NCBI GenBank assembly: GCA_963281255.1
Contig: OY725491.1
Coordinates: 2,046,001 to 2,110,000 of the forward strand
DNA length: 64,000 bases
Direction of reading: 5' to 3'
From: Aphrocallistes beatrix
Taxonomy: Eukaryota > Porifera > Hexactinellida > Sceptrulophora > Aphrocallistidae
The notes under the pieces are model-generated. The model saw only the letters and a program-made list of their open reading frames with translations, did not search any database and was not told the DNA's origin. Both the position numbers and the translations under genes were made by a program. Shown piece by piece: positions 1 through 64,000 of this stretch. Numbering within the stretch: the first letter of the stretch is position 1; each line of letters starts with the position of its first letter.

Positions 1-126
1 AAATTTGTCCATGAGACCAATTTTGTCTAAATTTGGTCCCTCCTGGACCAGTTTTTGCCGCCAAATTTTGTCCAGGGGACCAGTTTGGGTCGCCAAATTT
101 GGTTCGGGAACCAGGTTGGCAACCAT
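1..126. repeat. Degenerate short repeat rich in 'ttggtcc/ggacca'
   Basis: The words aaatttggtcc, ggaccag and gggaccag recur in direct and inverted order. The same vocabulary occurs at about 620-670 and 13998-14170. No coding signal is seen. It is probably an old interspersed repeat. Confidence 0.45.
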
Positions 127-740
127 GACCGTAGTTTTAAAGATTAATTAAGTTGTTGGAAAAATTAGTTATTACAGAACAATATAAATATAAGTAAATC
201 TAGGACCCATACTATTCTTGTGTTTGTTTCATGGTGAAAGTGTCGTAGTACCAGGAGTCCCCTTAGTTTTGTCCCTTGGACCTGTAACCCGTGGGGAGAT
301 GTACCCTGAACCTATGGCACTAGGATGATGAATCCATGAGGCATCTAACCCTAGGGTACGGAATCCTAGGAGGACCGCTGGCACACCGACATAGGTATAA
401 AATTTGTTCATTTTACAACTGATGGATAACAAGTTTCAGAGTCTACGTTTAGTCAAATGTGCTCTAGTTTTAGTAAATATCCGATATCCTCGTAAATTTG
501 ACTGTTTCCAAGTGATGAAACCCCGACAGAATTCCAATATTTGAGAAACAGTGAGTTGAATATCTCTAATATCTGTTTAGAATCTATCCACACAATGAAT
601 TATTGTTCGGCATGACGTTATTATAGTCGGGGTCCTGTCATGAAAAAATTGGACCGGGTCAATTTTTTGTGCCATTTAATTGCCTACACTAAAGCAGTCC
701 TCTCCTCTTAGGATGTGATGATTTTACGATCACTCTAGGA
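127..740. other. Non-coding AT-rich stretch
   Basis: No credible ORF, RNA gene or boundary-defined repeat was found apart from the short 'ttggaccgggtcaa' motif near 640. The long minus-strand frame at 229-432 has no recognisable protein features. Confidence 0.5.
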
Positions 741-1262
741 GGTATCTATAGGCTAATAGGGCTTCACTCCAACGTATATACTAAGTCCTAGTATGGGTCG
801 CCGGAATAAGTCCGAATTTGAAGTAGGAATAATTAACAAAGCACAATAGAAGCTTAGGTATGTATTATCAGCATATATAAATATGGTGTCAAAGTACCCA
901 TATCCGTTAAAATTTAGATTAGTCACCATATGGTTCCGCAATAGATTATATTTGTGTCAGATTTGGTGGTTTTCAGAGGTCGTTTAAGGGCACTTTTAAG
1001 TGTTTTTATTATAGAATTTCCGCATAGAACTGAGATGCGAATGGGTTAATACGAAAAATTTGGTACATTCTAGTGTTGCTATGGAAACGTGTTTTGGTCA
1101 GTTGAGGTTATATCTTGAAAATCCGCGATAGCTAGACATTCAAATGTAATTCCATTTGATAGCCAATATACTACTTCCTATTAAGCAATAATATAATTTC
1201 GACGTCTAAATTCAATGGTTTACGAGATATTCGACAAATAACCAAATGTGGCCAATATGATA
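741..1262. repeat. Single arm of the fold-back MITE family (family B)
   Basis: The block containing 'tatcagcatatataaatatgg' and 'ggaaacgtgttttggtcagtt' matches one arm of the palindromic elements at 22696-30490 and 46680-47734. Only one arm is present and the outer end is decayed, so this is a half-element or an old copy. Confidence 0.75.
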
Positions 1263-1317
1263 AATTTTTTAATAACTGGTAAACCCAAAATCACAAATTT
1301 GTCAATTTATTGTAATT

Positions 1318-1430
1318 TTTTGATGAGTCATAATTTTTGATTTTCGTCTGAGAAATTAGTGAAGCCATAGCCAAAAGACTCCAACATGCCAAAAAGCTTT
1401 TTGTGCTTGGCAGTTTCTTCAATAAATACG

Positions 1431-1440
<10 letters not shown>
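1318..1440 (-). repeat. Fragment of interspersed repeat family A
   Basis: On the minus strand this reads through the family A landmarks seen at 43275-43800: 'gaagaaactgccaagc', a 'ggcatgt.ggagtctttt.gctatgg' block, and 'cagacgaaaat'. It ends at the TA microsatellite. Confidence 0.7.
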
Positions 1441-1499
<59 letters not shown>

Positions 1500-1506
1500 A
1501 TATATA
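1432..1506. repeat. (TA)n microsatellite
   Basis: About 75 bp of nearly pure TA dinucleotides lie inside a family A fragment. Other family A copies carry short TA runs at the same place. Confidence 0.97.
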
Positions 1507-1964
1507 AATAAAATTGGCATGTAGGTGTCAAACGATAAATCTACGATTAAGTTCGAAGATCTAAGCGTAATTTTCATTCCTCTGCAAAAAAATGGAAAAC
1601 CATTTTCACACTTTTTCTATCCAATACTATGTACGGCTTCACTCTAACGATATAAATCATTGTACGACACTTTTACGACACATTGTAGGCTGTCATTGTT
1701 ATTAGTACTTCAAAGCAATATCTCATATGGATATCTCAATTATATTATAGTGTATAACAATAAAAAAGGTTTTGTGTATATTTTCACACCTTTATATACA
1801 TATTTTAACACCATTTGATGAATTTAAAAAAATTCGCTATAGACTAGCTTCCAACGGTTGACATGGGGTTTTTAGGGGTGTAGATTTCGAATATTATATT
1901 TTCAGATCGATTTGATAAATTATTTATTACCTTTTGTTTACAATAGATACACTAAGTGAACAAA

Positions 1965-2167
1965 TTCCCAAAATAGGCTAGATTGAGAGTAACTCCAGGC
2001 GCCCGCAAGGAGACTCTGCGGACACAAAGTGTCCGCAAGCCGCGCTGCACAAGTAAGCGAAGCGCGCTTATCTATATATTAAATGAATTTGGGTTCAGAG
2101 AAATGGGTACGTACTAACCGAGTTCTACTGTATATACTACACATTACTCGAGTTTTAATAGTAAGGA
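1965..2167. repeat. Two ends of family A close together
   Basis: Includes the GC-rich family A end (a 'gcggacacaaagtgtccgc' palindrome followed by 'gcaagtaagcgaagcgcgc'-type sequence). It also includes the opposite terminus 'actcgagttttaatagtaagg' at about 2147-2167. The interior is missing, so this looks like an internally deleted copy. Confidence 0.65.
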
Positions 2168-2529
2168 TATGGATATTATACGAAGTTATCTTAGGAATAT
2201 GATCCACCTACACTTTATGTTACTACAATATAAGCAATTAATAGAACACAGATTACATAATTTATTGAAAATTAACTACAAAGTAAAATGTTATTTGAAT
2301 GGTAGTACAAATCAACTGCAAATAACAACCTATGAATGCAATCAAGAAACTAGGGGGAGAGAAGATGAATGATACAAAAATATACAGTTAACTGGTGCAG
2401 TAAAAAAAACAATTTACAGTACTATGTAGTAGGGTTAACTCACTGGAGACTGCTAGTTATGGCTTTGAGTAGCTTATCACCTCTAGAGACATCAATAGTT
2501 CACGGAGAGAAGAAAGTGTTTCATCAATG

Positions 2530-3805
2530 TCAATTATCGCGAATCAGTTTCTTCAAGGTCGTAACTCCATAATATTTTAGCAACGTTTTCTTGGTAAGCT
2601 CTTGATCTTTTATATACTTCTCCTTTTTTCGAAGAAAACAGTATGAACTGAAAGGGTTTTTTTCAATTTGAATAATGAAATTTAACCTTTGCCAAGCATA
2701 TGTTCGTTCCGAATTTCTTTTGATTTCACCATACGTGTCTGAGAGTTGAGCAATAAACACGTTGAGGAATACCACTACCGTGAGAAAGAGGAAACTTAAG
2801 TAGATGCAAGCAGCGAGCCAGTTAATATGCCGATACAAATATTCATCGGAATAAACATTGCCTTCCAGCAACACTCTTAACCCGGAGAGGAATACCCACT
2901 GCACTTCATTGTCAACACCAAGAGTTCGTACTGTGCCTTGCCTTAGTGCATTATTCACGAAACCTGCTGAAATGTATGGAGTGCGAAGGGAGATGAAATA
3001 GCCCCCAGTGAATATGAGGAGCGTTAGGCCAAAGAGGGTGGAGAATAATGGGACATCTTTAATTAAGACTTTGTAGAGATAATGGTAGAGTATGGCCCAA
3101 TGTGGCGAACGAGGACGATAAATTTGAAAATGCGGAGTGCGTTGGCGAAAAAGGCGATACAGTCGAAATCGGGTTATTTTGTCCATTTGATTGCACTGCC
3201 AAAACGACAAAATAACCCGGTAGACAAAATAACCCGGTAGACAAAATAACCCGGTAGACAAAATAACCCGATAGACAAAATAACCCGATAGACAAAATAA
3301 CCCGATAGACAAAATAACCCGATAGACAAAATAAACTAATAGACAAAATAACCCGATAGACAAAATAACCCGATAGACAAAATAACCCGATAGACAAAAT
3401 AACCCGATAGACAAAATAATCCGATAGACAAAAAATCCGACAGACATAAAATCCGATGGTTGCATATAATTAGTAACAAATTGAACAGGGTAAGTGTTAT
3501 TCTATTCTTACACACGTACTACAAAGAGAAAAGCTGTTGGAGTTTTCTTCATTGAAAAAGACAACCAAAAAAACATCTAATATAAAATAAAGGACAAAAT
3601 AAGCCAACAAATTATCAATTGTTTACACCCCAGATAGACAAAATAATCCGATAAGACAAAAAAATCCGATTATTTTATAATTGAATTATGAATAAAACAA
3701 TTTTTACACTGACTTGACGACAAAATAACCCAATGGGACAAAAAAAACCGGTGTCAAAATAACCCGATTTCGACTGTAGTCATGCTTCGGCAACGTAATT
3801 CGAGC
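2530..3805 (-). pseudogene. Ankyrin/TRP-type cation channel, S4-S6 and C-terminal exon, split by a MITE
   Basis: Coding DNA is 2530-3159 plus 3779-3805, interrupted by a TA-flanked MITE (3160-3776). Removing the MITE and one TA restores an open frame that begins at an AG acceptor just above 3805. The product has a basic S4-like segment, then the S4-S5 linker. TM5 (VPLFSTLFGLTLLIFTGGYF) follows, then a pore-loop region (WVFLSGLRVLLEGN). TM6 (LSFLFLTVVVFLNVFIAQLSDTY) has the N-x-FIA motif common after TRP S6. The end is a charged cytoplasmic tail with a TGA stop. As read, translation entering the MITE from the gene side meets a stop, so this allele makes a full channel only if the MITE is spliced out. 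S2-S3 were not found between 3806 and 4728. The same-strand ankyrin exons at 4754-6154 are probably the 5' part of this gene. Confidence 0.7.
3160..3776. mobile_element. TA-flanked MITE with an internal 17-bp minisatellite
   Basis: The ends form an inverted repeat (cagtcgaaatcgggttattt and its complement) and both sides carry a TA, as for Tc1/mariner or pogo insertions. The interior at 3190-3450 is a tandem array of about 14 copies of a 17-bp unit (gacaaaataacccgata) made of terminal-repeat-like sequence. Looser copies lie at 3638-3760. The array has no stops on the minus strand, which creates a false hydrophobic ORF (FCLSGYFVYRVILS-type repeats) upstream of the channel exon. Confidence 0.85.
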
Positions 3806-3856
3806 CTACACTATTGCAGAACCTTAGTGAGCTGAAAGCACTGAGGATGTCATCTC

Positions 3857-4224
3857 GTGTTATAACATGTGTTATAACAGTGTTGTAACATGTGTTATAA
3901 CAGTGTTATAACATGTGTTATAACAGTGTTATAACATGTGTTATAACAGTGTTATAACAGTGTTATAACATGTGTTATAACAGTGTTATAACATGTGTTA
4001 TAACAGTGTTATAACATGTGTTATAACATGTGTTATAACAGTGTTATAACACTGTTATAACATGTTATAACACTGTTATAACATGTTATAACACTGTTAT
4101 AACACTGTTATAACAGTGTTACAACACTGTTGTAACACATGTTATAACACTGTTATAATAAAACAGTGTTGTAACAGTGTTATAACACTGTTATAGCACT
4201 GTTATAACATGTGTTATAACAGTG
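3857..4224. repeat. Palindromic tandem array built from 'gtgttataac' units
   Basis: About 37 decamers of gtgttataac and its near-complement alternate as 'tgtgttataacagtgttataaca'. The first half runs mainly in one phase and the second half is its inverse, so the whole block can fold back on itself. It sits in the presumed intron of the channel gene. No coding signal. Confidence 0.9.
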
Positions 4225-4753
4225 TTATAACACGTGTTAACTGCGGTTGAGGAAACTAGTCAAAACATTAGGAATCCAGGATTGAGAAAGAAAATCCTAC
4301 TAGTTTGCCTCGTCTCGCACATTGGAACTTTTTTTAGTAATAACTGGGTTAGATTATACCCTCATCATGTTTCGCGGCGCATTTGTGGGATGTCTTGGTG
4401 GTGGCTACATGATATAGATAGAGGCAAACTGTGGTTTCTTTACGATATTTTTTATACATGATGCAAAATTGATGGCTCATTAACTGATCATGAAAATATT
4501 TATATAGAAAGGTGTTGTAATGCTTCTAATAAATATTTTTCTCAAGTAACCTAATCTCTATCTCTTCTCATTTTCAAGTTAATTTAACATCGAGGTGTTA
4601 AAATTAAAAAATTTTTAAGGAAATCTTTTTAGATAACATAGGAAAGCATAATTATGCAAATTCGACATTTAATTTTTATTCGATTAGTCATCGCCATCTG
4701 ACCACATAGATATAATTATTAAAATGTGTCAAGAGATATGATGATGGTTACGA
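4225..4753. other. Presumed intron of the channel gene; missing S2-S3 exons not found
   Basis: I searched the minus strand for hydrophobic exons that could supply S2-S3 and found none. Plus-strand sequence at 4302-4440 resembles 8499-8640 (cacatt/cagttggac..., cgyggcrcatttgtrgg). It is a diverged repeat pair of unknown kind. Confidence 0.4.
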
Positions 4754-5106
4754 GGTATTGGTACATAGGATGCTTGTATTAGGGAGTAAGAGAGAACGAG
4801 GAGGAAAGTGCCATAGGAAGCTATATTTAAATATAACACCTTTTTTCCAATTTGTTCCATTTTCCGATCTACCAATATTCGTATTGTACCATGGGAAGCA
4901 ATTTCTTCATCTCCCAAGCGTGCGATGCGTTGGAGAAAATAAGCATTTTTTACGTACCCATCTTCACCTGGTAACTTATTGTCTGTGTTTAGATAAAGAT
5001 ATTGCGTTTTAACTACTGCTACGCTTGTACTGTCATTTGGTGGAAAGACCATACGATTCAACAATGCAGTAATGGACTCTGTCATTCGATCACGAACTAA
5101 TTTCAT
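4754..5106 (-). CDS. Ankyrin/TRP-type channel, pre-S1 and S1 exon
   Basis: The frame encodes a hydrophilic linker, then a pre-S1 helix with basic and aromatic residues (HGTIRILVDRKMEQIGKKVL), then one transmembrane segment (NIASYGTFLLVLSYSLI). This is the usual layout between ankyrin repeats and S1 in ankyrin-bearing TRP channels. A donor-like 'cgtaac' follows near 4753. The frame overlaps the ankyrin ORF end (5090) by 17 bp but is read in another frame. Either a one-base frameshift or a very short intron separates them. Since the S4 exon is also broken, I favour a decayed gene, with moderate confidence. Confidence 0.6.
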
Positions 5107-6154
5107 CCAAGTAATCCAGACACACTCGATAAAATTCCATAAAATCCTCTTCGGGATGAAGTTGAATTATTACAGCAGCGACATCATCTTTTTCATTTAA
5201 GCATGCCATTTCTAATCCATCGAACCTCAAATAGTTGTTGACAAAAGAAGCGCCATTCTTTATTAGTTCCTTCACAGTGCTTGCATGGCCTAAACTTGCA
5301 GCTTTTGTCATTGGAACTTCCCCATAGTTATCTCTTTGATCGAGATTTACATCTTCACGAGCAAGAATAGCAATACAACCATCCTTACCACCTTCTGCAG
5401 CAATTAGAGCTGCTGTTTTTCCTTTGTCATCCCTCACCGTGAAGTCAGCTCCATACTCGATTAGAAGCTGCAGTATTTCTTCATTGCCATTGATGGAGGC
5501 TAAATGTACCGCATTACGACCATCCGATGTAGTTAAATTAGGGTCTGCTTTATGATTTAGAAGGTATCGAATCGTATGTTCATGGTTTTTCAAAATCGCT
5601 GAATGTAATGGGCGTTTGCCTTCATCTATCGAATTTAAATCACCAGGATTAGTCTTGATTATTTCGTCTAGAACATGCCAACTCCCATACTCAGCAGCTA
5701 AGTTTATATGACTTTGGTAGATTACAGTTCCCGCGTCTAGTAGCATTCGTGCAATGTCGCTGCAATTTTGCTGACAAACTATTTCTAGAGCACCCGCTAG
5801 CATTATGTTATAAAATTCATCATCTACTCTTTCATGTTTGTGTCTAACTATTATTAAACTCATTATATCAGCACGGTTATAAAACGCGACTTGTATAATA
5901 CCGTACATGCACAATTCACCTTTTTCTGATTTATAAGTATACGGAGCACCTCCCAGGAGCATAGCCTTTAGTTGATACATATTCGGAGTTTGTATTGCAG
6001 AATTCAACATTTTATAATCTTCAGATGTATCATTCCAAGATATGACGTCTTTTTCTGGGAATGTTTCTAGAAAACTTTCTAGATACGAAGCTACTTTCTT
6101 TGTCTTATAGTTGTAAGTTGAAACCATTTCATAGTATGGATTTTCCTTCGCCAT
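5090..6154 (-). CDS. Ankyrin-repeat N-terminal region of the TRP-type channel
   Basis: A 354-residue ORF starts at an ATG preceded by an A-rich stretch. It carries at least five ankyrin-type repeats. Clear ones include KRPLHSAILKNHEHTIRYLL, GRNAVHLASINGNEEILQLL and GKTAALIAAEGGKDGCIAIL; GEVPMTKAASLGHASTVKEL is another. Together they span roughly residues 130-320. The first 110 residues look like a helical cap without clear repeats. The stop at 5090 falls where the next exon's frame takes over. In ankyrin/TRP proteins this region is cytoplasmic and mediates assembly or gating; that function is from the family and is not shown here. It could also be a separate ankyrin protein, but the order ankyrin, S1, S4-S6 on one strand argues for one gene. 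Confidence 0.7.
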   Translation of the reverse strand: MAKENPYYEMVSTYNYKTKKVASYLESFLETFPEKDVISWNDTSEDYKMLNSAIQTPNMYQLKAMLLGGAPYTYKSEKGELCMYGIIQVAFYNRADIMSLIIVRHKHERVDDEFYNIMLAGALEIVCQQNCSDIARMLLDAGTVIYQSHINLAAEYGSWHVLDEIIKTNPGDLNSIDEGKRPLHSAILKNHEHTIRYLLNHKADPNLTTSDGRNAVHLASINGNEEILQLLIEYGADFTVRDDKGKTAALIAAEGGKDGCIAILAREDVNLDQRDNYGEVPMTKAASLGHASTVKELIKNGASFVNNYLRFDGLEMACLNEKDDVAAVIIQLHPEEDFMEFYRVCLDYLDEISS

Positions 6155-6199
6155 TTTTTTTCAATCAATTTCTCCCTATTAAGAACAAAAGATGAACAT

Positions 6200-7525
6200 C
6201 TAACCATTAGAAAGTGTCCGTACATATTTTAAGTGGGATCAAAAATAGCGTTAATGGAAATTTCGTCTTTCGTCGGGAAAATTGATACAATTTAAAATCT
6301 ATGATGATTACTTGTAGTAGCGTTAGGTATACAGGGGCACCGGAAGCACTTCTGCATATCCGGCGTAACCAAGGATTTTAGTGACGGTGGGAGACACATC
6401 ATCCAGCTGGGGATCTGGGGAAGCAGTAAGCCCTCCAATGGGGTCCAGGGGGAAGCCCCTGGAAACTAACAACATTTATTGTATAATATGCCCAGATTCA
6501 TGAGAAATTACTAAATAGTTCTCGATAAAATGACAAAATACATGTAAAATTTCATACATTAAATTTTACATGTATTTCGTTAGATCTTAGAACTTAATCA
6601 TAGCCATATCATTTGACACCTACATGCCAATTTTCATCTCTCTACGACATGCCAATTCTTCAATCAATTCGGACAAACACACACACGAAAATCCTAGCGT
6701 TTTAATATATAAGATATTTCTCAAATATGAATTCAGAATTTACACCCCTATTACCCCAGGCCAATTGCTAAAAGCACGCCTTTAGCATGCTTTCGAATTT
6801 TTTAAATTTTGTTACTATTTTAAATAAAGATAAACGAAGTATTTGTAATGTAGATTCGAAAATATGATATTCGGATTCTATACTCTAATTTTCAAAATCA
6901 TTTAACAAACCTTTGTATCTTTCAGCTGTGAATATTTCTCGAAGCAACTGTCAAGTTATGATTACTAATTTACTATTATTGTGGTGTATTTTTAATCAAT
7001 TGGATGTTGCTTGTCTATTTATACATACTATTTCAAGGCACATATGATTGAATTTAGTAAGGTTGCTATTGAATTAGGCCATAGATCTACTAAATGATAA
7101 GTTTAATTCAAAACTTTGACACTAAACCTTGATAACTTAACATATGCATTATACACATTTTAAGAGAAACGGTTTAAAATCCTCGTATTACATATAAGAA
7201 AATAATAATAATAAAAATCCCCTCACATAGAACATGGCAAGGTGTTTCCACGAAGGATTCACTAACATAACGAAATAAAATGTATACATCCCAACATGGC
7301 AGGATGTATTGACTATTAGTATTTTCCTATATTGAGTTTTTCCTGATAATATTTAAGGTCTTGAAGGTTTTATTTTGCTAAATATACTACTATGTATAGT
7401 GGCTAACTTCTGAAATGAGTGCTTCCCTATATTTTTTTAAATATTTCCTTTATACAAATAACGTTTACTAGTTTTAAATAGCTGCCCAATAAGTACCCAT
7501 TTTCTGACCGATATCCGAAAAAAAT
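6200..7525. other. Non-coding; hAT-type MITE fragment and family A end
   Basis: 6329-6500 (caggggcaccgg..., ccagctggggatctgggg, aactaacaaca) is a diverged relative of the hAT-type MITE at 10604-10861. 6600-6720 ('tgacacctacatgccaatttt...cctagcgttttaatata') matches the sequence following family A at 43840-43945. Nothing else recognised. Confidence 0.55.
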
Positions 7526-7925
7526 GCTGGAGTGGATTGGTGTAAGTTTATGCTGAGAAAATTCAATCGTGGTGCTTCTGAAAGTGTTTGGGATATCTTT
7601 GCTGGTGATAAAACCTGGATAAAGCATTATGATCCAGAATCTAAAAGACAATCATTGGTATGTGTGCGTAAGATCAACAGCTTCCCATTAGAATTAGGAG
7701 GGCCAGAAGTGCGGGGAAGAAAATGGTTGGATCCTTTTTCACTAAGGTGATAATTTAAAGACAGTACCACTTGATGATCGAAAAACAGCCAATGAGCAAT
7801 GGTATTGTGAAATTTGCATCCCTGAAGTTCTCCTAACTTGGCGTGAACGACGACCAAAGAGTGGAAATCAAGGATTACTATGGCACTTCCACATCCTCCA
7901 TATTCTCTTGATTTGGCCCCTTAAC
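7526..7925 (+). pseudogene. mariner transposase remnant
   Basis: One frame reads 'WCKFMLRKFNRGASESVWDI' then 'GDKTWIKHYDPESKRQS', the mariner region around the first catalytic Asp (usually GDE-W-I-Y/H-x-Y-x-P-E). After frameshifts it resumes with 'TVPLDDRKTANEQWY' and ends in 'PHPPYSLDLAP', the mariner motif carrying the last Asp (HPPYSPDLAP in intact elements). The HTH domain and the centre of the DD34D domain are missing and there are several frame breaks. Not functional. Confidence 0.8.
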
Positions 7926-9339
<1,414 letters not shown>

Positions 9340-9420
9340 GAGATAAGATGTCTAAACGCCAGAACTAGAAGTTTTGCTACTTTCCACAAATTGGGAATTT
9401 TTTTAATTTTTTCGTCCTGG

Positions 9421-9476
9421 TGTCTTCGCAGCGAAATCTGAAGTAGTAAGCTATTTCAGATTTCGCTGCGAAGACA
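9421..9476. repeat. 26-bp perfect-stem hairpin
   Basis: tgtcttcgcagcgaaatctg is followed by a few bases and its exact complement. The stem is 26 pairs (one G-T) around a taag tetraloop. It lies just after the TC microsatellite. It could be a tiny fold-back element or a transcribed hairpin; the sequence does not decide. Confidence 0.8.
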
Positions 9477-9728
9477 AGCTGCATTAACTTCGGGTTCTCT
9501 TCCTCTAAAAATTCCAGAATGGCGTCTAAAAGACTGTAGAACTAACTGAGACACTTTCCTTTTGAGAGTGATCTCACTTCAGTGTGCAAAAGCAGACGTT
9601 CAAATTCAGTTTCGTTTTTGTGACATAATTAGAGAAGTGTAAACCTTACCCAGAAAACATGACAATGTAACAGTAGTCTTTAATATATGTACGTGTGTAT
9701 ACGTATACCCTTACTATTAAAACTCGAT

Positions 9729-10015
9729 TTATATATATATATATATTATGCATCGAATTTCTTTTTCTTGAAAGAAATTTTCCGCGACTTTGTAGATAGG
9801 TTCACCTTTTTTATCAGTCACAAGCATTCTGACAAACAACATTTCTTCAACCATTATTTCTTCGTGAATATAGCGGGCATATGCAAGGAGCAGTGCTTCG
9901 CTACCTGGCAATGTGGATTCTTCAATTAAAAGATAAATACATACCGTTGTTTTAAGTATACTGCATAAGGTTTTCTCAACATCACTTGCCATCAAATTTA
10001 TCCTACTAGCAACAG
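9729..10015 (-). pseudogene. hAT (ZBED5-like) transposase fragment
   Basis: The frame reads 'LMASDVEKTLCSILKTTVC', then 'STLPGSEALLLAYARYIHEE', then 'EEMLFVRMLVTDKKGEPIYK' and 'VAENFFQEKEI'. This order is typical of the ZBED5/SCAND3-related hAT transposase segment (DES-T..., ALLLAYVRF, ...TKGE-IF..., FF). Only this segment remains, inserted into the left MULE arm, where it replaces sequence still present in the right arm. Confidence 0.75.
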
Positions 10016-10185
10016 TATAATTGCTCAACAGAATGGACTGAATCACACTGTGCTGCGCCCAAAACAGGAGGTTAGTTGTCGTGAAACTAAGATAGGCATT
10101 AAAAGGAAGGCAGTGGAAACACTGATAGTTCATTCAGCATAGTGGGGGAAGTCTCCTCACGGTATCTGATGGCGCGGCTGCTAAG

Positions 10186-10605
10186 TTGCCTAAGCTGGAC
10201 AGTTTAAAGCGTACGATACAGCGTCAGAGAGAACGAGTGCAAGCTGTTCCAATACAACCAAGTACCCTTGAGGAGCTCAACCTTCCACCTGACTACTACC
10301 AGCAGACAGCGAAAGAAGAGCAGTTCCTGCTCTGCGACTCTGGAGAATTCTCATCTTTGGTACACTTCATAACCACGATATGTTGGAACCATCCCAGTCC
10401 TGGCATGTCGATCGCACCTTTAAGACAGCTCCTAACCTATTCGTCCAAGTGTATGTGTTGCATGCACTCCGCAGAGGACCGGAGCCCCTAAAGGATGGTC
10501 ATCTGTTACCTAGCCTGTTCATTCTCCTACCTAATAAAACCCAAGCTACTACTACCTACACACGGATGTGGCAACAGATCCAGTTACTCTGCCCTAACAT
10601 GGGCG
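10186..10605 (+). pseudogene. MULE transposase N-terminal half, left inverted copy
   Basis: Two overlapping frames joined by a frameshift near 10390. The first contains 'LEELNLPPDYYQQTAKEEQF'. The second reads 'WHVDRTFKTAPNLFVQVYVL' and then 'KDGHLLPSLFILLPNKTQAT' plus 'YTRMWQQIQLLCP'. D-x-TFK-x-AP with PL-x-LLP-K-TY is the hallmark of the first catalytic Asp region in MULE transposases. The copy stops where a hAT-type MITE is inserted. Confidence 0.8.
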
Positions 10606-10861
10606 TAGCCAGGAAGTTTTGTAGGGGGTCATATCAACCAGCTGGGGGTCTGAGGGGCGCTGTAAGCCACTGAAAGTTAACAACAAATTGTCTCACAATT
10701 TGGACAGATTCATCTAATTTTGAGGTTCTAGAAATACAAATTACTCCGATGACACTCCCTTCTCTTCAATTATTTTATAATTTAGTAAATAAATATTCAG
10801 ACTTTATCCAGCCAGGGAGGGGCAACTGCCTCCCCCTCACCTCTCCTCCTACGCCCTTGTG
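10604..10861. mobile_element. hAT-type MITE with 8-bp target duplication
   Basis: The ends 'catgggcgtagccagg' and (complement) 'caagggcgtaggagg' form a short TIR of the well-known CA-GGGGCGTAGC type of hAT elements. tgccctaa flanks both sides. The uninterrupted MULE copy at 11600-11630 shows the empty site (ctctgccctaatgatcaacc). Confidence 0.85.
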
Positions 10862-10929
10862 CCCTAATGGTCAACCAATTTAAAGCAATATCTGTATTTA
10901 GTATTAGTATTTAGCATCTTATTCCGCCT

Positions 10930-11450
10930 CTAAATTAAAGTGGTGTGCTACACCTCGAAAGAATTCCATGGTTGGGCGCCACACATAGCTAGTAGCCAGT
11001 TGCTTCAAGGCTTCCTCGGTAGCCTGGTTTTTCCTACGTTTACGAGGTTAGTACCAGCAATGAACTTAACTTGTCGTACTTGCATAAGTCACTGTTTACG
11101 CTTCAAAGCAGTGATAAACTTCCAAATATTTGGATATTGACAGCTAACAGGAGCATTGGAAGACCGGTGCCATGCTTCAACTGCATTGGTTGTACGAGGT
11201 AACCCAAACGCCGTGTCGTAGTGATAGTTCCACATCTCAATTGGGAACAAGGGATCCTGGTAGGTACCACCAGGGAGTTTACGCCCCACATAGGTTTTCT
11301 TAATGAACATAGGTTTTCTTAAAGTATTGAACATAGGTTTTCTTAAAGTATTGATCAGTGGCTTGGGGCATTGAAAGTTCCTGTACCACATCACCTAACA
11401 CCGAGTACATCAAAGGGTGGAGCAAAGGCGAGTGTTGGCAAGAGCTAGTT
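10930..11450 (-). pseudogene. MULE transposase C-terminal region
   Basis: Frames include 'PLFPIEMWNYHYDTAFGLPR' followed by 'TTNAVEAWHRSSNAPVSCQY' and 'PNIWKFITALKRKQ'. The block W-N..., LPRT-N-x-VEAWH, HP-x-IWKF-x is characteristic of animal MULE transposases downstream of the catalytic domain. A 'cataggttttcttaaagtattga' triplication at 11290-11360 and frame changes break it. Confidence 0.8.
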
Positions 11451-12170
11451 CCTTATCTTGGTTGTAAGCAGCTTGCAGTCCTTCAACTTGTACTTTGCGA
11501 CAGATATTCTGTGTGGGGTGAAAGAAGCAGCATTCACTTGTGTAGCAGGCCACACCTGGAAACTGTTAATGACAGCCTTCTCAAAGTCCATAAGCATCCG
11601 AGATGGTTGATCATTAGGGCAGAGTAACTGGATCTGTTGCCACATCCGTGTGTAGGTAGTAGTAGCTTGGGTTTTATTAGGTATGAGAATGAACAGGCTA
11701 GGTAACAGATGGCCATCCTTTAGGGGGTCCGGTCATCCGCGGAGTGCATGCAACACATACACTTTGGCAAATAGGTTAGGAGCTGTCTTATAATAGGTTA
11801 GGAGCGGTGCGATCGGCATGCCAGGACTGGGATGGTTGCAACATATTGTGGTTATGATGTGTACCAAAGATGAGAATTCTCCAGAGTCGCAGAGCAGGAA
11901 TTGCTCTTCCTTCGCTGTCTGCTGGTAGTAGTCAGGTGGAAGGTTGAGTTCCTCAAGGGCATAGGCATAGCCAATGGGCCTGCAGAGCCTGCCCGCAGGC
12001 CCAGAAAATGTTTCTGCAGGCCCAGTTAAGACGGACCGTAGCCCCTGGCAGGCCCTTATCGGCGCCACTGGCTACGCCCCTACTCAAGGGTAGTTGGTTG
12101 CATTGGAACAGCTAGCATCCGTTCTCTCTGACGCTGTATCGTACGCTTTAAACTGTTCAGCTTAGGCAAC
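11450..12170 (-). pseudogene. MULE transposase N-terminal half, right inverted copy
   Basis: Mirror of 10186-10605 on the other strand. It retains 'EELNLPPDYYQQTAKEEQFL', the 'PNKTQATTTYTRMWQQ' region, and then 'PSRMLMDFEKAVINSFQVW' with 'TQVNAASFTPHRISVAKYKL'. The D-FE-A motif is the usual MULE second Asp area. A frameshift and a small insertion at 11960-12082 disrupt it. Confidence 0.8.
11960..12082. mobile_element. Short hAT-type MITE
   Basis: Flanked by ctcaaggg on both sides (8-bp duplication). Ends 'cataggcatagccaatggg' and (complement) 'taggggcgtagccagtggc' are a CA-GGGCGTAGCCA-type TIR. The left MULE arm (10267-10285) shows the empty site. Confidence 0.85.
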
Positions 12171-13065
12171 TTAGCAGCCGTACCCTCACAACCGTGAGGA
12201 GACTTCCTCTACTATGCTGTGTGAACTATCCCTGGTTTCCTCTGCTTTCCTTTTAATGCCTATCTTAGTCTCACGACAACTAATCTCCTGTTAATCTGGT
12301 CCATGGAGATGTTAATTGGTTTGTCTGACTATCTCCATACCCTTCGTAAGAACCCTTGCTTTGCAAACTCATCTCCTATTCTCCTCTGTTTGTCATGAAG
12401 ATATCCTCCTTCCACTAGTTTCTCTCCTCTGCTAGACCTGATCAGCCGAAATGACTGATCAGGGGGATCTGTCATTCAATGTCAATCAAAATATGTCAAC
12501 AATCAAAATGTGAGTAAAAAAATTAAATTGAGTAACCTAAAATATTTGCAATGAAGCTTAAAACAGAACTTAATAGTCACCCTGTATATATATATACACG
12601 TGTATATATTAAAGACAACTGTTACATTATCATGTTTTCTGGGTAAGGTTTACACTATTAACGAAACAAGTAACGCCATTTGTTTTGTATTCTTTAACTA
12701 ATACCTGGGTATCGGATAATTTGGAGCCTGGTATTCCCTACGTATTTGAGAACCAAGTTCCACCCCTAGGGTATAACATCGATTTAGTAATAATTCATGG
12801 CGTCCCGTCACATTACAAGTATTAAATCGATGTTAACCTGGATAAAATCCTGTCACGAATTGTATGTATCCCGTTATAAATATATTCGATGGCCTTCCAT
12901 TAATCCATGGTCACGGTTCTCGAAGTTGGTGAATAAGCCTTATGTAACATATAGCACGATCATAGACTCCTTTAATTAAGTAAGGGCTGTAGGCATTCAA
13001 TCTCGGGTCCTGGAACTTGGGTCCATTGTATATTATTGATATCTCATAATCCACTTAAGTTAGAC

Positions 13066-13495
13066 ATTATTGTTAAATAGGAAGTCATATTTTTGGAGTC
13101 TCTTGGTCAAGTTGCCTTACTTCAACTATGTGTGAAATGTGAGTTATGCGGTTTTCACGGATTTTTTTGATCAATTTTGACGATATTCTGACCTGTTCTA
13201 AACAAATTTTAAAGTGTTATTAGTGTAGGATTTTCAGGGAAAATCAAGATGGTGACGGATTGATTCGAAAAAATAGAATTTCTAATGAATCAACCCGTCA
13301 CTATCTTGATTTTCTATGAAAATCCGACACTAATAACGCTTTAAAATTGGTTTAGAACAGGTCAGAATATCATCAAAATTGATCAAAAATGTGTCAAAAT
13401 CAGGTGTGAGAACCTAACTCACATTCCACACATAGTTGAGGTAAGGTAACTTGACCAAGGGACTCTAAAAATATGACTTCCTATTTAACAATAAT
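13066..13495. mobile_element. Fold-back MITE with about 200-bp arms
   Basis: The left arm starts attattgttaaatagg and the right arm ends with its complement. The arms pair almost along their length (gaagtcatatttttggagtc, ctgacctgttctaaa, gatggtgacgg and complements) around 13270. No ORF. Confidence 0.85.
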
Positions 13496-15716
13496 ACATT
13501 TCCTATGTCTAATAATTTAATTTAGTATAAATTCTTAGTTTATTGTTAGTTCTAGTATATCATAACTAGCATTGATGTAGAACTGCGCTATTAGAATTTT
13601 AGTTTAGGTTTAAGATGAAAAATGAGCTCTGTTGTGTACTAAAACCGACAAATTAAAAGTGAGTTCACGAAAAAAAAGTCTCAAGGTTCTATATCACCTG
13701 GACCAGATATTTTGCTATTTGTAGGAGCGGATTCGGCTACCGCGTCTCCGGGAATTTTCCCGGTAACCTAGTGAGTTGATTGATAACTGATGAGCTATTT
13801 AGCTGATAAGCAAAGGCATCGATCCTGTAAGGTAAGTGGGGAAGAAAGTATTGTTTATTTTCACATGCATTTTATACTCGTATTGGTACATACGAGCATA
13901 TTCAGCTAATAAGGTTGTCGCCATTCGCTTTTAAACTCTTTGGTTAGTTAGTACAAAAATATCATTTTACACGCACTCTCATAGACCTGTCACGAAAGTT
14001 TTGGTCCGTGAAAAAATTGGTCCGGGGGACCAATTCTTTCATGGAAAATTGGTCCTATGCTGAAAGTTTTTGTCCTGCAATGGACCAATTTCCATGGAAT
14101 ATTGGTCCAGGGAACAATTTTTTTTCAGGAAAATTGATCCGGGAGACTATTGTTTTCATTGAAAATTGGTTTTATGCTCATAATTTTCAAATCCAAACGC
14201 CTAAAAAGGGTCGATCATTTTTACATGCGCCTAGACCTGGGGTTCCAACCCGCTACCCTGTTGTCTAACACAGTTAACCCGATTTCTCCAATTGATGAGG
14301 TAATGTATCAGAAATTAGCTAATCTAAACATGTAGTATATCTAATTAGAATCCTAATTAGATAGTCAATGGGAAACTTTTTGTGTTTTTTCGCCACTAAC
14401 TCTGCAAACCGGGGGTCTGTTTTGCTGAATGTTCATCTCAAATCTCCTTGCATTCTAATTCGTTACGTTGCTTCGTTTTTATGGCAAACAGAGACTAAAA
14501 CCCGGCCTAACATAAGTAAGTTGACGAAAAATGGATTAAGAATCAGAATAAACATTCTGTTGAGTTTCGAGAATACTGGTAACATCTTCACCTAGAAGTT
14601 TTGGGACTAAGTTCTCATCTTTCTATATGTGGATTTATAAAATAATTTGAAGAGACTTGGTTGGTAGGGCAGTTTTCACCCATTTTGTGGAATGTATTCG
14701 ACTAACACACACACACACACACTGTCCTAGAACTAATAATAATCTATAGGGATGGTATAATAAATTAAAAAGAATAGCTCGAAAATCGCAGTAAATATCT
14801 ACGAAATTGTAGAAATAGTCAAACAAGAGCAGCATATAGCCTTACTTGTATTGTATTTTGAAATTGAAAAATGATTGGCTCAACCAATCAATCATTTGAC
14901 TTTTCTGTTTTGTATAAATCTTAAGTATATCAATTTGAACTTAAACCCACACTCCATAAGGTGTGTGGATTTATTTCTAAATTTGACTCTCTTTTATTGT
15001 TTATTCAAAAGTTAAGCCATTATCTAGCATGATTCAACATTCCAACATTAGCCTCAGCCATAACAGATACAGAGATATCTGAATCTGCTCAATTTTCCCT
15101 CTTTATATTTCACATCCAGGTTTTATGTCTATAGTTTTATAATCTGTTCTTCTTATCAGTCGCAATATTGTGCCATATATTAGATCATTTTCTTTCTCAT
15201 ACTTGATAGTTAGCATCATCCAGGTGAAGTTACGATTACATGTGGGTATGGTGAAAGATATCTTATTGATTAGGGCATTTAAGGAATTAACGAGTTCTGT
15301 TCATGTACAGGCAGGGTGAGGAAAAAGTCTCGGTACTTTTAAATAATTCTTAGCTCGAGTATGATTCAATTCTTCTTAGTTCATACTACATACTAGACTA
15401 TATGCATATCAACAATTTCAAAGGTGATATATTGCTATATTTACATTTTTGACCTTGGAGGACATTATTTAGGCCTACTTTTTTATTCTTTATTATGCAT
15501 GAGAATCAGAGTGGGTATGGATATGATTAAAAAGTTGCTGCTCCCCCCAGGATCGCCTTCTCCAAAAGTTATCTGTATTTTATATTTGAATTGGGATAAT
15601 CAATTTTCCACTTACTGTTATATAAGACAAAAAAACTATGCTACTATTCCGAGTAGTTCTTGCCAATCAATGATGTGACTGTTTGTGAATTTTATTAGTT
15701 TTCTGATCTCTTCACG
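13496..15716. other. Non-coding AT-rich stretch
   Basis: The only structure seen is a short repeat of 'aaaattggtcc/ggaccaatt' at 13998-14170, like that at 1-126, and a CA dinucleotide run near 14705. Nothing upstream of 15717 looks like a further exon. Confidence 0.5.
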
Positions 15717-16418
15717 ATGATAAGCACAACTCAAACAAATGAATGGAATATTCAACCTCTCCATTACTATTCAAGTGAAGTGGATGACGATTCTATTATT
15801 GCAAATTGGTTGGTAGGCAGAAAGCATTTGTTACAAAATATCGAAAGTAAACAAAAATTTACATCCAAAGTCACAATTCCGGATTTCAGAAAAATATTAT
15901 TTGATTACAGAAATATGTTGGAAATTGGTAAACAAGCTATTTCCTCCTTTGAGGAGGTATCAGTTGATATATCAGATGACGCATGGCAAGTAAAAAGAAC
16001 GGAGATGGAGAAAATTATTTCAAATTTGACCTTTTTATCTAACATCATATCAGATCCCCAAGTTTTAAAAGGTATAGAAGAAAGAATTGTTAAGAAGAAA
16101 AGGAAGAAATTGAAAAGAAGTCAAGAGTTTATGACGGAACCAATATTATCTACGTTAAAGGAGGGAGATTCTTTACTTAAAGTCAGAAGTAAATTCAGTA
16201 AGAATTCGCCTGATATTAAAAGATCCAGTAAAATAATAAATGAGAGACAAGAACTGTCGGAGATAGAAAAATTAATGGAGTCGATCCGAATATTAAGAAG
16301 ATTAAGATGTTCGAAATATGATTGTGATGGTGCTGAGAATTTATCGAATGCCATTTTTGAAGAAAACTTTGAAAAAATGCAAGCTCTTCTATTTGAAAGG
16401 AAGAAAAATATCAAATAG
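15717..16418 (+). CDS. Basic coiled-coil protein, possibly PDCD7/U11-U12 59K-like (N-terminal part)
   Basis: A 233-residue intronless ORF. Residues 1-60 have no recognised features. Residues 60-120 are helical. A lysine-rich stretch (IVKKKRKKLKRSQE, about 123-136) leads into helices including 'ERQELSEIEKLMESIRILRR'. The pattern of a basic run, a helix ending in 'IRILRRLR', a short gap, and a further 'FEKMQALLFERKKN' helix resembles the middle of PDCD7, the 59K protein of the minor spliceosome U11/U12 snRNP. The conserved C-terminal part of that family is absent and no donor was seen before the stop. It may be a truncated copy, a gene with an unseen exon, or an unrelated coiled-coil protein. 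Codon use is AT-rich like the neighbourhood. Confidence 0.45.
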   Translation: MISTTQTNEWNIQPLHYYSSEVDDDSIIANWLVGRKHLLQNIESKQKFTSKVTIPDFRKILFDYRNMLEIGKQAISSFEEVSVDISDDAWQVKRTEMEKIISNLTFLSNIISDPQVLKGIEERIVKKKRKKLKRSQEFMTEPILSTLKEGDSLLKVRSKFSKNSPDIKRSSKIINERQELSEIEKLMESIRILRRLRCSKYDCDGAENLSNAIFEENFEKMQALLFERKKNIK

Positions 16419-17532
16419 GATTATGAACATTTGTTGAATCAGGGATAAAAAATGTTAATATATTTCTTTATATTAAATTTTAATTAACTATTGACATTTT
16501 TTGTAGTGCTGCGGTCCTCATTCAAACCCAAATACACTAATGGGCCATCGTGTGAAAAGATTGGGGACCCCTGGTCTATGGTATAAGGGTCTCCATATAG
16601 GAGTTACACACACAAAAAGCGAACCGATTTAACCTGTTCTAAAGAGATCCCCGAGTTGACTCCCGCAAGTTCCATGCTTCTTGTATTCGGTCTAACCCCC
16701 GTCTGGGGTACTCTCAGACCAAAGGCCTGCCAGCAAGCCCACTAAACTCCTGGTAAATCTGCCAGGGCCTATAGATTTTTTATTTTATGTTGCTACAGGC
16801 TCGAGTCAGAGTGACTGGCTGCGTCCCTCTCTCAGACAGGCAGCGCAATCCATTGTTTTGCCTGCCGCCATTTTACTCACGCAAGCACGTCTGTATTTCG
16901 CTATAGAGACATGCCTAACTTCTAAAAGTGGACGGTCGAAATTAAGGAGCATGCCACCAGTCCAGTGATGCACAAATTTTAATATGCAATATTACATTGA
17001 TGATTTATAGAATGATTTTTGAGACGATTTACATATAATTTGCAAAGCCACAAATGTTGACTTCACCATGATTTTATGAATTTCAGTATCTAGTTACTTT
17101 ATAAGTTTATTAATCAGAATTCAACTCATTATTCAAAGTTTTGCAAAAAGTAAACATATTAAACTGTCTCAATCTATCCTTTTTTTCGGTGATTCTTCAA
17201 GAATAACATCACTCTTTAGTACAGCTCCTGTAGAGGGATGCCATTATGGCTGGACGGAGTATGTTATATTATTCCCGTACCCGCGCTACTGCGAAATCTA
17301 ACAGTCCGATTTTTACCAAATTTCATATGTAGGATCCCTTTATGGTGTAGGTGTACACCGTCAATAATTTTTCGCAAAATCTCATCACTTCCGGTTTATA
17401 TTAGTCTATAATCATATTTTAACACCTCTACTACAAAGCTTTGTTTAAAGATATAAGGTCTCAACGACTAATGTAGGATATTTCACCATGTAGAATCCGA
17501 TTTTCGCACGTAGTTATTAACATATTGATATT
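16419..17532. other. Non-coding; hAT fragment and family H repeat
   Basis: 16505-16580 ('gggccatcgtgtgaaaagat...ggggacccctggtc') looks like an end of a hAT-type MITE. 17245-17490 ('ctgcgaaatctaacagtccg'...'caaagctttgtttaaagata') is a diverged copy of 44575-44790. Confidence 0.55.
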
Positions 17533-18261
17533 CAGGGTGGCTCATAAGTTCTGTGACAAGCTTCGTTGGGTATAATATTTTTTATACTCAAACAATCTTA
17601 GTTATTATGGTCTTTAGGGATTGTAATTCGAATATTTTCAATGATTTTAAAAAGATTTTTCGAGTCTAAAACCTGGAACTGTGTTTTGTATGGTAAGTTT
17701 TGTGGAAAAAAATGTGTCCCGGCACGCAGCGAAAATCGCGAATCAGGACCCACTACTTTTCAAATTATCTATCTAGAGTCTTCAAATTCTAGGAAAAATT
17801 AGCTGTCACATTTTCCTCGAACTCTAAATTTGTAGAAATATAAGATGTTTAGATCATTACATTTTGAGAACCATTTGGATCAGATTTTTTGGCGATGTGA
17901 AAAAAGGTGATTTTGAGTGATTTTGCAAAATGTACCTAATTTGAACTCGTGAAATAATAACTTTCTCCCGTTTCTGATAATGAATTCAATGGATTTGTAA
18001 AATATTTCCATGGTAAATGAAGGATATCTGGCGCTAAATTGTCATTGAACATCGATTATCAAAACATTTTACAAAGGCAGTGGGCCCTGATTCGCGATTT
18101 TCCCTGCGTGCCAGGACACATTTTTTATCCACAAAACTCACCTTTAACATCATTGAAAATATTCGAATTACAATCTCTAAAGACCATTATAACCAATATT
18201 GTTTGAGTATAAAAATTTATATACCTAACGAAGTTTGTCACAGAACTTATGAGCCACCCTG
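17533..18261. mobile_element. Fold-back MITE, CAGGGTGGC family (family C)
   Basis: The ends 'cagggtggctcataagttct' and its complement, with long subterminal inverted repeats ('ttaccatacaaaacac'-type, 'cacgcagcgaaaatcgcgaa' and complements). A second full copy at 42255-43020 is flanked by TA, and an arm lies at 49520-49840. Confidence 0.85.
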
Positions 18262-20400
18262 TATACATTTTTTATCACCTTTTGAATTTTTATTATTATT
18301 TTGAGCTAAAAGCGAGTTCTCAATGGCTAATATAGGGTATTTCAATGTATAAATTTCAAATTCCACACGAATTCTCTAAATGAGCATTTCCCAATGTATT
18401 CCGATATTCACATTTCACGTTCCTTCAAGTCACTTACTGGAGCTGCACTATCGGTCTGTCGGCCGACATTTTAAAAAAAAGAAATTCACGAGTATATCAA
18501 TTAATAGATTAGTTTAGCCTTATCTTCACTCTACAAACTATATTGCATCGTTAAATTCAAGAGTCCTATATTGCTTTTTAAATTCCATTCTGAAATTTTT
18601 AATTATAAAAAAGTCTGCCTAATGATTTTGTCTACCTAAGGAAAATTACTATTGTTAAGATCTTAGTCAACATTCTGATTGACTATATATAGGAAATTTC
18701 AATCTAATATTTCTGTGTCGTTACTAGGAAAATAGACCATCATTGCCGTTACTCAGGAAAATAGACCATTATCGATGACAGAACAGATAATATCATCACA
18801 ATTGAAAGACTTTTCGGGTATCAAGTAGGATGCTCTCACAAACTCTTCTAGAATTGCGATGAGAATCTCGGAATTCTTTTAATAAAAAGCTTAAGCCAAG
18901 CCGCTCCAGTTAGATAGTATTTCTTTGTCTTTTCTATTTCTTTATGTTTTAAAAATGTAATTGTAGTATTTAATCATTCAATATTTTGAGTTTTTTGATA
19001 AATCTATTACATATGATATTATAAACTTTATCTGTGTCAGCAATATCGTAATATTAATGATAAATAGTAATATTTTTTAAAGGAAATGTGAATAAAACGA
19101 TACAAATTATTAAAGTCCAGTATATATAAAAAATCCTAAATAGCATAATTATGGACACCATATTAATTAAGAAATTTTTGAATGTTTTCCAGGAAACCTT
19201 TTTTCTTCTGTTTTATTAATTATCCAGCGATACATATATTCGTCAAAAGTGTGAAGAGATATGGTCCATATAATTACGACTTTCTGTGAAAAATGATAAT
19301 ATTTTACAAAAGTTATACCCAAGTATAAATATCTACTCTATAAGGATATATTGTCAAAGTTAATCAAAATTTATCGAAATAATTATGTCCAAATATATTT
19401 CCAAGAGCGAGTATATAGATGGACCGACGTTCGCACATTTCATGTATGCCATAAGGCATCTCTAGGAGCTGCACTAAAATAGAGATTATGTAGTACACTT
19501 CCCTGTTTGCTCTGTGTGACTGGCAAACATTTAGTGTCTGATCAGGCCTTTTTTAGTAAATAATAGTAGAAATTATAAAACACAACATTAATCAGTACTC
19601 CATTTAGTTATTTGTTATTAGAGAATATTGGTTACGTAATTGTTTTGTGTGATGAGTCATAAATTACTTTCACAGATTGCTCGATTTTTCCTGTTTAGAG
19701 GATTGTTCCTGATCTGCTACATCTCCGTTAATACTACATCTAAATACTGCTTTGTACTTAATGCCTGAAAAATGGATGTATCTTAGTTATTACGTAGTTG
19801 TAAAGTGTTATTTTTGTTTCCGAATTGATTGAAGAACTGGAAAGTTGTAGGGAGAATGAAAACTTGCATGCAGGTTTTAAATTATGAGTCTTCAAACAGG
19901 TTCTAAATATACATGAATTTTCTAAACCTCTGCAAAATGGTTTTTGACAACTTTTCTTTACGTATGGATTCAATCTAACAATAGCAAACCATTGATTGTT
20001 GACAATACATTAACGGAATCTAAGAATATGTTTTACAATTTTTTAATTATTAAAATGTAATACTAAGTCTTATTCTCGATATTTTACGGATTTTATGGGT
20101 ATATTCGAAATTTCTAAAGTATTTTATATTTGGATATACCTTTTGGATATCAGCTAATATAAATTAATCGCTCGAAAGAGGATCTCAAAGGATTGGATTT
20201 GATGAATCCTAATTCAATTCCAATCCGTTATATTTTGTAAAGTGGGAAATACTTTTTTAATTTCTTAATTAATTAAATCAAGATGAGGTAAAAATAAGTT
20301 ATTTGACTCGTACTATGCTTTTGAATAAGAACAAAGGAAACTTTGTGATTACTTGAATTAATTCCTAAACTGTACTTCATTAACCATCAAATTAATATAT
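18262..20400. other. Non-coding AT-rich stretch
   Basis: 18375-18470 is an inverted copy of 8818-8905; 19430-19480 resembles part of the same repeat. No other structure recognised. Confidence 0.5.
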
Positions 20401-21890
20401 TCATCAATAATATGTTTTGCCCACATCCGCGATGTACTTCCACACGTGCACTGTGTACAATGTTCTTAATTCAATACTTCAATGAAATATCATGACTTTA
20501 TCATGTCCAAGTAAGTAGAATTCTGACTAATTATAATAATCAACCGCCATGATCCTGCAATAGATGAGAAGACATTGAAAGTAATGGTGATATTGATAAC
20601 TTTATGCTATTGCGCCAGGCGTCTACACAATCTCACGTCTACACAATCTCAAATTTGGTAATTGTATTTTAGAGACTATTTTGTTTGAATCTAAGTTGAC
20701 TAATTCACGAATTATTGATGATTCGAATAATTCATAATTCATCAAGCCCGAGAAGAATTATTTGTTACAAGAAAATATCATGAATTATATGAATGAATTT
20801 TTCGATTTTAAATGAAGTTTGTTCCTCCTCAACTATCTATCGTATTCAGATGATGAACCTTTAACAAAGCCAACAACAAGATTTATTGAAATACTAGATC
20901 AGGTCTTCCCAAATGGCGGCGCGCGGGACCTTACCATGTGGTGCGGGAACAATTCAATGAAAATGTTAATTACCCATAAAATACTCGACATTTACAATTT
21001 GCAAGGTATAAGGAGCAAAGTAAAATTCCGAGGTTCAAAGTCTACCAAAACTAATATCGATAAACACATCATCATTACATTTTAAGAAACCTGGATTGTA
21101 CTCTCATTTCAAATTAAAATTCATTATTTAGTAGTGCCAGGTAGTATTGGCCAGTACGTCGCTTCGGTAAAAGTGTAAAAAAAGAAACAAAAAAATAGTA
21201 TTCCATACTCCCATCATGATTTATTAACTCATTTTTGAAGAACTTTTCATTTATTTTGTCCAGAGTTGAGCAATCTAGGCATATTTTGAGATAAATATTG
21301 TCAGCTTCCATGAACTTTGCCTCTGGACCCCACTGGGGAACTTAAAGCGCCCCTTACAGCCTAGCTTAGATGTTATGCCACCCCCAAGAGGAAACATCCC
21401 TGGTAGTGATGCTTTAAACTTAGGGTATTAGTCGATCGTGAAAAAGAAGGAATGGCAGAAGTTTCGTCGCTATCGTATCTAATGCATAAATAAGAATATA
21501 ACCGGCATCCACTGTGTTTCCATTTTCGGATGATTTCGAGTCATAGCGGCTAAGGATCAAGACATCTAGACAGTACAAGCTTGTACTACTGCTGTAGTGA
21601 AAATCCCATGATTACATTATCATGCGCCTAAAATGCCATATCACGTGACTACTTTAATTCTCCACCTCAAAAGCCTCCTTGACAGACACCTGGTTGGAAC
21701 TCCATTCCTCCTTTCAAGTCATGTACTATACTATAGTTTCACATAGATTCATCACTGTTACACAGGGATTAAAAATATACAATAGAAGATGAAATTTATT
21801 GTTGAATGGAAAGGAATTTCGGATGAAGTTATTGTTAAAAATCTACCAAAGTGTGCAAGGAATTCTAATTCCTCTAAGTCGAGTTAGATA
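20401..21890. other. Unassigned region with one short ORF
   Basis: An 88-residue frame at 20819-21085 (contains 'FIEILDQVFPNGGARDLTMW') has no family I recognise and no homologous neighbour in the window. It could be an exon or chance. The rest shows nothing. Confidence 0.3.
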
Positions 21891-22006
21891 GTTAACTTAA
21901 CCGTAGAATGCCCAGAGGGGACACAGTGTCCCCGATATCGCGGATGTCTCCCAGCCATTTTCGATGGCACTGAAGCCATATAAATGCTGGGCATTCTACA
22001 GTTAAC
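21891..22006. mobile_element. Short fold-back element
   Basis: Arms 'gttaac(tta)accgtagaatgcccag' and the complement 'ctgggcattctacagttaac' enclose about 70 bp that include a ggggacacagtgtcccc palindrome. No TSD was resolved. Confidence 0.7.
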
Positions 22007-22601
22007 ACGGGAGTTTTCATCTGATAATCCATTAGTAAATGATGAAGTGATTATTCATGTGCAAATCGACTTCATTTCAGTTTTTATCTATGTTCTCCAT
22101 TTTACTGTTTCAATTTTACAAGCGCTTCGTTTGCTTGTGCTGTGCGGCTGGCGGACACTTTGTGTCCGCCAGAGGCACCATTGGGCGCCTAGGCTCACAT
22201 TGATTAATTATAAGGTAGATAACATCTCTAAATACGTCTGTGCTACCGTTATAATCGATATCACTCGAAAAATCACAAAATTTGTCAATTTTTGATGCGT
22301 AATGATGACGTCATAATAGAGTGATGAGTCGTCATTTGTTGATGATAGTTATATCATATGTAAAGAATTTTAATATAGTTTTTTATAATTTCAGCCTTCT
22401 ATTACCTAAAATGGCTGAGTTATAGTCAAATATAACTGAAATTTATAATTATAAAAAGGCGACAATGACATCATAATACCATGATGAGCCGACATTTTCG
22501 TCTAAGGTCAGAAAATAGTGGAACCATAGCTAAAAGACCCACATGTCAAAAATCAGCATTCTATGCCAAGCAGTTTCTTCAATCAATTCGTTACAGAGAT
22601 A

Positions 22602-22695
22602 TGTTGTAGTCCCTACTACCCGCTAAGGATATTCTCACAAATATGTTTGATAATTGCGTGGGACACGATACAGTAATAGAAATATTGTTCAAACC
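22602..22695 (-). repeat. 3' LTR of gypsy element, distal part
   Basis: Matches 32964-33030 and 33331-33345 of the 5' LTR. It is cut after 'gttcaaacc' by the fold-back MITE. The remainder of this LTR resumes at 30500. Confidence 0.8.
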
Positions 22696-23481
22696 ATAGC
22701 CTACTATATATAAGGCCTAAGAGTAACTTAGCCAGGGATGCAGTAGAAGATGGTTGAAGAAATACATGAGCTGTCTTAAATCATTAACAAAGCACAACAG
22801 CTTAGGAATGTATTACCAGCATATATAAATATGGTGTCAAAGCACCCATATCCGTTGATAAAATTTAGATTAGTCATCAAATGATCCTATTAAGCTATAA
22901 TACAATTTATATGTCTTAATTCAATAATTTACGAGTTATTAGACAATTTATCATATTGGTCACATTTGGTAATTTGTCGAATATCTCGTAAACCATTGAA
23001 TTTAGACATAGAAATTGTATTATAGCTTAATAGGAAGTAGCCTATTTGCTATCAAATGGGATTAAATTTGAATGTCTAGCTATCGCTGTTTTCAAGATAT
23101 AGCCCCAACTGACCAAAACACGTTTCCATAGCAACACTGGAATGTAAGAACATTCCATAAAAAAATTCCAAATTTTTCGTTTTAACACATTCACTTCTCA
23201 GTTCTATGCGAAAAACCTTATAATAAAAACACTTAGAAGTGCCCTTAAACGGCCTCTGAAAATCACTAAATTTGACCCAAATATAACCTGTTGCGCAATC
23301 ATTTGATGACTAATCTAAATTTTATCAACGGTTATGGTTGCTTTGACACCATATTTATATATGCTGGTAATACATTCCTAAGCTCTATTGTGCTTTGTTA
23401 ATGATTTAAGGCAGCTCATGTATTTCTTCAACCATCTTCTACTGCATCCCTAGTGCCAAATTCGCAAGTTACTCTGAGGCC

Positions 23482-23585
23482 TGTTGTATCGTATTTTGAG
23501 GCGCTATCGTAGATTGAGGCGCTTGTATTACTGAACCAGGGATGCGCAATATAAACTTAGTCTATCGTATTTTGAGGCACTACTG
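23482..23585. repeat. Ginger terminal inverted repeat, left
   Basis: 104 bp; one mismatch (g versus a) with the right TIR. It contains three internal copies of 'cgtattttgaggc'- or 'cgtagattgaggc'-like motifs that may be transposase binding sites (inference). Confidence 0.92.
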
Positions 23586-26017
23586 TAGAATTCTGAGGCG
23601 CTCTAAGCTAAGCTTATTTTATTTATTATATTATGTATGCGCATTTCTACTCTCTCATTTTTATTTATATTTATTAATACGCGTAATAGGTCATATTTTT
23701 AATGGCTATATACTTAGGGAATTTTGAAATTCATAAAGCGTTAAATGTTGCCATTTCCCTATAAAATTTATGTACAATTTCGTTCAAAATTGGCGTATCG
23801 AGATTTGTTACGATCGTAATTACCACTTGGGCAGTTTTCGGTTCTCATAGTATATATACGTAGTACTTCGCTACTATAATAGCATATTAGGGGGTACAGT
23901 AAAAATACATTGTCCAGGCGGAGAATAAAAATTAAGACAGACGGGAACGATAAACAAGTACCGTATTGCTTCGAATAAGCGCCCGGGCGCTTATTTATTT
24001 CGTTCACCCTTTAGACCCGGCGCTTATTCAAACCGGCGCTTATTCAAGCCCCGGCGCTTATTTTTTTCATTCGCTATTTTGACCCGGCGCTCTTTTTTTT
24101 GTTTACTACATTGACTGGCACTTTTATTTTTGCCACAACTGAGAATGTTAGTTCTATTAAAAAAGGATAATGTAATGTTTCAAAAAGCACTTGTATCTAT
24201 GCCACAGTCATTGCCACTACTGAGAATACTAGTTTGATATGATGTTCAGAGAACTAAAATGCCCCGGCGCTTATTCAAGCCCCGGCGCTTATTCGAGCCC
24301 CGGCACTTATTCATGCCCCGGCGCTTATTCGAGCCCCGGCGCTTATTTATTTCGCTCACCCTTTAGACCCGGCGCTTATTCAAACCGGCGCTTATTCAAG
24401 CCCCGGCGCTTATTCAGGGAAATACGGTAATTAATTTTACATAGCCTTAGTCCGAAATTGAATGGGTAACTGTTATGAACACAAAATCTTTATGCAGGTA
24501 GAGTATAAGCCTAAAATACACAGTAAAATGGTATCCAAAGGTTATCATTATTTTTTGGATATTTTTGAGTGAATTTTACTACCGAGAAGCGAGATATTAC
24601 TACGGAGATGATTCAAGTTGTGAATATTTCTTTTACATTTACTTATTTCAGGTCTTCTTTTCGAAATTGGTCAGACAATTCAGTCGGATCTTTAATTCAG
24701 TTAACTTTGTAGTTGATGAGCATTCTGTTAATTTAGTAAAATTTCATTGAAATTCATCAATACCTCGTACAGTATATACATTACTAATTATCTCTATTAT
24801 CGCCCAACTCCAAGTACGTATCTAATAACCCGTTTACTAACAAAAGTGACCATTTGAAATAAGCATAGTTACATTTTATTCAACAGCATTGTTACCAAAG
24901 AGACAATATCATCATGATACAAACATTAAGCTTTACATGTTTTAGAATATCAAATTAACATAATTAAATAGCAAACATCATTTACAGCATATGTAACGAA
25001 TAAACAATAACCTAGAAGAAATCTAAAGGACAGAAGTTGTTAATAGATATACGTTGTATTTAATTAATTAAGTGGCGAAATTTTTAAAAGAATTTCGAAA
25101 TTAATAAAGTGGTAAAATTAGTCATTACTCTTTGAAATCTATGTGCCATTTCGTTCAAAACGGCTTATCCCGATTTGTAACACAGTGTACAAATCTGGTA
25201 GTTTATTATTTAGTATTAATTAGTATATTTAGTTAGTAATAATTCAGACATTGTGATGGTCAGCCTATACCGATTTCGAATGCGTCAGATCAATATACTT
25301 CTAGAGTCAGATTGTACCGAGTCGAAATGTACAAAATAGCAACTGTAGAGTTCTGTGGGTCCGTAACCGATTCGAGCGGATGAACTGAACTCGTGAAACA
25401 CTGGAGAATCGAGATTGTGTATACCAAGGTCTGAGTAAGAGCAATTTTCAGACGAGTGACACACGTTCACTTAAGAAACTCATTTTGAAAAATAATTAGA
25501 TGTGAAATTATAAAAAGTGTTAAATGTTGCAATGTAGAAGCGAGATTGGTGTGCTCGCAAGTTCATGCGAATTTCTTATTTGTCCATGTATATATTTACA
25601 CGAGGTTAATTAATTAAATAGCACCAGGATTGTCAGAGGATTTAGTCAGGAATAGTGTACAATGTACATGTGTATATATTGTATTAGATCGCAATGAGTA
25701 TTACAAGTAAATGAGTTAACCTAATATATTATAATCTCCACTGTATTTACTGAAAACGAAACAGACAGACAATTAAGTACGTAGTAGACGTCAGTTATCC
25801 TAACATGATGGAACTTAACTGAAAGGGGTTCGGATAACTGACCTTCTACTGTATTGACATAGTATAGTACTTGTAGAAAATAAATTAGTTAAACTCACTT
25901 GATTTCAATCTGTGTTTCGTCCCGGGATTGGACTCATCAGTTACGTTCCCTTTCACGTAATACACAGCAGATGGATGTGTGGGTGGTGATGTGTCTGTGT
26001 TTCGATACTGAGTACAT
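23586..26017. other. Ginger 3' non-coding region
   Basis: No coding exons. It has the GC-rich MITE at 23960-24429 and an internal repeat: 'ccatttcgttcaaaa..ggc.tatc.cgatttgt' occurs at 23770-23805 and 25150-25188, each preceded by 'aaattcat/taataaagyg'. The rest is AT-rich. Confidence 0.6.
23960..24429. mobile_element. MITE with 18-bp GC-rich internal tandem repeats
   Basis: Ends 'accgtattgcttcgaataag' and (complement) 'accgtatttccctgaataag' form the TIR. Inside, 'ccccggcgcttattcaag'-type units repeat at 23999-24070 and 24259-24418. A relative lies at 56054-56336. Confidence 0.75.
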
Positions 26018-29000
26018 TCATTCGACTAACAGCGCTTCATCTGGTACAATCCCATAGGTTGGAGTGGGGCTGTTCAACATTGATATGACTGGTTCATAAT
26101 GATTAACATAGTTGGTTATGTAGAGAGTGGCAGTCGGATTTGTACTAGCTCTATGTAAGCTCCAGCGCACTTCACGAATCAATGAACCTTGACTTCTATA
26201 TTCGCTGTTAGCTACATATATGTCTGCATCAAGTATAGCTGAAGCAGCCATGATTTCTACGTCACTTGCCCAAGTCCCTTCAATATGAACAAGGTTTTCC
26301 GTTAGAAAATATTCACACGGTGTCGTTCGTTTGGATCTAAAACACCATCCAAGTTTAGATGTGCCCTCACTCGCAATAAATCTGGCAATCAAGGAGCGAA
26401 GCTGTAGATGGCTGTTTTGACTCCCAGTAATTATTTTAGAGAGGCAACGAAATAAGCAGTTGCCATCTCTTTTAATATCCTCAGTTTCGTAAGGTTCGTA
26501 ACCACTCAGGGGCCGTCCTACGATATTAGATGGTTGCCTACTAACAGAATCGAATGTTAGTCCCAAGATATTGCATTTATTTCTTTGCCACTTCTCGTCA
26601 ATAACATCAATTTCAGGGGATTTAGCACGGTTATCTGGAAAATGATACGGAGTTGTGTCTGGAAGAGTGTCCCACAACATCGTATTCAAGTATTGCATAG
26701 CCTAAACGGAAATATTTATTAACTATTCCATCCAGCATACAGCATTAGATATTATTGAATACTTACTACTTACCACAAAATACAATACTTTGTGTGTATA
26801 TCGAGCAGCTTGAATGTCGGTTAAGTCAGGAAAGAAATCTCTCGTCCATCCTAAAACTGTCTCGATTATCTCTCTCTTCTAAAAAGAATAGTTATCAGAT
26901 ATTGTTGTAATACGCTAAATTGCTTACACGAGTAAATCGTAAACTTACAATATTGTCTTCTCTTTCGCCAATCAAAAGCTGAAAAAGTAAAGTATTGGGC
27001 ACGTAATCATGATTCACCTTGAGCTTGTTATGCAATTCTTCGTGGAGAGGAGTCATGAAAGTCCCCTCTCTCACGTTCTGCTCAAGAATTCCCTTTTGAT
27101 GATAAAGATAAATAAAGTAACAACTTAAATAACATCATCATTAGAATGATTACAGAAACATTATTCGTAGTTACAATAGCATTATAATATTGAATCAGAT
27201 CTCAAACATTGACGTCAATCAACAGAATTTTGTGAAATAATTATCATTATACGTATGAAACCAAAGAAAGAAGAAAAGAAACACCCTTACTTTCAGGCTT
27301 GCGAGATGGGTATCTATGGATTCTTTGGTAAATCCGAATAGTTGAGCCTAGAAAATTGGAACGCCATGATTTATATCTTGTTACATATAATTCCTCAAAC
27401 AACCTCTGGAATCCATATGATATTGCAAAATATAAATTATTTCCAATTCTCTTACCTGAGAAGAGTCGATTCTTGTTCGCTTTCCATCTGGGCTTGCTTT
27501 ATCTGCTGATTTTCGCTTCCTCTCTCCTGGTTTGGCAGATCTTTGAAAGTAAGGTCGCACGATATGAATAGGAATTTTCTTATCGCGATTGGTTCCTAAT
27601 TCCTCCTTTGAGATCGTAACGTTACTATTCGTTACCTCTGAGATTGTATACGGTCCTAAATATTTGGGTTGCTTCTTGGTATTAGGTAACCGCTTGAGTT
27701 TAGGCATGTTAATGTATGATATTAGCTCGCCTTTTTTCAGAGAGGAACTAGAGTAATTGAATAATAAAATGTAAACCGAAAAGTGAGCATAGATTGAAAT
27801 ATAGCTAAACTAGGAATGTTGTGGTTACTGAAAGTTAATTGAAAGTGAATGTACACTGAAAATGAAAGTGGGGTCATTTCTGTGTATACTTTTGACCCCA
27901 AGTCAAACTCGCAATATATATTATAATTATAATATATATATTATTAATTATCATTGTAATTTCAACTCACCATCCTTGATTGACTTTCTTATTGTACTGC
28001 ATCGACTGTTTCGTTTGCTCGAAATTGATAGAATCAACAGCCAACTTCTGTGTTGCAGCACGACAATCATCTATCATGAGAACTTCTTCTTGGGGCTGGT
28101 CAAGAGGTGGGGAAAATTCATCTTCAATCTGTTCCATTTCATCTTGTGGAAGTAAGACTTTAGTTAGGATGGCCTCCTCCATTTCAAAATCTTCTTCAAC
28201 AGTAGAAGGCAGATTGTTGATGGCCGATAAAAGATCTTCGTGCCTGGATTCTCTTCCCCACATCACCTTGAATGCTGTTTGTCCGTGAGATCTTTTTTTC
28301 GTCGAATTCATTGCAATTGTCGCGGATTTAAGCAGTTTGGACCAATGCTCTCCGGTCTGAATTTCCATTTTAGTAAGTTTTCTAAAATAAACATTTTAAT
28401 GTTTCAATTTAGTACAATGAAAAGAAACAATTCATTAAAAAATTGATAAAGAAGGAAATAAGAAATTAGATGGCAACTTCAGATTCAATAACATAGGAAC
28501 TGAATAAATAACTCACGTTTTAAGAATCTTGTTGTGTGCTTCCACTAAGCCATTTGCCATTGGGTGGTAAGCACGAGTGCTACGATTATCGACATGTAGC
28601 TTTTGGTGAAATTCCTTGAATATCTAGATATATATTATGATTAACAAGTAGTTATTCAAACATCTGCCGATATATAGTAATAAATGAAAGATATTTACGT
28701 ACGCTACTCGTGAACTCTTTCCCTTGATCGTGCTGGATGATGTCAGGTAGTCCTATATCAAGATAGATATCCTTCAAGTTCTGGATTAGTTCTTCTGAGG
28801 TTTTAGACTTGAGAGGACGTACCACCACATACTTGCTCAAATAGCAAACAGTCACTAAGACATGTTTGTAGCCCTCAGCACTCTCGGGAAGGTCACAAAT
28901 GAGATCCATTCCTATATGTCTCCATGGAGTTGAAGGAGGTGGGATTGGTTGGAGCTTTTTTTGCGGTTGAGGTGGCAAGGCCGCTGACATTTGACATGTA

Positions 29001-30246
29001 TTACAAGTCTTCACCTATTTAATGGTATAATCTTGTTATTAGCTAGGTAAGATCTTATCATAAGATCATTGAAAATAAAACTTAGAATTGTTTGCTAGCA
29101 TTTAATCTAGTCAACTAGTTAGGATTTCACACATGGTGAAGCAATGTTTTCTAAAATGATCGGATTTCTACAATGATGATTTGCAACCCTTTATTTACTA
29201 CTAATTCAAGTGCTTATTTAAATCAGACATTAATTAAATGCTAGAATTTAGCAATTCGTTAATTACAATCACTTACATAATATTCAATGTCTTTGTACAT
29301 CCCTGTCCATGTGTATCTTTGCTGGACTGAATGAACGGTTGCATTCATTCCGGGATGGCCGACTTCATCATGGAATTTTTTGTAGATTTCTTGAACCTGA
29401 GAACTAGATGGAACTTCCAAATCAGTTTCTCTACCCTTCACGTTTACTCTCTAGAATAATTAAAATTATAAGTTTGGCCTAGATAGCACTTAAGAAAATT
29501 GACAGCTCCATGCTATCAATTCGAATATGTATACATTTCTAATGCTTCAGGTGAGCTCACAGTTCAATTACTACTAGTTCTAAATCATGATACCATTTTG
29601 CAGAACTAGTTCCGTTAGTTCTACATTATTTGACAAATTAGGCTAATCAAAGGTCATTGTCTAGGGATGAACAGTTATGTTTCCATGGATGGTGCGTCAG
29701 AACCAAATATAGGGGAAGAACCATATATGACATAACAGTTTCAACCCCGCATACACAAACCCAGGGCCAGATTGCACACGATGTGGCACTCCTGCATAGA
29801 ATATCAATTATCAAGCATTTCAAACCGTCACACCGACATCTCACACCCTACCTCGCTCAATATACACTGCTTAGAAGCTTATAATTTACATTCAATATGC
29901 AAACAATAAAATGCCATATATGGGGGACTGGCTACGCCACGCATTTTTTTCGTCGATTTGGTGGGCCTCACTCAGAATTGAGCCTAAGCCAGTGCAACTT
30001 AATTGGCTTGGTGGCTAATACGGCCATTCACACCCAGGCGATACCCCCTTGTACTCCCGAAATAAAAGCAGTAAAATTAGAATATGAAAGCAATCTTACC
30101 TTGTAGAGCATGTTGGAATCTCTGATGAAAAAGGATGACAATTTCCTTTTGTAATTCCACCTCGTCTTCCGTGAAATCAATGCTTCCTCCGGGTAAGTGC
30201 CTTCGGTAAGAAACTTGACGATTTCTTGGAATTTGGCTGAATCCAT
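26018..30246 (-). CDS. Ginger transposase: H2C2 zinc site, DD35E integrase core, OTU protease
   Basis: Exons on the minus strand: 30100-30246, 29277-29450, 28703-29014, 28517-28623, 27971-28381, 27456-27747, 27291-27347, 26949-27092, 26774-26878, 26018-26701. Every junction has GT/AG and keeps phase, giving about 810 residues with no internal stop. Residues 76-114 carry H76, H81, C111 and C114 (H2C2 zinc site). The catalytic core has D144 (GMDLICD), D203 (IIQHDQGKEF) and E239 (ANGLVEAHN), spaced DD35E. About 395-440 is a GPY/F-like region (KYLGPYTISEV). Residues 584-810 are an OTU fold with the D-G-N-C box (D662, C665) and a late His (NHYEPV, H784). The transposase should cut and insert the element; the OTU part would remove ubiquitin or a similar modifier. 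Pairing of these roles is inference. Confidence 0.88.
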
Positions 30247-30365
30247 TGGTATACTATCGCCAATTACAAATTGATGTATGAAACAAAAACGATATAACGA
30301 AATATTGATTCAAAATAGAAAATATTTTGCTTATAATATGGTTAGTAACATATTTATACTCTTAG
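30247..30365. promoter_or_regulatory. Short 5' leader of the Ginger gene
   Basis: Only about 120 bp separate the start ATG (30246) from the inner edge of the right TIR. The promoter must lie in this AT-rich stretch or in the TIR itself. No TATA box was assigned. Confidence 0.4.
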
Positions 30366-30469
30366 CAGTAGTGCCTCAAAATACGATAGATTAAGTTTAT
30401 ATTGCGCATCCCTGGTTCAGTAATACAAGCGCCTCAATCTACGATAGCGCCTCAAAATACGATACAACA
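30366..30469. repeat. Ginger terminal inverted repeat, right
   Basis: Complement of the left TIR with one mismatch. It ends ACAACA followed by the GGCC duplication. Confidence 0.92.
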
Positions 30470-30592
30470 GGCCTTATTATGGTAGGCTATGTTCAAACTA
30501 AGTATGGCTAAGAAATGTAGCGGCACTGGTTGCGCTTGATTTATGTACTAACATTATGGTTATAGTAAAACTATAAACTAATTATTGTAACA

Positions 30593-32963
30593 TCACTTCC
30601 CCTTTTTATCCCTTCAAACTTCATCCTTCTTTTTGCCCATGGTAGATTTCCTCGAAGTTTCTACTTTTCTCTTCTTGTCCACTTCACTCCACGGGATCAT
30701 TTCTCCGAAGAACTGTCGCGGTTTCCTCTCTTTCTTGGGATATCTTCGTGCATCTGTCGCATTCTCAGTTCTAGTCTCTGCGCCCTCTATTGGTGTTATT
30801 ACATTCTGAGCAACGATATTCTGCTCAGGTTCGGTTACTTCCCCGTTCACATCGTGCGCAATATCTCTTGCTATGTCCTCTCTTTCATTGCCACTCGCCC
30901 CTATGTTCTGCCATGTTAACACCGTTGTAGAATACAAATATGGTTTGCACCGACTTATGTGATGCCATTTACGTTTCGTACCAATATTAAGTTTGAGGTC
31001 GGGCCACTTCGTTTCTAATACTTCATACGGTCCATCGAATTTTGGATCTAACGGTTCACGAGCATTTCTTTTAAGCAACACCATACCCCCTTTCTCGATA
31101 CCCACTTTCTTCTGCCTCTGTTAAGTCTCGCTCTCACATTTTCCAAGTTCTTATCGCTGTTCGCCTTCGCGATCTCTTCTAGTTCCACTTTTTGCCTCTA
31201 ATGTACTAAGAAATTCTCCATGGGAATTCGCCTCTTCCTTGAGATTCCGACACTAAGCGTCAGCTGGAGTCTTTGGCTCCCTCACATATGTGAGCATATG
31301 GGATGACATTGGTGTTGTAGTGTTTTTCATAGCATTTATATCAAAGCTCACTTCCTTCAAAAAGGACGGCCACGACCCCTTTGGCAATTTCCGTTCCATT
31401 AACATACAAGATATAACCTGCTTGACAGTACCTATATTTCGCTCTGCCATACCGTCATATTGGGGATGATAAGGGGTTGTATGACGCTTTTCTATCCCAA
31501 GTGACTTGCAGAACCTCCTGAACTATTTTCCATCCACGTTTGGACCCTAATCTGAGAGTATCACGTCTGGTACTCCGTGCCCACGGAAGATCCAATTTTC
31601 TTCGAATGCGTCTATTACTGTCGTCGCAGGCTGGTCCTTCATTGCCGCCAGTTCTACTTGCCTAGTGAACAAATCAACCATCAGAAGAAATAACGGAATT
31701 CCCCATCGATCCATGGAAGAGTCCCTATATCCATTCCTACATTGCATCCTGGCGAGTTCCTTTCAAGTTCGAACTTCTGAATGGGTTGCTCTCCTCGGTT
31801 ATTTGTCTTTGCTTTTTGGAATACTAGACAGCCTCTACAGTATATCCTGACATCCCTGGCCATCCTAACCCCAAAATAACTTTTTCTAAGCGATGTCAAG
31901 GTACCTGCTTGTCCAAAGTGCTCCCTCGAATGTACAAGTTCCAACACATCACATCTCATAGATGTAGGGACCACTACTCGATCGTCAAAGTACAGCATTC
32001 CTCTTTTCTCATTCAAATGTCCAACGACTCTTTACAGCTGACCTTTTGTCGCGCCACCCTCTTGCAGCTGCTTCAAAGCATCCTGGATTACAGGATCCTC
32101 CTGTTGTCCTTTTCCAAGCTTGCGGGTTACCTGCTTTTCCCAGTAGTATATCCTATTCTCGAATCCCCCATCTTTGTTTACCTCGTCATACTCAAGTTCT
32201 GTTGATCTGCTCAAATAATCCGCCATGTGATTGTTCGCCCCAGGTCTATACTCGATACGGTAGGGTAGCTCTTCCAGTTCCAGGATCCACCGTCCGAATG
32301 TGCCTGGGATCCTTTTGACGCCTCATCTACTTGAGCGGGTTATGATCGTAATCAAAATCACCTCATGTGCGTTCAGCTTGCGATAGTCTACCGCAAATCT
32401 CATCTGGCCGTTTACCAACACAACGTCCGAAGCCCAAGGCGACTTAGAAGGTCTGACGATTCCATTTGTTAGCATTTCTTCTACCTGTTTCCCAATTTAT
32501 GGTGCCACTGTGGGGGCAGCCGCCGTGGTCTGTGTTTTATGGGGAGAGCATCTCCGGTGATGATCACATGTTCGCATCCCTCTACTTTGACAAAATTTAT
32601 GCAAACCTGTCGTATTGAATGTTTAGCCCTCTTCGCTTCTTTTGATAACCGCGCGAAAAAGTCGTCCACTCTTTCGCCACATGCCCAATGCATATCATAG
32701 TACCTTCGAACGTCTTCGAATTCGTCTATTATTGGGTCCAAGTTATGCTGCGCTCTGCCTCTTTCCTAGACACGTGGACTGGGAGCATTCTGATTGCTGC
32801 TTTCTGCCACCATCAGTTATGATGAGTGCAGCTACTGCGGTTCTAATATCGGCTCCCAATCTTCAATTCTCTGACCTTCCTGCAGAGGGGGAACGGTGAT
32901 AGTCATCGGCGTTGCCATATGCGGTATGCAAGCGTCTAATACTTTCTGGATGGACAATATTTA
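30593..32963 (-). pseudogene. Broken gag-pol of the gypsy element
   Basis: From right to left: a gag start (about 32720-32925) matching the start at 38952 in style; a gag stretch containing 'DDFFARLSKEAKRAK' (32741-32600) that runs directly into an RT-like start (32595-32490, 'HRPRRLPPQW'). RT is then mostly deleted, and an RNase H tail follows at about 32226-32345. Integrase follows in pieces: a zinc-site region (31681-32016), core pieces with 'VGMDIGTLPW' and 'GHGVPDVILSD' (31547-31850), the region at 31253-31450, and the C-terminal part (30614-31105, 'KFDGPYEVLE'). Frameshifts and stops separate them. Confidence 0.8.
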
Positions 32964-33452
32964 TGTTGTAGTCCCTACTACCCATTGAGGATAAACACAA
33001 GTGTAGGTTTGATAATTGCGTGGGGCACGATCAGTGCTGCCAGATGACCTACTTAGCATGTTCATACCACATACCTTCAAATGTTCATACCAAGTTCATG
33101 CCAAGTTCTTGCCAAAACTCAATGTTCATGTCAAATCAAAAGAGTATTTTGCCATGTTCATGCCAAAAGTAAGAAGTTCTTGCCATGTTTATGTAAAAAA
33201 ATAAAATTTTATGCCAAATTCATGTAAATATATAAGTTCGTGCCATATTCATGCTACAAGTTAAAAGTTCATGAACATGGTCAAAATATTACATGAGCTT
33301 TGTTCATGATATGGAAACATTGGACACGATACAGTAATAGAAATATCGTTCAATCTAAGTATGGCTAAGAGAAATGTAGCGGCACTGGTTGCACTTGACT
33401 TATGTACTAACATTATGGTTGTAAGTAAAACTATAAACTAATTATAGCAACA
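32964..33452 (-). repeat. 5' LTR of gypsy element with hAT-type insertion
   Basis: Same sequence as the split 3' LTR. It is interrupted at 33032-33322 by a 291-bp element. The GATA duplication follows at 33453. Confidence 0.82.
33032..33322. mobile_element. Probable hAT-type MITE made of 'gttcatgcca' repeats
   Basis: Flanked by ggcacgat (33024-33031) and gacacgat (33323-33330); the other LTR shows the empty site (gggacacgatacag). It starts cagtgctgcc and ends with a weak complement (ggaaacattg). The interior is a degenerate repeat of 'gttcatgccaagttcttgcc'. Confidence 0.7.
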
Positions 33453-33475
33453 GATATACGTATACATATTATATA

Positions 33476-34067
33476 TAGGGTGTCTCAAAAGTTCTGCAAC
33501 AACCAATTTTACTTTGTTAATTTGACTAAGATCACTTGATTGTATTCCAAATTAGCCTCCATAAATGAAATCTAGCACCCTTCTAGCATAGAAATGAGCT
33601 CAACTCATTACGCAAAAAACATTTCTTATAAAATTTTAAATAATTACATATCAATTACTCCAAAATTTGGAGCTCAAAAGTGTCAAGTTTGAAGATCACT
33701 ATTTTTCTGATGAAATATTACATTAATCACTTCTATATTCTGTAATTGATTCATAATACTAAAATAATATTATTACTTTTGATTTATGTAACGGAAATCT
33801 TCTATAAGAACGCGAGTATTTTAAGTATAGACGTCAAATGTACCATGGATATGAGTTTTTTATTGAGATAAAATATATTATTTACTAGACAACGATATAT
33901 ATGATCCAGCATTGCAATTAAATTGAGAAAAGCAAGCCATTGGGAATGCAAAATAGTTAAGATAATCCTCCCTATTTTTTGATTAAAAAGAGGTATCGGA
34001 TATTCGATCTATTTATCTATGTATAATGCATCAGCAACATTTGTTGCAGAACTTTTGAGACACCCTG
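33476..34067. mobile_element. TA-flanked MITE, GGGTGTCTCAAAAGTTCTG family (family D)
   Basis: Left end 'agggtgtctcaaaagttctg' and the complement at 34046-34067 form a TIR of about 25 bp, with TA on both sides. It lies in the right-hand piece of the family A copy. No ORF. Confidence 0.8.
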
Positions 34068-34134
34068 TAGATATAAATACATACACATTAATCGAGTTTT
34101 AATAGTAAGGATTAAATATTCAAAAAATTTCATC

Positions 34135-34475
34135 AGAATTTAAAAATAATCAGGGGACAGAGGTATCTACCTGGCGAATACCATACACCTATCTATAACA
34201 AACATTGCATTTGATTGAAACACATTGAATGCAATGTAAATTATTCATCAATACATTTATCGTATTTGCCAGGGAGATATCACTGTCTCCTGATTAAAGT
34301 TATAATTCTGATAAGAATACTTGAATATTTAATTACCATGAGGTTGAGGTATTAATTAGAAACTTATTGTGTGAGATGCACCTGGGAAGTAAGTACATTG
34401 CAGATGTGGAGTAAAAGTATTTTGATCATGCGCAGGAGAGTTGCAGAGATAATATATCAATTTGGTGAATTTAAA
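34135..34475. repeat. Direct duplicate of 43965-44215, first copy
   Basis: 'taattaccatgaggttgagg' through 'ataatatatcaatttggtg' is about 93% identical to the second copy. It contains an inverted pair 'caggggacagaggtatctac'/'gggagatatcactgtctcctg' (34151-34303). The duplicate resumes at 34968 ('tatgagtcaaatgacttata') after an insertion. Confidence 0.8.
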
Positions 34476-34542
34476 TACATAGCTGACTAATTTAATTGAG
34501 TCAGAATGTTTCTTTTGTTCTTATTTATATACTACCTACATA

Positions 34543-34965
34543 CAGGGTGTTTCAGCGATTGTATCACGAAAATAATTTGAAATTACGTACTAGGTAAATA
34601 TTTTACTAATCATCTTCCCCTTTTACGATGTTGTTTAACACCCTCTGACATTTGTGTGACAACAAAATGGACAAGCTAGATGACAAACAAAAGAAGATCA
34701 AGATGGTGGAATTCTTCCATAAAAATCAGTCCTATTCAAGATTACCCCACACTTCTAAGGTTTACCCGCCCAAAATGACTAAATCGGAAATGAGTTATCC
34801 CATATTAATGATTTTTGAAATAATTTACTTTTATTCCAACGGTTTGCTTCATTGTTTTTCATAAATGTCAAAGGATTTCCTTTCAAAAGCAACCAAAATA
34901 ACTAAATTCTCTCAATCACAAAAGGAATGATAGCAATTTACTTTTGTGTGTAATGAAACACCCTG
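34543..34965. mobile_element. TA-flanked MITE, CAGGGTGTTTCA family (family E)
   Basis: Ends cagggtgtttcagcgattgt and 'taatgaaacaccctg', TA on both sides (34541-34542, 34966-34967). The 70-residue frame inside has no recognised product. Confidence 0.8.
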
Positions 34966-35299
34966 TATTTATGAGTCAAATGACTTATAACATCTTGAAA
35001 CCGCTGCCAGCTGTACCGTTCTCAACTTTGGGAGAGTCAAGAATTACTATATCAGTGAAAGCGACATGGGGAGATCCGCTTGAGAGGGCGAAGACCGCAC
35101 AACAAGTATCTGACGGTGGACATTGTCTAATAGTAGTAGTGAAATCGTCAATCCCGAACTTAGTTTAATTCAGGGGAGGAGAGTAAACGACCTCATCGAA
35201 TAGTTCTAATCTACGTTTGATGAGAGCATACTTGCCAACTGTCCCGTTTTTGGCGGGACGTCCCACTTTACTCACTCTTCTATTGAGCTAATTTTCTCG

Positions 35300-35507
35300 A
35301 GCTAAGATCTCATTAAATTGGTTGAATAAGAAGTAGGAATGGGAGGAGCTCCGCATCCGCATTGGCATCCATGGAGCTCCGCCTGATTTTCAGCTCCGTC
35401 TTCACATCCGGAACCGAGGATGTTGAATACACGTCCCATTCCTAATAAAAAGTGGTGGGGCAAGTGCCCCACCTTGCCCTACTGGCGCTACGCCTATGAT
35501 CTTATCG
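35300..35507. other. GC-rich low-complexity and hAT-type fragment
   Basis: 'aggagctccgcatccgcatt...ggagctccgcctgattttca' repeats the word ggagctccgc. 35450-35500 ('gtggggcaagtgcccca...ggcgctacgccta') looks like one end of a CA-GGGGCGTAGC-type hAT MITE. No gene. Confidence 0.45.
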
Positions 35508-36030
35508 TTACTATTAAAACGCAATTAATGTGTATAATATGTGTATATATCTCTGTAATGAATTGATGGAAGAAACTGCCAGGCACAGAAAGTCTTTTGG
35601 CTATGGCTCCACTAAGTTCTGACCTCAGACGAAAATGTCGACTCATCATGGAATTATGACGTCATTGTCACCTTTTTATAATTTGAAATTTCAGTTTTTC
35701 GACTATAACTCAGTCATTTTAGATGATAGAAGGCTGAAATTTTAATAGAATGTGTTTATTAATATTATTCACATATGATGCAACTATCATCAAAAAATGA
35801 TGATGATTCATCCTATTATGACGTCATCGTCATCATCATTACGCATCAAAAATGGACACATTCGGTGATTTTTTAGTGATTTTGATTATAACAGTAAGAT
35901 AGATGTATTTGTGGATGTTATCTACCATATAATTAATCAATGTGAGCCCAGGAGTCCAAAGGGAGCCTCTGGCGGATACAAAGTGTCCGCCAGCCGCGCA
36001 GCGCAAGCAAGCGAAGCGCGCTTATATATA
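35508..36030 (+). repeat. Interspersed repeat family A, near-complete copy
   Basis: Runs from 'gttactattaaaacgcaatt' through 'aattatgacgtcattgtcac', 'ctataactcagtcatttta' and 'ggcggatacaaagtgtccgcc' to 'gcaagcgaagcgcgcttata'. No ORF. It matches 43275-43800 along its length. Confidence 0.85.
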
Positions 36031-36369
36031 TATATATATATATATATTTATGTTAGGACAATTATGCAAAATTGTTAATGGTGCTACTGAGTTCCAAAGA
36101 ACAACCAATTTATTGAACAAAAAAAGAATTGGTAGTATATCAAATATTACAAGCATTTCCCTACTTCGAAACATATTTTTAGATTACGTATCTCTTATTC
36201 TATTTTTTCGTCAAAAATTAAATCCAAATTACATGTTGAGAGATTTATAAATAAATTAATCAAATATGTATTGTATTTACGACTACGTACATATAAACTG
36301 AATATCTTGGGCCTATTGGTTACCAATGATTCATAATCACATATTACGGCACATACACGTAGTTGTGTA

Positions 36370-36445
36370 CTTTCTAAGGAGCATGATATGTGTACTTTCT
36401 AACGAGCATGCTCTGTGTACCTTAGGAGCATGCTCTCTGTACTTT
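36370..36445. repeat. 'ggagcatgctct' short tandem repeat
   Basis: Three to four units of 'aggagcatgctctgtgtact'. They are related to the larger array at 48633-48783. Confidence 0.75.
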
Positions 36446-36504
36446 TTGTTACCTCGCTCAGGAGGTGAATGTAGAAGCCCCGAACAAGGCAGAGGACAAA
36501 GTCT

Positions 36505-38566
36505 AACCTACCAAAGGAATCTTCGTTGACTGAAGTATTCGAAACCCTGAGAAGTCAGGAGCTAGGTAAAAATGTACAGACTTAGTAGGGAGGCCTACCC
36601 AGACTGGAAGGAGGCCTTTCATATAGAAGCTGACGCTTCAGGTACTGGGGTCGGGGCTGTACTAGGACAGATGGACAAGATCACTAATAAGGTGAGACCT
36701 ATCGAATATTTCTCATCAGCACTCAGCAGTAGCCAGAGAAACTATTCCGCAGGCCAATTAGAGACATGGGCTGCTATAGCCGCAACCCGAAAATGGAGCG
36801 TATATCTAAAAGGCGCAGAACGAGTAGTCGTACATACGGATCACTCACCCCTGAAGTGGCTACAAGCACAGAAGGACCCAAAACCAACTTTTGCAAGGTG
36901 GTTAATGGAGCTTCAAGGATTGCCACTAGAAATTGAGGTACGTCCGGGAAAAGAAAATTGCGTAGCGGACTATCTTAGTCGGAACCAAACCGCTAGTTTT
37001 GACGAGGAAGTGAATTCCGAGGATACATTCGAAGACAAGATTTACTTGGCAGAAGAAGTTCAAGACTTACCAGACAGAATCGCTAAAGGACAGTTGGATG
37101 ACGAAATTATAACGAACGCGTTGGCACAAATGCGAGCACAGGGTGAAGTGATAAACGGGCCTCTCAAGAGAGTACGGGAACACCTGCGGGATGTAGGGGA
37201 CCAGTTGTACTTTCAGAATCGTGTGGTGGTGCCTAAACAGATGAGAAGTGAGGTTATAAGGCGTGTACACTCGCAACATCACTTCGGCAAAGCTGGTACT
37301 TTACAGTCTGTACGAAAGAACTTTTTCTGGATAAAAATGGCTGGAGATGTGGGGGAATTCTGCCGTACTTGTCTGACCTGCAACCGATCGAAGCCTTCAA
37401 ACAAAGGCAAGGAACCAATTCGTGAAATGTGCGGTAATGAAGGAATCCCCGGATACGCCGTAGGCATCGACATAGGGACCTTACCTTGGTCGGAAGATGA
37501 CTATCGGTATTTCTTGCTCATTGTAGATCTGTTCAGCCGCCACATAGAAATTGCACCCCTGAGAGACCAACGAGCGACCACACTCGTCGAAGCTTTCGAG
37601 CACAGCTGGATTTACAGGGGACACGGGGTCCCCAAAGTAATATTGAGCGATCAAGGGTCAAACGTTGACGGGGAAACATTTCGGAGTTTCTGCCGAGCAC
37701 TCGGAGTGAATAAGAGAAGAACGACGCCCTACAGACCTCAGTCGGACGGGATGTCCGAGAGAAATATAGGCATGGTCAAGCAGGTTATTCGTTGCTTACA
37801 ACAAGACCGACATCTGGATCGAGGTTCATGGCCCTCGTTACTCGCAGAGGTATCCTTCCATTGCAATAGCATGGTGAACAACACGACACGAATCTCCCCC
37901 CATATGTTGACGTATGGCCGAGAGCCATTGAGCCCGCTCGACGCTTGGTGTAATGAATTACAAGAGGACGAGATGAATTCACACAACGAGTACCTAGAAA
38001 GTCTAAGACGCAAGCAAACTGAACTCAACGAGATAGCTAAATACAACTCATTTAATAGTCTGGAGAAAGCAAGGAGAAGACTTAATGAAGGAAAATCTGA
38101 GTCAAAAGCAGCAATTGGTGATCTGGTCTTCCTTAAAAGGCAAGCTAGAGAAGACTCCCTAGTCCCCAGATTCGACGGACCATATAAGGTACTCGATCGA
38201 AATGGCTCAGATGTGAAATTAAGACTACCACGCAGGGACAAGTGGGTTCACCTTGATCATTGTAAGTTGTTTGAAGGAACGACGACCACAGTTCACCCGC
38301 CGTCTGCTACAACAGAAGAAACAGAACCCGGCGCCGTTCCAAACGCCCAACCAGAGCAATTAGGTCCTATGGTAAGCCAGGAGGACACCCCGAATGGATT
38401 AGAGACCAGTAGTAGCTCAGCAGCTGCGGAGTACGAGCAACCGAATAGTCTAGAAGACATAGAAGAAACCGAGTTCGTACCGGAGAGACGTTATCCAAGG
38501 AGAGAAACAAGACCACCCCAATACCTAGCGGATTATACAGAATGGGACGGAATGCCACGTCAATAA
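36505..38566 (+). pseudogene. gypsy pol 3' half: RNase H and integrase
   Basis: The long ORF (36572-38566, 664 residues) lacks gag, protease and RT. A broken RT-to-RNase H connection with stops precedes it (36505-36590). RNase H has D21, E64, D90 and D133. An H2C2 zinc site lies about 227-275 (CRTCLTC). The integrase core has D300 (GIDIGTLPW), D360 (ILSDQGSN) and E396 (DGMSERNIG), spaced DD35E. A GPY-type segment (FDGPYKVL) is near 535 and a charged tail follows. A stop is followed by a polypurine tract (aaaagggaggtga) at 38604-38616. Integrase residues are intact, but without RT the copy cannot replicate by itself. Confidence 0.85.
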
Positions 38567-38592
38567 TACAGCCGTCGTCCTCACCTAAACCA

Positions 38593-38925
38593 GAAATGAT
38601 GTTAAAAGGGAGGTGATGTTATAGATGAGCTCACGAAGCTTTGTTAACAACCCTTATAGGTTAACCTTAGTGTGTACTAGTCAACGTAGCTCGGAATGTT
38701 TAGCCATTCCCTATTAGTGTCTATACTTATTTGTATTTATGTTGAAACTACTGACTGTAGGTATAATTATCAAAAGAGAAATACAAATAAGTATAGACAC
38801 TAATAGGGAATGGCTAAACATTCCGAGCTACGTTGACTAGTACACACTAAGGTTAACCTATAAGGGTTGTTAACAAAGCTTCGTGAGCTCATCTATAACA
38901 TCACCTCCCTTTTAACATCATTTCT
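38593..38925. repeat. Near-perfect inverted repeat of the gypsy PPT/LTR start
   Basis: The left arm (38593-38738) is polypurine tract plus LTR start (tgttatagatgagctcacga...). The right arm (about 38780-38925) is its complement with essentially no mismatch, around a 41-bp spacer. The identity implies a very recent event or an assembly artefact. Confidence 0.9.
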
Positions 38926-38951
38926 CATCTGTTAAATACTATCAGACCTAA

Positions 38952-39302
38952 ATGGCGTTGCCGATCAACATTGGAATCCCTCCTCTACAGCAAGGGCAAT
39001 CTATCAGTGCGTGGCGACCGTTCTTTGAAGCTGCGGTTTCGACATTGGTGCTGGGGGAAGGAGGGCAAAAGGCCGCGATCCGCCTCCTGCCGGCCTACGT
39101 CAACCGTGGCAAAATGGAATGCAAAGTGGTACTGGGGACTCTAGGCTTAGATTCGCTGGACGCCGCCTTCACCTACCTTGTCGAACGATTGGACCCTAAA
39201 ACGGACGAATTTGCGGCCACCGAGAAATTCAGACTAATGACATGGCCACCTGGGGAGTGTGTTACCGACTTCTTCGCCAGATATTTGGAAGAAGCAATTC
39301 GA
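38952..39302 (+). pseudogene. gypsy gag start, cut by an LTR fragment
   Basis: A frame starts MALPINIGIPPLQQGQSISAW and contains 'VTDFFARYLEEAIRATL', gypsy gag-like. The same gag type starts the degraded element at about 32925. It is cut at about 39300 by a 104-bp inverted LTR end (39300-39403), identical to 38822-38925. Confidence 0.75.
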
Positions 39303-39403
39303 GCTACGTTGACTAGTACACACTAAGGTTAACCTATAAGGGTTGTTAACAAAGCTTCGTGAGCTCATCTATAACATCACCTCCCTTTTAACATCATTTC
39401 TCC
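39300..39403 (-). repeat. Third copy of the gypsy LTR end (inverted)
   Basis: cgagctacgttgactagtac through the complement of the polypurine tract, identical to 38822-38925. It fuses with the gag frame. Confidence 0.88.
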
Positions 39404-39519
39404 TAGTTGTCTGTTTATTTCTTCCTCTCACTACGGGAGAGTTTAGGTCCAGGAAATATCCAGACTGCATTTCTAGTGGGAGTATTCCTAAGGAACCACT
39501 CCGGCAGATAGCCACCCAC

Positions 39520-39720
39520 AAGTTCAAGGGGAGGTGATGCTATAGATATGTAATCCCTAGTTAACATAGGTAACTATCTGATAGCATCCTTCGTAGGAGT
39601 ACTACTTGTATATAAGTTTACCCACCCAAGTTGTACTTAGTGTCAGCTTCACTAAATTTAGTTTTCTATTGTTCGTACTACTAATTATAATCTACTTTCC
39701 CCGTACCAATCTATCTCATT
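39520..39720 (+). repeat. Second gypsy PPT and LTR start
   Basis: 'aaggggaggtga' followed by 'tgctatagatatgtaatccc' is a related polypurine tract and LTR 5' end. This LTR-like DNA ends about 110 bp before the next gene and could supply its promoter (inference). Confidence 0.55.
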
Positions 39721-39833
39721 TAATTTCAGTCATCTAGTTACTTTATAACTTATAAAACGGTCTCAACCTATCCTTTTTTAATTTTATTGCACGACCCTGT
39801 CCTTGATACATAACATATTGCATGTAATTTTGA

Positions 39834-41426
39834 ATGGGACAACTTATGCCTAATGCCCCTCCTCTCCCTGATAATTGCGACAATTGTTTTATATGTCGAA
39901 GTTATGGGTGTGTTTGCAATAATCCCCAAGGTCATAATACACCACCTCCACCAGCTCCACCACCTACACATACACCACCTACACCTACACCACCTACACC
40001 ACCTCCACTACATATACCACATATACCACCTCTACCACATATACCACCTCTACCACATATACCATCAGTACCTAAACATATTGCATTAGATGCACAAGAT
40101 CTACTAAATGCTGCAGGTATTCTCACCAAGCTCTTTATAAAACTAACTGTATTACCACATGTTCTTCTGGGATTTGATCCTAGCGAAGACCTAGCTATCT
40201 TAAATAAGGTGAGAGCTGCTTCTAAATTGATGGGAGATGATAATATAATATTGGAAATGATCGATGCAGCGAAACAAGGAAATTGGGGAGATGTTTTTAA
40301 CATGTTATCCAAAAATTCACTTATAATAAATTGTATTCCTAGCGAAAGGGCATGGGGAGTATTGCATCAGGCCGCGTGGTACGGGGATTTAGATGTGGTT
40401 AATAGATTGATCGCTTTTGAGTCGTGCGATCCATTTCTCAGAACTAAGCAGGATAAGGCAAGCGAATTTGGTCCAGATCAAACAGCTGATAAACTTACCA
40501 AGAATGCAGATATTCGTAATACCATAATACAAGCCCAGGAAAAGAAAAGAAAAGAGAGAGAAGCTCTTCAAGACAAATCTTTTATTTCTGTAAAAAATGA
40601 AAAAGATCTGAAAGTTGAATCATTATTTCTTGCTCTAGCCAGTTTTCAGAATGTTTTATACCCAGAATCCATCTCGAACAAGGATTCACTTTTGTATTCA
40701 ACGCTACTAGAAGACTCATTTAAATTTATCAACAACGGAAATCAATGGGAATTGGCAAGAAATGAGGTTGCATTACAGCTTCAAATGGTTGACATTGCTA
40801 CTGCTAAATTCCTGGCGACAGGGGATGAAAGTGGAAACATTTTCCAACCCAAATCAGAAACAAAAGAAGAGTTCTTTAGACGAGTTATACACATCTATAC
40901 AAAGAACAACAGCATAACAAGTAACAATTCTATGTACAGTTCCAAGCCGTTCTATTCTGCTCTGAACAAGTCACTACGGATGCAAGGCAATCCTGTACTA
41001 ACAGCTGTTCTGGGCGAGGATCTAGCCTTGGCAGCGTATGGCATTCTTCTCAACTCCGTTCTCCTGTTCTGGAATCAACTCATCCCCGCTCAAGTGATGA
41101 CGTATAGGGGCTTGGACTTACCAATGCATATTATTGAAGAATACAAAGTAGGGGAATCGTTTACATGGCTCTGTTTCACCTCGTCATCAGTAAAAAGGAA
41201 AATGGCAGAAAACTTTGCTGCACGTGGGAACGATGTTAAGTGTATTTTCCATATTCGCAACGATAGCCTCGGCAAATATTCATCAAAAGGAATATCAAAA
41301 TATTCAGAATATTCGGATGAAGGAGAATATCTCTACCCGAGCGGTGTGAAATTTCGTGTTGTCAATTCTGATTATACGAGTAATCCGCGCACGGCAAGTT
41401 TAACTATAGTTCTTGAAGATTATTAA
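39834..41426 (+). CDS. Proline-rich / ankyrin / R-S-E ADP-ribosyltransferase protein
   Basis: 530 residues, intronless. The N-terminus has a cysteine patch (CDNCFICRSYGCVC) and then a Pro/His/Thr-rich linker (about 36-85; PTHTPPTPTPPTPPP). A helical part follows with one or two ankyrin-like units (VLHQAAWYGDLDVVNRLI, about 184-201). Residues about 260-530 fit the arginine-specific mono-ADP-ribosyltransferase fold: R425 (TYRG), the S-T-S-like FTSSS (448-452), and E-x-E (E496, E498 in DEGEYLYPSG). Such enzymes move ADP-ribose from NAD to protein arginine. No signal peptide or membrane anchor is seen, so a cytoplasmic role is more likely. A gypsy LTR fragment lies just upstream and an ATT repeat downstream. 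The catalytic residues look intact; the substrate is unknown. Confidence 0.82.
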   Translation: MGQLMPNAPPLPDNCDNCFICRSYGCVCNNPQGHNTPPPPAPPPTHTPPTPTPPTPPPLHIPHIPPLPHIPPLPHIPSVPKHIALDAQDLLNAAGILTKLFIKLTVLPHVLLGFDPSEDLAILNKVRAASKLMGDDNIILEMIDAAKQGNWGDVFNMLSKNSLIINCIPSERAWGVLHQAAWYGDLDVVNRLIAFESCDPFLRTKQDKASEFGPDQTADKLTKNADIRNTIIQAQEKKRKEREALQDKSFISVKNEKDLKVESLFLALASFQNVLYPESISNKDSLLYSTLLEDSFKFINNGNQWELARNEVALQLQMVDIATAKFLATGDESGNIFQPKSETKEEFFRRVIHIYTKNNSITSNNSMYSSKPFYSALNKSLRMQGNPVLTAVLGEDLALAAYGILLNSVLLFWNQLIPAQVMTYRGLDLPMHIIEEYKVGESFTWLCFTSSSVKRKMAENFAARGNDVKCIFHIRNDSLGKYSSKGISKYSEYSDEGEYLYPSGVKFRVVNSDYTSNPRTASLTIVLEDY

Positions 41427-41588
41427 AAAGTTCAAACCCACACTCATACTCTCTGAAAAAATCATTAGTTCTTCCCCCTAAGTTTATAGTTAAAAGTACG
41501 TGCTACATCCTGCTTATGCTATCCTACTAGAGAAGTGACACTGGTCTTGATTTTTGTGATGTACTTGTACATACATACGCGCGCACGA

Positions 41589-41938
<350 letters not shown>

Positions 41939-42254
41939 CCATTCTGACATTTTTTATAATAAAAATGTGAGACATTGATTTAATAATCCTGGGATGAGTT
42001 GTGATTTGTATATATGAAATTTAGCTCAAAAATTATATACACCACGATTTTTGGAGTTACACCTCTCGTATCTTTTGGTGGTTAACACCACGGTTAAAGC
42101 CGGGGGTACACCAAGGTCTCAACCTTCAAAAAACTGATTTAGTTATTTGTTATTAGAGAACATTGTTTAGGCAATTGTTTTGAGTGATGAGTCATAAATA
42201 ACTTCCACAGATTGCTAGATTTTCTCGATTTTCCACCCTGATATGATGTTTGTA
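41939..42254. other. Non-coding; no feature seen
   Basis: Short palindromic patch near 42080 ('ggtggttaacaccacggt'). Otherwise nothing recognised. Confidence 0.4.
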
Positions 42255-43020
42255 CAGGGTGGCTTGTAAGTTCTGTCCCAAGCTTTATTAGGTATAAAAT
42301 TTCTTAAACTCAAACTCAAACAATCTTAGTTATTATGGTCTTTAGAGATTGTAATTCGAATATTCTCAATGATTTTATAAGATTTTTCGAGTCTAAGAAC
42401 TCGAACTGTGTTTTGTATGAAAAAAATATGTGTCCTGGCACGCAGCGAAAATCGAGAATCCAGGCCACTGCTTCTGTAAAAAATGTCTCTAAAATCGATG
42501 TTCCATGACGATTTCGCACCAGATACCTTTCATTCACCATTGAAATATTTCACAAATCCATTGCATTCATTATCAGAAACGAGATAAAGTTATTATTTCA
42601 CGACTTCAAATTAGGTACATTTTGCAAAATCACCCAAAATGGCACTTTTTTTCACATCACCAAAAAATCTGATCCAAAAGGTTCTCAATATACACTGATC
42701 TAAACATTCTATATTTCTACAAATTTAGAGTGTTCGAGGAAAATGTGTGAGCTAATTTTTCCTAGGATTTGAAGACTCTGGGAAGATACCTTGAAAAGCA
42801 ATGGGCCCTGATTCACGATTTTCGCTGCGTGCCAGGACACATTTTTTTTCTCAAAACTCACCACATAAAACATATTTCTAAGTCATAGAATCGAAAAATC
42901 TTTTAAAATAATTGAAAATATTCGAATTACAATATCTAAAGACCATAATAACTAAGATTGTTTGAGTTTAAGAAATTTTATACCTAATAAAGCTTGGGAC
43001 AGAACTTACAAGCCACCCTG
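42255..43020. mobile_element. Fold-back MITE, CAGGGTGGC family (family C), full copy
   Basis: Ends cagggtggcttgtaagttct and its complement, with TA on both sides (42253-42254, 43021-43022). Long inverted arms include 'cacgcagcgaaaatcgagaa' and 'gattgtttgagttta'. It matches 17533-18261. Confidence 0.9.
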
Positions 43021-43274
43021 TATATGGTATAATAATAAATTTCCAAGGTCTATCGTATATAGTTTTTGATTCATCGGTCTAATTAAACTTGTATTGTGTT
43101 AAAACTGGCCTTCTATTTTTCAGGCCTTCACGGTGACACACACGGTCGTGTATTAAGTAGGCTATGAATAAACTTAAAATATCTATATAAGTTATCGCTT
43201 TGAAGTATCAATAATAATAATGACAGTCTATTGAAGTGTCGTACAATGATTTCTATTGTGAGAGTGAAGCAATA

Positions 43275-43800
43275 TCCTTACTACTAAAACTCGATTAATG
43301 TATATATATATACATATATATCTGTAACGAATTGATTGAAGAAACTGCCAAGCGCAGAAAGCGGATTTTTGGCATGTGGGAGTCTTTTAGCTATGGCTCC
43401 ACTAAGTTCTGAGCTCAGACGAAAATATCAACTCATCATGGAATTATGACGTCATTGTCACCTTTTTTATAATTAATTTCAGTTTTTCGATCATAACTCA
43501 GCCATTTTAGGTGATAAAAGGCTGAAATTTTAATAGAATGTGTATATTAATATCTCTCAAATATGATACAACTATCATCAAAAAAATGATGACTCATCAC
43601 TCTGTTATGACGTCATCATTAAGCATCAATATTTTAAAAACTGACAAATATTTTGATTTTTCGAGTGATATCGATTTTAACAGTAAGACAGACATATTTA
43701 GAGATGTTAGCTCCCTTATAATTAATCACTGCGACCCCAGGCGACCGAAGGGAGTGTCCGCCAGCCGCGCAGCGCAAGCAAGCGAAGCGGGCTTGTATAT
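43275..43800 (+). repeat. Interspersed repeat family A, full copy
   Basis: Runs from 'cttactactaaaactcgatt' through a TA run, 'gaattgattgaagaaactgcc', 'aattatgacgtcattgtcac' and the GC-rich 'agccgcgcagcgcaagcaag' end. Confidence 0.85.
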
Positions 43801-43950
43801 ATTATATAGAAAAGATGTAAAAATTTGTTTTACCATTTTTTGCAGAGGTTTAGACATGCCAATTTTTATATCTCTACGATTTTCCAATTCTTCGTTCAAT
43901 TTGGCAAACAACAATCAAAAAATCCTTGCGTTTTAATATAAAAGATTGTA
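43801..43950. repeat. Sequence following family A
   Basis: 'acatgccaatttttatatct...aaaaatccttgcgttttaat' also occurs near 6620-6720, so this may be the true end of the family A element or a linked repeat. Confidence 0.55.
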
Positions 43951-43964
43951 TTTTATTAATACGC

Positions 43965-44290
43965 ATTGAATGCAATGTTAATTATTGATACATTTTTGTA
44001 TTCCCCAGAGAGATATCACTGTCTTCCTGATTAAATTTAAAATATGTACTAATTGAAATATTAATACTATTTAATTACCATGAGGTTGAGGTATTAATTA
44101 GAAACTTGTTATGTGAGATGCACCTGGGAAGTAAGTACATTGCAGATGTGGAGTAAAAGTATTTTGATCATGCGGAGGAGAGTTACAGAGATAATATATC
44201 AATTTGGTGTATGAGTCAAATGACTTATAATTTGAAAACTCTACCTGATGTACCATTCCTAATCAGAGGGTCAAATCCTTCCTGTCTTCC
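43965..44290. repeat. Direct duplicate of 34135-34475 plus 34968-35050
   Basis: Contiguous here; in the other copy the block is interrupted by about 490 bp (34476-34967) that include family E. It lies just after a family A copy in both places. Confidence 0.8.
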
Positions 44291-44569
44291 CCCCCCCCCT
44301 TTCGGTGCCTATGGTGAGCAGGATATGAATTATAGACTGGATATAGTATAGTTTACGTCTTTAGTCGAGTGATGTACTAACCGAGTTCTGTATAAAACTA
44401 AAACTCGCAATTCCTTTCCTTTCTTACATTTAATTTTATTCTCTATGACTTCTTGCCAATTGCATTTATGTACAACTGGTCTAGTATTTCAATAAACTTT
44501 TATCGAAGATTCATTATCTGAATACAATGATACGCTGACAGTTGGCAGTAAAGAAGTAAAGTATTTTAG

Positions 44570-44800
44570 GTATGTATGTCCGTACGCGAACTCCTGCGAA
44601 ATCTAACAGTCCGATTTTTACCAAATTTCGCATGCAAGATATTTTTATGGTGGAGATGTGCACCGTAATTTTTTTTCGCGAAATTCCATCACTTCCTCTT
44701 GTTTATAAGCATATATTCATCTTTTAACACCTTCACTGCAAAGCTTTGTTTGAAGATATAAATAAGATCTTAACGGCTACTATAGGATACTACACTATTT
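44570..44800. repeat. Family H repeat copy
   Basis: 'ctgcgaaatctaacagtccg' through 'gcaaagctttgtttgaagat' matches 17245-17490. Unknown class. Confidence 0.65.
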
Positions 44801-45405
44801 AGGTCACGACTTAGAAAACTCGAAGCATAATAACTTAAGCTTCATCTAGGGCAGCTTCAGATTTTACCACGATTACCCTCTTTATCTCCAAATTGATACA
44901 ATTACAAATTTTTGATTGATGTTTGTCTGCTAGTGATCCTCTGAAAACTGGAATACTTAATTACTGATTATATCTTGATAATTATTTTGTACTAGTTCAA
45001 ATAATTCTCTACTCATTCTAACATTACCACTTTTATCAGTCTGTCCTATCTCTAATTTAGGGGTTCCATTGAAAAAATTGATTTTTAAATAGACCCTATT
45101 TTATTTCTCTCAATTAGTAATTACGTATTAGTTGTTCTGCAACAAATTACTTTCTTCTGAATTTGGCCAAGAATTTACCAATCCTGATTGTATCTTAAAA
45201 TGTTTAGTACATTATAGTTTTAACGAACATCCGGGATCTCTGTAGCACTGGTACTGCAGTAGGCTAGAATATGAAATTGAAAGGGGTCACTTTTTGGGGT
45301 CATAAAATATATAAATAATATAAGCATCAAATCAGCAGTATGGTGGATATATTCATATTAGAATATGTTCCAACTACTAGTAAACCAAACATAATACGAG
45401 TTAGC
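44801..45405. other. Non-coding 3' flank of the beta-propeller exon
   Basis: AT-rich; likely includes the 3' UTR of the minus-strand gene. A candidate poly(A) signal was not assigned with confidence. Confidence 0.35.
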
Positions 45406-46260
45406 TCACGTTAGAGTGAGGAAATTGATGCTTAATTCTGGATAATTAGTTGTGTTAATAGATATCAACCTTTGTCCTGAATGGTCCATGGCGATTTTCT
45501 TCTCAAATGGAAGGTATTCTGTGTCTTCAAAGTCGTCAGGCCAAGTTTGTGTTTGAGACAGAGTTTCCCCATTATATTTTAGAACTGAATAATGAGTACA
45601 GAAATAATACTGACCTTTATTATCTAAAGTGAAGGTTAAAAATGGCTGTAGCGATGTCTGGGTAAATTGATACGTAGAAATAGAAATTCCGTTTTTGGAA
45701 AGGATAGTAATGGTAGGCATTGATTTCTGATAGGAGAGAATATGGAGATTATTATCGTGCAAAAGGATATCACTTGTGTGTCCATTTTCCTCTTTTACAA
45801 TTTCGAAAAGTTGAGGTTTTATTTCATGAATTAGAGCTAAGACATATCGGTTTCTACATATAAAGATGCCATCGTCGTCTACGACAAGTCGAGTAGATTT
45901 GACATTTTCTGTCTTGTCATCAAAAATAAGTTCTTTTCCACTGATTCTGAATGCACTAACAAGTTCCGCATTGAAAGTAAACACATATACAATTCTCGAA
46001 TTTCTGTTCGGGATAAATATCAGATTGTTGTTAATCGCCACACCATGAACTTCGTAATGCATATCTGTCTGTGTTTCACAATAAGGTTTGAGTGATCCAA
46101 TTAAGCTTGTTATATTTCTTTCAAAGTATAATTCCCCCTCAGGGCTATAGACAAATACTTTGTCAATAGTAGGTTTACATCCACCAACTCCAGTAGTCCC
46201 AACTATTCGACCTGTCTCAGAATCAGTAGCTATTGCGGTGGTCCCTACACTACCGCCCAT
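45406..46260 (-). CDS. Probable beta-propeller (NHL-like) last exon
   Basis: The exon starts right after an AG acceptor (ttttag|ATGGGC) and encodes 284 residues to a TAA stop. Repeating beta-blade-like stretches of about 45 residues are visible: 'KVFVYSPEGELYF', 'HGVAINNNLIFIPNRNSRIV', 'RLVVDDDGIFICRN', 'TFTLDNKGQYYFC' and 'KIAMDHSGQRLISI'. Such D-x-x-G-x-x-(Y/F) turns are usual in NHL and SMP-30-type propellers. There is no catalytic motif. Upstream exons (in animals often RING/B-box/coiled coil) would lie above 46261, but none were recognised before the MITE at 46680. The fold is inference. Confidence 0.6.
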   Translation of the reverse strand: MGGSVGTTAIATDSETGRIVGTTGVGGCKPTIDKVFVYSPEGELYFERNITSLIGSLKPYCETQTDMHYEVHGVAINNNLIFIPNRNSRIVYVFTFNAELVSAFRISGKELIFDDKTENVKSTRLVVDDDGIFICRNRYVLALIHEIKPQLFEIVKEENGHTSDILLHDNNLHILSYQKSMPTITILSKNGISISTYQFTQTSLQPFLTFTLDNKGQYYFCTHYSVLKYNGETLSQTQTWPDDFEDTEYLPFEKKIAMDHSGQRLISINTTNYPELSINFLTLT

Positions 46261-46670
46261 CTAAAAATTCAATTTAAAGTACATTTCTAAAAATTGCGGT
46301 GAAAGCCGGGACCATTTTGCATCGATTCCCGAAAATCAAGAAAATCACGATAGCATGAAAATTCGCTGAGTTCGACTGACTGACACAAATGTTTGGTGGT
46401 TGAACAATTTGCAAAAAAACTCCTTACAAGTTGTTGCCCCATGTGACGATTGGTATCCCAAAACCCCCTTTGGGGCTTTGGTGGAGAATAGGAAAGTTTA
46501 ACAAGTACATTAAATTATTCATCGTATTATTGAGCAATATACCCAGGGCCAATGAGAACATCAGAGAGGCCCGGGCCACTGCTAGAATAAACTTAAGAGA
46601 TACTAAGAGTCTGATCTAAGATTCGAAATCTACACATTCGAATTAGTAATATTTGAAGATTTAATAAATT
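46261..46670. other. Presumed intron or 5' flank of the beta-propeller gene
   Basis: No exon recognised. The plus-strand frame at 46431-46619 has no family. Confidence 0.4.
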
Positions 46671-46679
46671 GCTCAACCC

Positions 46680-47734
46680 ATAGCCTACTGCATACAAGGC
46701 CTCACAGTAACTTGCGGATTTGGGACTAGGGATGCGGTAAAAGATGGTAGAATTAATACATGAGCTGCCTTAAATCATTAACCAAGCACAATAGAGCTTA
46801 GGAATGTATTACCAGCATATATAAATATGGTGTCAAAAGACTCATATCCGTTGTTAAAATTTAGAATAGTCACCATATGATTGCGCAATAGGTTATATTT
46901 GTGACAAATTTAGTGGTTTCAGGTCTTTTAGTGGCACTTTTAAGTCTTTTTATTATAAATTTTTTCGCATAGAACTGAGATGTGAATGGGATAATACGAA
47001 AAATTGGAAATTTTTCATGGAATGTTGCTACATTCCGGTGTTGCTATGGGAACGTGTTTTAGTAAGTTGGGGTAATATCTTGAAAACCGCAAGAGCTAGA
47101 CATTCAAATTTAATTCTATTTGATAGCCAATATATTACTTCTTATTAAGCAATAATATAATTTATATGTCTAAATTTGATGGCTTTCGAGTTATTAGACA
47201 ATATATCATATTGGTCACATTTGTTGATGTGTCGAATCTCGTAAACATTGAATTTAGACATGTAAATTATATTATTGTTTAATAAGAAGTAGTATATTGT
47301 CTATCAAATGGAACTACATTTGAGTGTCTAGCTCTTGCGGTTTTCAAGATATGATCCCAACTTAACAAAACACGTTTCCATAGCAACACTGGAATGTAGC
47401 AACATTCCATGAAAAAATTCCAAATTTTTCGTATTAACCCATTCACACTCAGTTCTATGCGAAAAATTTTATAATATAAAATTTTCTCTCAACGACCTCT
47501 GAAAACCACTAAATTTGTCACAAATATAACCTATTGCGCAATTATATGGTGACTATTCTAAATTTTAACAACGGATATGAGTGTACACCATATTTATATA
47601 TGCTGGTAATACATTCCTAAGCTCTATTGTGCTTGGTTAATGATTTAAGGCAGCTCATGTATTAATTCAACCATCTTTAACCGCATCCCTAGTCCCAAAT
47701 CCGCAAGTTACTGTGAGGCCTTATATGCAGCTAT
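46680..47734. mobile_element. Fold-back MITE family B, intact copy
   Basis: 1,055 bp. atagcctac start and the complementary gca-gctat end. It is flanked by gctcaaccc and gttcaaccc (9-bp, one mismatch). The arms (46680-47215 and 47225-47734) are complementary, including 'accagcatatataaatatgg' and 'acgtgttttagtaagttggg'-type blocks. Confidence 0.9.
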
Positions 47735-47814
47735 GTTCAACCCTATAAGTTAAATTACCAACCTGTGGCACAAGAGGTAATTCATTCCCATCATGTATAG
47801 TAGTAAATAGCGAC

Positions 47815-48050
47815 ATATGTGGCACAAGGTGGCAGTGATTGATAATTTGAAAACCTTTTTTGGAATTTATATTTATAGATTTGAATTATTCTACAATAGC
47901 TAATTCGAATGCGCACATTCCGAATCTGAAATCCGATTAGTTGTATCACTTACCGTTTAGGTGCTTTGATTTTCATGAATAAACCCATTTGAGTATTAAA
48001 TGCACTGTGAAATAATGGAGTGTACAAATATACTTTTGTCCGGGTAGTGT
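47815..48050. repeat. TA-ended repeat family F
   Basis: 'taattcgaatgcgcacattc...atccgattagttgtatca...cttttgtccgggtagtg' matches 60117-60318 in the FRMD4-like gene. The right end cgggtagtgTA suggests a Tc1/mariner-type terminus (inference). Confidence 0.75.
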
Positions 48051-48632
48051 AGAAGTGATAAATAATATACCATAATATAAGTGTAATTATGTAAATACAA
48101 ACAGGCTTTAATTGATAAATGCTTTTCTAGCCTTTTTCTGTGCGAATGCATCAATTAATGAGGTAAAATATAATCTTCGTAATGTAATATAGATTTCTAT
48201 GTAGTAGTTTGTACTACATATAAATCTACAAGTATATTATATATGTTTTTTAGTTCAGAGGTACTAAACCGAAGAAGGTATTATCCGAGTACGTACTAAC
48301 CGAGTTCTACTGTATATACGTCCTGAAAATACAGTTATTGCCATGGGTTAACAAGAACACTACATAATCCAAATATTGTAAAATAGAATATATAATTAAT
48401 TATTATCATGAATCCTGTCTATTTTTGTGTGAGGAGGCCAAGCCCCCTTGGAGCTGGAGACCCGGGCCAAATGGCCCTGCTGGCCCCCTCTCATAGGGCC
48501 TGAATAGACCATATGTATTTCGGATAAATACAACTATTACCGGACTAATTAGGGTAGAAGATATAATATAAGTCGTGTACTATATGTAGAAATCTAGTAA
48601 AAGTATTCGTTAATTAGTTAAAATAAAAAGTC

Positions 48633-48783
48633 GAGAGAGCATGCTCTCTGGACTTAACGAGCATGCTCTCTCGACCTAACGAACATGCTCTCTGGACTTA
48701 ATGAGCATGCTCTCTCGACCTAAGGAACATGCTCTCTGACCTAATGAGCATGCTCTCTGGACTTAACGAGCTGCTCTCTCGAC
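48633..48783. repeat. Tandem array of 'gagcatgctctct(c/g)gac' units
   Basis: About six to seven units of 24-25 bp. Each carries the 10-bp palindrome gagcatgctc, with alternating 'ggacttaa' and 'cgacctaa' spacers. The same palindrome unit is at 36370-36445. Confidence 0.92.
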
Positions 48784-48880
48784 TTTTCAATGCATCGTTA
48801 ATTAATAAGTATCACAGGGAATACGAAGTAATCTATTACCTATAACTAAAGATTAGATAACAATACAAGTAGGCAATGCC

Positions 48881-49028
48881 ATAGCCTACTCAATATAATG
48901 CCTCACAGTAAAATAACCAAGGATGGAGTAATAGCAGAATGGATTAATACACGATCCAGCTTAAAACATTAACCATGTAGAATTGGCCTTAAGAATGTAT
49001 TACCAGCATATATAAAGATGGTATCAAA

Positions 49029-49064
<36 letters not shown>

Positions 49065-49300
49065 TGTCAAAATTTCGATTAGGCATCATATCATTGCAAA
49101 ACAGTTCATTTTAAGCACGATTTTGGCGATTTTCTAAGCTGTTTTAAGCCTACTTATAAATGTTATTATTGTATGTTTTTGTATAGAACCAAGATTAGTG
49201 CTAGTTGATTTGAAAATTTTATAATTTTTCAATGAAATGTTATTCCATTCCTGCGTTGCTATGGTAAAGCATTTTGGTCAGTTTGAGCCATATCATACAA
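48881..49300. repeat. Diverged single arm of family B
   Basis: atagcctact start, 'gtattaccagcatatataaa' and a 'ggtatcaaagta' block. An internal TA run (49030-49060) interrupts it. Only one arm is present. Confidence 0.7.
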
Positions 49301-49519
49301 CCTTGAACCCTTGGAAGCATTTGGGATTTTCTATTTTAGTAGTAACCCCAAACTTATATGGCTTCTCCATTGAAAATGGCTTAAACCGGAAATGACGCAA
49401 CACATTCCTGTGGCAAGCATGGGTTAATTAATAACTAGGTCTTAGGTATTTGATCGTATATGATAGACAATAGGCTACTAAATTAATTAATAGACTATAG
49501 AGTTATGCGGCAATTTAAT
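49301..49519. other. Non-coding; no feature seen
   Basis: AT-rich, no ORF with recognisable content. Confidence 0.35.
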
Positions 49520-49840
49520 ACTGGATGGCACATAAATTCTGCTACAAGCTTATTGGATATAAAACTTTTAAAACTTGAACAATCTTGGTTATTGTGGTCT
49601 TTAGAGTTTGTAATTCGAAAATTTTCAATGATTTTAGAAGATTTTTCGAGTCTAAAACCTGGAACTGTGTTTTGTATGGTGAGTTTGGTAAAGAAAAAAT
49701 CTATCCCGGTACGCAGCGAAAATCTCGAATCAGGGCCCACTGCTTTTCAAGTTATCTTTCCAGGCCTTCAAATTCTAGGAAAGATTAGCTCACACGTTTT
49801 CTTCGAACACTAAATTTGTAGAAATATATGAGGTTCAGGT
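49520..49840. repeat. Single arm of family C
   Basis: 'gatggcacataaattctgct', 'ggtctttagagtttgtaatt' and 'acgcagcgaaaatctcgaat' match the left arm of 42255-43020. Its outer end is mutated and the right arm is absent. Confidence 0.75.
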
Positions 49841-50690
49841 CAGTGCAAACTTTCCGCCTATGAATCTATGGATCTAGGTAGCTAGTCACCAAACAGATCA
49901 CGACGGAAACCTTAACAATATGAGGCAGTTATAATAAGCCAAGTGTCGGAAATTAATAACTGCACTTTTGAAGAACTTGCAGTGCGTTCTGCATCCTTAG
50001 ATTGTCTAGTATCAAATATAAACGAACTCGATTATGCACGGGATTTATTTGACTTACAATTTTGATATGTTCTAGTATACGTATATGTATCATTGAATTG
50101 GATAAATACAATACAGTCGACTCCGCTTAATAGGGTCACTGTTTAATCGGGTCAGCCGCTTAATCGCGCCACTTTTGGCAGGACCGGAATAGCTCTCACA
50201 CATAGAGACTACTACAAAAATATTTTCGGTTAATAGAGTTCTCTGCTTAATCGGGTCAAAATATCCCCTGACCGATGTGACCCAATTAAGCGGAGTCGAC
50301 TGTATTTCCATAATATTTAATCTGTTACTATATCCTGAGCGTATACTCGGGGTGCTGGTAGAGCCGTTGGGCTACGACTCAGGATTGGTAGGACCATTTC
50401 GGAAAATTTGTACTATGATCAATAGAAAATAATGTCTGGACAAACTACACGCCTCTCAACTCTCACGATCTTGTCCTGTGTCACGATTTTCGGTGTATAC
50501 GATACCATTAATCATTATACTATAATAATTATCTCACAATTAGACTATAGTTCGTATACTATTTGACGATATCTTATGATTTGACACATACCATCACACA
50601 ATATAGTTCAATTACAAATTGATAGGCCGCAGCAGCTGAATTATTGAAAGGGCCATGGCCCTACCAATCCTGCCTATGACCTCGCATTGA
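49841..50690. other. 5' flank of the asparaginyl-tRNA synthetase gene
   Basis: Contains the TA-flanked MITE at 50114-50302. 50630-50690 is likely 5' UTR or promoter. No TATA box was assigned. Confidence 0.4.
50114..50302. mobile_element. TA-flanked pogo/Tigger-type MITE
   Basis: Ends cagtcgactccgcttaat and the complement 'attaagcggagtcgactg', with TA on both sides. This CAG-TCGACTCCGCTTAAT type of TIR is usual for pogo-like elements. 189 bp, no ORF. Confidence 0.88.
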
Positions 50691-52433
50691 ATGCTTTGCT
50701 GTTCGCTAGCTGCTCTAATATCCATGGCAACCAACACAGATAATTCTTCAGAAAAAGTTGCATCAGAAGGGACAAAGGCTCCCACTGAGAAAGACCCCCG
50801 TAACTTCCGCGAAGGCCCTCCTATTTATACTTCTGCCGCAGAGGGATCTGACACGGTTGGAACTGGGAGTAAAGAAAAACCTTTCAAATCAGTCCTGCAA
50901 GCAATGCTAAGTGCTGGAGAGGAGCCTTTCCCTCAGATATTAGCAGTCGGGGAGAAGGATTGGGAGTTAATAAGCAAAACAGCGTACAAGAATGCTTTGA
51001 AGATATACCGCAAGAAAAAACCGACTCCTGGGCCTGGGGGCGAGGCCAAACCCCTCTCCAAAGAAGAGACCCCAGCGCAGGCTGAAGTCAGTATAAAAAT
51101 GGACTCCAGCCTACCCGAACCTCTCAGAGCGAAGATAAGGGACGTGGCGAAGCATGTGGGGAAGCGAGTGTTCGTTCAAGGCTGGGCTGATAGTAAACGG
51201 CAGCAGAGCAAGAAGCTCATCTTCCTCGTACTCCGAGATGGCACAGGACTCCTTCAATGTCTGTTGACCGACAACTTAGCTCTGACCCCAGAAGCTCTCG
51301 CCCTCTCCCTGGAGAGCAGTGTCAGTGTCTGGGGACAGGTCTCCAAGGTGAAGGAGGGACAGAGTGCCCCGGGGGGATTGGAGGTTGTCGCCGATTATTG
51401 GGAGCTGGTGGGTGCGTCTCCTAGCGGCGGAGCTGAAGCCATCGTGAATGAGTCCTCCGGGGTCGACCTGCAGCTGGACCAGCGGCACCTCATGCTACGC
51501 ACCCAATCGCTGTCCAACACGTTCCGCCTGCGCTCATACATCACGCAATGCTTCCGCGACCACTACTTCGCCAAGGGCTACGTGGAGGTGACTCCTCCCA
51601 CGCTGGTGCAGACTCAGGTGGAAGGAGGCAGCACGCTGTTCAAGCTGGACTACTTCGGGGAGCCCGCCTACCTCACGCAGTCCTCGCAGCTGTACCTGGA
51701 GACGGTGATCCCCTCCCTCGGGGACGTGTACTGCATCTCGCAGTCCTACCGCGCAGAAGGCTCGCGCACGCGGCGCCACCTGGCAGAGTACACCCACGTG
51801 GAAGGGGAGTGTCCCTTCATCGCCTTCAGCGACCTGCTCGACTCGCTGGAGGACCTCATCGTGGACGTGGCCGAGCGGGCCATGAGCTCGCATCTCGGCG
51901 AGCTGCTGCGGCAAGTGAACCCTGACTTCAAACCCCCGAAGCGGCCCTTCAAGCGGATGACGTACTCGGACGCGATAAAGTACCTCCGCGAGCACGAGAT
52001 CAAGAAGGAGGACGACACCTACTACGAGTACGGGGAGGACATTCCTGAGAAGCCAGAGCGCACCATGACGGACCAGATCGGACTGCCGATCATGCTGACC
52101 CGCTTCCCCGTCAGCATCAAGTCCTTCTACATGGCCAGGTGTGCGGACGATCCCGGCGAGACTGAGTCGGTGGACGTCCTGCTCCCGGGCGTAGGGGAGG
52201 TGGTGGGCGGGAGCATGAGGTCCTGCAAGTACGAGGAGCTCATGGCAGGATTCCAGCGGGAGGGCATCGACCCCAAGCCCTACTACTGGTACTTGGACCA
52301 GCGGAAGTACGGCACTTGTCCCCATGGGGGCTACGGACTCGGGCTGGAGCGCTTCCTGACCTGGATGCTAGGGAAGTTCCACATCCGCGAGGTCGTGCTG
52401 TACCCTAGGTTCTCTGAACGCTGCACTCCGTAG
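50691..52433 (+). CDS. NARS1: Cytosolic asparaginyl-tRNA synthetase
   Basis: 580 residues, intronless. It joins Asn to tRNA-Asn using ATP in the cytosol. The N-terminal extension (IYTSAAEGSDTVGTGSKEKP) is the eukaryote-specific domain, followed by a lysine-rich linker (YKNALKIYRKKK). An OB-fold anticodon-binding domain (about 145-265; KRVFVQGWADSKRQQSKKL) precedes the class II catalytic domain: motif 1 (DHYFAKGYVEVTPPTLVQTQ), motif 2 (YRAEGSRTRRHLAEYTHVEG), motif 3 (GGYGLGLERFLTWML). Length is near that of animal cytosolic enzymes (about 550). The ATG at 50724 (MATNTDNSS) has G at +4 and may be the real start instead of 50691; the first 11 residues look unconserved. The second half (from about 51400) is markedly GC-rich, unlike the rest of the window. 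Confidence 0.95.
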   Translation: MLCCSLAALISMATNTDNSSEKVASEGTKAPTEKDPRNFREGPPIYTSAAEGSDTVGTGSKEKPFKSVLQAMLSAGEEPFPQILAVGEKDWELISKTAYKNALKIYRKKKPTPGPGGEAKPLSKEETPAQAEVSIKMDSSLPEPLRAKIRDVAKHVGKRVFVQGWADSKRQQSKKLIFLVLRDGTGLLQCLLTDNLALTPEALALSLESSVSVWGQVSKVKEGQSAPGGLEVVADYWELVGASPSGGAEAIVNESSGVDLQLDQRHLMLRTQSLSNTFRLRSYITQCFRDHYFAKGYVEVTPPTLVQTQVEGGSTLFKLDYFGEPAYLTQSSQLYLETVIPSLGDVYCISQSYRAEGSRTRRHLAEYTHVEGECPFIAFSDLLDSLEDLIVDVAERAMSSHLGELLRQVNPDFKPPKRPFKRMTYSDAIKYLREHEIKKEDDTYYEYGEDIPEKPERTMTDQIGLPIMLTRFPVSIKSFYMARCADDPGETESVDVLLPGVGEVVGGSMRSCKYEELMAGFQREGIDPKPYYWYLDQRKYGTCPHGGYGLGLERFLTWMLGKFHIREVVLYPRFSERCTP

Positions 52434-53566
52434 TTTTAGACTGAGTAGGGAGACATTATTTATTCAGAATAGCTATCTTTATCATTAGTCATGTGGTGTG
52501 GCATTAGGAATTGAATTCAGTTACTAATTCTTTGTCGTTGTCTTCCCTCTTATCCGCTCTACGAGTGTGCGAGGAGAGACGGGTTGGGCGCCACTCATTG
52601 GGGGAACTCAGATATTTTTACACACATGGTGCCAAGTAGGGATTCTTCTTGGCTAAATCGAAAATATTGTTCCTTAGAACGATTATCTTAAGGCAGTGGT
52701 TCCCAATCTGGGGTCCATGGACCCCTTAGTGGTCCACAGAAGATATCAGGGGCTCCACAGGATTCGAAATTTTGTGTTACGGTTAATAGGAGGGAGTCCA
52801 CATAATATAAGAAAATTTTTATATGGGGTCCACAGCCCAAAAAGGTTGAAACCGCTTCTGAAGGCATATATATATGTATATGGTTTACTTCCTCCCTCAG
52901 TGCGATATTTTGAATTTTAGCTTTCCAATTCTCACCAAATTTGGTACATAGGATCATTGATGTAACAAGTCCTGGGGTCCATTTATATGGGACACAAATA
53001 TCTCACTTGGGCACCTTTTAGTCTAGGGCCGATCCTGACTCTGTGTGTGTACTGTGTAGTGATAACATAATTATACTTGAGATTATTAAATCTTGTCTTA
53101 ACCAGTATCCCTAGTTATGTATAAAGAAATATCGAATGAGATGTAGGAATGGTTTACAATGGATTATTGTAATATGTTATGTATACTACCGTCATCATGC
53201 TGACGCAGCGAAAAGGAAGTACAGTCCCAAATCCAATCTCACCTGTGAGGGTTTCAAAATTTTTTTGTTTCTAATAATGGAAATTAATTAGTTAAGCGCT
53301 CTTCTATCTGTACACTAGTCGGCGATATTGGAGCTATTCTGTAATATTTACAAGATAATCACATTCAGTGGATTCCGTCTTCTTCTGGTTATAATTGTGA
53401 GTATTGTAGCTTTTTCTTATACTCGTGTGAATTGATTCAGTCGGTAATAAAGCCAATTTACCACGTGTCAACATACTAATAGAGTAGTTGGTTGCAATGT
53501 TATTGAAATTCTTAAAATAATGATTTCGCAAAATTGAGTGTTCTTCTTGTTTCAAGGTATAAAGCA
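52434..53566. other. 3' flank of the synthetase gene
   Basis: 'tagggagacattatttattc' just after the stop may be a 3' UTR. A hAT-type MITE lies at 52694-52856. Otherwise nothing. Confidence 0.4.
52694..52856. mobile_element. hAT-type MITE, CAGTGGTTCCCAA family
   Basis: Starts cagtggttcccaatctgggg and ends 'aaaaaggttgaaaccgct', the classic hAT-type TIR. Flanks tcttaagg and tctgaagg are a 7-of-8 match, as for an 8-bp duplication. Confidence 0.82.
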
Positions 53567-54010
53567 TCCTTACTATTAAAACTCGATTGATGAGCCAGAG
53601 TTGCACGCGGGCCGGCCCGGCCCGCAGGTCCGCGAGCTACCCACGGGCCGACTTTTCTTATCGGTCCGTGAGCCGTGCGGGCCGAATATAATCGTTTGCG
53701 GGCTCCACGGGCAGGAAATCTTGGCAGGACTCCCCGCGATGGCAACCGAGACGATATTTTTAATTGTCACGAGGCACCAATTAAGGAATACTTACGTGAA
53801 TGGAACTTTGTTAGTTTCCACTTATTTGTGTTTCCCATAAAAGGATTCCCTAAGTGTCTCTCTATAGTTAGTAACTTACAACGTGGGCCCAAAATATTTA
53901 TGCGGGCTTCTTGCGGGCCGCGCTGCGGTTACAAATTTCGGCCCTCGTGCAACTCTGGCCTGAGCGGACACAAGGTGTCCGCCAGCCCCGCAGCGCAAGC
54001 AAGCGAACAA
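53567..54010 (+). repeat. Family A copy with a GC-rich insertion
   Basis: Starts 'ccttactattaaaactcgat' and ends near 'agcgcaagcaagcg'. The interior is replaced by a GC-rich element at 53592-53962. Confidence 0.75.
53592..53962. mobile_element. GC-rich element with CAGAGTTGCACG ends
   Basis: 'cagagttgcacgcgggcc' and the complement 'ggccctcgtgcaactctg' are TIRs; gggcc words recur (cgggccgac, cgggccgaat, cgggccgcg). It may be a hAT-type MITE. The target duplication is not clear (gatgagc/cctgagc). Confidence 0.65.
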
Positions 54011-54553
54011 TGTCCATCGTTTTACATAGAAATCTACCTTTATAAGCGAGGAATTTCCACTAAGTGGGGAATAATTTCGCACTTCTAAGGCTAACAATAA
54101 CAATATAACTCACACCATTAAAATTACCCTCTAAAGTGGGGAATTCTTGAATTTTTGTGTATAATTTAGGTTAAATTCCTAAATTGTAGCTATGATCAGT
54201 CGAAATCAAGATTCTTAGAAGAAATCCTTCTATTTTCTAAAATAAATGTCCAAGGATTCTTGGATAATATGAAAAAAAAATATCATGTCAGCAGTGTCTG
54301 AGATAGTGGTTATACCATCTGACTTAAATATGGTTATGAAGTATCATAATGTTCGCCGGCCCGGCCTCCCCTACTTACAGAGATTCTATTTTACATTGAT
54401 TTGTGTCTGCAGCAATTCATGAATGGATTCTTTGAAGAGAACCGCATTATTGCATTGAACAGAGGAAGATCTCAATATCAAACACAGATCCAGTCCCTAC
54501 AGCTACGACTGAATACAGAATAATTGTACTTATCTGAAATATGTTTTGAATTC

Positions 54554-54559
54554 TTTATT
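54554..54559 (-). terminator. Candidate poly(A) signal of the FRMD4-like gene
   Basis: Minus-strand AATAAA about 350 bp after the stop at 54914. Position is plausible, but not proved. Confidence 0.35.
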
Positions 54560-54913
54560 TGGGAATCGCAAATCATTAAATTTGATTTTTCGCAAATTGG
54601 GTCAAAATTATAATATGATCGAACACATCCGTTATAAAGGTGTGGCAGCATGAATCCTATCTTTATACTATTAATAAGCTGCATTACTATTTGATTTAGG
54701 TATTTATAAGTATTTGGCGAATCTTTTAAAATCTCTTCCAATTAGAGCCTGATTTCTGTATTTTGTTTAATCATCATGAGTTAATAACGTGTACAATTCA
54801 GTATAAGATATAAATCTGCCAACAATTCAAAATAAAACGGTTATTTCTAGCGTTTAAAATTAGGGGCAGCAGCTACTCACATGTTAAAATATTAAAACAG
54901 ACAAATTAGGTAA

Positions 54914-57900
54914 TTAAACTGGAGTTCCTTCTTCAGGGGAGGTGAGCAATTCTGCAAATTCCCTTTTTTCTACAACCATAGGGTACTGGAAGCCATCTGA
55001 GTTGATTAATCTCCTATAAGTATTGGGCACAGGGGCACTCCTTAAATTCAGAGATTGCATATTGTGAGTCCCGTCTATGCCAGGTGGAAAGTCGCTGGTT
55101 TCCATCTGCTGCATGGATTGGGTTAGAGGGATGTGGCGCTGAAGGTTATGATTCTCCCAATAATTTATCTTGGACTTGACGTTGGGAGGTGATTCGACGG
55201 AGGGTGGGGACAGGGGGAGGGAGTGGGTGTAGGTGAGGGCGTCGTGTTTGAGATGCATTGGAGGGTAGAGACTGTTAGGGTCTATGTAAGGTTTCTGTTG
55301 AGAAGATCGAGAGTTGGGAGCTATATTTAAAGGAGGGACAGGATGGTGGTTGTAAGGACTTCTGTACCTAAAGAGAATGATGGAATTGGAATAATTAATA
55401 TTTGCCAGATACGGGCATTAGGTTGGCTTGAAGATCTGAATCAGAACAAATTAATAGCGATTTCGAGAACGAAGTGACAATGGAACCACAGCCAGAAACG
55501 GATAATGTGGTGGTCATAATTTCTTAACCTTTCTGTCCTAACACACAAATCATACTTGCATCAGTTCTTTATAATAAGGTTCATATGTTTAATAAGTATT
55601 AGAATGATCATCATAATCTACGCTGCTGTTCTCTAGTGATCCCAATACTCTCACACGCACATCTGTGTGATCATAACAATTTAGATTCTCAAAAATCATG
55701 GAAATTTCCTACAAACACATGTAAGCTGGAAATCAGGTTGAGATAGCCTGGACTCTAAATACAGGTGACTCCGCTTAATCGGGACACTTTGGTCCCGGAT
55801 ATTTTATCCCGATTAAGCGAAGTTCCCAATTAACCGATGAAATTTAGTATTAGCTTCTATGTATGGGAACCATTCCGTTCCTGGAGACTTGTCTCAATTA
55901 AACGGTTGTCCGGATTAAGCGGAGTTGACTGTATATGTAGTATTATCAGAAAGTATATACGTACTCGTATACCTTGCAGCTACTAGCACCTCCAGTCAAT
56001 CAATTTCAACGTAACGCACTACTTGTAGCTAGGCAACTCTCATTCATCGAACTACTGTATTTCCCTGAATAAGCGCCGGGGAGTTAGATAAAATGCGAAC
56101 ATTTTAAGGTAGGTAAACCATTTGTAATGGCTAGCTGTATTAATGAATACTCTTAGTGGTTAGTAATGAGATTGGAAATCGTTTATCTCTTCCAAATGTA
56201 ACTGTTTTCAACCGATACGGCGCTTAAAATTATTGAGCCTCGGGGGTTTTTAACACGAAAAAAACAAGCGCGGGGGGTTTAAGATGCACGAAAAAAAAGC
56301 GCCGGCCGGCGGGGCCTTATTCAGGGCAAGACGGTAGGCTCGATTAGTGTGAAGTGTGTTCTGGCAGAACAGAATGGCGCATGTGCTACCTACCTAGCAT
56401 GCTGGTCGGGAGGCAGTCTGCTCTGCTCATGCATGGCGGAGCCAGACAGCCGGCAGTTGGGCGGGATGTACCTGGTCTGGGCCGGAGAGAGGACAGCGGG
56501 CTGCTGCAGCTGAGGGTACCACGGGTTGTGCACCACATACTGCTGTGACCTGACTCGGCGCTCTCGCTCCACCGTCTGAGGGGAGCGGCTAGCCCTTCTG
56601 TCTTCCCTCGGGCTGGACGACCTCGCTTGAGGATAGTGCGTGGGCTACAGAGGTGAGGAGGTGTCAGATTGTGAGAGAGGACTTCAACCTACTTTTATTG
56701 CGGACCCTTTGTGTAGTAATCAAGCAAAAGATCCCCCCCCTGATTTAAGTTGAACTGATGTTAAGTCCTCTGAACACATACTTGATTCCGAATGGTTAGA
56801 TGCATTCGTAATTACAAGTACATTATGAATATGAAATGTTGATAGTGTTTAGGGAATTTGGAAATTAGTGTGAGATCGCTCCTACAAATTTTGCGAATTA
56901 AAAAAATTTCATTGCATAAATGTGATGTGTCCCAAAATATTTTTCTGCGACCAGTTATCAAAATTTTCATCAATGGTGATATCGTGTACGGTGAAAAACT
57001 GATGCACAATGAATTAGTACCTTGGAATATTCGAAAGTTGTGATATTGGTTGGTGTCGTATGTATCCTAGCGATAGGGATCGGGGGTTTGTTGTAGTTAG
57101 AATGGACTAGTTTCCCTCCGTAGTTGTACGGTTCCTTGGCGTCGTTGCTCACCTGAGGGAAATGAATGGAGCTGGGAGAAGTGAGGTTGTGTGGACTACT
57201 GCTCCTGTAAGGCTGTAGAGGGTCGTAGTTGATTAACTCTTGAGAGCGAGATTTGCTCTTGTATAACCCGTAAGGAAGTGAGTTCACCTGCAAGGAAGTA
57301 TTAGTTCAAGTCCAGCGCATACTAAACTATGTACATTGAAGATACGACGACTCAGTATACACGTACTATTGCTCCGCCCACCAACTTAGTGGAGTTGTGT
57401 CATATCTTATTAGAATGATCGACCAGAAACGGATATTAATAGAGAGAAAGATTTCACTATGACTCACATTAAATATATTACAAAAGAATAATGATGATAT
57501 TATACACTACTATCATTGAAGATAAGTTAGCTCATGATGCTAAGGGAGATTATTTCATAATGAAAGAGTGGATACGAGATCTTGTGGTAGGACTTGCAGA
57601 TATTGATGAATAATGTGATCAAAGGAATTTCACTCAATTTCAGAATTATACAGCACGAATAATGTGTAGAGAGCCTGGAGCATATTTTACTGATAATTGG
57701 GAATGTATTGAAACAAAAAATAATTGCAAACATCTTCGAGACATTAGGGATTTTGGGAATATCGATTATCTAGCGTTCCGATTACATACTGCACCAAATA
57801 CCACAAAATGATACGATCGTGGTATACGTATCGCTAAATTAGAATAATTGCTGAACTCACCCTCAGACAGGGCATCGGGTAGTGAGTGCCAGCGGAGTTG

Positions 57901-60900
57901 AGAGGGACGGAAGCAGCAGGGGCCGTGTTGTGAGGTTGAGATGGGTTGTGCTGTGTGTAGGCCGGCTTCTGGTCTGAGTGCTGCTTGGAGATCTGATCCG
58001 AAGTGAAATGCTTCTTGCTGGAGCTAGGAGACTGTGAGGTTCCATTCACTTCTGAGTTGGAAATCTGTTCCATTGGGAGAGACCTCGCGTAGAACTCTGC
58101 GGGAGACTGGCGAGAGTTCGTCGGAGGAAATTTCGGGTATCGCGTGGAAGGACGGAAAATGACCTGAGCGGGCATGTCTAGGTCCAGATTATGCAGCGGT
58201 TCTTTCGCCGCTTTCTCCGCCTGCACCTGGGGCGGGAGGGCCAGGTCTAGGTGCTGGGATACCCGCTGACCGCGGTCGATTCCGTTAGCAATTTTGTGGT
58301 TGGGTTTAATGGCTAATGGCTCTGTAGCGGGACAGGAGATGCACCTGTCCTCATCGTCAGAGGTGAGGGAGCACGAGCTGAGACGGGAGCTGTCTTTAGA
58401 ATAGAGAGACAGGAATGAACTACCGTCCAGCGGACTGGTTGTAGAGATGGAATCAGATCCGTTGCTCTAAGGAAAATACGTAAGTATAGTATATACTATC
58501 ATAGGAATCATGTTATACGCAATGGCGTAGCACGACTTTCAAAATCTGTACGATCATTACACGTACTATAGTATTACAGCTACGGCATGCACATACTCCG
58601 CAATCTTAAAACAAAGTGAGTACATCGCTTTCTTACCTCCGCTCTTGAGAATTATTCCCCATATTTCCCCATTAAATAAAATTGAAGTAGTATTGTTAAG
58701 ATACTAATTGAGAATTTATAAGCACAAAATAGCCTTAACATAGTGCACTTAAATTTTCCTTTGATATTTTCTTATGCTTGTACTTAATACATTTCTGTAT
58801 AATTTTGTAGCTTACGTATGTCATCCTAGATTCAACTACCTTTTTGAATACGGTGGGGCTGTATTTGAATTGTCTGTTTCTGATCATGGCGGGATCTATC
58901 CTCCCAGGAATGGCAGAGGAGTGTCGAGGAGCACTATTGGGGTGGGGCTTGGACACCTGGTTTTCATTGACTGCTGACAGCTTTCCAATGATATTATTTC
59001 CTGCAATATACACACAAATTGATTGATTGATATTATCTACTGAAATTCACAGGTATGTTCATTATGAGATTCACACACTTTACCACAATATCATATTTCC
59101 AATGATAACAATTTCATTATATAGTAGTATTGATAACAAGTATAGTTTGAATTCTCTGTACCATTATACGTAATCAGTAGTTACCGCCGTGCTATGGTCA
59201 TAAGCCATTAAGTATTAAAAAATATTTCATTCAATTGATACATTGGGGAGAAGGGGGGGGCTTACCAGCTTTAGTTTTCTGCTTAGTGGGCATTGTCATG
59301 CTCTTGGAGCTCATGGACTGGACATTCCAGGTGAATTCTTCCTTGTTGCTGACCTGGGAGTAGAACCTGGAATGTCTGGTCGAGATTCCCAGGACTTCTC
59401 TCCTCTTCTCCAGCTCTCCTTCAAGTTGCTTCAGCTAAATTAGAGTGCGTTTGACGTATTAAATGTTAGATGTTACGTAACAGTTATTTCTAAGGTTCAA
59501 ACTTGACAAGTAAGATTTCTCTATGGTCTAGACTCTAGATGTAAATTAATATTATTTCTGAGTCTATTTTGACTTGAGTAATACAATACAATTCTAAGCC
59601 AATCAGGAAACAATTAACATCGAGATCCCGACTTGCAGGGCCATTTAAAAATAACTGACCTTCTTCTCACTGTTCTTATAATTCTTCTTTCTCTGCTTCT
59701 TGATCTTCTTATTCGTATAATCTTGTTTGTATATTTTCTAGTACAGTTTTAAAACTCAATAGCATTGTATATTGTGAACAGACATATTAACAGAAACTCA
59801 CATATTCTGCTTTTACAATGCTGCATTGAATTTCAAATTCACGAGTCAGACGTTTAAGTTCTTTGTCTTCCTAAAAAGAAATATCTGTAGGACATCCGAG
59901 ACATACAAAATATTCTATGAAATGCACCAGTTTATAACTACGATTACAATCGGAACAATTCAGTAGGTGTCATTTTCTGCCCAAATCAATACAATACTAA
60001 TTCAAAATATTTGGATGTCTTTTTTCAAAATTCAGTTGAACGGAGAATAGTGCGCTATTAACCGGATGTAGATACCGATACTCACTATTGCTCTAGTGCA
60101 GTAATTGCGCTCAAGGTACAGTGATTGATCATTTGAAAATTTGGGGAATTCATGATTGATTTCTACTATAACTAATTCGAATGTGAAGATTTCGAATCTG
60201 AAACCCGATTAGTTGTATCAATTACCGTTTCGGAGTTTTGATCTTCATGAATAGACCCATTTTAGTATTATATGCACGTGAAATAATGAAGTGTACAAAT
60301 ACTTTTGTCCGGGTAGTGTATAGACGTGGATGTATCCTAAATCTAGGATTTGAAAGTCATAGTTAGTCCTACCTCTGGAGGTTCAAGCGTAGAACTAAAT
60401 TCAGATTGGTCCTTTCTGATCGTCTCCACGAGGTGTTGTAGTGTGTAGGCTGTTGCCATCTGTTTGGGTAAAGTGGATTTTTCTTCTTCGGTTAGTTCAT
60501 CAGGGACAATGCCCGTCAGTTTCTAACAAACAAAAATATATTATATTTGGAGAAAAGTAATTTCCAATCGGTAATAAAACACGAGGATCCTACTTAAATG
60601 TAAATAGAACAGCTAGAAGCCATTGATCATAGCTAATGTAGAGGTAAATGTCATAACTACTGCCACAGCTCATTCTCCTGATCGATCATAGCAGTCTGGC
60701 ATAAGAAGTCCGGCTTCAATTCACCATTCAGAATTTCAGTGTTGAGTAATGTATCAAGAATCGCAACCATTTTATTATTATGACAACAAAATTGATTTTT
60801 ACCCCTGAAAACTAGTTGGCCAGGACAGTGACAAAGTTAGTAAATCGGACTATCAACCTAGCTACACGAAATTAATATAGATGTATTCATGGCGTTCTAG

Positions 60901-63871
60901 CCTTAGAACTGGTAGCAACTGAATAGCGGAGATAACATGTAAAAAGAGAGTGAATCTCACCGCTTCCTCGATCACGAGTCTCCTCAGCTCTGCCTCCTTC
61001 TCCTCAATCGTTTGTTCCAGCTCTTCCTTCGTGTTCTTGAGAGCGACGTAGTGCTCCCGGCTAGCGACCTTAGCGGCCTGTGTCGTCTCCATTGATGCTA
61101 GTACGAAGTAATATTATAAGTGCGAGCAGTGGAACAATGTACTTATATCAGCCGTTTTGTAAGGATAGCTATGCTGGATTATATCTCAGTAGTAGACACA
61201 GAGAGCACACAATGTAACTATATATCTCAGTAATAGGATACGGTGTTCATTGGTACGCTAGTCAAACCTATAAATAGAATCGTTTCAATGTTAAAACTCG
61301 AGCTATCATTGGTGTCAAACGTATAGTTCAGCTACACAGGGGGCAGAGATCCTTTTGAAGTGTAGAGAAATGGTTTCTCCTACACAAACCACATACTAGC
61401 GACCACTGAAGTTATAATTATCGTGATATTTAAGTAATATTTAATATCAATAATTCTTCATAACAGAATTCGTAGAGAGGGAGCATGGCATTTGTTTATA
61501 CATAGAACTCTCAGAAATAATTCGACCTTTCCTAATACTAAATCAAGAAAACATTTGGATTCGGGATTTTCTATGAATAAATAAAAAGTCTACTATGTAT
61601 TCATATTTATACTTTGCATATTATAGTTTTTAACCCGTAAGCTGACATCTAATTATGTAAAATATCCATTTAGTTATGGCATTAGTAGGATGGGTTACAA
61701 GCTATAACAAACTTAGAATCCTATGACCTATTGGCTATTGTAGAATAGTATTGTATTTCTCAAGCCTTATTTCTATGTACGCATATTTTGATAGACCACG
61801 CACATGTAACCTCTGTATGAACTCATCTGAAGGATATCATTTTACCAAGAATTATCAGCAACTGAGAGATGCTCACTATGCGAACTATTCCAACAATTAA
61901 TGATTAAATGTTGTAGGGAAATATCATACGGCAGCACGATAAGGGAAATCTTTCTAATTTTAGATTGTCTGATTCAGACCAGTTCAGTTATCTTTTTAAT
62001 CGTATACAATCGGATTAATAAATTGATTTAACACAAATAAATAAATTTAATATATATCTACTGTATTATATAGCCACCACGCGTTATTCTAACTAATGAT
62101 GTTAACTAATACTTCGCGTTACATAATCATTCGTAAAGAAAAATTTTTAAATCGAAGAGCAACGCAATCTTACGCATATAAGGTGTTACATAAGGGGCAA
62201 ATTCCCATTCTAATATATTATCCACCGTTTCAATCATTCATAGAATCATTAAAATCTGAAATTCAAGCAATGAACTTGCTGATATATATCCCTTTAGGCT
62301 AATTAGTCTCTCAGTGCTGAGAGAGATGACTGCGTATTAAACGTAAGCAGAGTGAGCATCACTGAACTAACCCACTGAGCAGTCTGAGTTCTGAGTACAG
62401 GCAGACGAGGAGTGAGTGAGGGAGCAGAAGCTGCTCGCTGAGTTGCTGGAGGAGGTGGAGCTGTGCAGATGGATCCCTACCTGCAAATAAATTGCGTAAA
62501 GTAAGCTCTTCTCAGTTATTATTAAAGAGAGATTTTAAAAGATCAGCTGTGAAGGGAGCTAAACTTTAAATTAAGCTAACCCAATCTAACTAACTCTGAA
62601 TTTCTTTCTCTGTTCAAAGAAGTTAAGCTGAGTGACAGCCATCGAGTCCATAGTTCGGATCAGTTGAGGCGTGTCGGAGTACCAGGAGTGTACTGACACG
62701 ATGCTCTGATACTGCAGTGTGGGACTGATGCTGATGGCATTCCTAGTTGGAGGATGGAATATAGACCTTTTGATTTTTTTAAAAATTCCTTTGCATATAT
62801 TCCTAAATATTCCTATGTTCTAGCACACATTAATTTCAGACTGAGCATGTCTCTGTACGAGACTTACTGGTCGACTTGTAGTCGTTCTAAGGAGGACTCT
62901 TCTGACTGAATTCTAACTTCAATTAAAAACTTGCTGTCTCTACTGGTTATCTTGTTGATTTCTGTCCATTGAAAGCTCTAAATAGATTGCATATCTGTGA
63001 TAATTAAGATTTTCTCTCAATCTTCATTTATTCTAATTATACTAGATACAAATAGAAGAAAGGTATTTGATAGTTCTTACTAGCTCAGGTCTATTTCTGT
63101 TCTCAAAGTTGAACTGTGCAATCCCATTCAATCCAATTCCAATCAGCTTCTGAACATGATTCTTATCCTACAGCATTATTCTTTGTCAAGCATTATAAGT
63201 TTTGGTTTTTATTAGCGCATTTCATATATTCATATTCTCACACTTTTTTGCAAAATTGTATATCAAAGTATGAGATCTCAACGATTTTTGTTGAGTAATT
63301 CACAATTTAGAAACCCATTTTCGCACGTTTATGTTATAGAATACATATTCACATCTCTAGTTGATTCCTCCTGAAACTGCATTATCTGTCTCTCAACCAA
63401 CAATTTTAGTCATGTCTGTCAGTAAATGGAACGTAATAGTGTGCTGAATAGCGGTCTGCACGAATTTATCCTGAACTATATAGCTTGGTAAATTATTATA
63501 TTGTATTGAACACAGTTCCTCAATTCTATAATTTCATAATATCTGTTAGCAATTAAACGGAATATTAAACACACCTTCACTTCATAAAAGTGCATTCCAT
63601 AAGATGGTAATTCTTGTACTAGTTCCAAATATCTACAGGAGAAGGTAGTGGAATAATTGTTTGTTCTCTAAGCTCATATTTTTGGGGAACAAAATGTATC
63701 CAGTAATGATAACTTGTAATGTATAATCTTACGTTGAAATGGCTTCGCTAGCTGGCAAGCCTTTGAGGAGAGAGTACTGAGAGAGTGCTTCCCGCTCACT
63801 GGTTGAAAGATTGACTATCAGTTTGTACATAATTATAAATCTCAGTTCAACTCACCAATCACTGAGTACCT
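54914..63871 (-). CDS. FRMD4A/B-like FERM-CUPID scaffold protein (5' end outside window)
   Basis: Minus-strand exons: 63856-63871, 63733-63798, 63575-63632, 63081-63167, 62868-62977, 62595-62742, 62372-62480, 60961-61097, 60373-60522, 59802-59870, 59660-59737, 59266-59434, 58840-59000, 57861-58466, 57021-57287, 56394-56644, 54914-55367. All joins are GT/AG and phase-consistent: about 977 residues to a TAA. The first exons give the end of FERM F2 and F3 (LPSYGMHFYEVKDKN, IGIGLNGIAQFNFENRNRPE, SVHSWYSDTPQLIRT). The next encode the coiled coil and LTG motif of the CUPID domain shared by FRMD4 and INAVA (EELEQTIEEKEAELRRL, KLTGIVPDEL, EFEIQCSIVKAEY, KKIKKQRKKNYKN, LKQLEGELEKRREVLG). The rest is Ser/Pro-rich and probably disordered. 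FRMD4 proteins bind cytohesin and polarity proteins at cell junctions; that role here is from the family. The 16-bp first exon is the least certain. Confidence 0.88.
55762..55931. mobile_element. TA-flanked pogo/Tigger-type MITE in an FRMD4-like intron
   Basis: Ends caggtgactccgcttaatcg and complement of 'ggattaagcggagttgactg'; TA on both sides. It is a relative of 50114-50302. It lies between the last two exons. Confidence 0.85.
56054..56336. mobile_element. GC-rich TIR MITE, CTGTATTTCCCTGAATAAG family
   Basis: Ends 'ctgtatttccctgaataagc' and (complement) 'ccgtcttgccctgaataagg'. It is a relative of 23960-24429 without the tandem array. It is in the same intron as the pogo-type MITE. Confidence 0.75.
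60117..60318. repeat. TA-ended repeat family F in an FRMD4-like intron
   Basis: 'ctaattcgaatgtgaagatt...acccgattagttgtatcaat...cttttgtccgggtagtg' matches 47815-48050. Confidence 0.75.
61098..62371. other. Longest FRMD4-like intron in the window
   Basis: 1.27 kb between the Ser-rich linker exon and the coiled-coil exon. No repeat boundary or exon was recognised. Confidence 0.6.
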
Positions 63872-64000
63872 CTGCGGGGAGAGAGCGGGTAAATAAACGT
63901 AAACATTCGAAGCCTCTTTTACTAGCTTTCTCCTCTCTAAAAACAGTTCCTAGTTGAATTTAACTGTAACACAACCTTTTTGCAGTTCACTTCTAATTTG
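63872..64000. other. FRMD4-like intron, running off the window
   Basis: The pyrimidine-rich acceptor 'ccgctctctccccgcag' (minus strand) precedes the first exon seen. The rest of the FERM domain must lie beyond 64000. Confidence 0.6.

Follow-up and report, generated by a model that had tools for sequence, protein, structure and literature searches.

The window, a 64,000-nucleotide stretch of the genome of the glass sponge Aphrocallistes beatrix, contains a 6,988-bp transposon at positions 23482-30469. Its terminal inverted repeats (TIRs) are 104 bp long and identical at 103/104 positions, and the element termini read TGTTG...CAACA. The left TIR (23482..23585, plus strand) starts TGTTGTATCG and has 8 matches in the genome at 99-100% identity, i.e. 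the two ends of each of four elements; the right TIR occupies 30366..30469 (minus strand). The target-site duplication GGCC lies at 23478..23481 on the left and at 30470..30473 on the right. The transposon sits within the terminal part of a MITE present in high copy number, the main part of which occupies 22695..23481 and the remainder ~30474-30491; uninterrupted copies of this MITE hold a single GGCC. Moreover, the 3' noncoding part of the window copy contains a nested element of 469 bp (23958..24426), a repeat element rich in GCGCTTATT that has inverted ends and a duplicated TA and is present in none of the three sister copies described below. The TIRs with one mismatch and the GGCC duplication had been placed at the same coordinates by an earlier sequence-only reading, which overlooked both the nested element and the MITE context of the insertion.

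The transposase gene (26018..30246, minus strand) is predicted to consist of ten exons, the junctions of which are kept in related families; as that reading had claimed from matching phases, the exons join into 2,433 nt encoding 810 aa without an internal stop, and all introns (9/9) are GT-AG. All exons being on the minus strand, exon 1 (30100..30246) encodes a candidate YPYY-like motif from Y18 P19 onward; in the region upstream of the zinc finger, Y18-P19 is accompanied by aromatic residues in NYKRKL and SSFF. Exon 2 (29277..29450) encodes H76 and H81, and exon 3 (28703..29014) C111 and C114, which complete the H2C2 zinc site, together with the catalytic residues D144 and D203. The catalytic E239 is in exon 4 (28517..28623), giving a DD35E arrangement in which D203 and E239 are 35 residues apart. 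Exon 5 (27971..28381) holds the end of the integrase core and an acidic linker, exon 6 (27456..27747) the GPY motif at residues 415-417, recognised by motif only, and exons 7 (27291..27347), 8 (26949..27092) and 9 (26774..26878) encode linker. Exon 10 (26018..26701) encodes the OTU protease domain (Pfam 662-779), with C665 and H784, and the stop codon. Pfam profiles scored above their cut-offs for Integrase_H2C2 (66.1 vs 25.5 bits), rve (36.2 vs 32.6 bits) and OTU (36.0 vs 23.3 bits). The zinc site and the residues D144, D203, E239, C665 and H784 are exactly where they had been placed before.

By its H2C2 site and Gypsy-like DDE core, GPY motif, 104-bp TIRs, TGTTG end, 4-bp duplication and OTU domain, the element is of the Ginger1 type, as set against published Ginger1 elements by description. 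OTU-bearing Ginger1 transposases (Ginger1-1, -2, -3 and -11_HM; 1_AC; 1-AP and 2-AP) were described by Bao, Kapitonov and Jurka in 2010, who suggested a role in relation to ubiquitin (PMC2836005). The fusion of OTU and Ginger1 itself is thus not new, and the earlier proposal of an unstudied mechanism is not supported as new, since both the integrase-OTU chain and its action on ubiquitin in transposition had been put forward in that paper. What is new here are the GNNC duplications, the conserved splice between integrase and OTU, the kept OTU active site, the integrase-like dN/dS and the co-divergence of OTU and integrase. With the published OTU-bearing elements, the window element shares a 4-bp duplication, TIRs in the range of 40-270 bp, a length of up to ~7 kb, TGTNR ends and a single transposase with H2C2, DDE, GPY, a C-terminal OTU domain and, as a candidate, a YPYY-like motif (PMC2836005); however, the published table lists 0-4 introns versus nine in the window gene. 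Ginger1 elements with Ulp1 (e.g. Ginger1-5_HM) and the host genes GIN1/GIN2 have the Gypsy-like integrase and GPY in common with the window element, although the Ulp1 families carry a ubiquitin-like protease of another kind than OTU. Ulp1-bearing Ginger1 was not found: PF02902 has 9 matches genome-wide, none of which, by eye, is within 9 kb of the integrase matches listed. Ginger2/TDD elements share the Gypsy-like integrase, TIRs and a 4-5-bp duplication, but Ginger2 has neither GPY nor YPYY, and its target is the AT-rich RTATAY.

A TIR search of the 100.5-Mb genome, a check proposed with the earlier reading, identified three further full-length copies that are 99.3-99.9% identical to the window copy; therefore, the structure in the window is not a chance arrangement. 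The duplications of the four full-length copies differ, i.e. GGCC, GAAC, GCCC (GGGC) and GCAC (GTGC). Empty sites had also been asked after, and we detected uninterrupted paralogous sites for all four copies, namely three MITE copies (L018-L020) for the window copy, three full-length sites for L010, one for L009 and one, partial, for L011. Because each of the four copies has its own 4-bp duplication and there are uninterrupted paralogous sites, we conclude that this is a mobile element and not a domesticated gene. That the window copy is a fixed, ancient host gene domesticated from a Ginger1 element in the manner of GIN1 would agree with its long intact multi-exon gene and with the domestication of Ginger1 documented in vertebrates, but is extremely improbable: it is refuted by TIRs and a duplication that are still intact, by the presence of three sister copies at sites unrelated to this one, and by the uninterrupted paralogous sites. 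The window copy differs from L011 by 5 substitutions in 6,517 aligned bases, from L010 by 36 in 6,511 and from L009 by 43 in 6,513; L009 and L010, i.e. 2/4 full-length copies, have frame-shifting indels within exons. Judged from its sequence, the window element is a young, autonomous-looking Ginger1-type DNA transposon that appears to have moved recently, and the view of it as complete and recent, with OTU in the same predicted chain, is supported. The 5 substitutions relative to L011 also fit the suggestion that it may still be active.

Among 26 stretches examined, 14 have an intact duplication, and these perfect duplications are GNNC in 14/14. GNNC makes up 3.6% of the 4-mers in the window, and 14/14 would arise by chance with a probability of ~5e-21 if the sites are independent. 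In addition, A is at position -1 in 24/28 half-sites, and three uninterrupted sites the junctions of which were read (L117, L118 and L119) have a single GNNC each. By contrast, the duplication of Ginger1 is CCGG or CCGT/ACGG in ~99% of 112 hydra elements (PMC2836005), a target seen in 0/14 here and from which GGCC departs, as the sequence-only reading missed. Because the duplication is never CCGG or CCGT/ACGG, we label the element 'Ginger1-type, target variant'; its glass sponge host is a further difference from the published elements. The asparaginyl-tRNA synthetase of this genome is 74% identical to that of Oopsacas minuta and no more than 61% identical to those of the other named animals listed. 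The junctions GNNC-TGT...ACA-GNNC can also be read as a two-base duplication with CTGT...ACAG ends. This reading is disfavoured because, at insertions that have lost their duplication (e.g. L104, L105 and L097), the base adjoining the ends can be other than C/G. The integrase domain would join the TGT...ACA ends to the symmetric target consensus A-GNNC-T at positions staggered by 4 bp, and such a stagger would duplicate GNNC. Together, this target and that of the hydra elements provide a natural pair for studying target choice in a Gypsy-like integrase.

The one-chain gene model is a prediction from DNA, and the OTU exon could belong to another transcript, so that the protein would not be a single chain. 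However, the AG acceptor of exon 10 is conserved in 7/7 divergent families at the same place and in the same phase, which argues against a separate OTU transcript and for the same-chain claim of the earlier reading; the GT donor of exon 9 is conserved in 6/6 testable families. For all junctions across related families, acceptors are kept in 49/51 and donors in 50/50 cases. Moreover, for 34 of the 58 OTU matches listed, a listed integrase match lies 0-9 kb upstream in the same orientation, and for 2 it is in the wrong order or on the wrong strand. Finally, the distances among OTU domains and among integrases co-diverge tightly over 30 elements (r=0.919, with 0/5,000 permutations as high). A separate OTU transcript is, thus, very unlikely.

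In OTU rows picked among the better matches, most of them free of stop codons, the active-site Cys is kept in 53/53, the His in 51/52 and D662 in 50/53, and Cys and His are nearly invariant down to ~30% identity. In the integrase, D144 is kept in 32/32 and D203 in 31/31 of the rows with a letter at that position. Between families, dN/dS is 0.12-0.14 for OTU (9 unsaturated pairs) and ~0.13 for the integrase (8 pairs), the pairs being few and non-independent and most between-family pairs being saturated (median pS 0.79 for OTU and 0.84 for integrase). The nine close pairs listed with dS<0.02 have dN/dS of 0.39-2.64, around or above 1, as expected for copies that decay after insertion. The OTU exon might nevertheless be a passenger, captured once and without a role in transposition. 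In line with this, L012, which has TIRs and a GGTC duplication, contains integrase and linker exons and a tandem repeat instead of an OTU match; similarly, P0001, the Oopsacas minuta protein that is closest among outside sequences, matched the integrase domains and no OTU model, its C-terminus being without a confident family. However, L012 is a decayed copy with stops in the integrase exons as well and the tandem repeat where the OTU exon is expected, and we therefore reject it as an OTU-less family. Given this, the near-invariant Cys and His and a dN/dS as low as that of the integrase, a passenger is quite improbable. Retention of OTU for function is supported by the selection evidence, and we read the domain as a probable working part of transposition in a target-variant Ginger1-type lineage.

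How OTU would act is less certain. We suggest that it is an active ubiquitin-type cysteine protease, carried in the transposase chain to the integration complex, where it would most likely trim ubiquitin from the transposase itself, which might protect it from the proteasome, or from adjoining proteins; the substrate is a guess. The full reading, i.e. a young, autonomous-looking Ginger1-type transposon with an integrase that targets A-GNNC-T and an OTU domain active in this way at the integration complex, is in our view reasonably probable. Alternatively, OTU could act on host factors, e.g. by stripping ubiquitin off target-site chromatin or repair proteins, or blunt a host silencing pathway. 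Bao et al. preferred an involvement in DNA repair signalling (PMC2836005), the paper on VTD reports other deubiquitinase classes in Helitrons and speculates on germline inheritance (PMC9741609), and the selection evidence for OTU fits a host substrate equally. The present evidence does not distinguish this from self-deubiquitination, and we regard action on host factors as rather unlikely. A bolder form of the self-trimming proposal, which we advance only tentatively, is that the integrase of this lineage switched target from CCGG/CCGT to symmetric A-GNNC-T and that OTU is an obligate part of a self-deubiquitinating transposase, having been constrained as strongly as the catalytic core while the families radiated widely in a single sponge genome.

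Why unrelated transposons carry ubiquitin-type proteases is a question that dates from at least 2010. The many OTU-bearing Ginger1-type families in one genome, including nearly identical recent copies, provide comparative evidence for functional retention, and the same genome supplies many natural OTU sequences for direct assay; the activity of transposon OTU domains has not been assayed, according to PMC9741609. As described there, Helitrons/Helentrons with OTU or VTD deubiquitinases share a deubiquitinase-type domain on a mobile element but have a rolling-circle RepHel and no DDE integrase. When the OTU region (residues 600-810) was used as the query against proteins, none of 497 candidates reached E<=0.001, and the OTU exon, modelled without an alignment, yielded no usable structure (pLDDT 31). 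The nearest solved structure by sequence is human-type OTU domain-containing protein 1 (OTUD1; PDB 4bop), similar at only E=1.1e-4; although OTUD1 is a host deubiquitinase without an integrase fusion, it shares with the window OTU the active-site motif DGNC and the downstream helix.

The transposon occupies 23482-30469 (6,988 bp), starts with TGTTGTATCG and ends with CGATACAACA. As the sequence-only reading had stated, its terminal 104 bases are inverted copies of each other with a single mismatch, and GGCC is duplicated on either flank. The ten exons for which matching phases had been claimed lie on the minus strand, from 30246-30100 (first) to 26701-26018 (last), and join to a predicted protein of 810 aa, with all nine introns being GT-AG; moreover, the proposed catalytic residues D144, D203, E239, C665 and H784 were all found at those positions in the joined protein. 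Pfam matches above cut-off were obtained for Integrase_H2C2 (residues 65-117), rve (residues 137-232) and OTU (residues 662-779), and a GPY motif is present at residues 415-417.

A search of the 100.5-Mb genome with the TIR gave 26 matches, eight of which, at 99-100% identity, are both ends of four elements, i.e. the window copy and three further full-length copies of 6,516-6,520 bp, L009, L010 and L011. These differ from the window copy at 43 of 6,513, 36 of 6,511 and 5 of 6,517 aligned bases, respectively, and are flanked by duplications of GAAC, GCCC and GCAC in window orientation. A TA-flanked element of 469 bp (23958-24426) with GCGCTTATT repeats and inverted ends CCGTATT...AATACGG, which is nested in the 3' noncoding part of the window copy, is missing from all three in the alignment of sister copies.

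The window copy is inserted in the end of a high-copy MITE (22695-23481 and 30474-30491), for which 2,384 first-look candidates were detected genome-wide and at least 156 matches were obtained from the 40 scored. In all three MITE copies read (L018-L020), the site is uninterrupted and contains a single GGCC followed by the sequence otherwise found to the right of the transposon. Similarly, genome searches with the joined left and right flanks of the sister copies detected three full-length uninterrupted paralogs for L010 (88-90% identity), one for L009 (90%) and one partial paralog for L011 (81%, covering 1-131 of 176); the three paralogs read at the junction have one GGGC, GGAC or GAAC each. 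The search for other copies and empty sites that had been proposed yielded uninterrupted paralogous sites for all four copies, that of L011 being partial. We conclude that the window element is mobile.

Integrase and OTU probably belong to one gene. The exons were compared individually in seven divergent families (L029-L035), and a match was counted if it had E<=0.01 and extended to within 2-3 residues of the exon end; L036, in which the early exons are poorly matched, was omitted. Splice sites were present at the expected place and phase for 49 of 51 acceptors (AG) and 50 of 50 donors (GT), and both misses are exon 7 acceptors. The OTU exon acceptor is conserved in 7/7 and the exon 9 donor in 6/6. 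Moreover, when the first 58 non-window OTU rows were set against the first 58 non-family integrase rows, 34 of the 58 OTU rows were preceded by an integrase row on their own strand at a distance of 0-9 kb, and two had a listed one in the wrong order or strand.

Genome-wide, there are at least 151 OTU matches (493 candidates, 150 scored) and at least 190 integrase matches (1,129 candidates, 150 scored), the weaker of which may be Gypsy. In 53 rows picked among the better, mostly stop-free matches, with OTU identities down to ~30%, C665 is kept in 53/53, H784 in 51 of the 52 with a letter and D662 in 50/53. Among 33 elements having both parts (475 between-family pairs), median pN was 0.376 for OTU and 0.202 for the integrase part, and most pairs are saturated because median pS was 0.793 and 0.840, respectively. 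Nine unsaturated OTU pairs, which have members in common, gave dN/dS of 0.12-0.14; for the eight pairs unsaturated in both parts, also with members in common, the medians were 0.136 (OTU) and 0.128 (integrase). Close pairs gave ratios of ~1 or above, as is usual for copies that decay once inserted. Finally, protein distances of the two parts correlated with r=0.919 across 30 elements (three with partial integrase were dropped), a value reached in 0 of 5,000 permutations (maximum 0.316).

Several points count against the OTU part being kept for function. Two of the four sister copies are broken: alignment with the window copy detected frame-shifting exon indels in L009 and L010, and none in the exons of L011. 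The decayed locus L012:683-6741 has TIRs and a GGTC duplication with a tandem repeat in place of the OTU exon. The OTU region had no relative in the protein collection searched, and structure prediction of its exon was uninformative. Among outside proteins, the closest is P0001 from Oopsacas minuta, with 36% identity across 67% of the query; it matched no OTU model. Separately, the C-terminal ~100 residues of P0001, with a TCSIDN motif, had no confident family match; on a Ginger1-like integrase protein, they may represent an accessory domain of a different type.

Judged from its residues, the predicted OTU part possesses the Cys and His expected of an active protease, and it is similar to OTU domain-containing protein 1 (4bop, E=1.1e-4). 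OTU and Ulp1 domains on Ginger1, together with the ubiquitin idea, were already described by Bao et al. 2010 (PMC2836005). The integrase part would pair the TIR ends and join both at GNNC in the target DNA, the stagger being 4 bp; the manner in which Ginger1 departs from its old site was left open (PMC2836005). The OTU part would most likely protect the transposase from ubiquitin-dependent loss, the main rival being that it acts on host targets.

Target sites were examined in 26 stretches (the window, 16 longer loci and nine end pairs). In 14 of them (ten longer stretches, four end pairs), the 4 bp next to the TGT end and those next to the ACA end are perfect duplicates; all 14 duplications are GNNC, a pattern making up 3.6% of window 4-mers. 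In locus orientation, these are GGCC four times (window, L030, L031 and L106/L107), GAAC, GTGC, GGTC and GTCC twice each, and GGGC and GGAC once each; of the 28 half-sites, 24 are preceded by A. For the longer loci, the best duplication was sought up to 12 bases from the repeat ends; this biases toward finding duplications and not toward their letters. Seven longer loci (L013-L016, L029, L032 and L033) had no intact end pair within the fetched stretch, and the end pairs L102/L103, L104/L105 and L097 had no matching duplication. L108/L109 match at three of four bases and L110/L111 at two of four; the latter, two ends of one apparent element, are flanked by GACC and GTAC, both GNNC, as recombination between copies would leave. 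By contrast, 112 Ginger1 elements of hydra were inserted at CCGG (75%) or CCGT/ACGG (24%) (PMC2836005). A search confined to the open-access literature found no paper that describes GNNC targets for Ginger1 or records Ginger1 from sponges. In 2022, Repbase contained 23 entries for Ginger1 (PMC10045372); other literature considered comprises PMC9741609, PMC12440569, PMC9004415, PMC10280926 and PMC10282587.

L030 and L031, with OTU exons 68% and 59% identical to that of the window copy, likewise lie in members of this MITE family, again at the subterminal GGCC. This GGCC, struck by three different Ginger1-type families, is a landing pad. L097 (G000:C16:2581853-2582172), 320 bp with both L030-family TIRs, is a possible non-autonomous copy.

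Elsewhere in the window, a host gene consisting of a single ORF on the plus strand (50691-52430) encodes asparaginyl-tRNA synthetase, with 74% identity to the glass sponge Oopsacas minuta and 49-61% to other named animals among the 120 matches listed, the demosponge Halichondria panicea being at 60%. A downstream Gypsy-like retrotransposon piece (36566-38563, plus strand) has RNase H, H2C2 and rve by Pfam; a second ORF (30617-31120, minus strand) had no Pfam match and by eye is like a Gypsy integrase C-terminus (DGPYEV). Finally, a proline-rich ORF (39834-41423, plus strand) weakly matches NAD:arginine ADP-ribosyltransferase, at 22.9 bits against a cut-off of 22.3.
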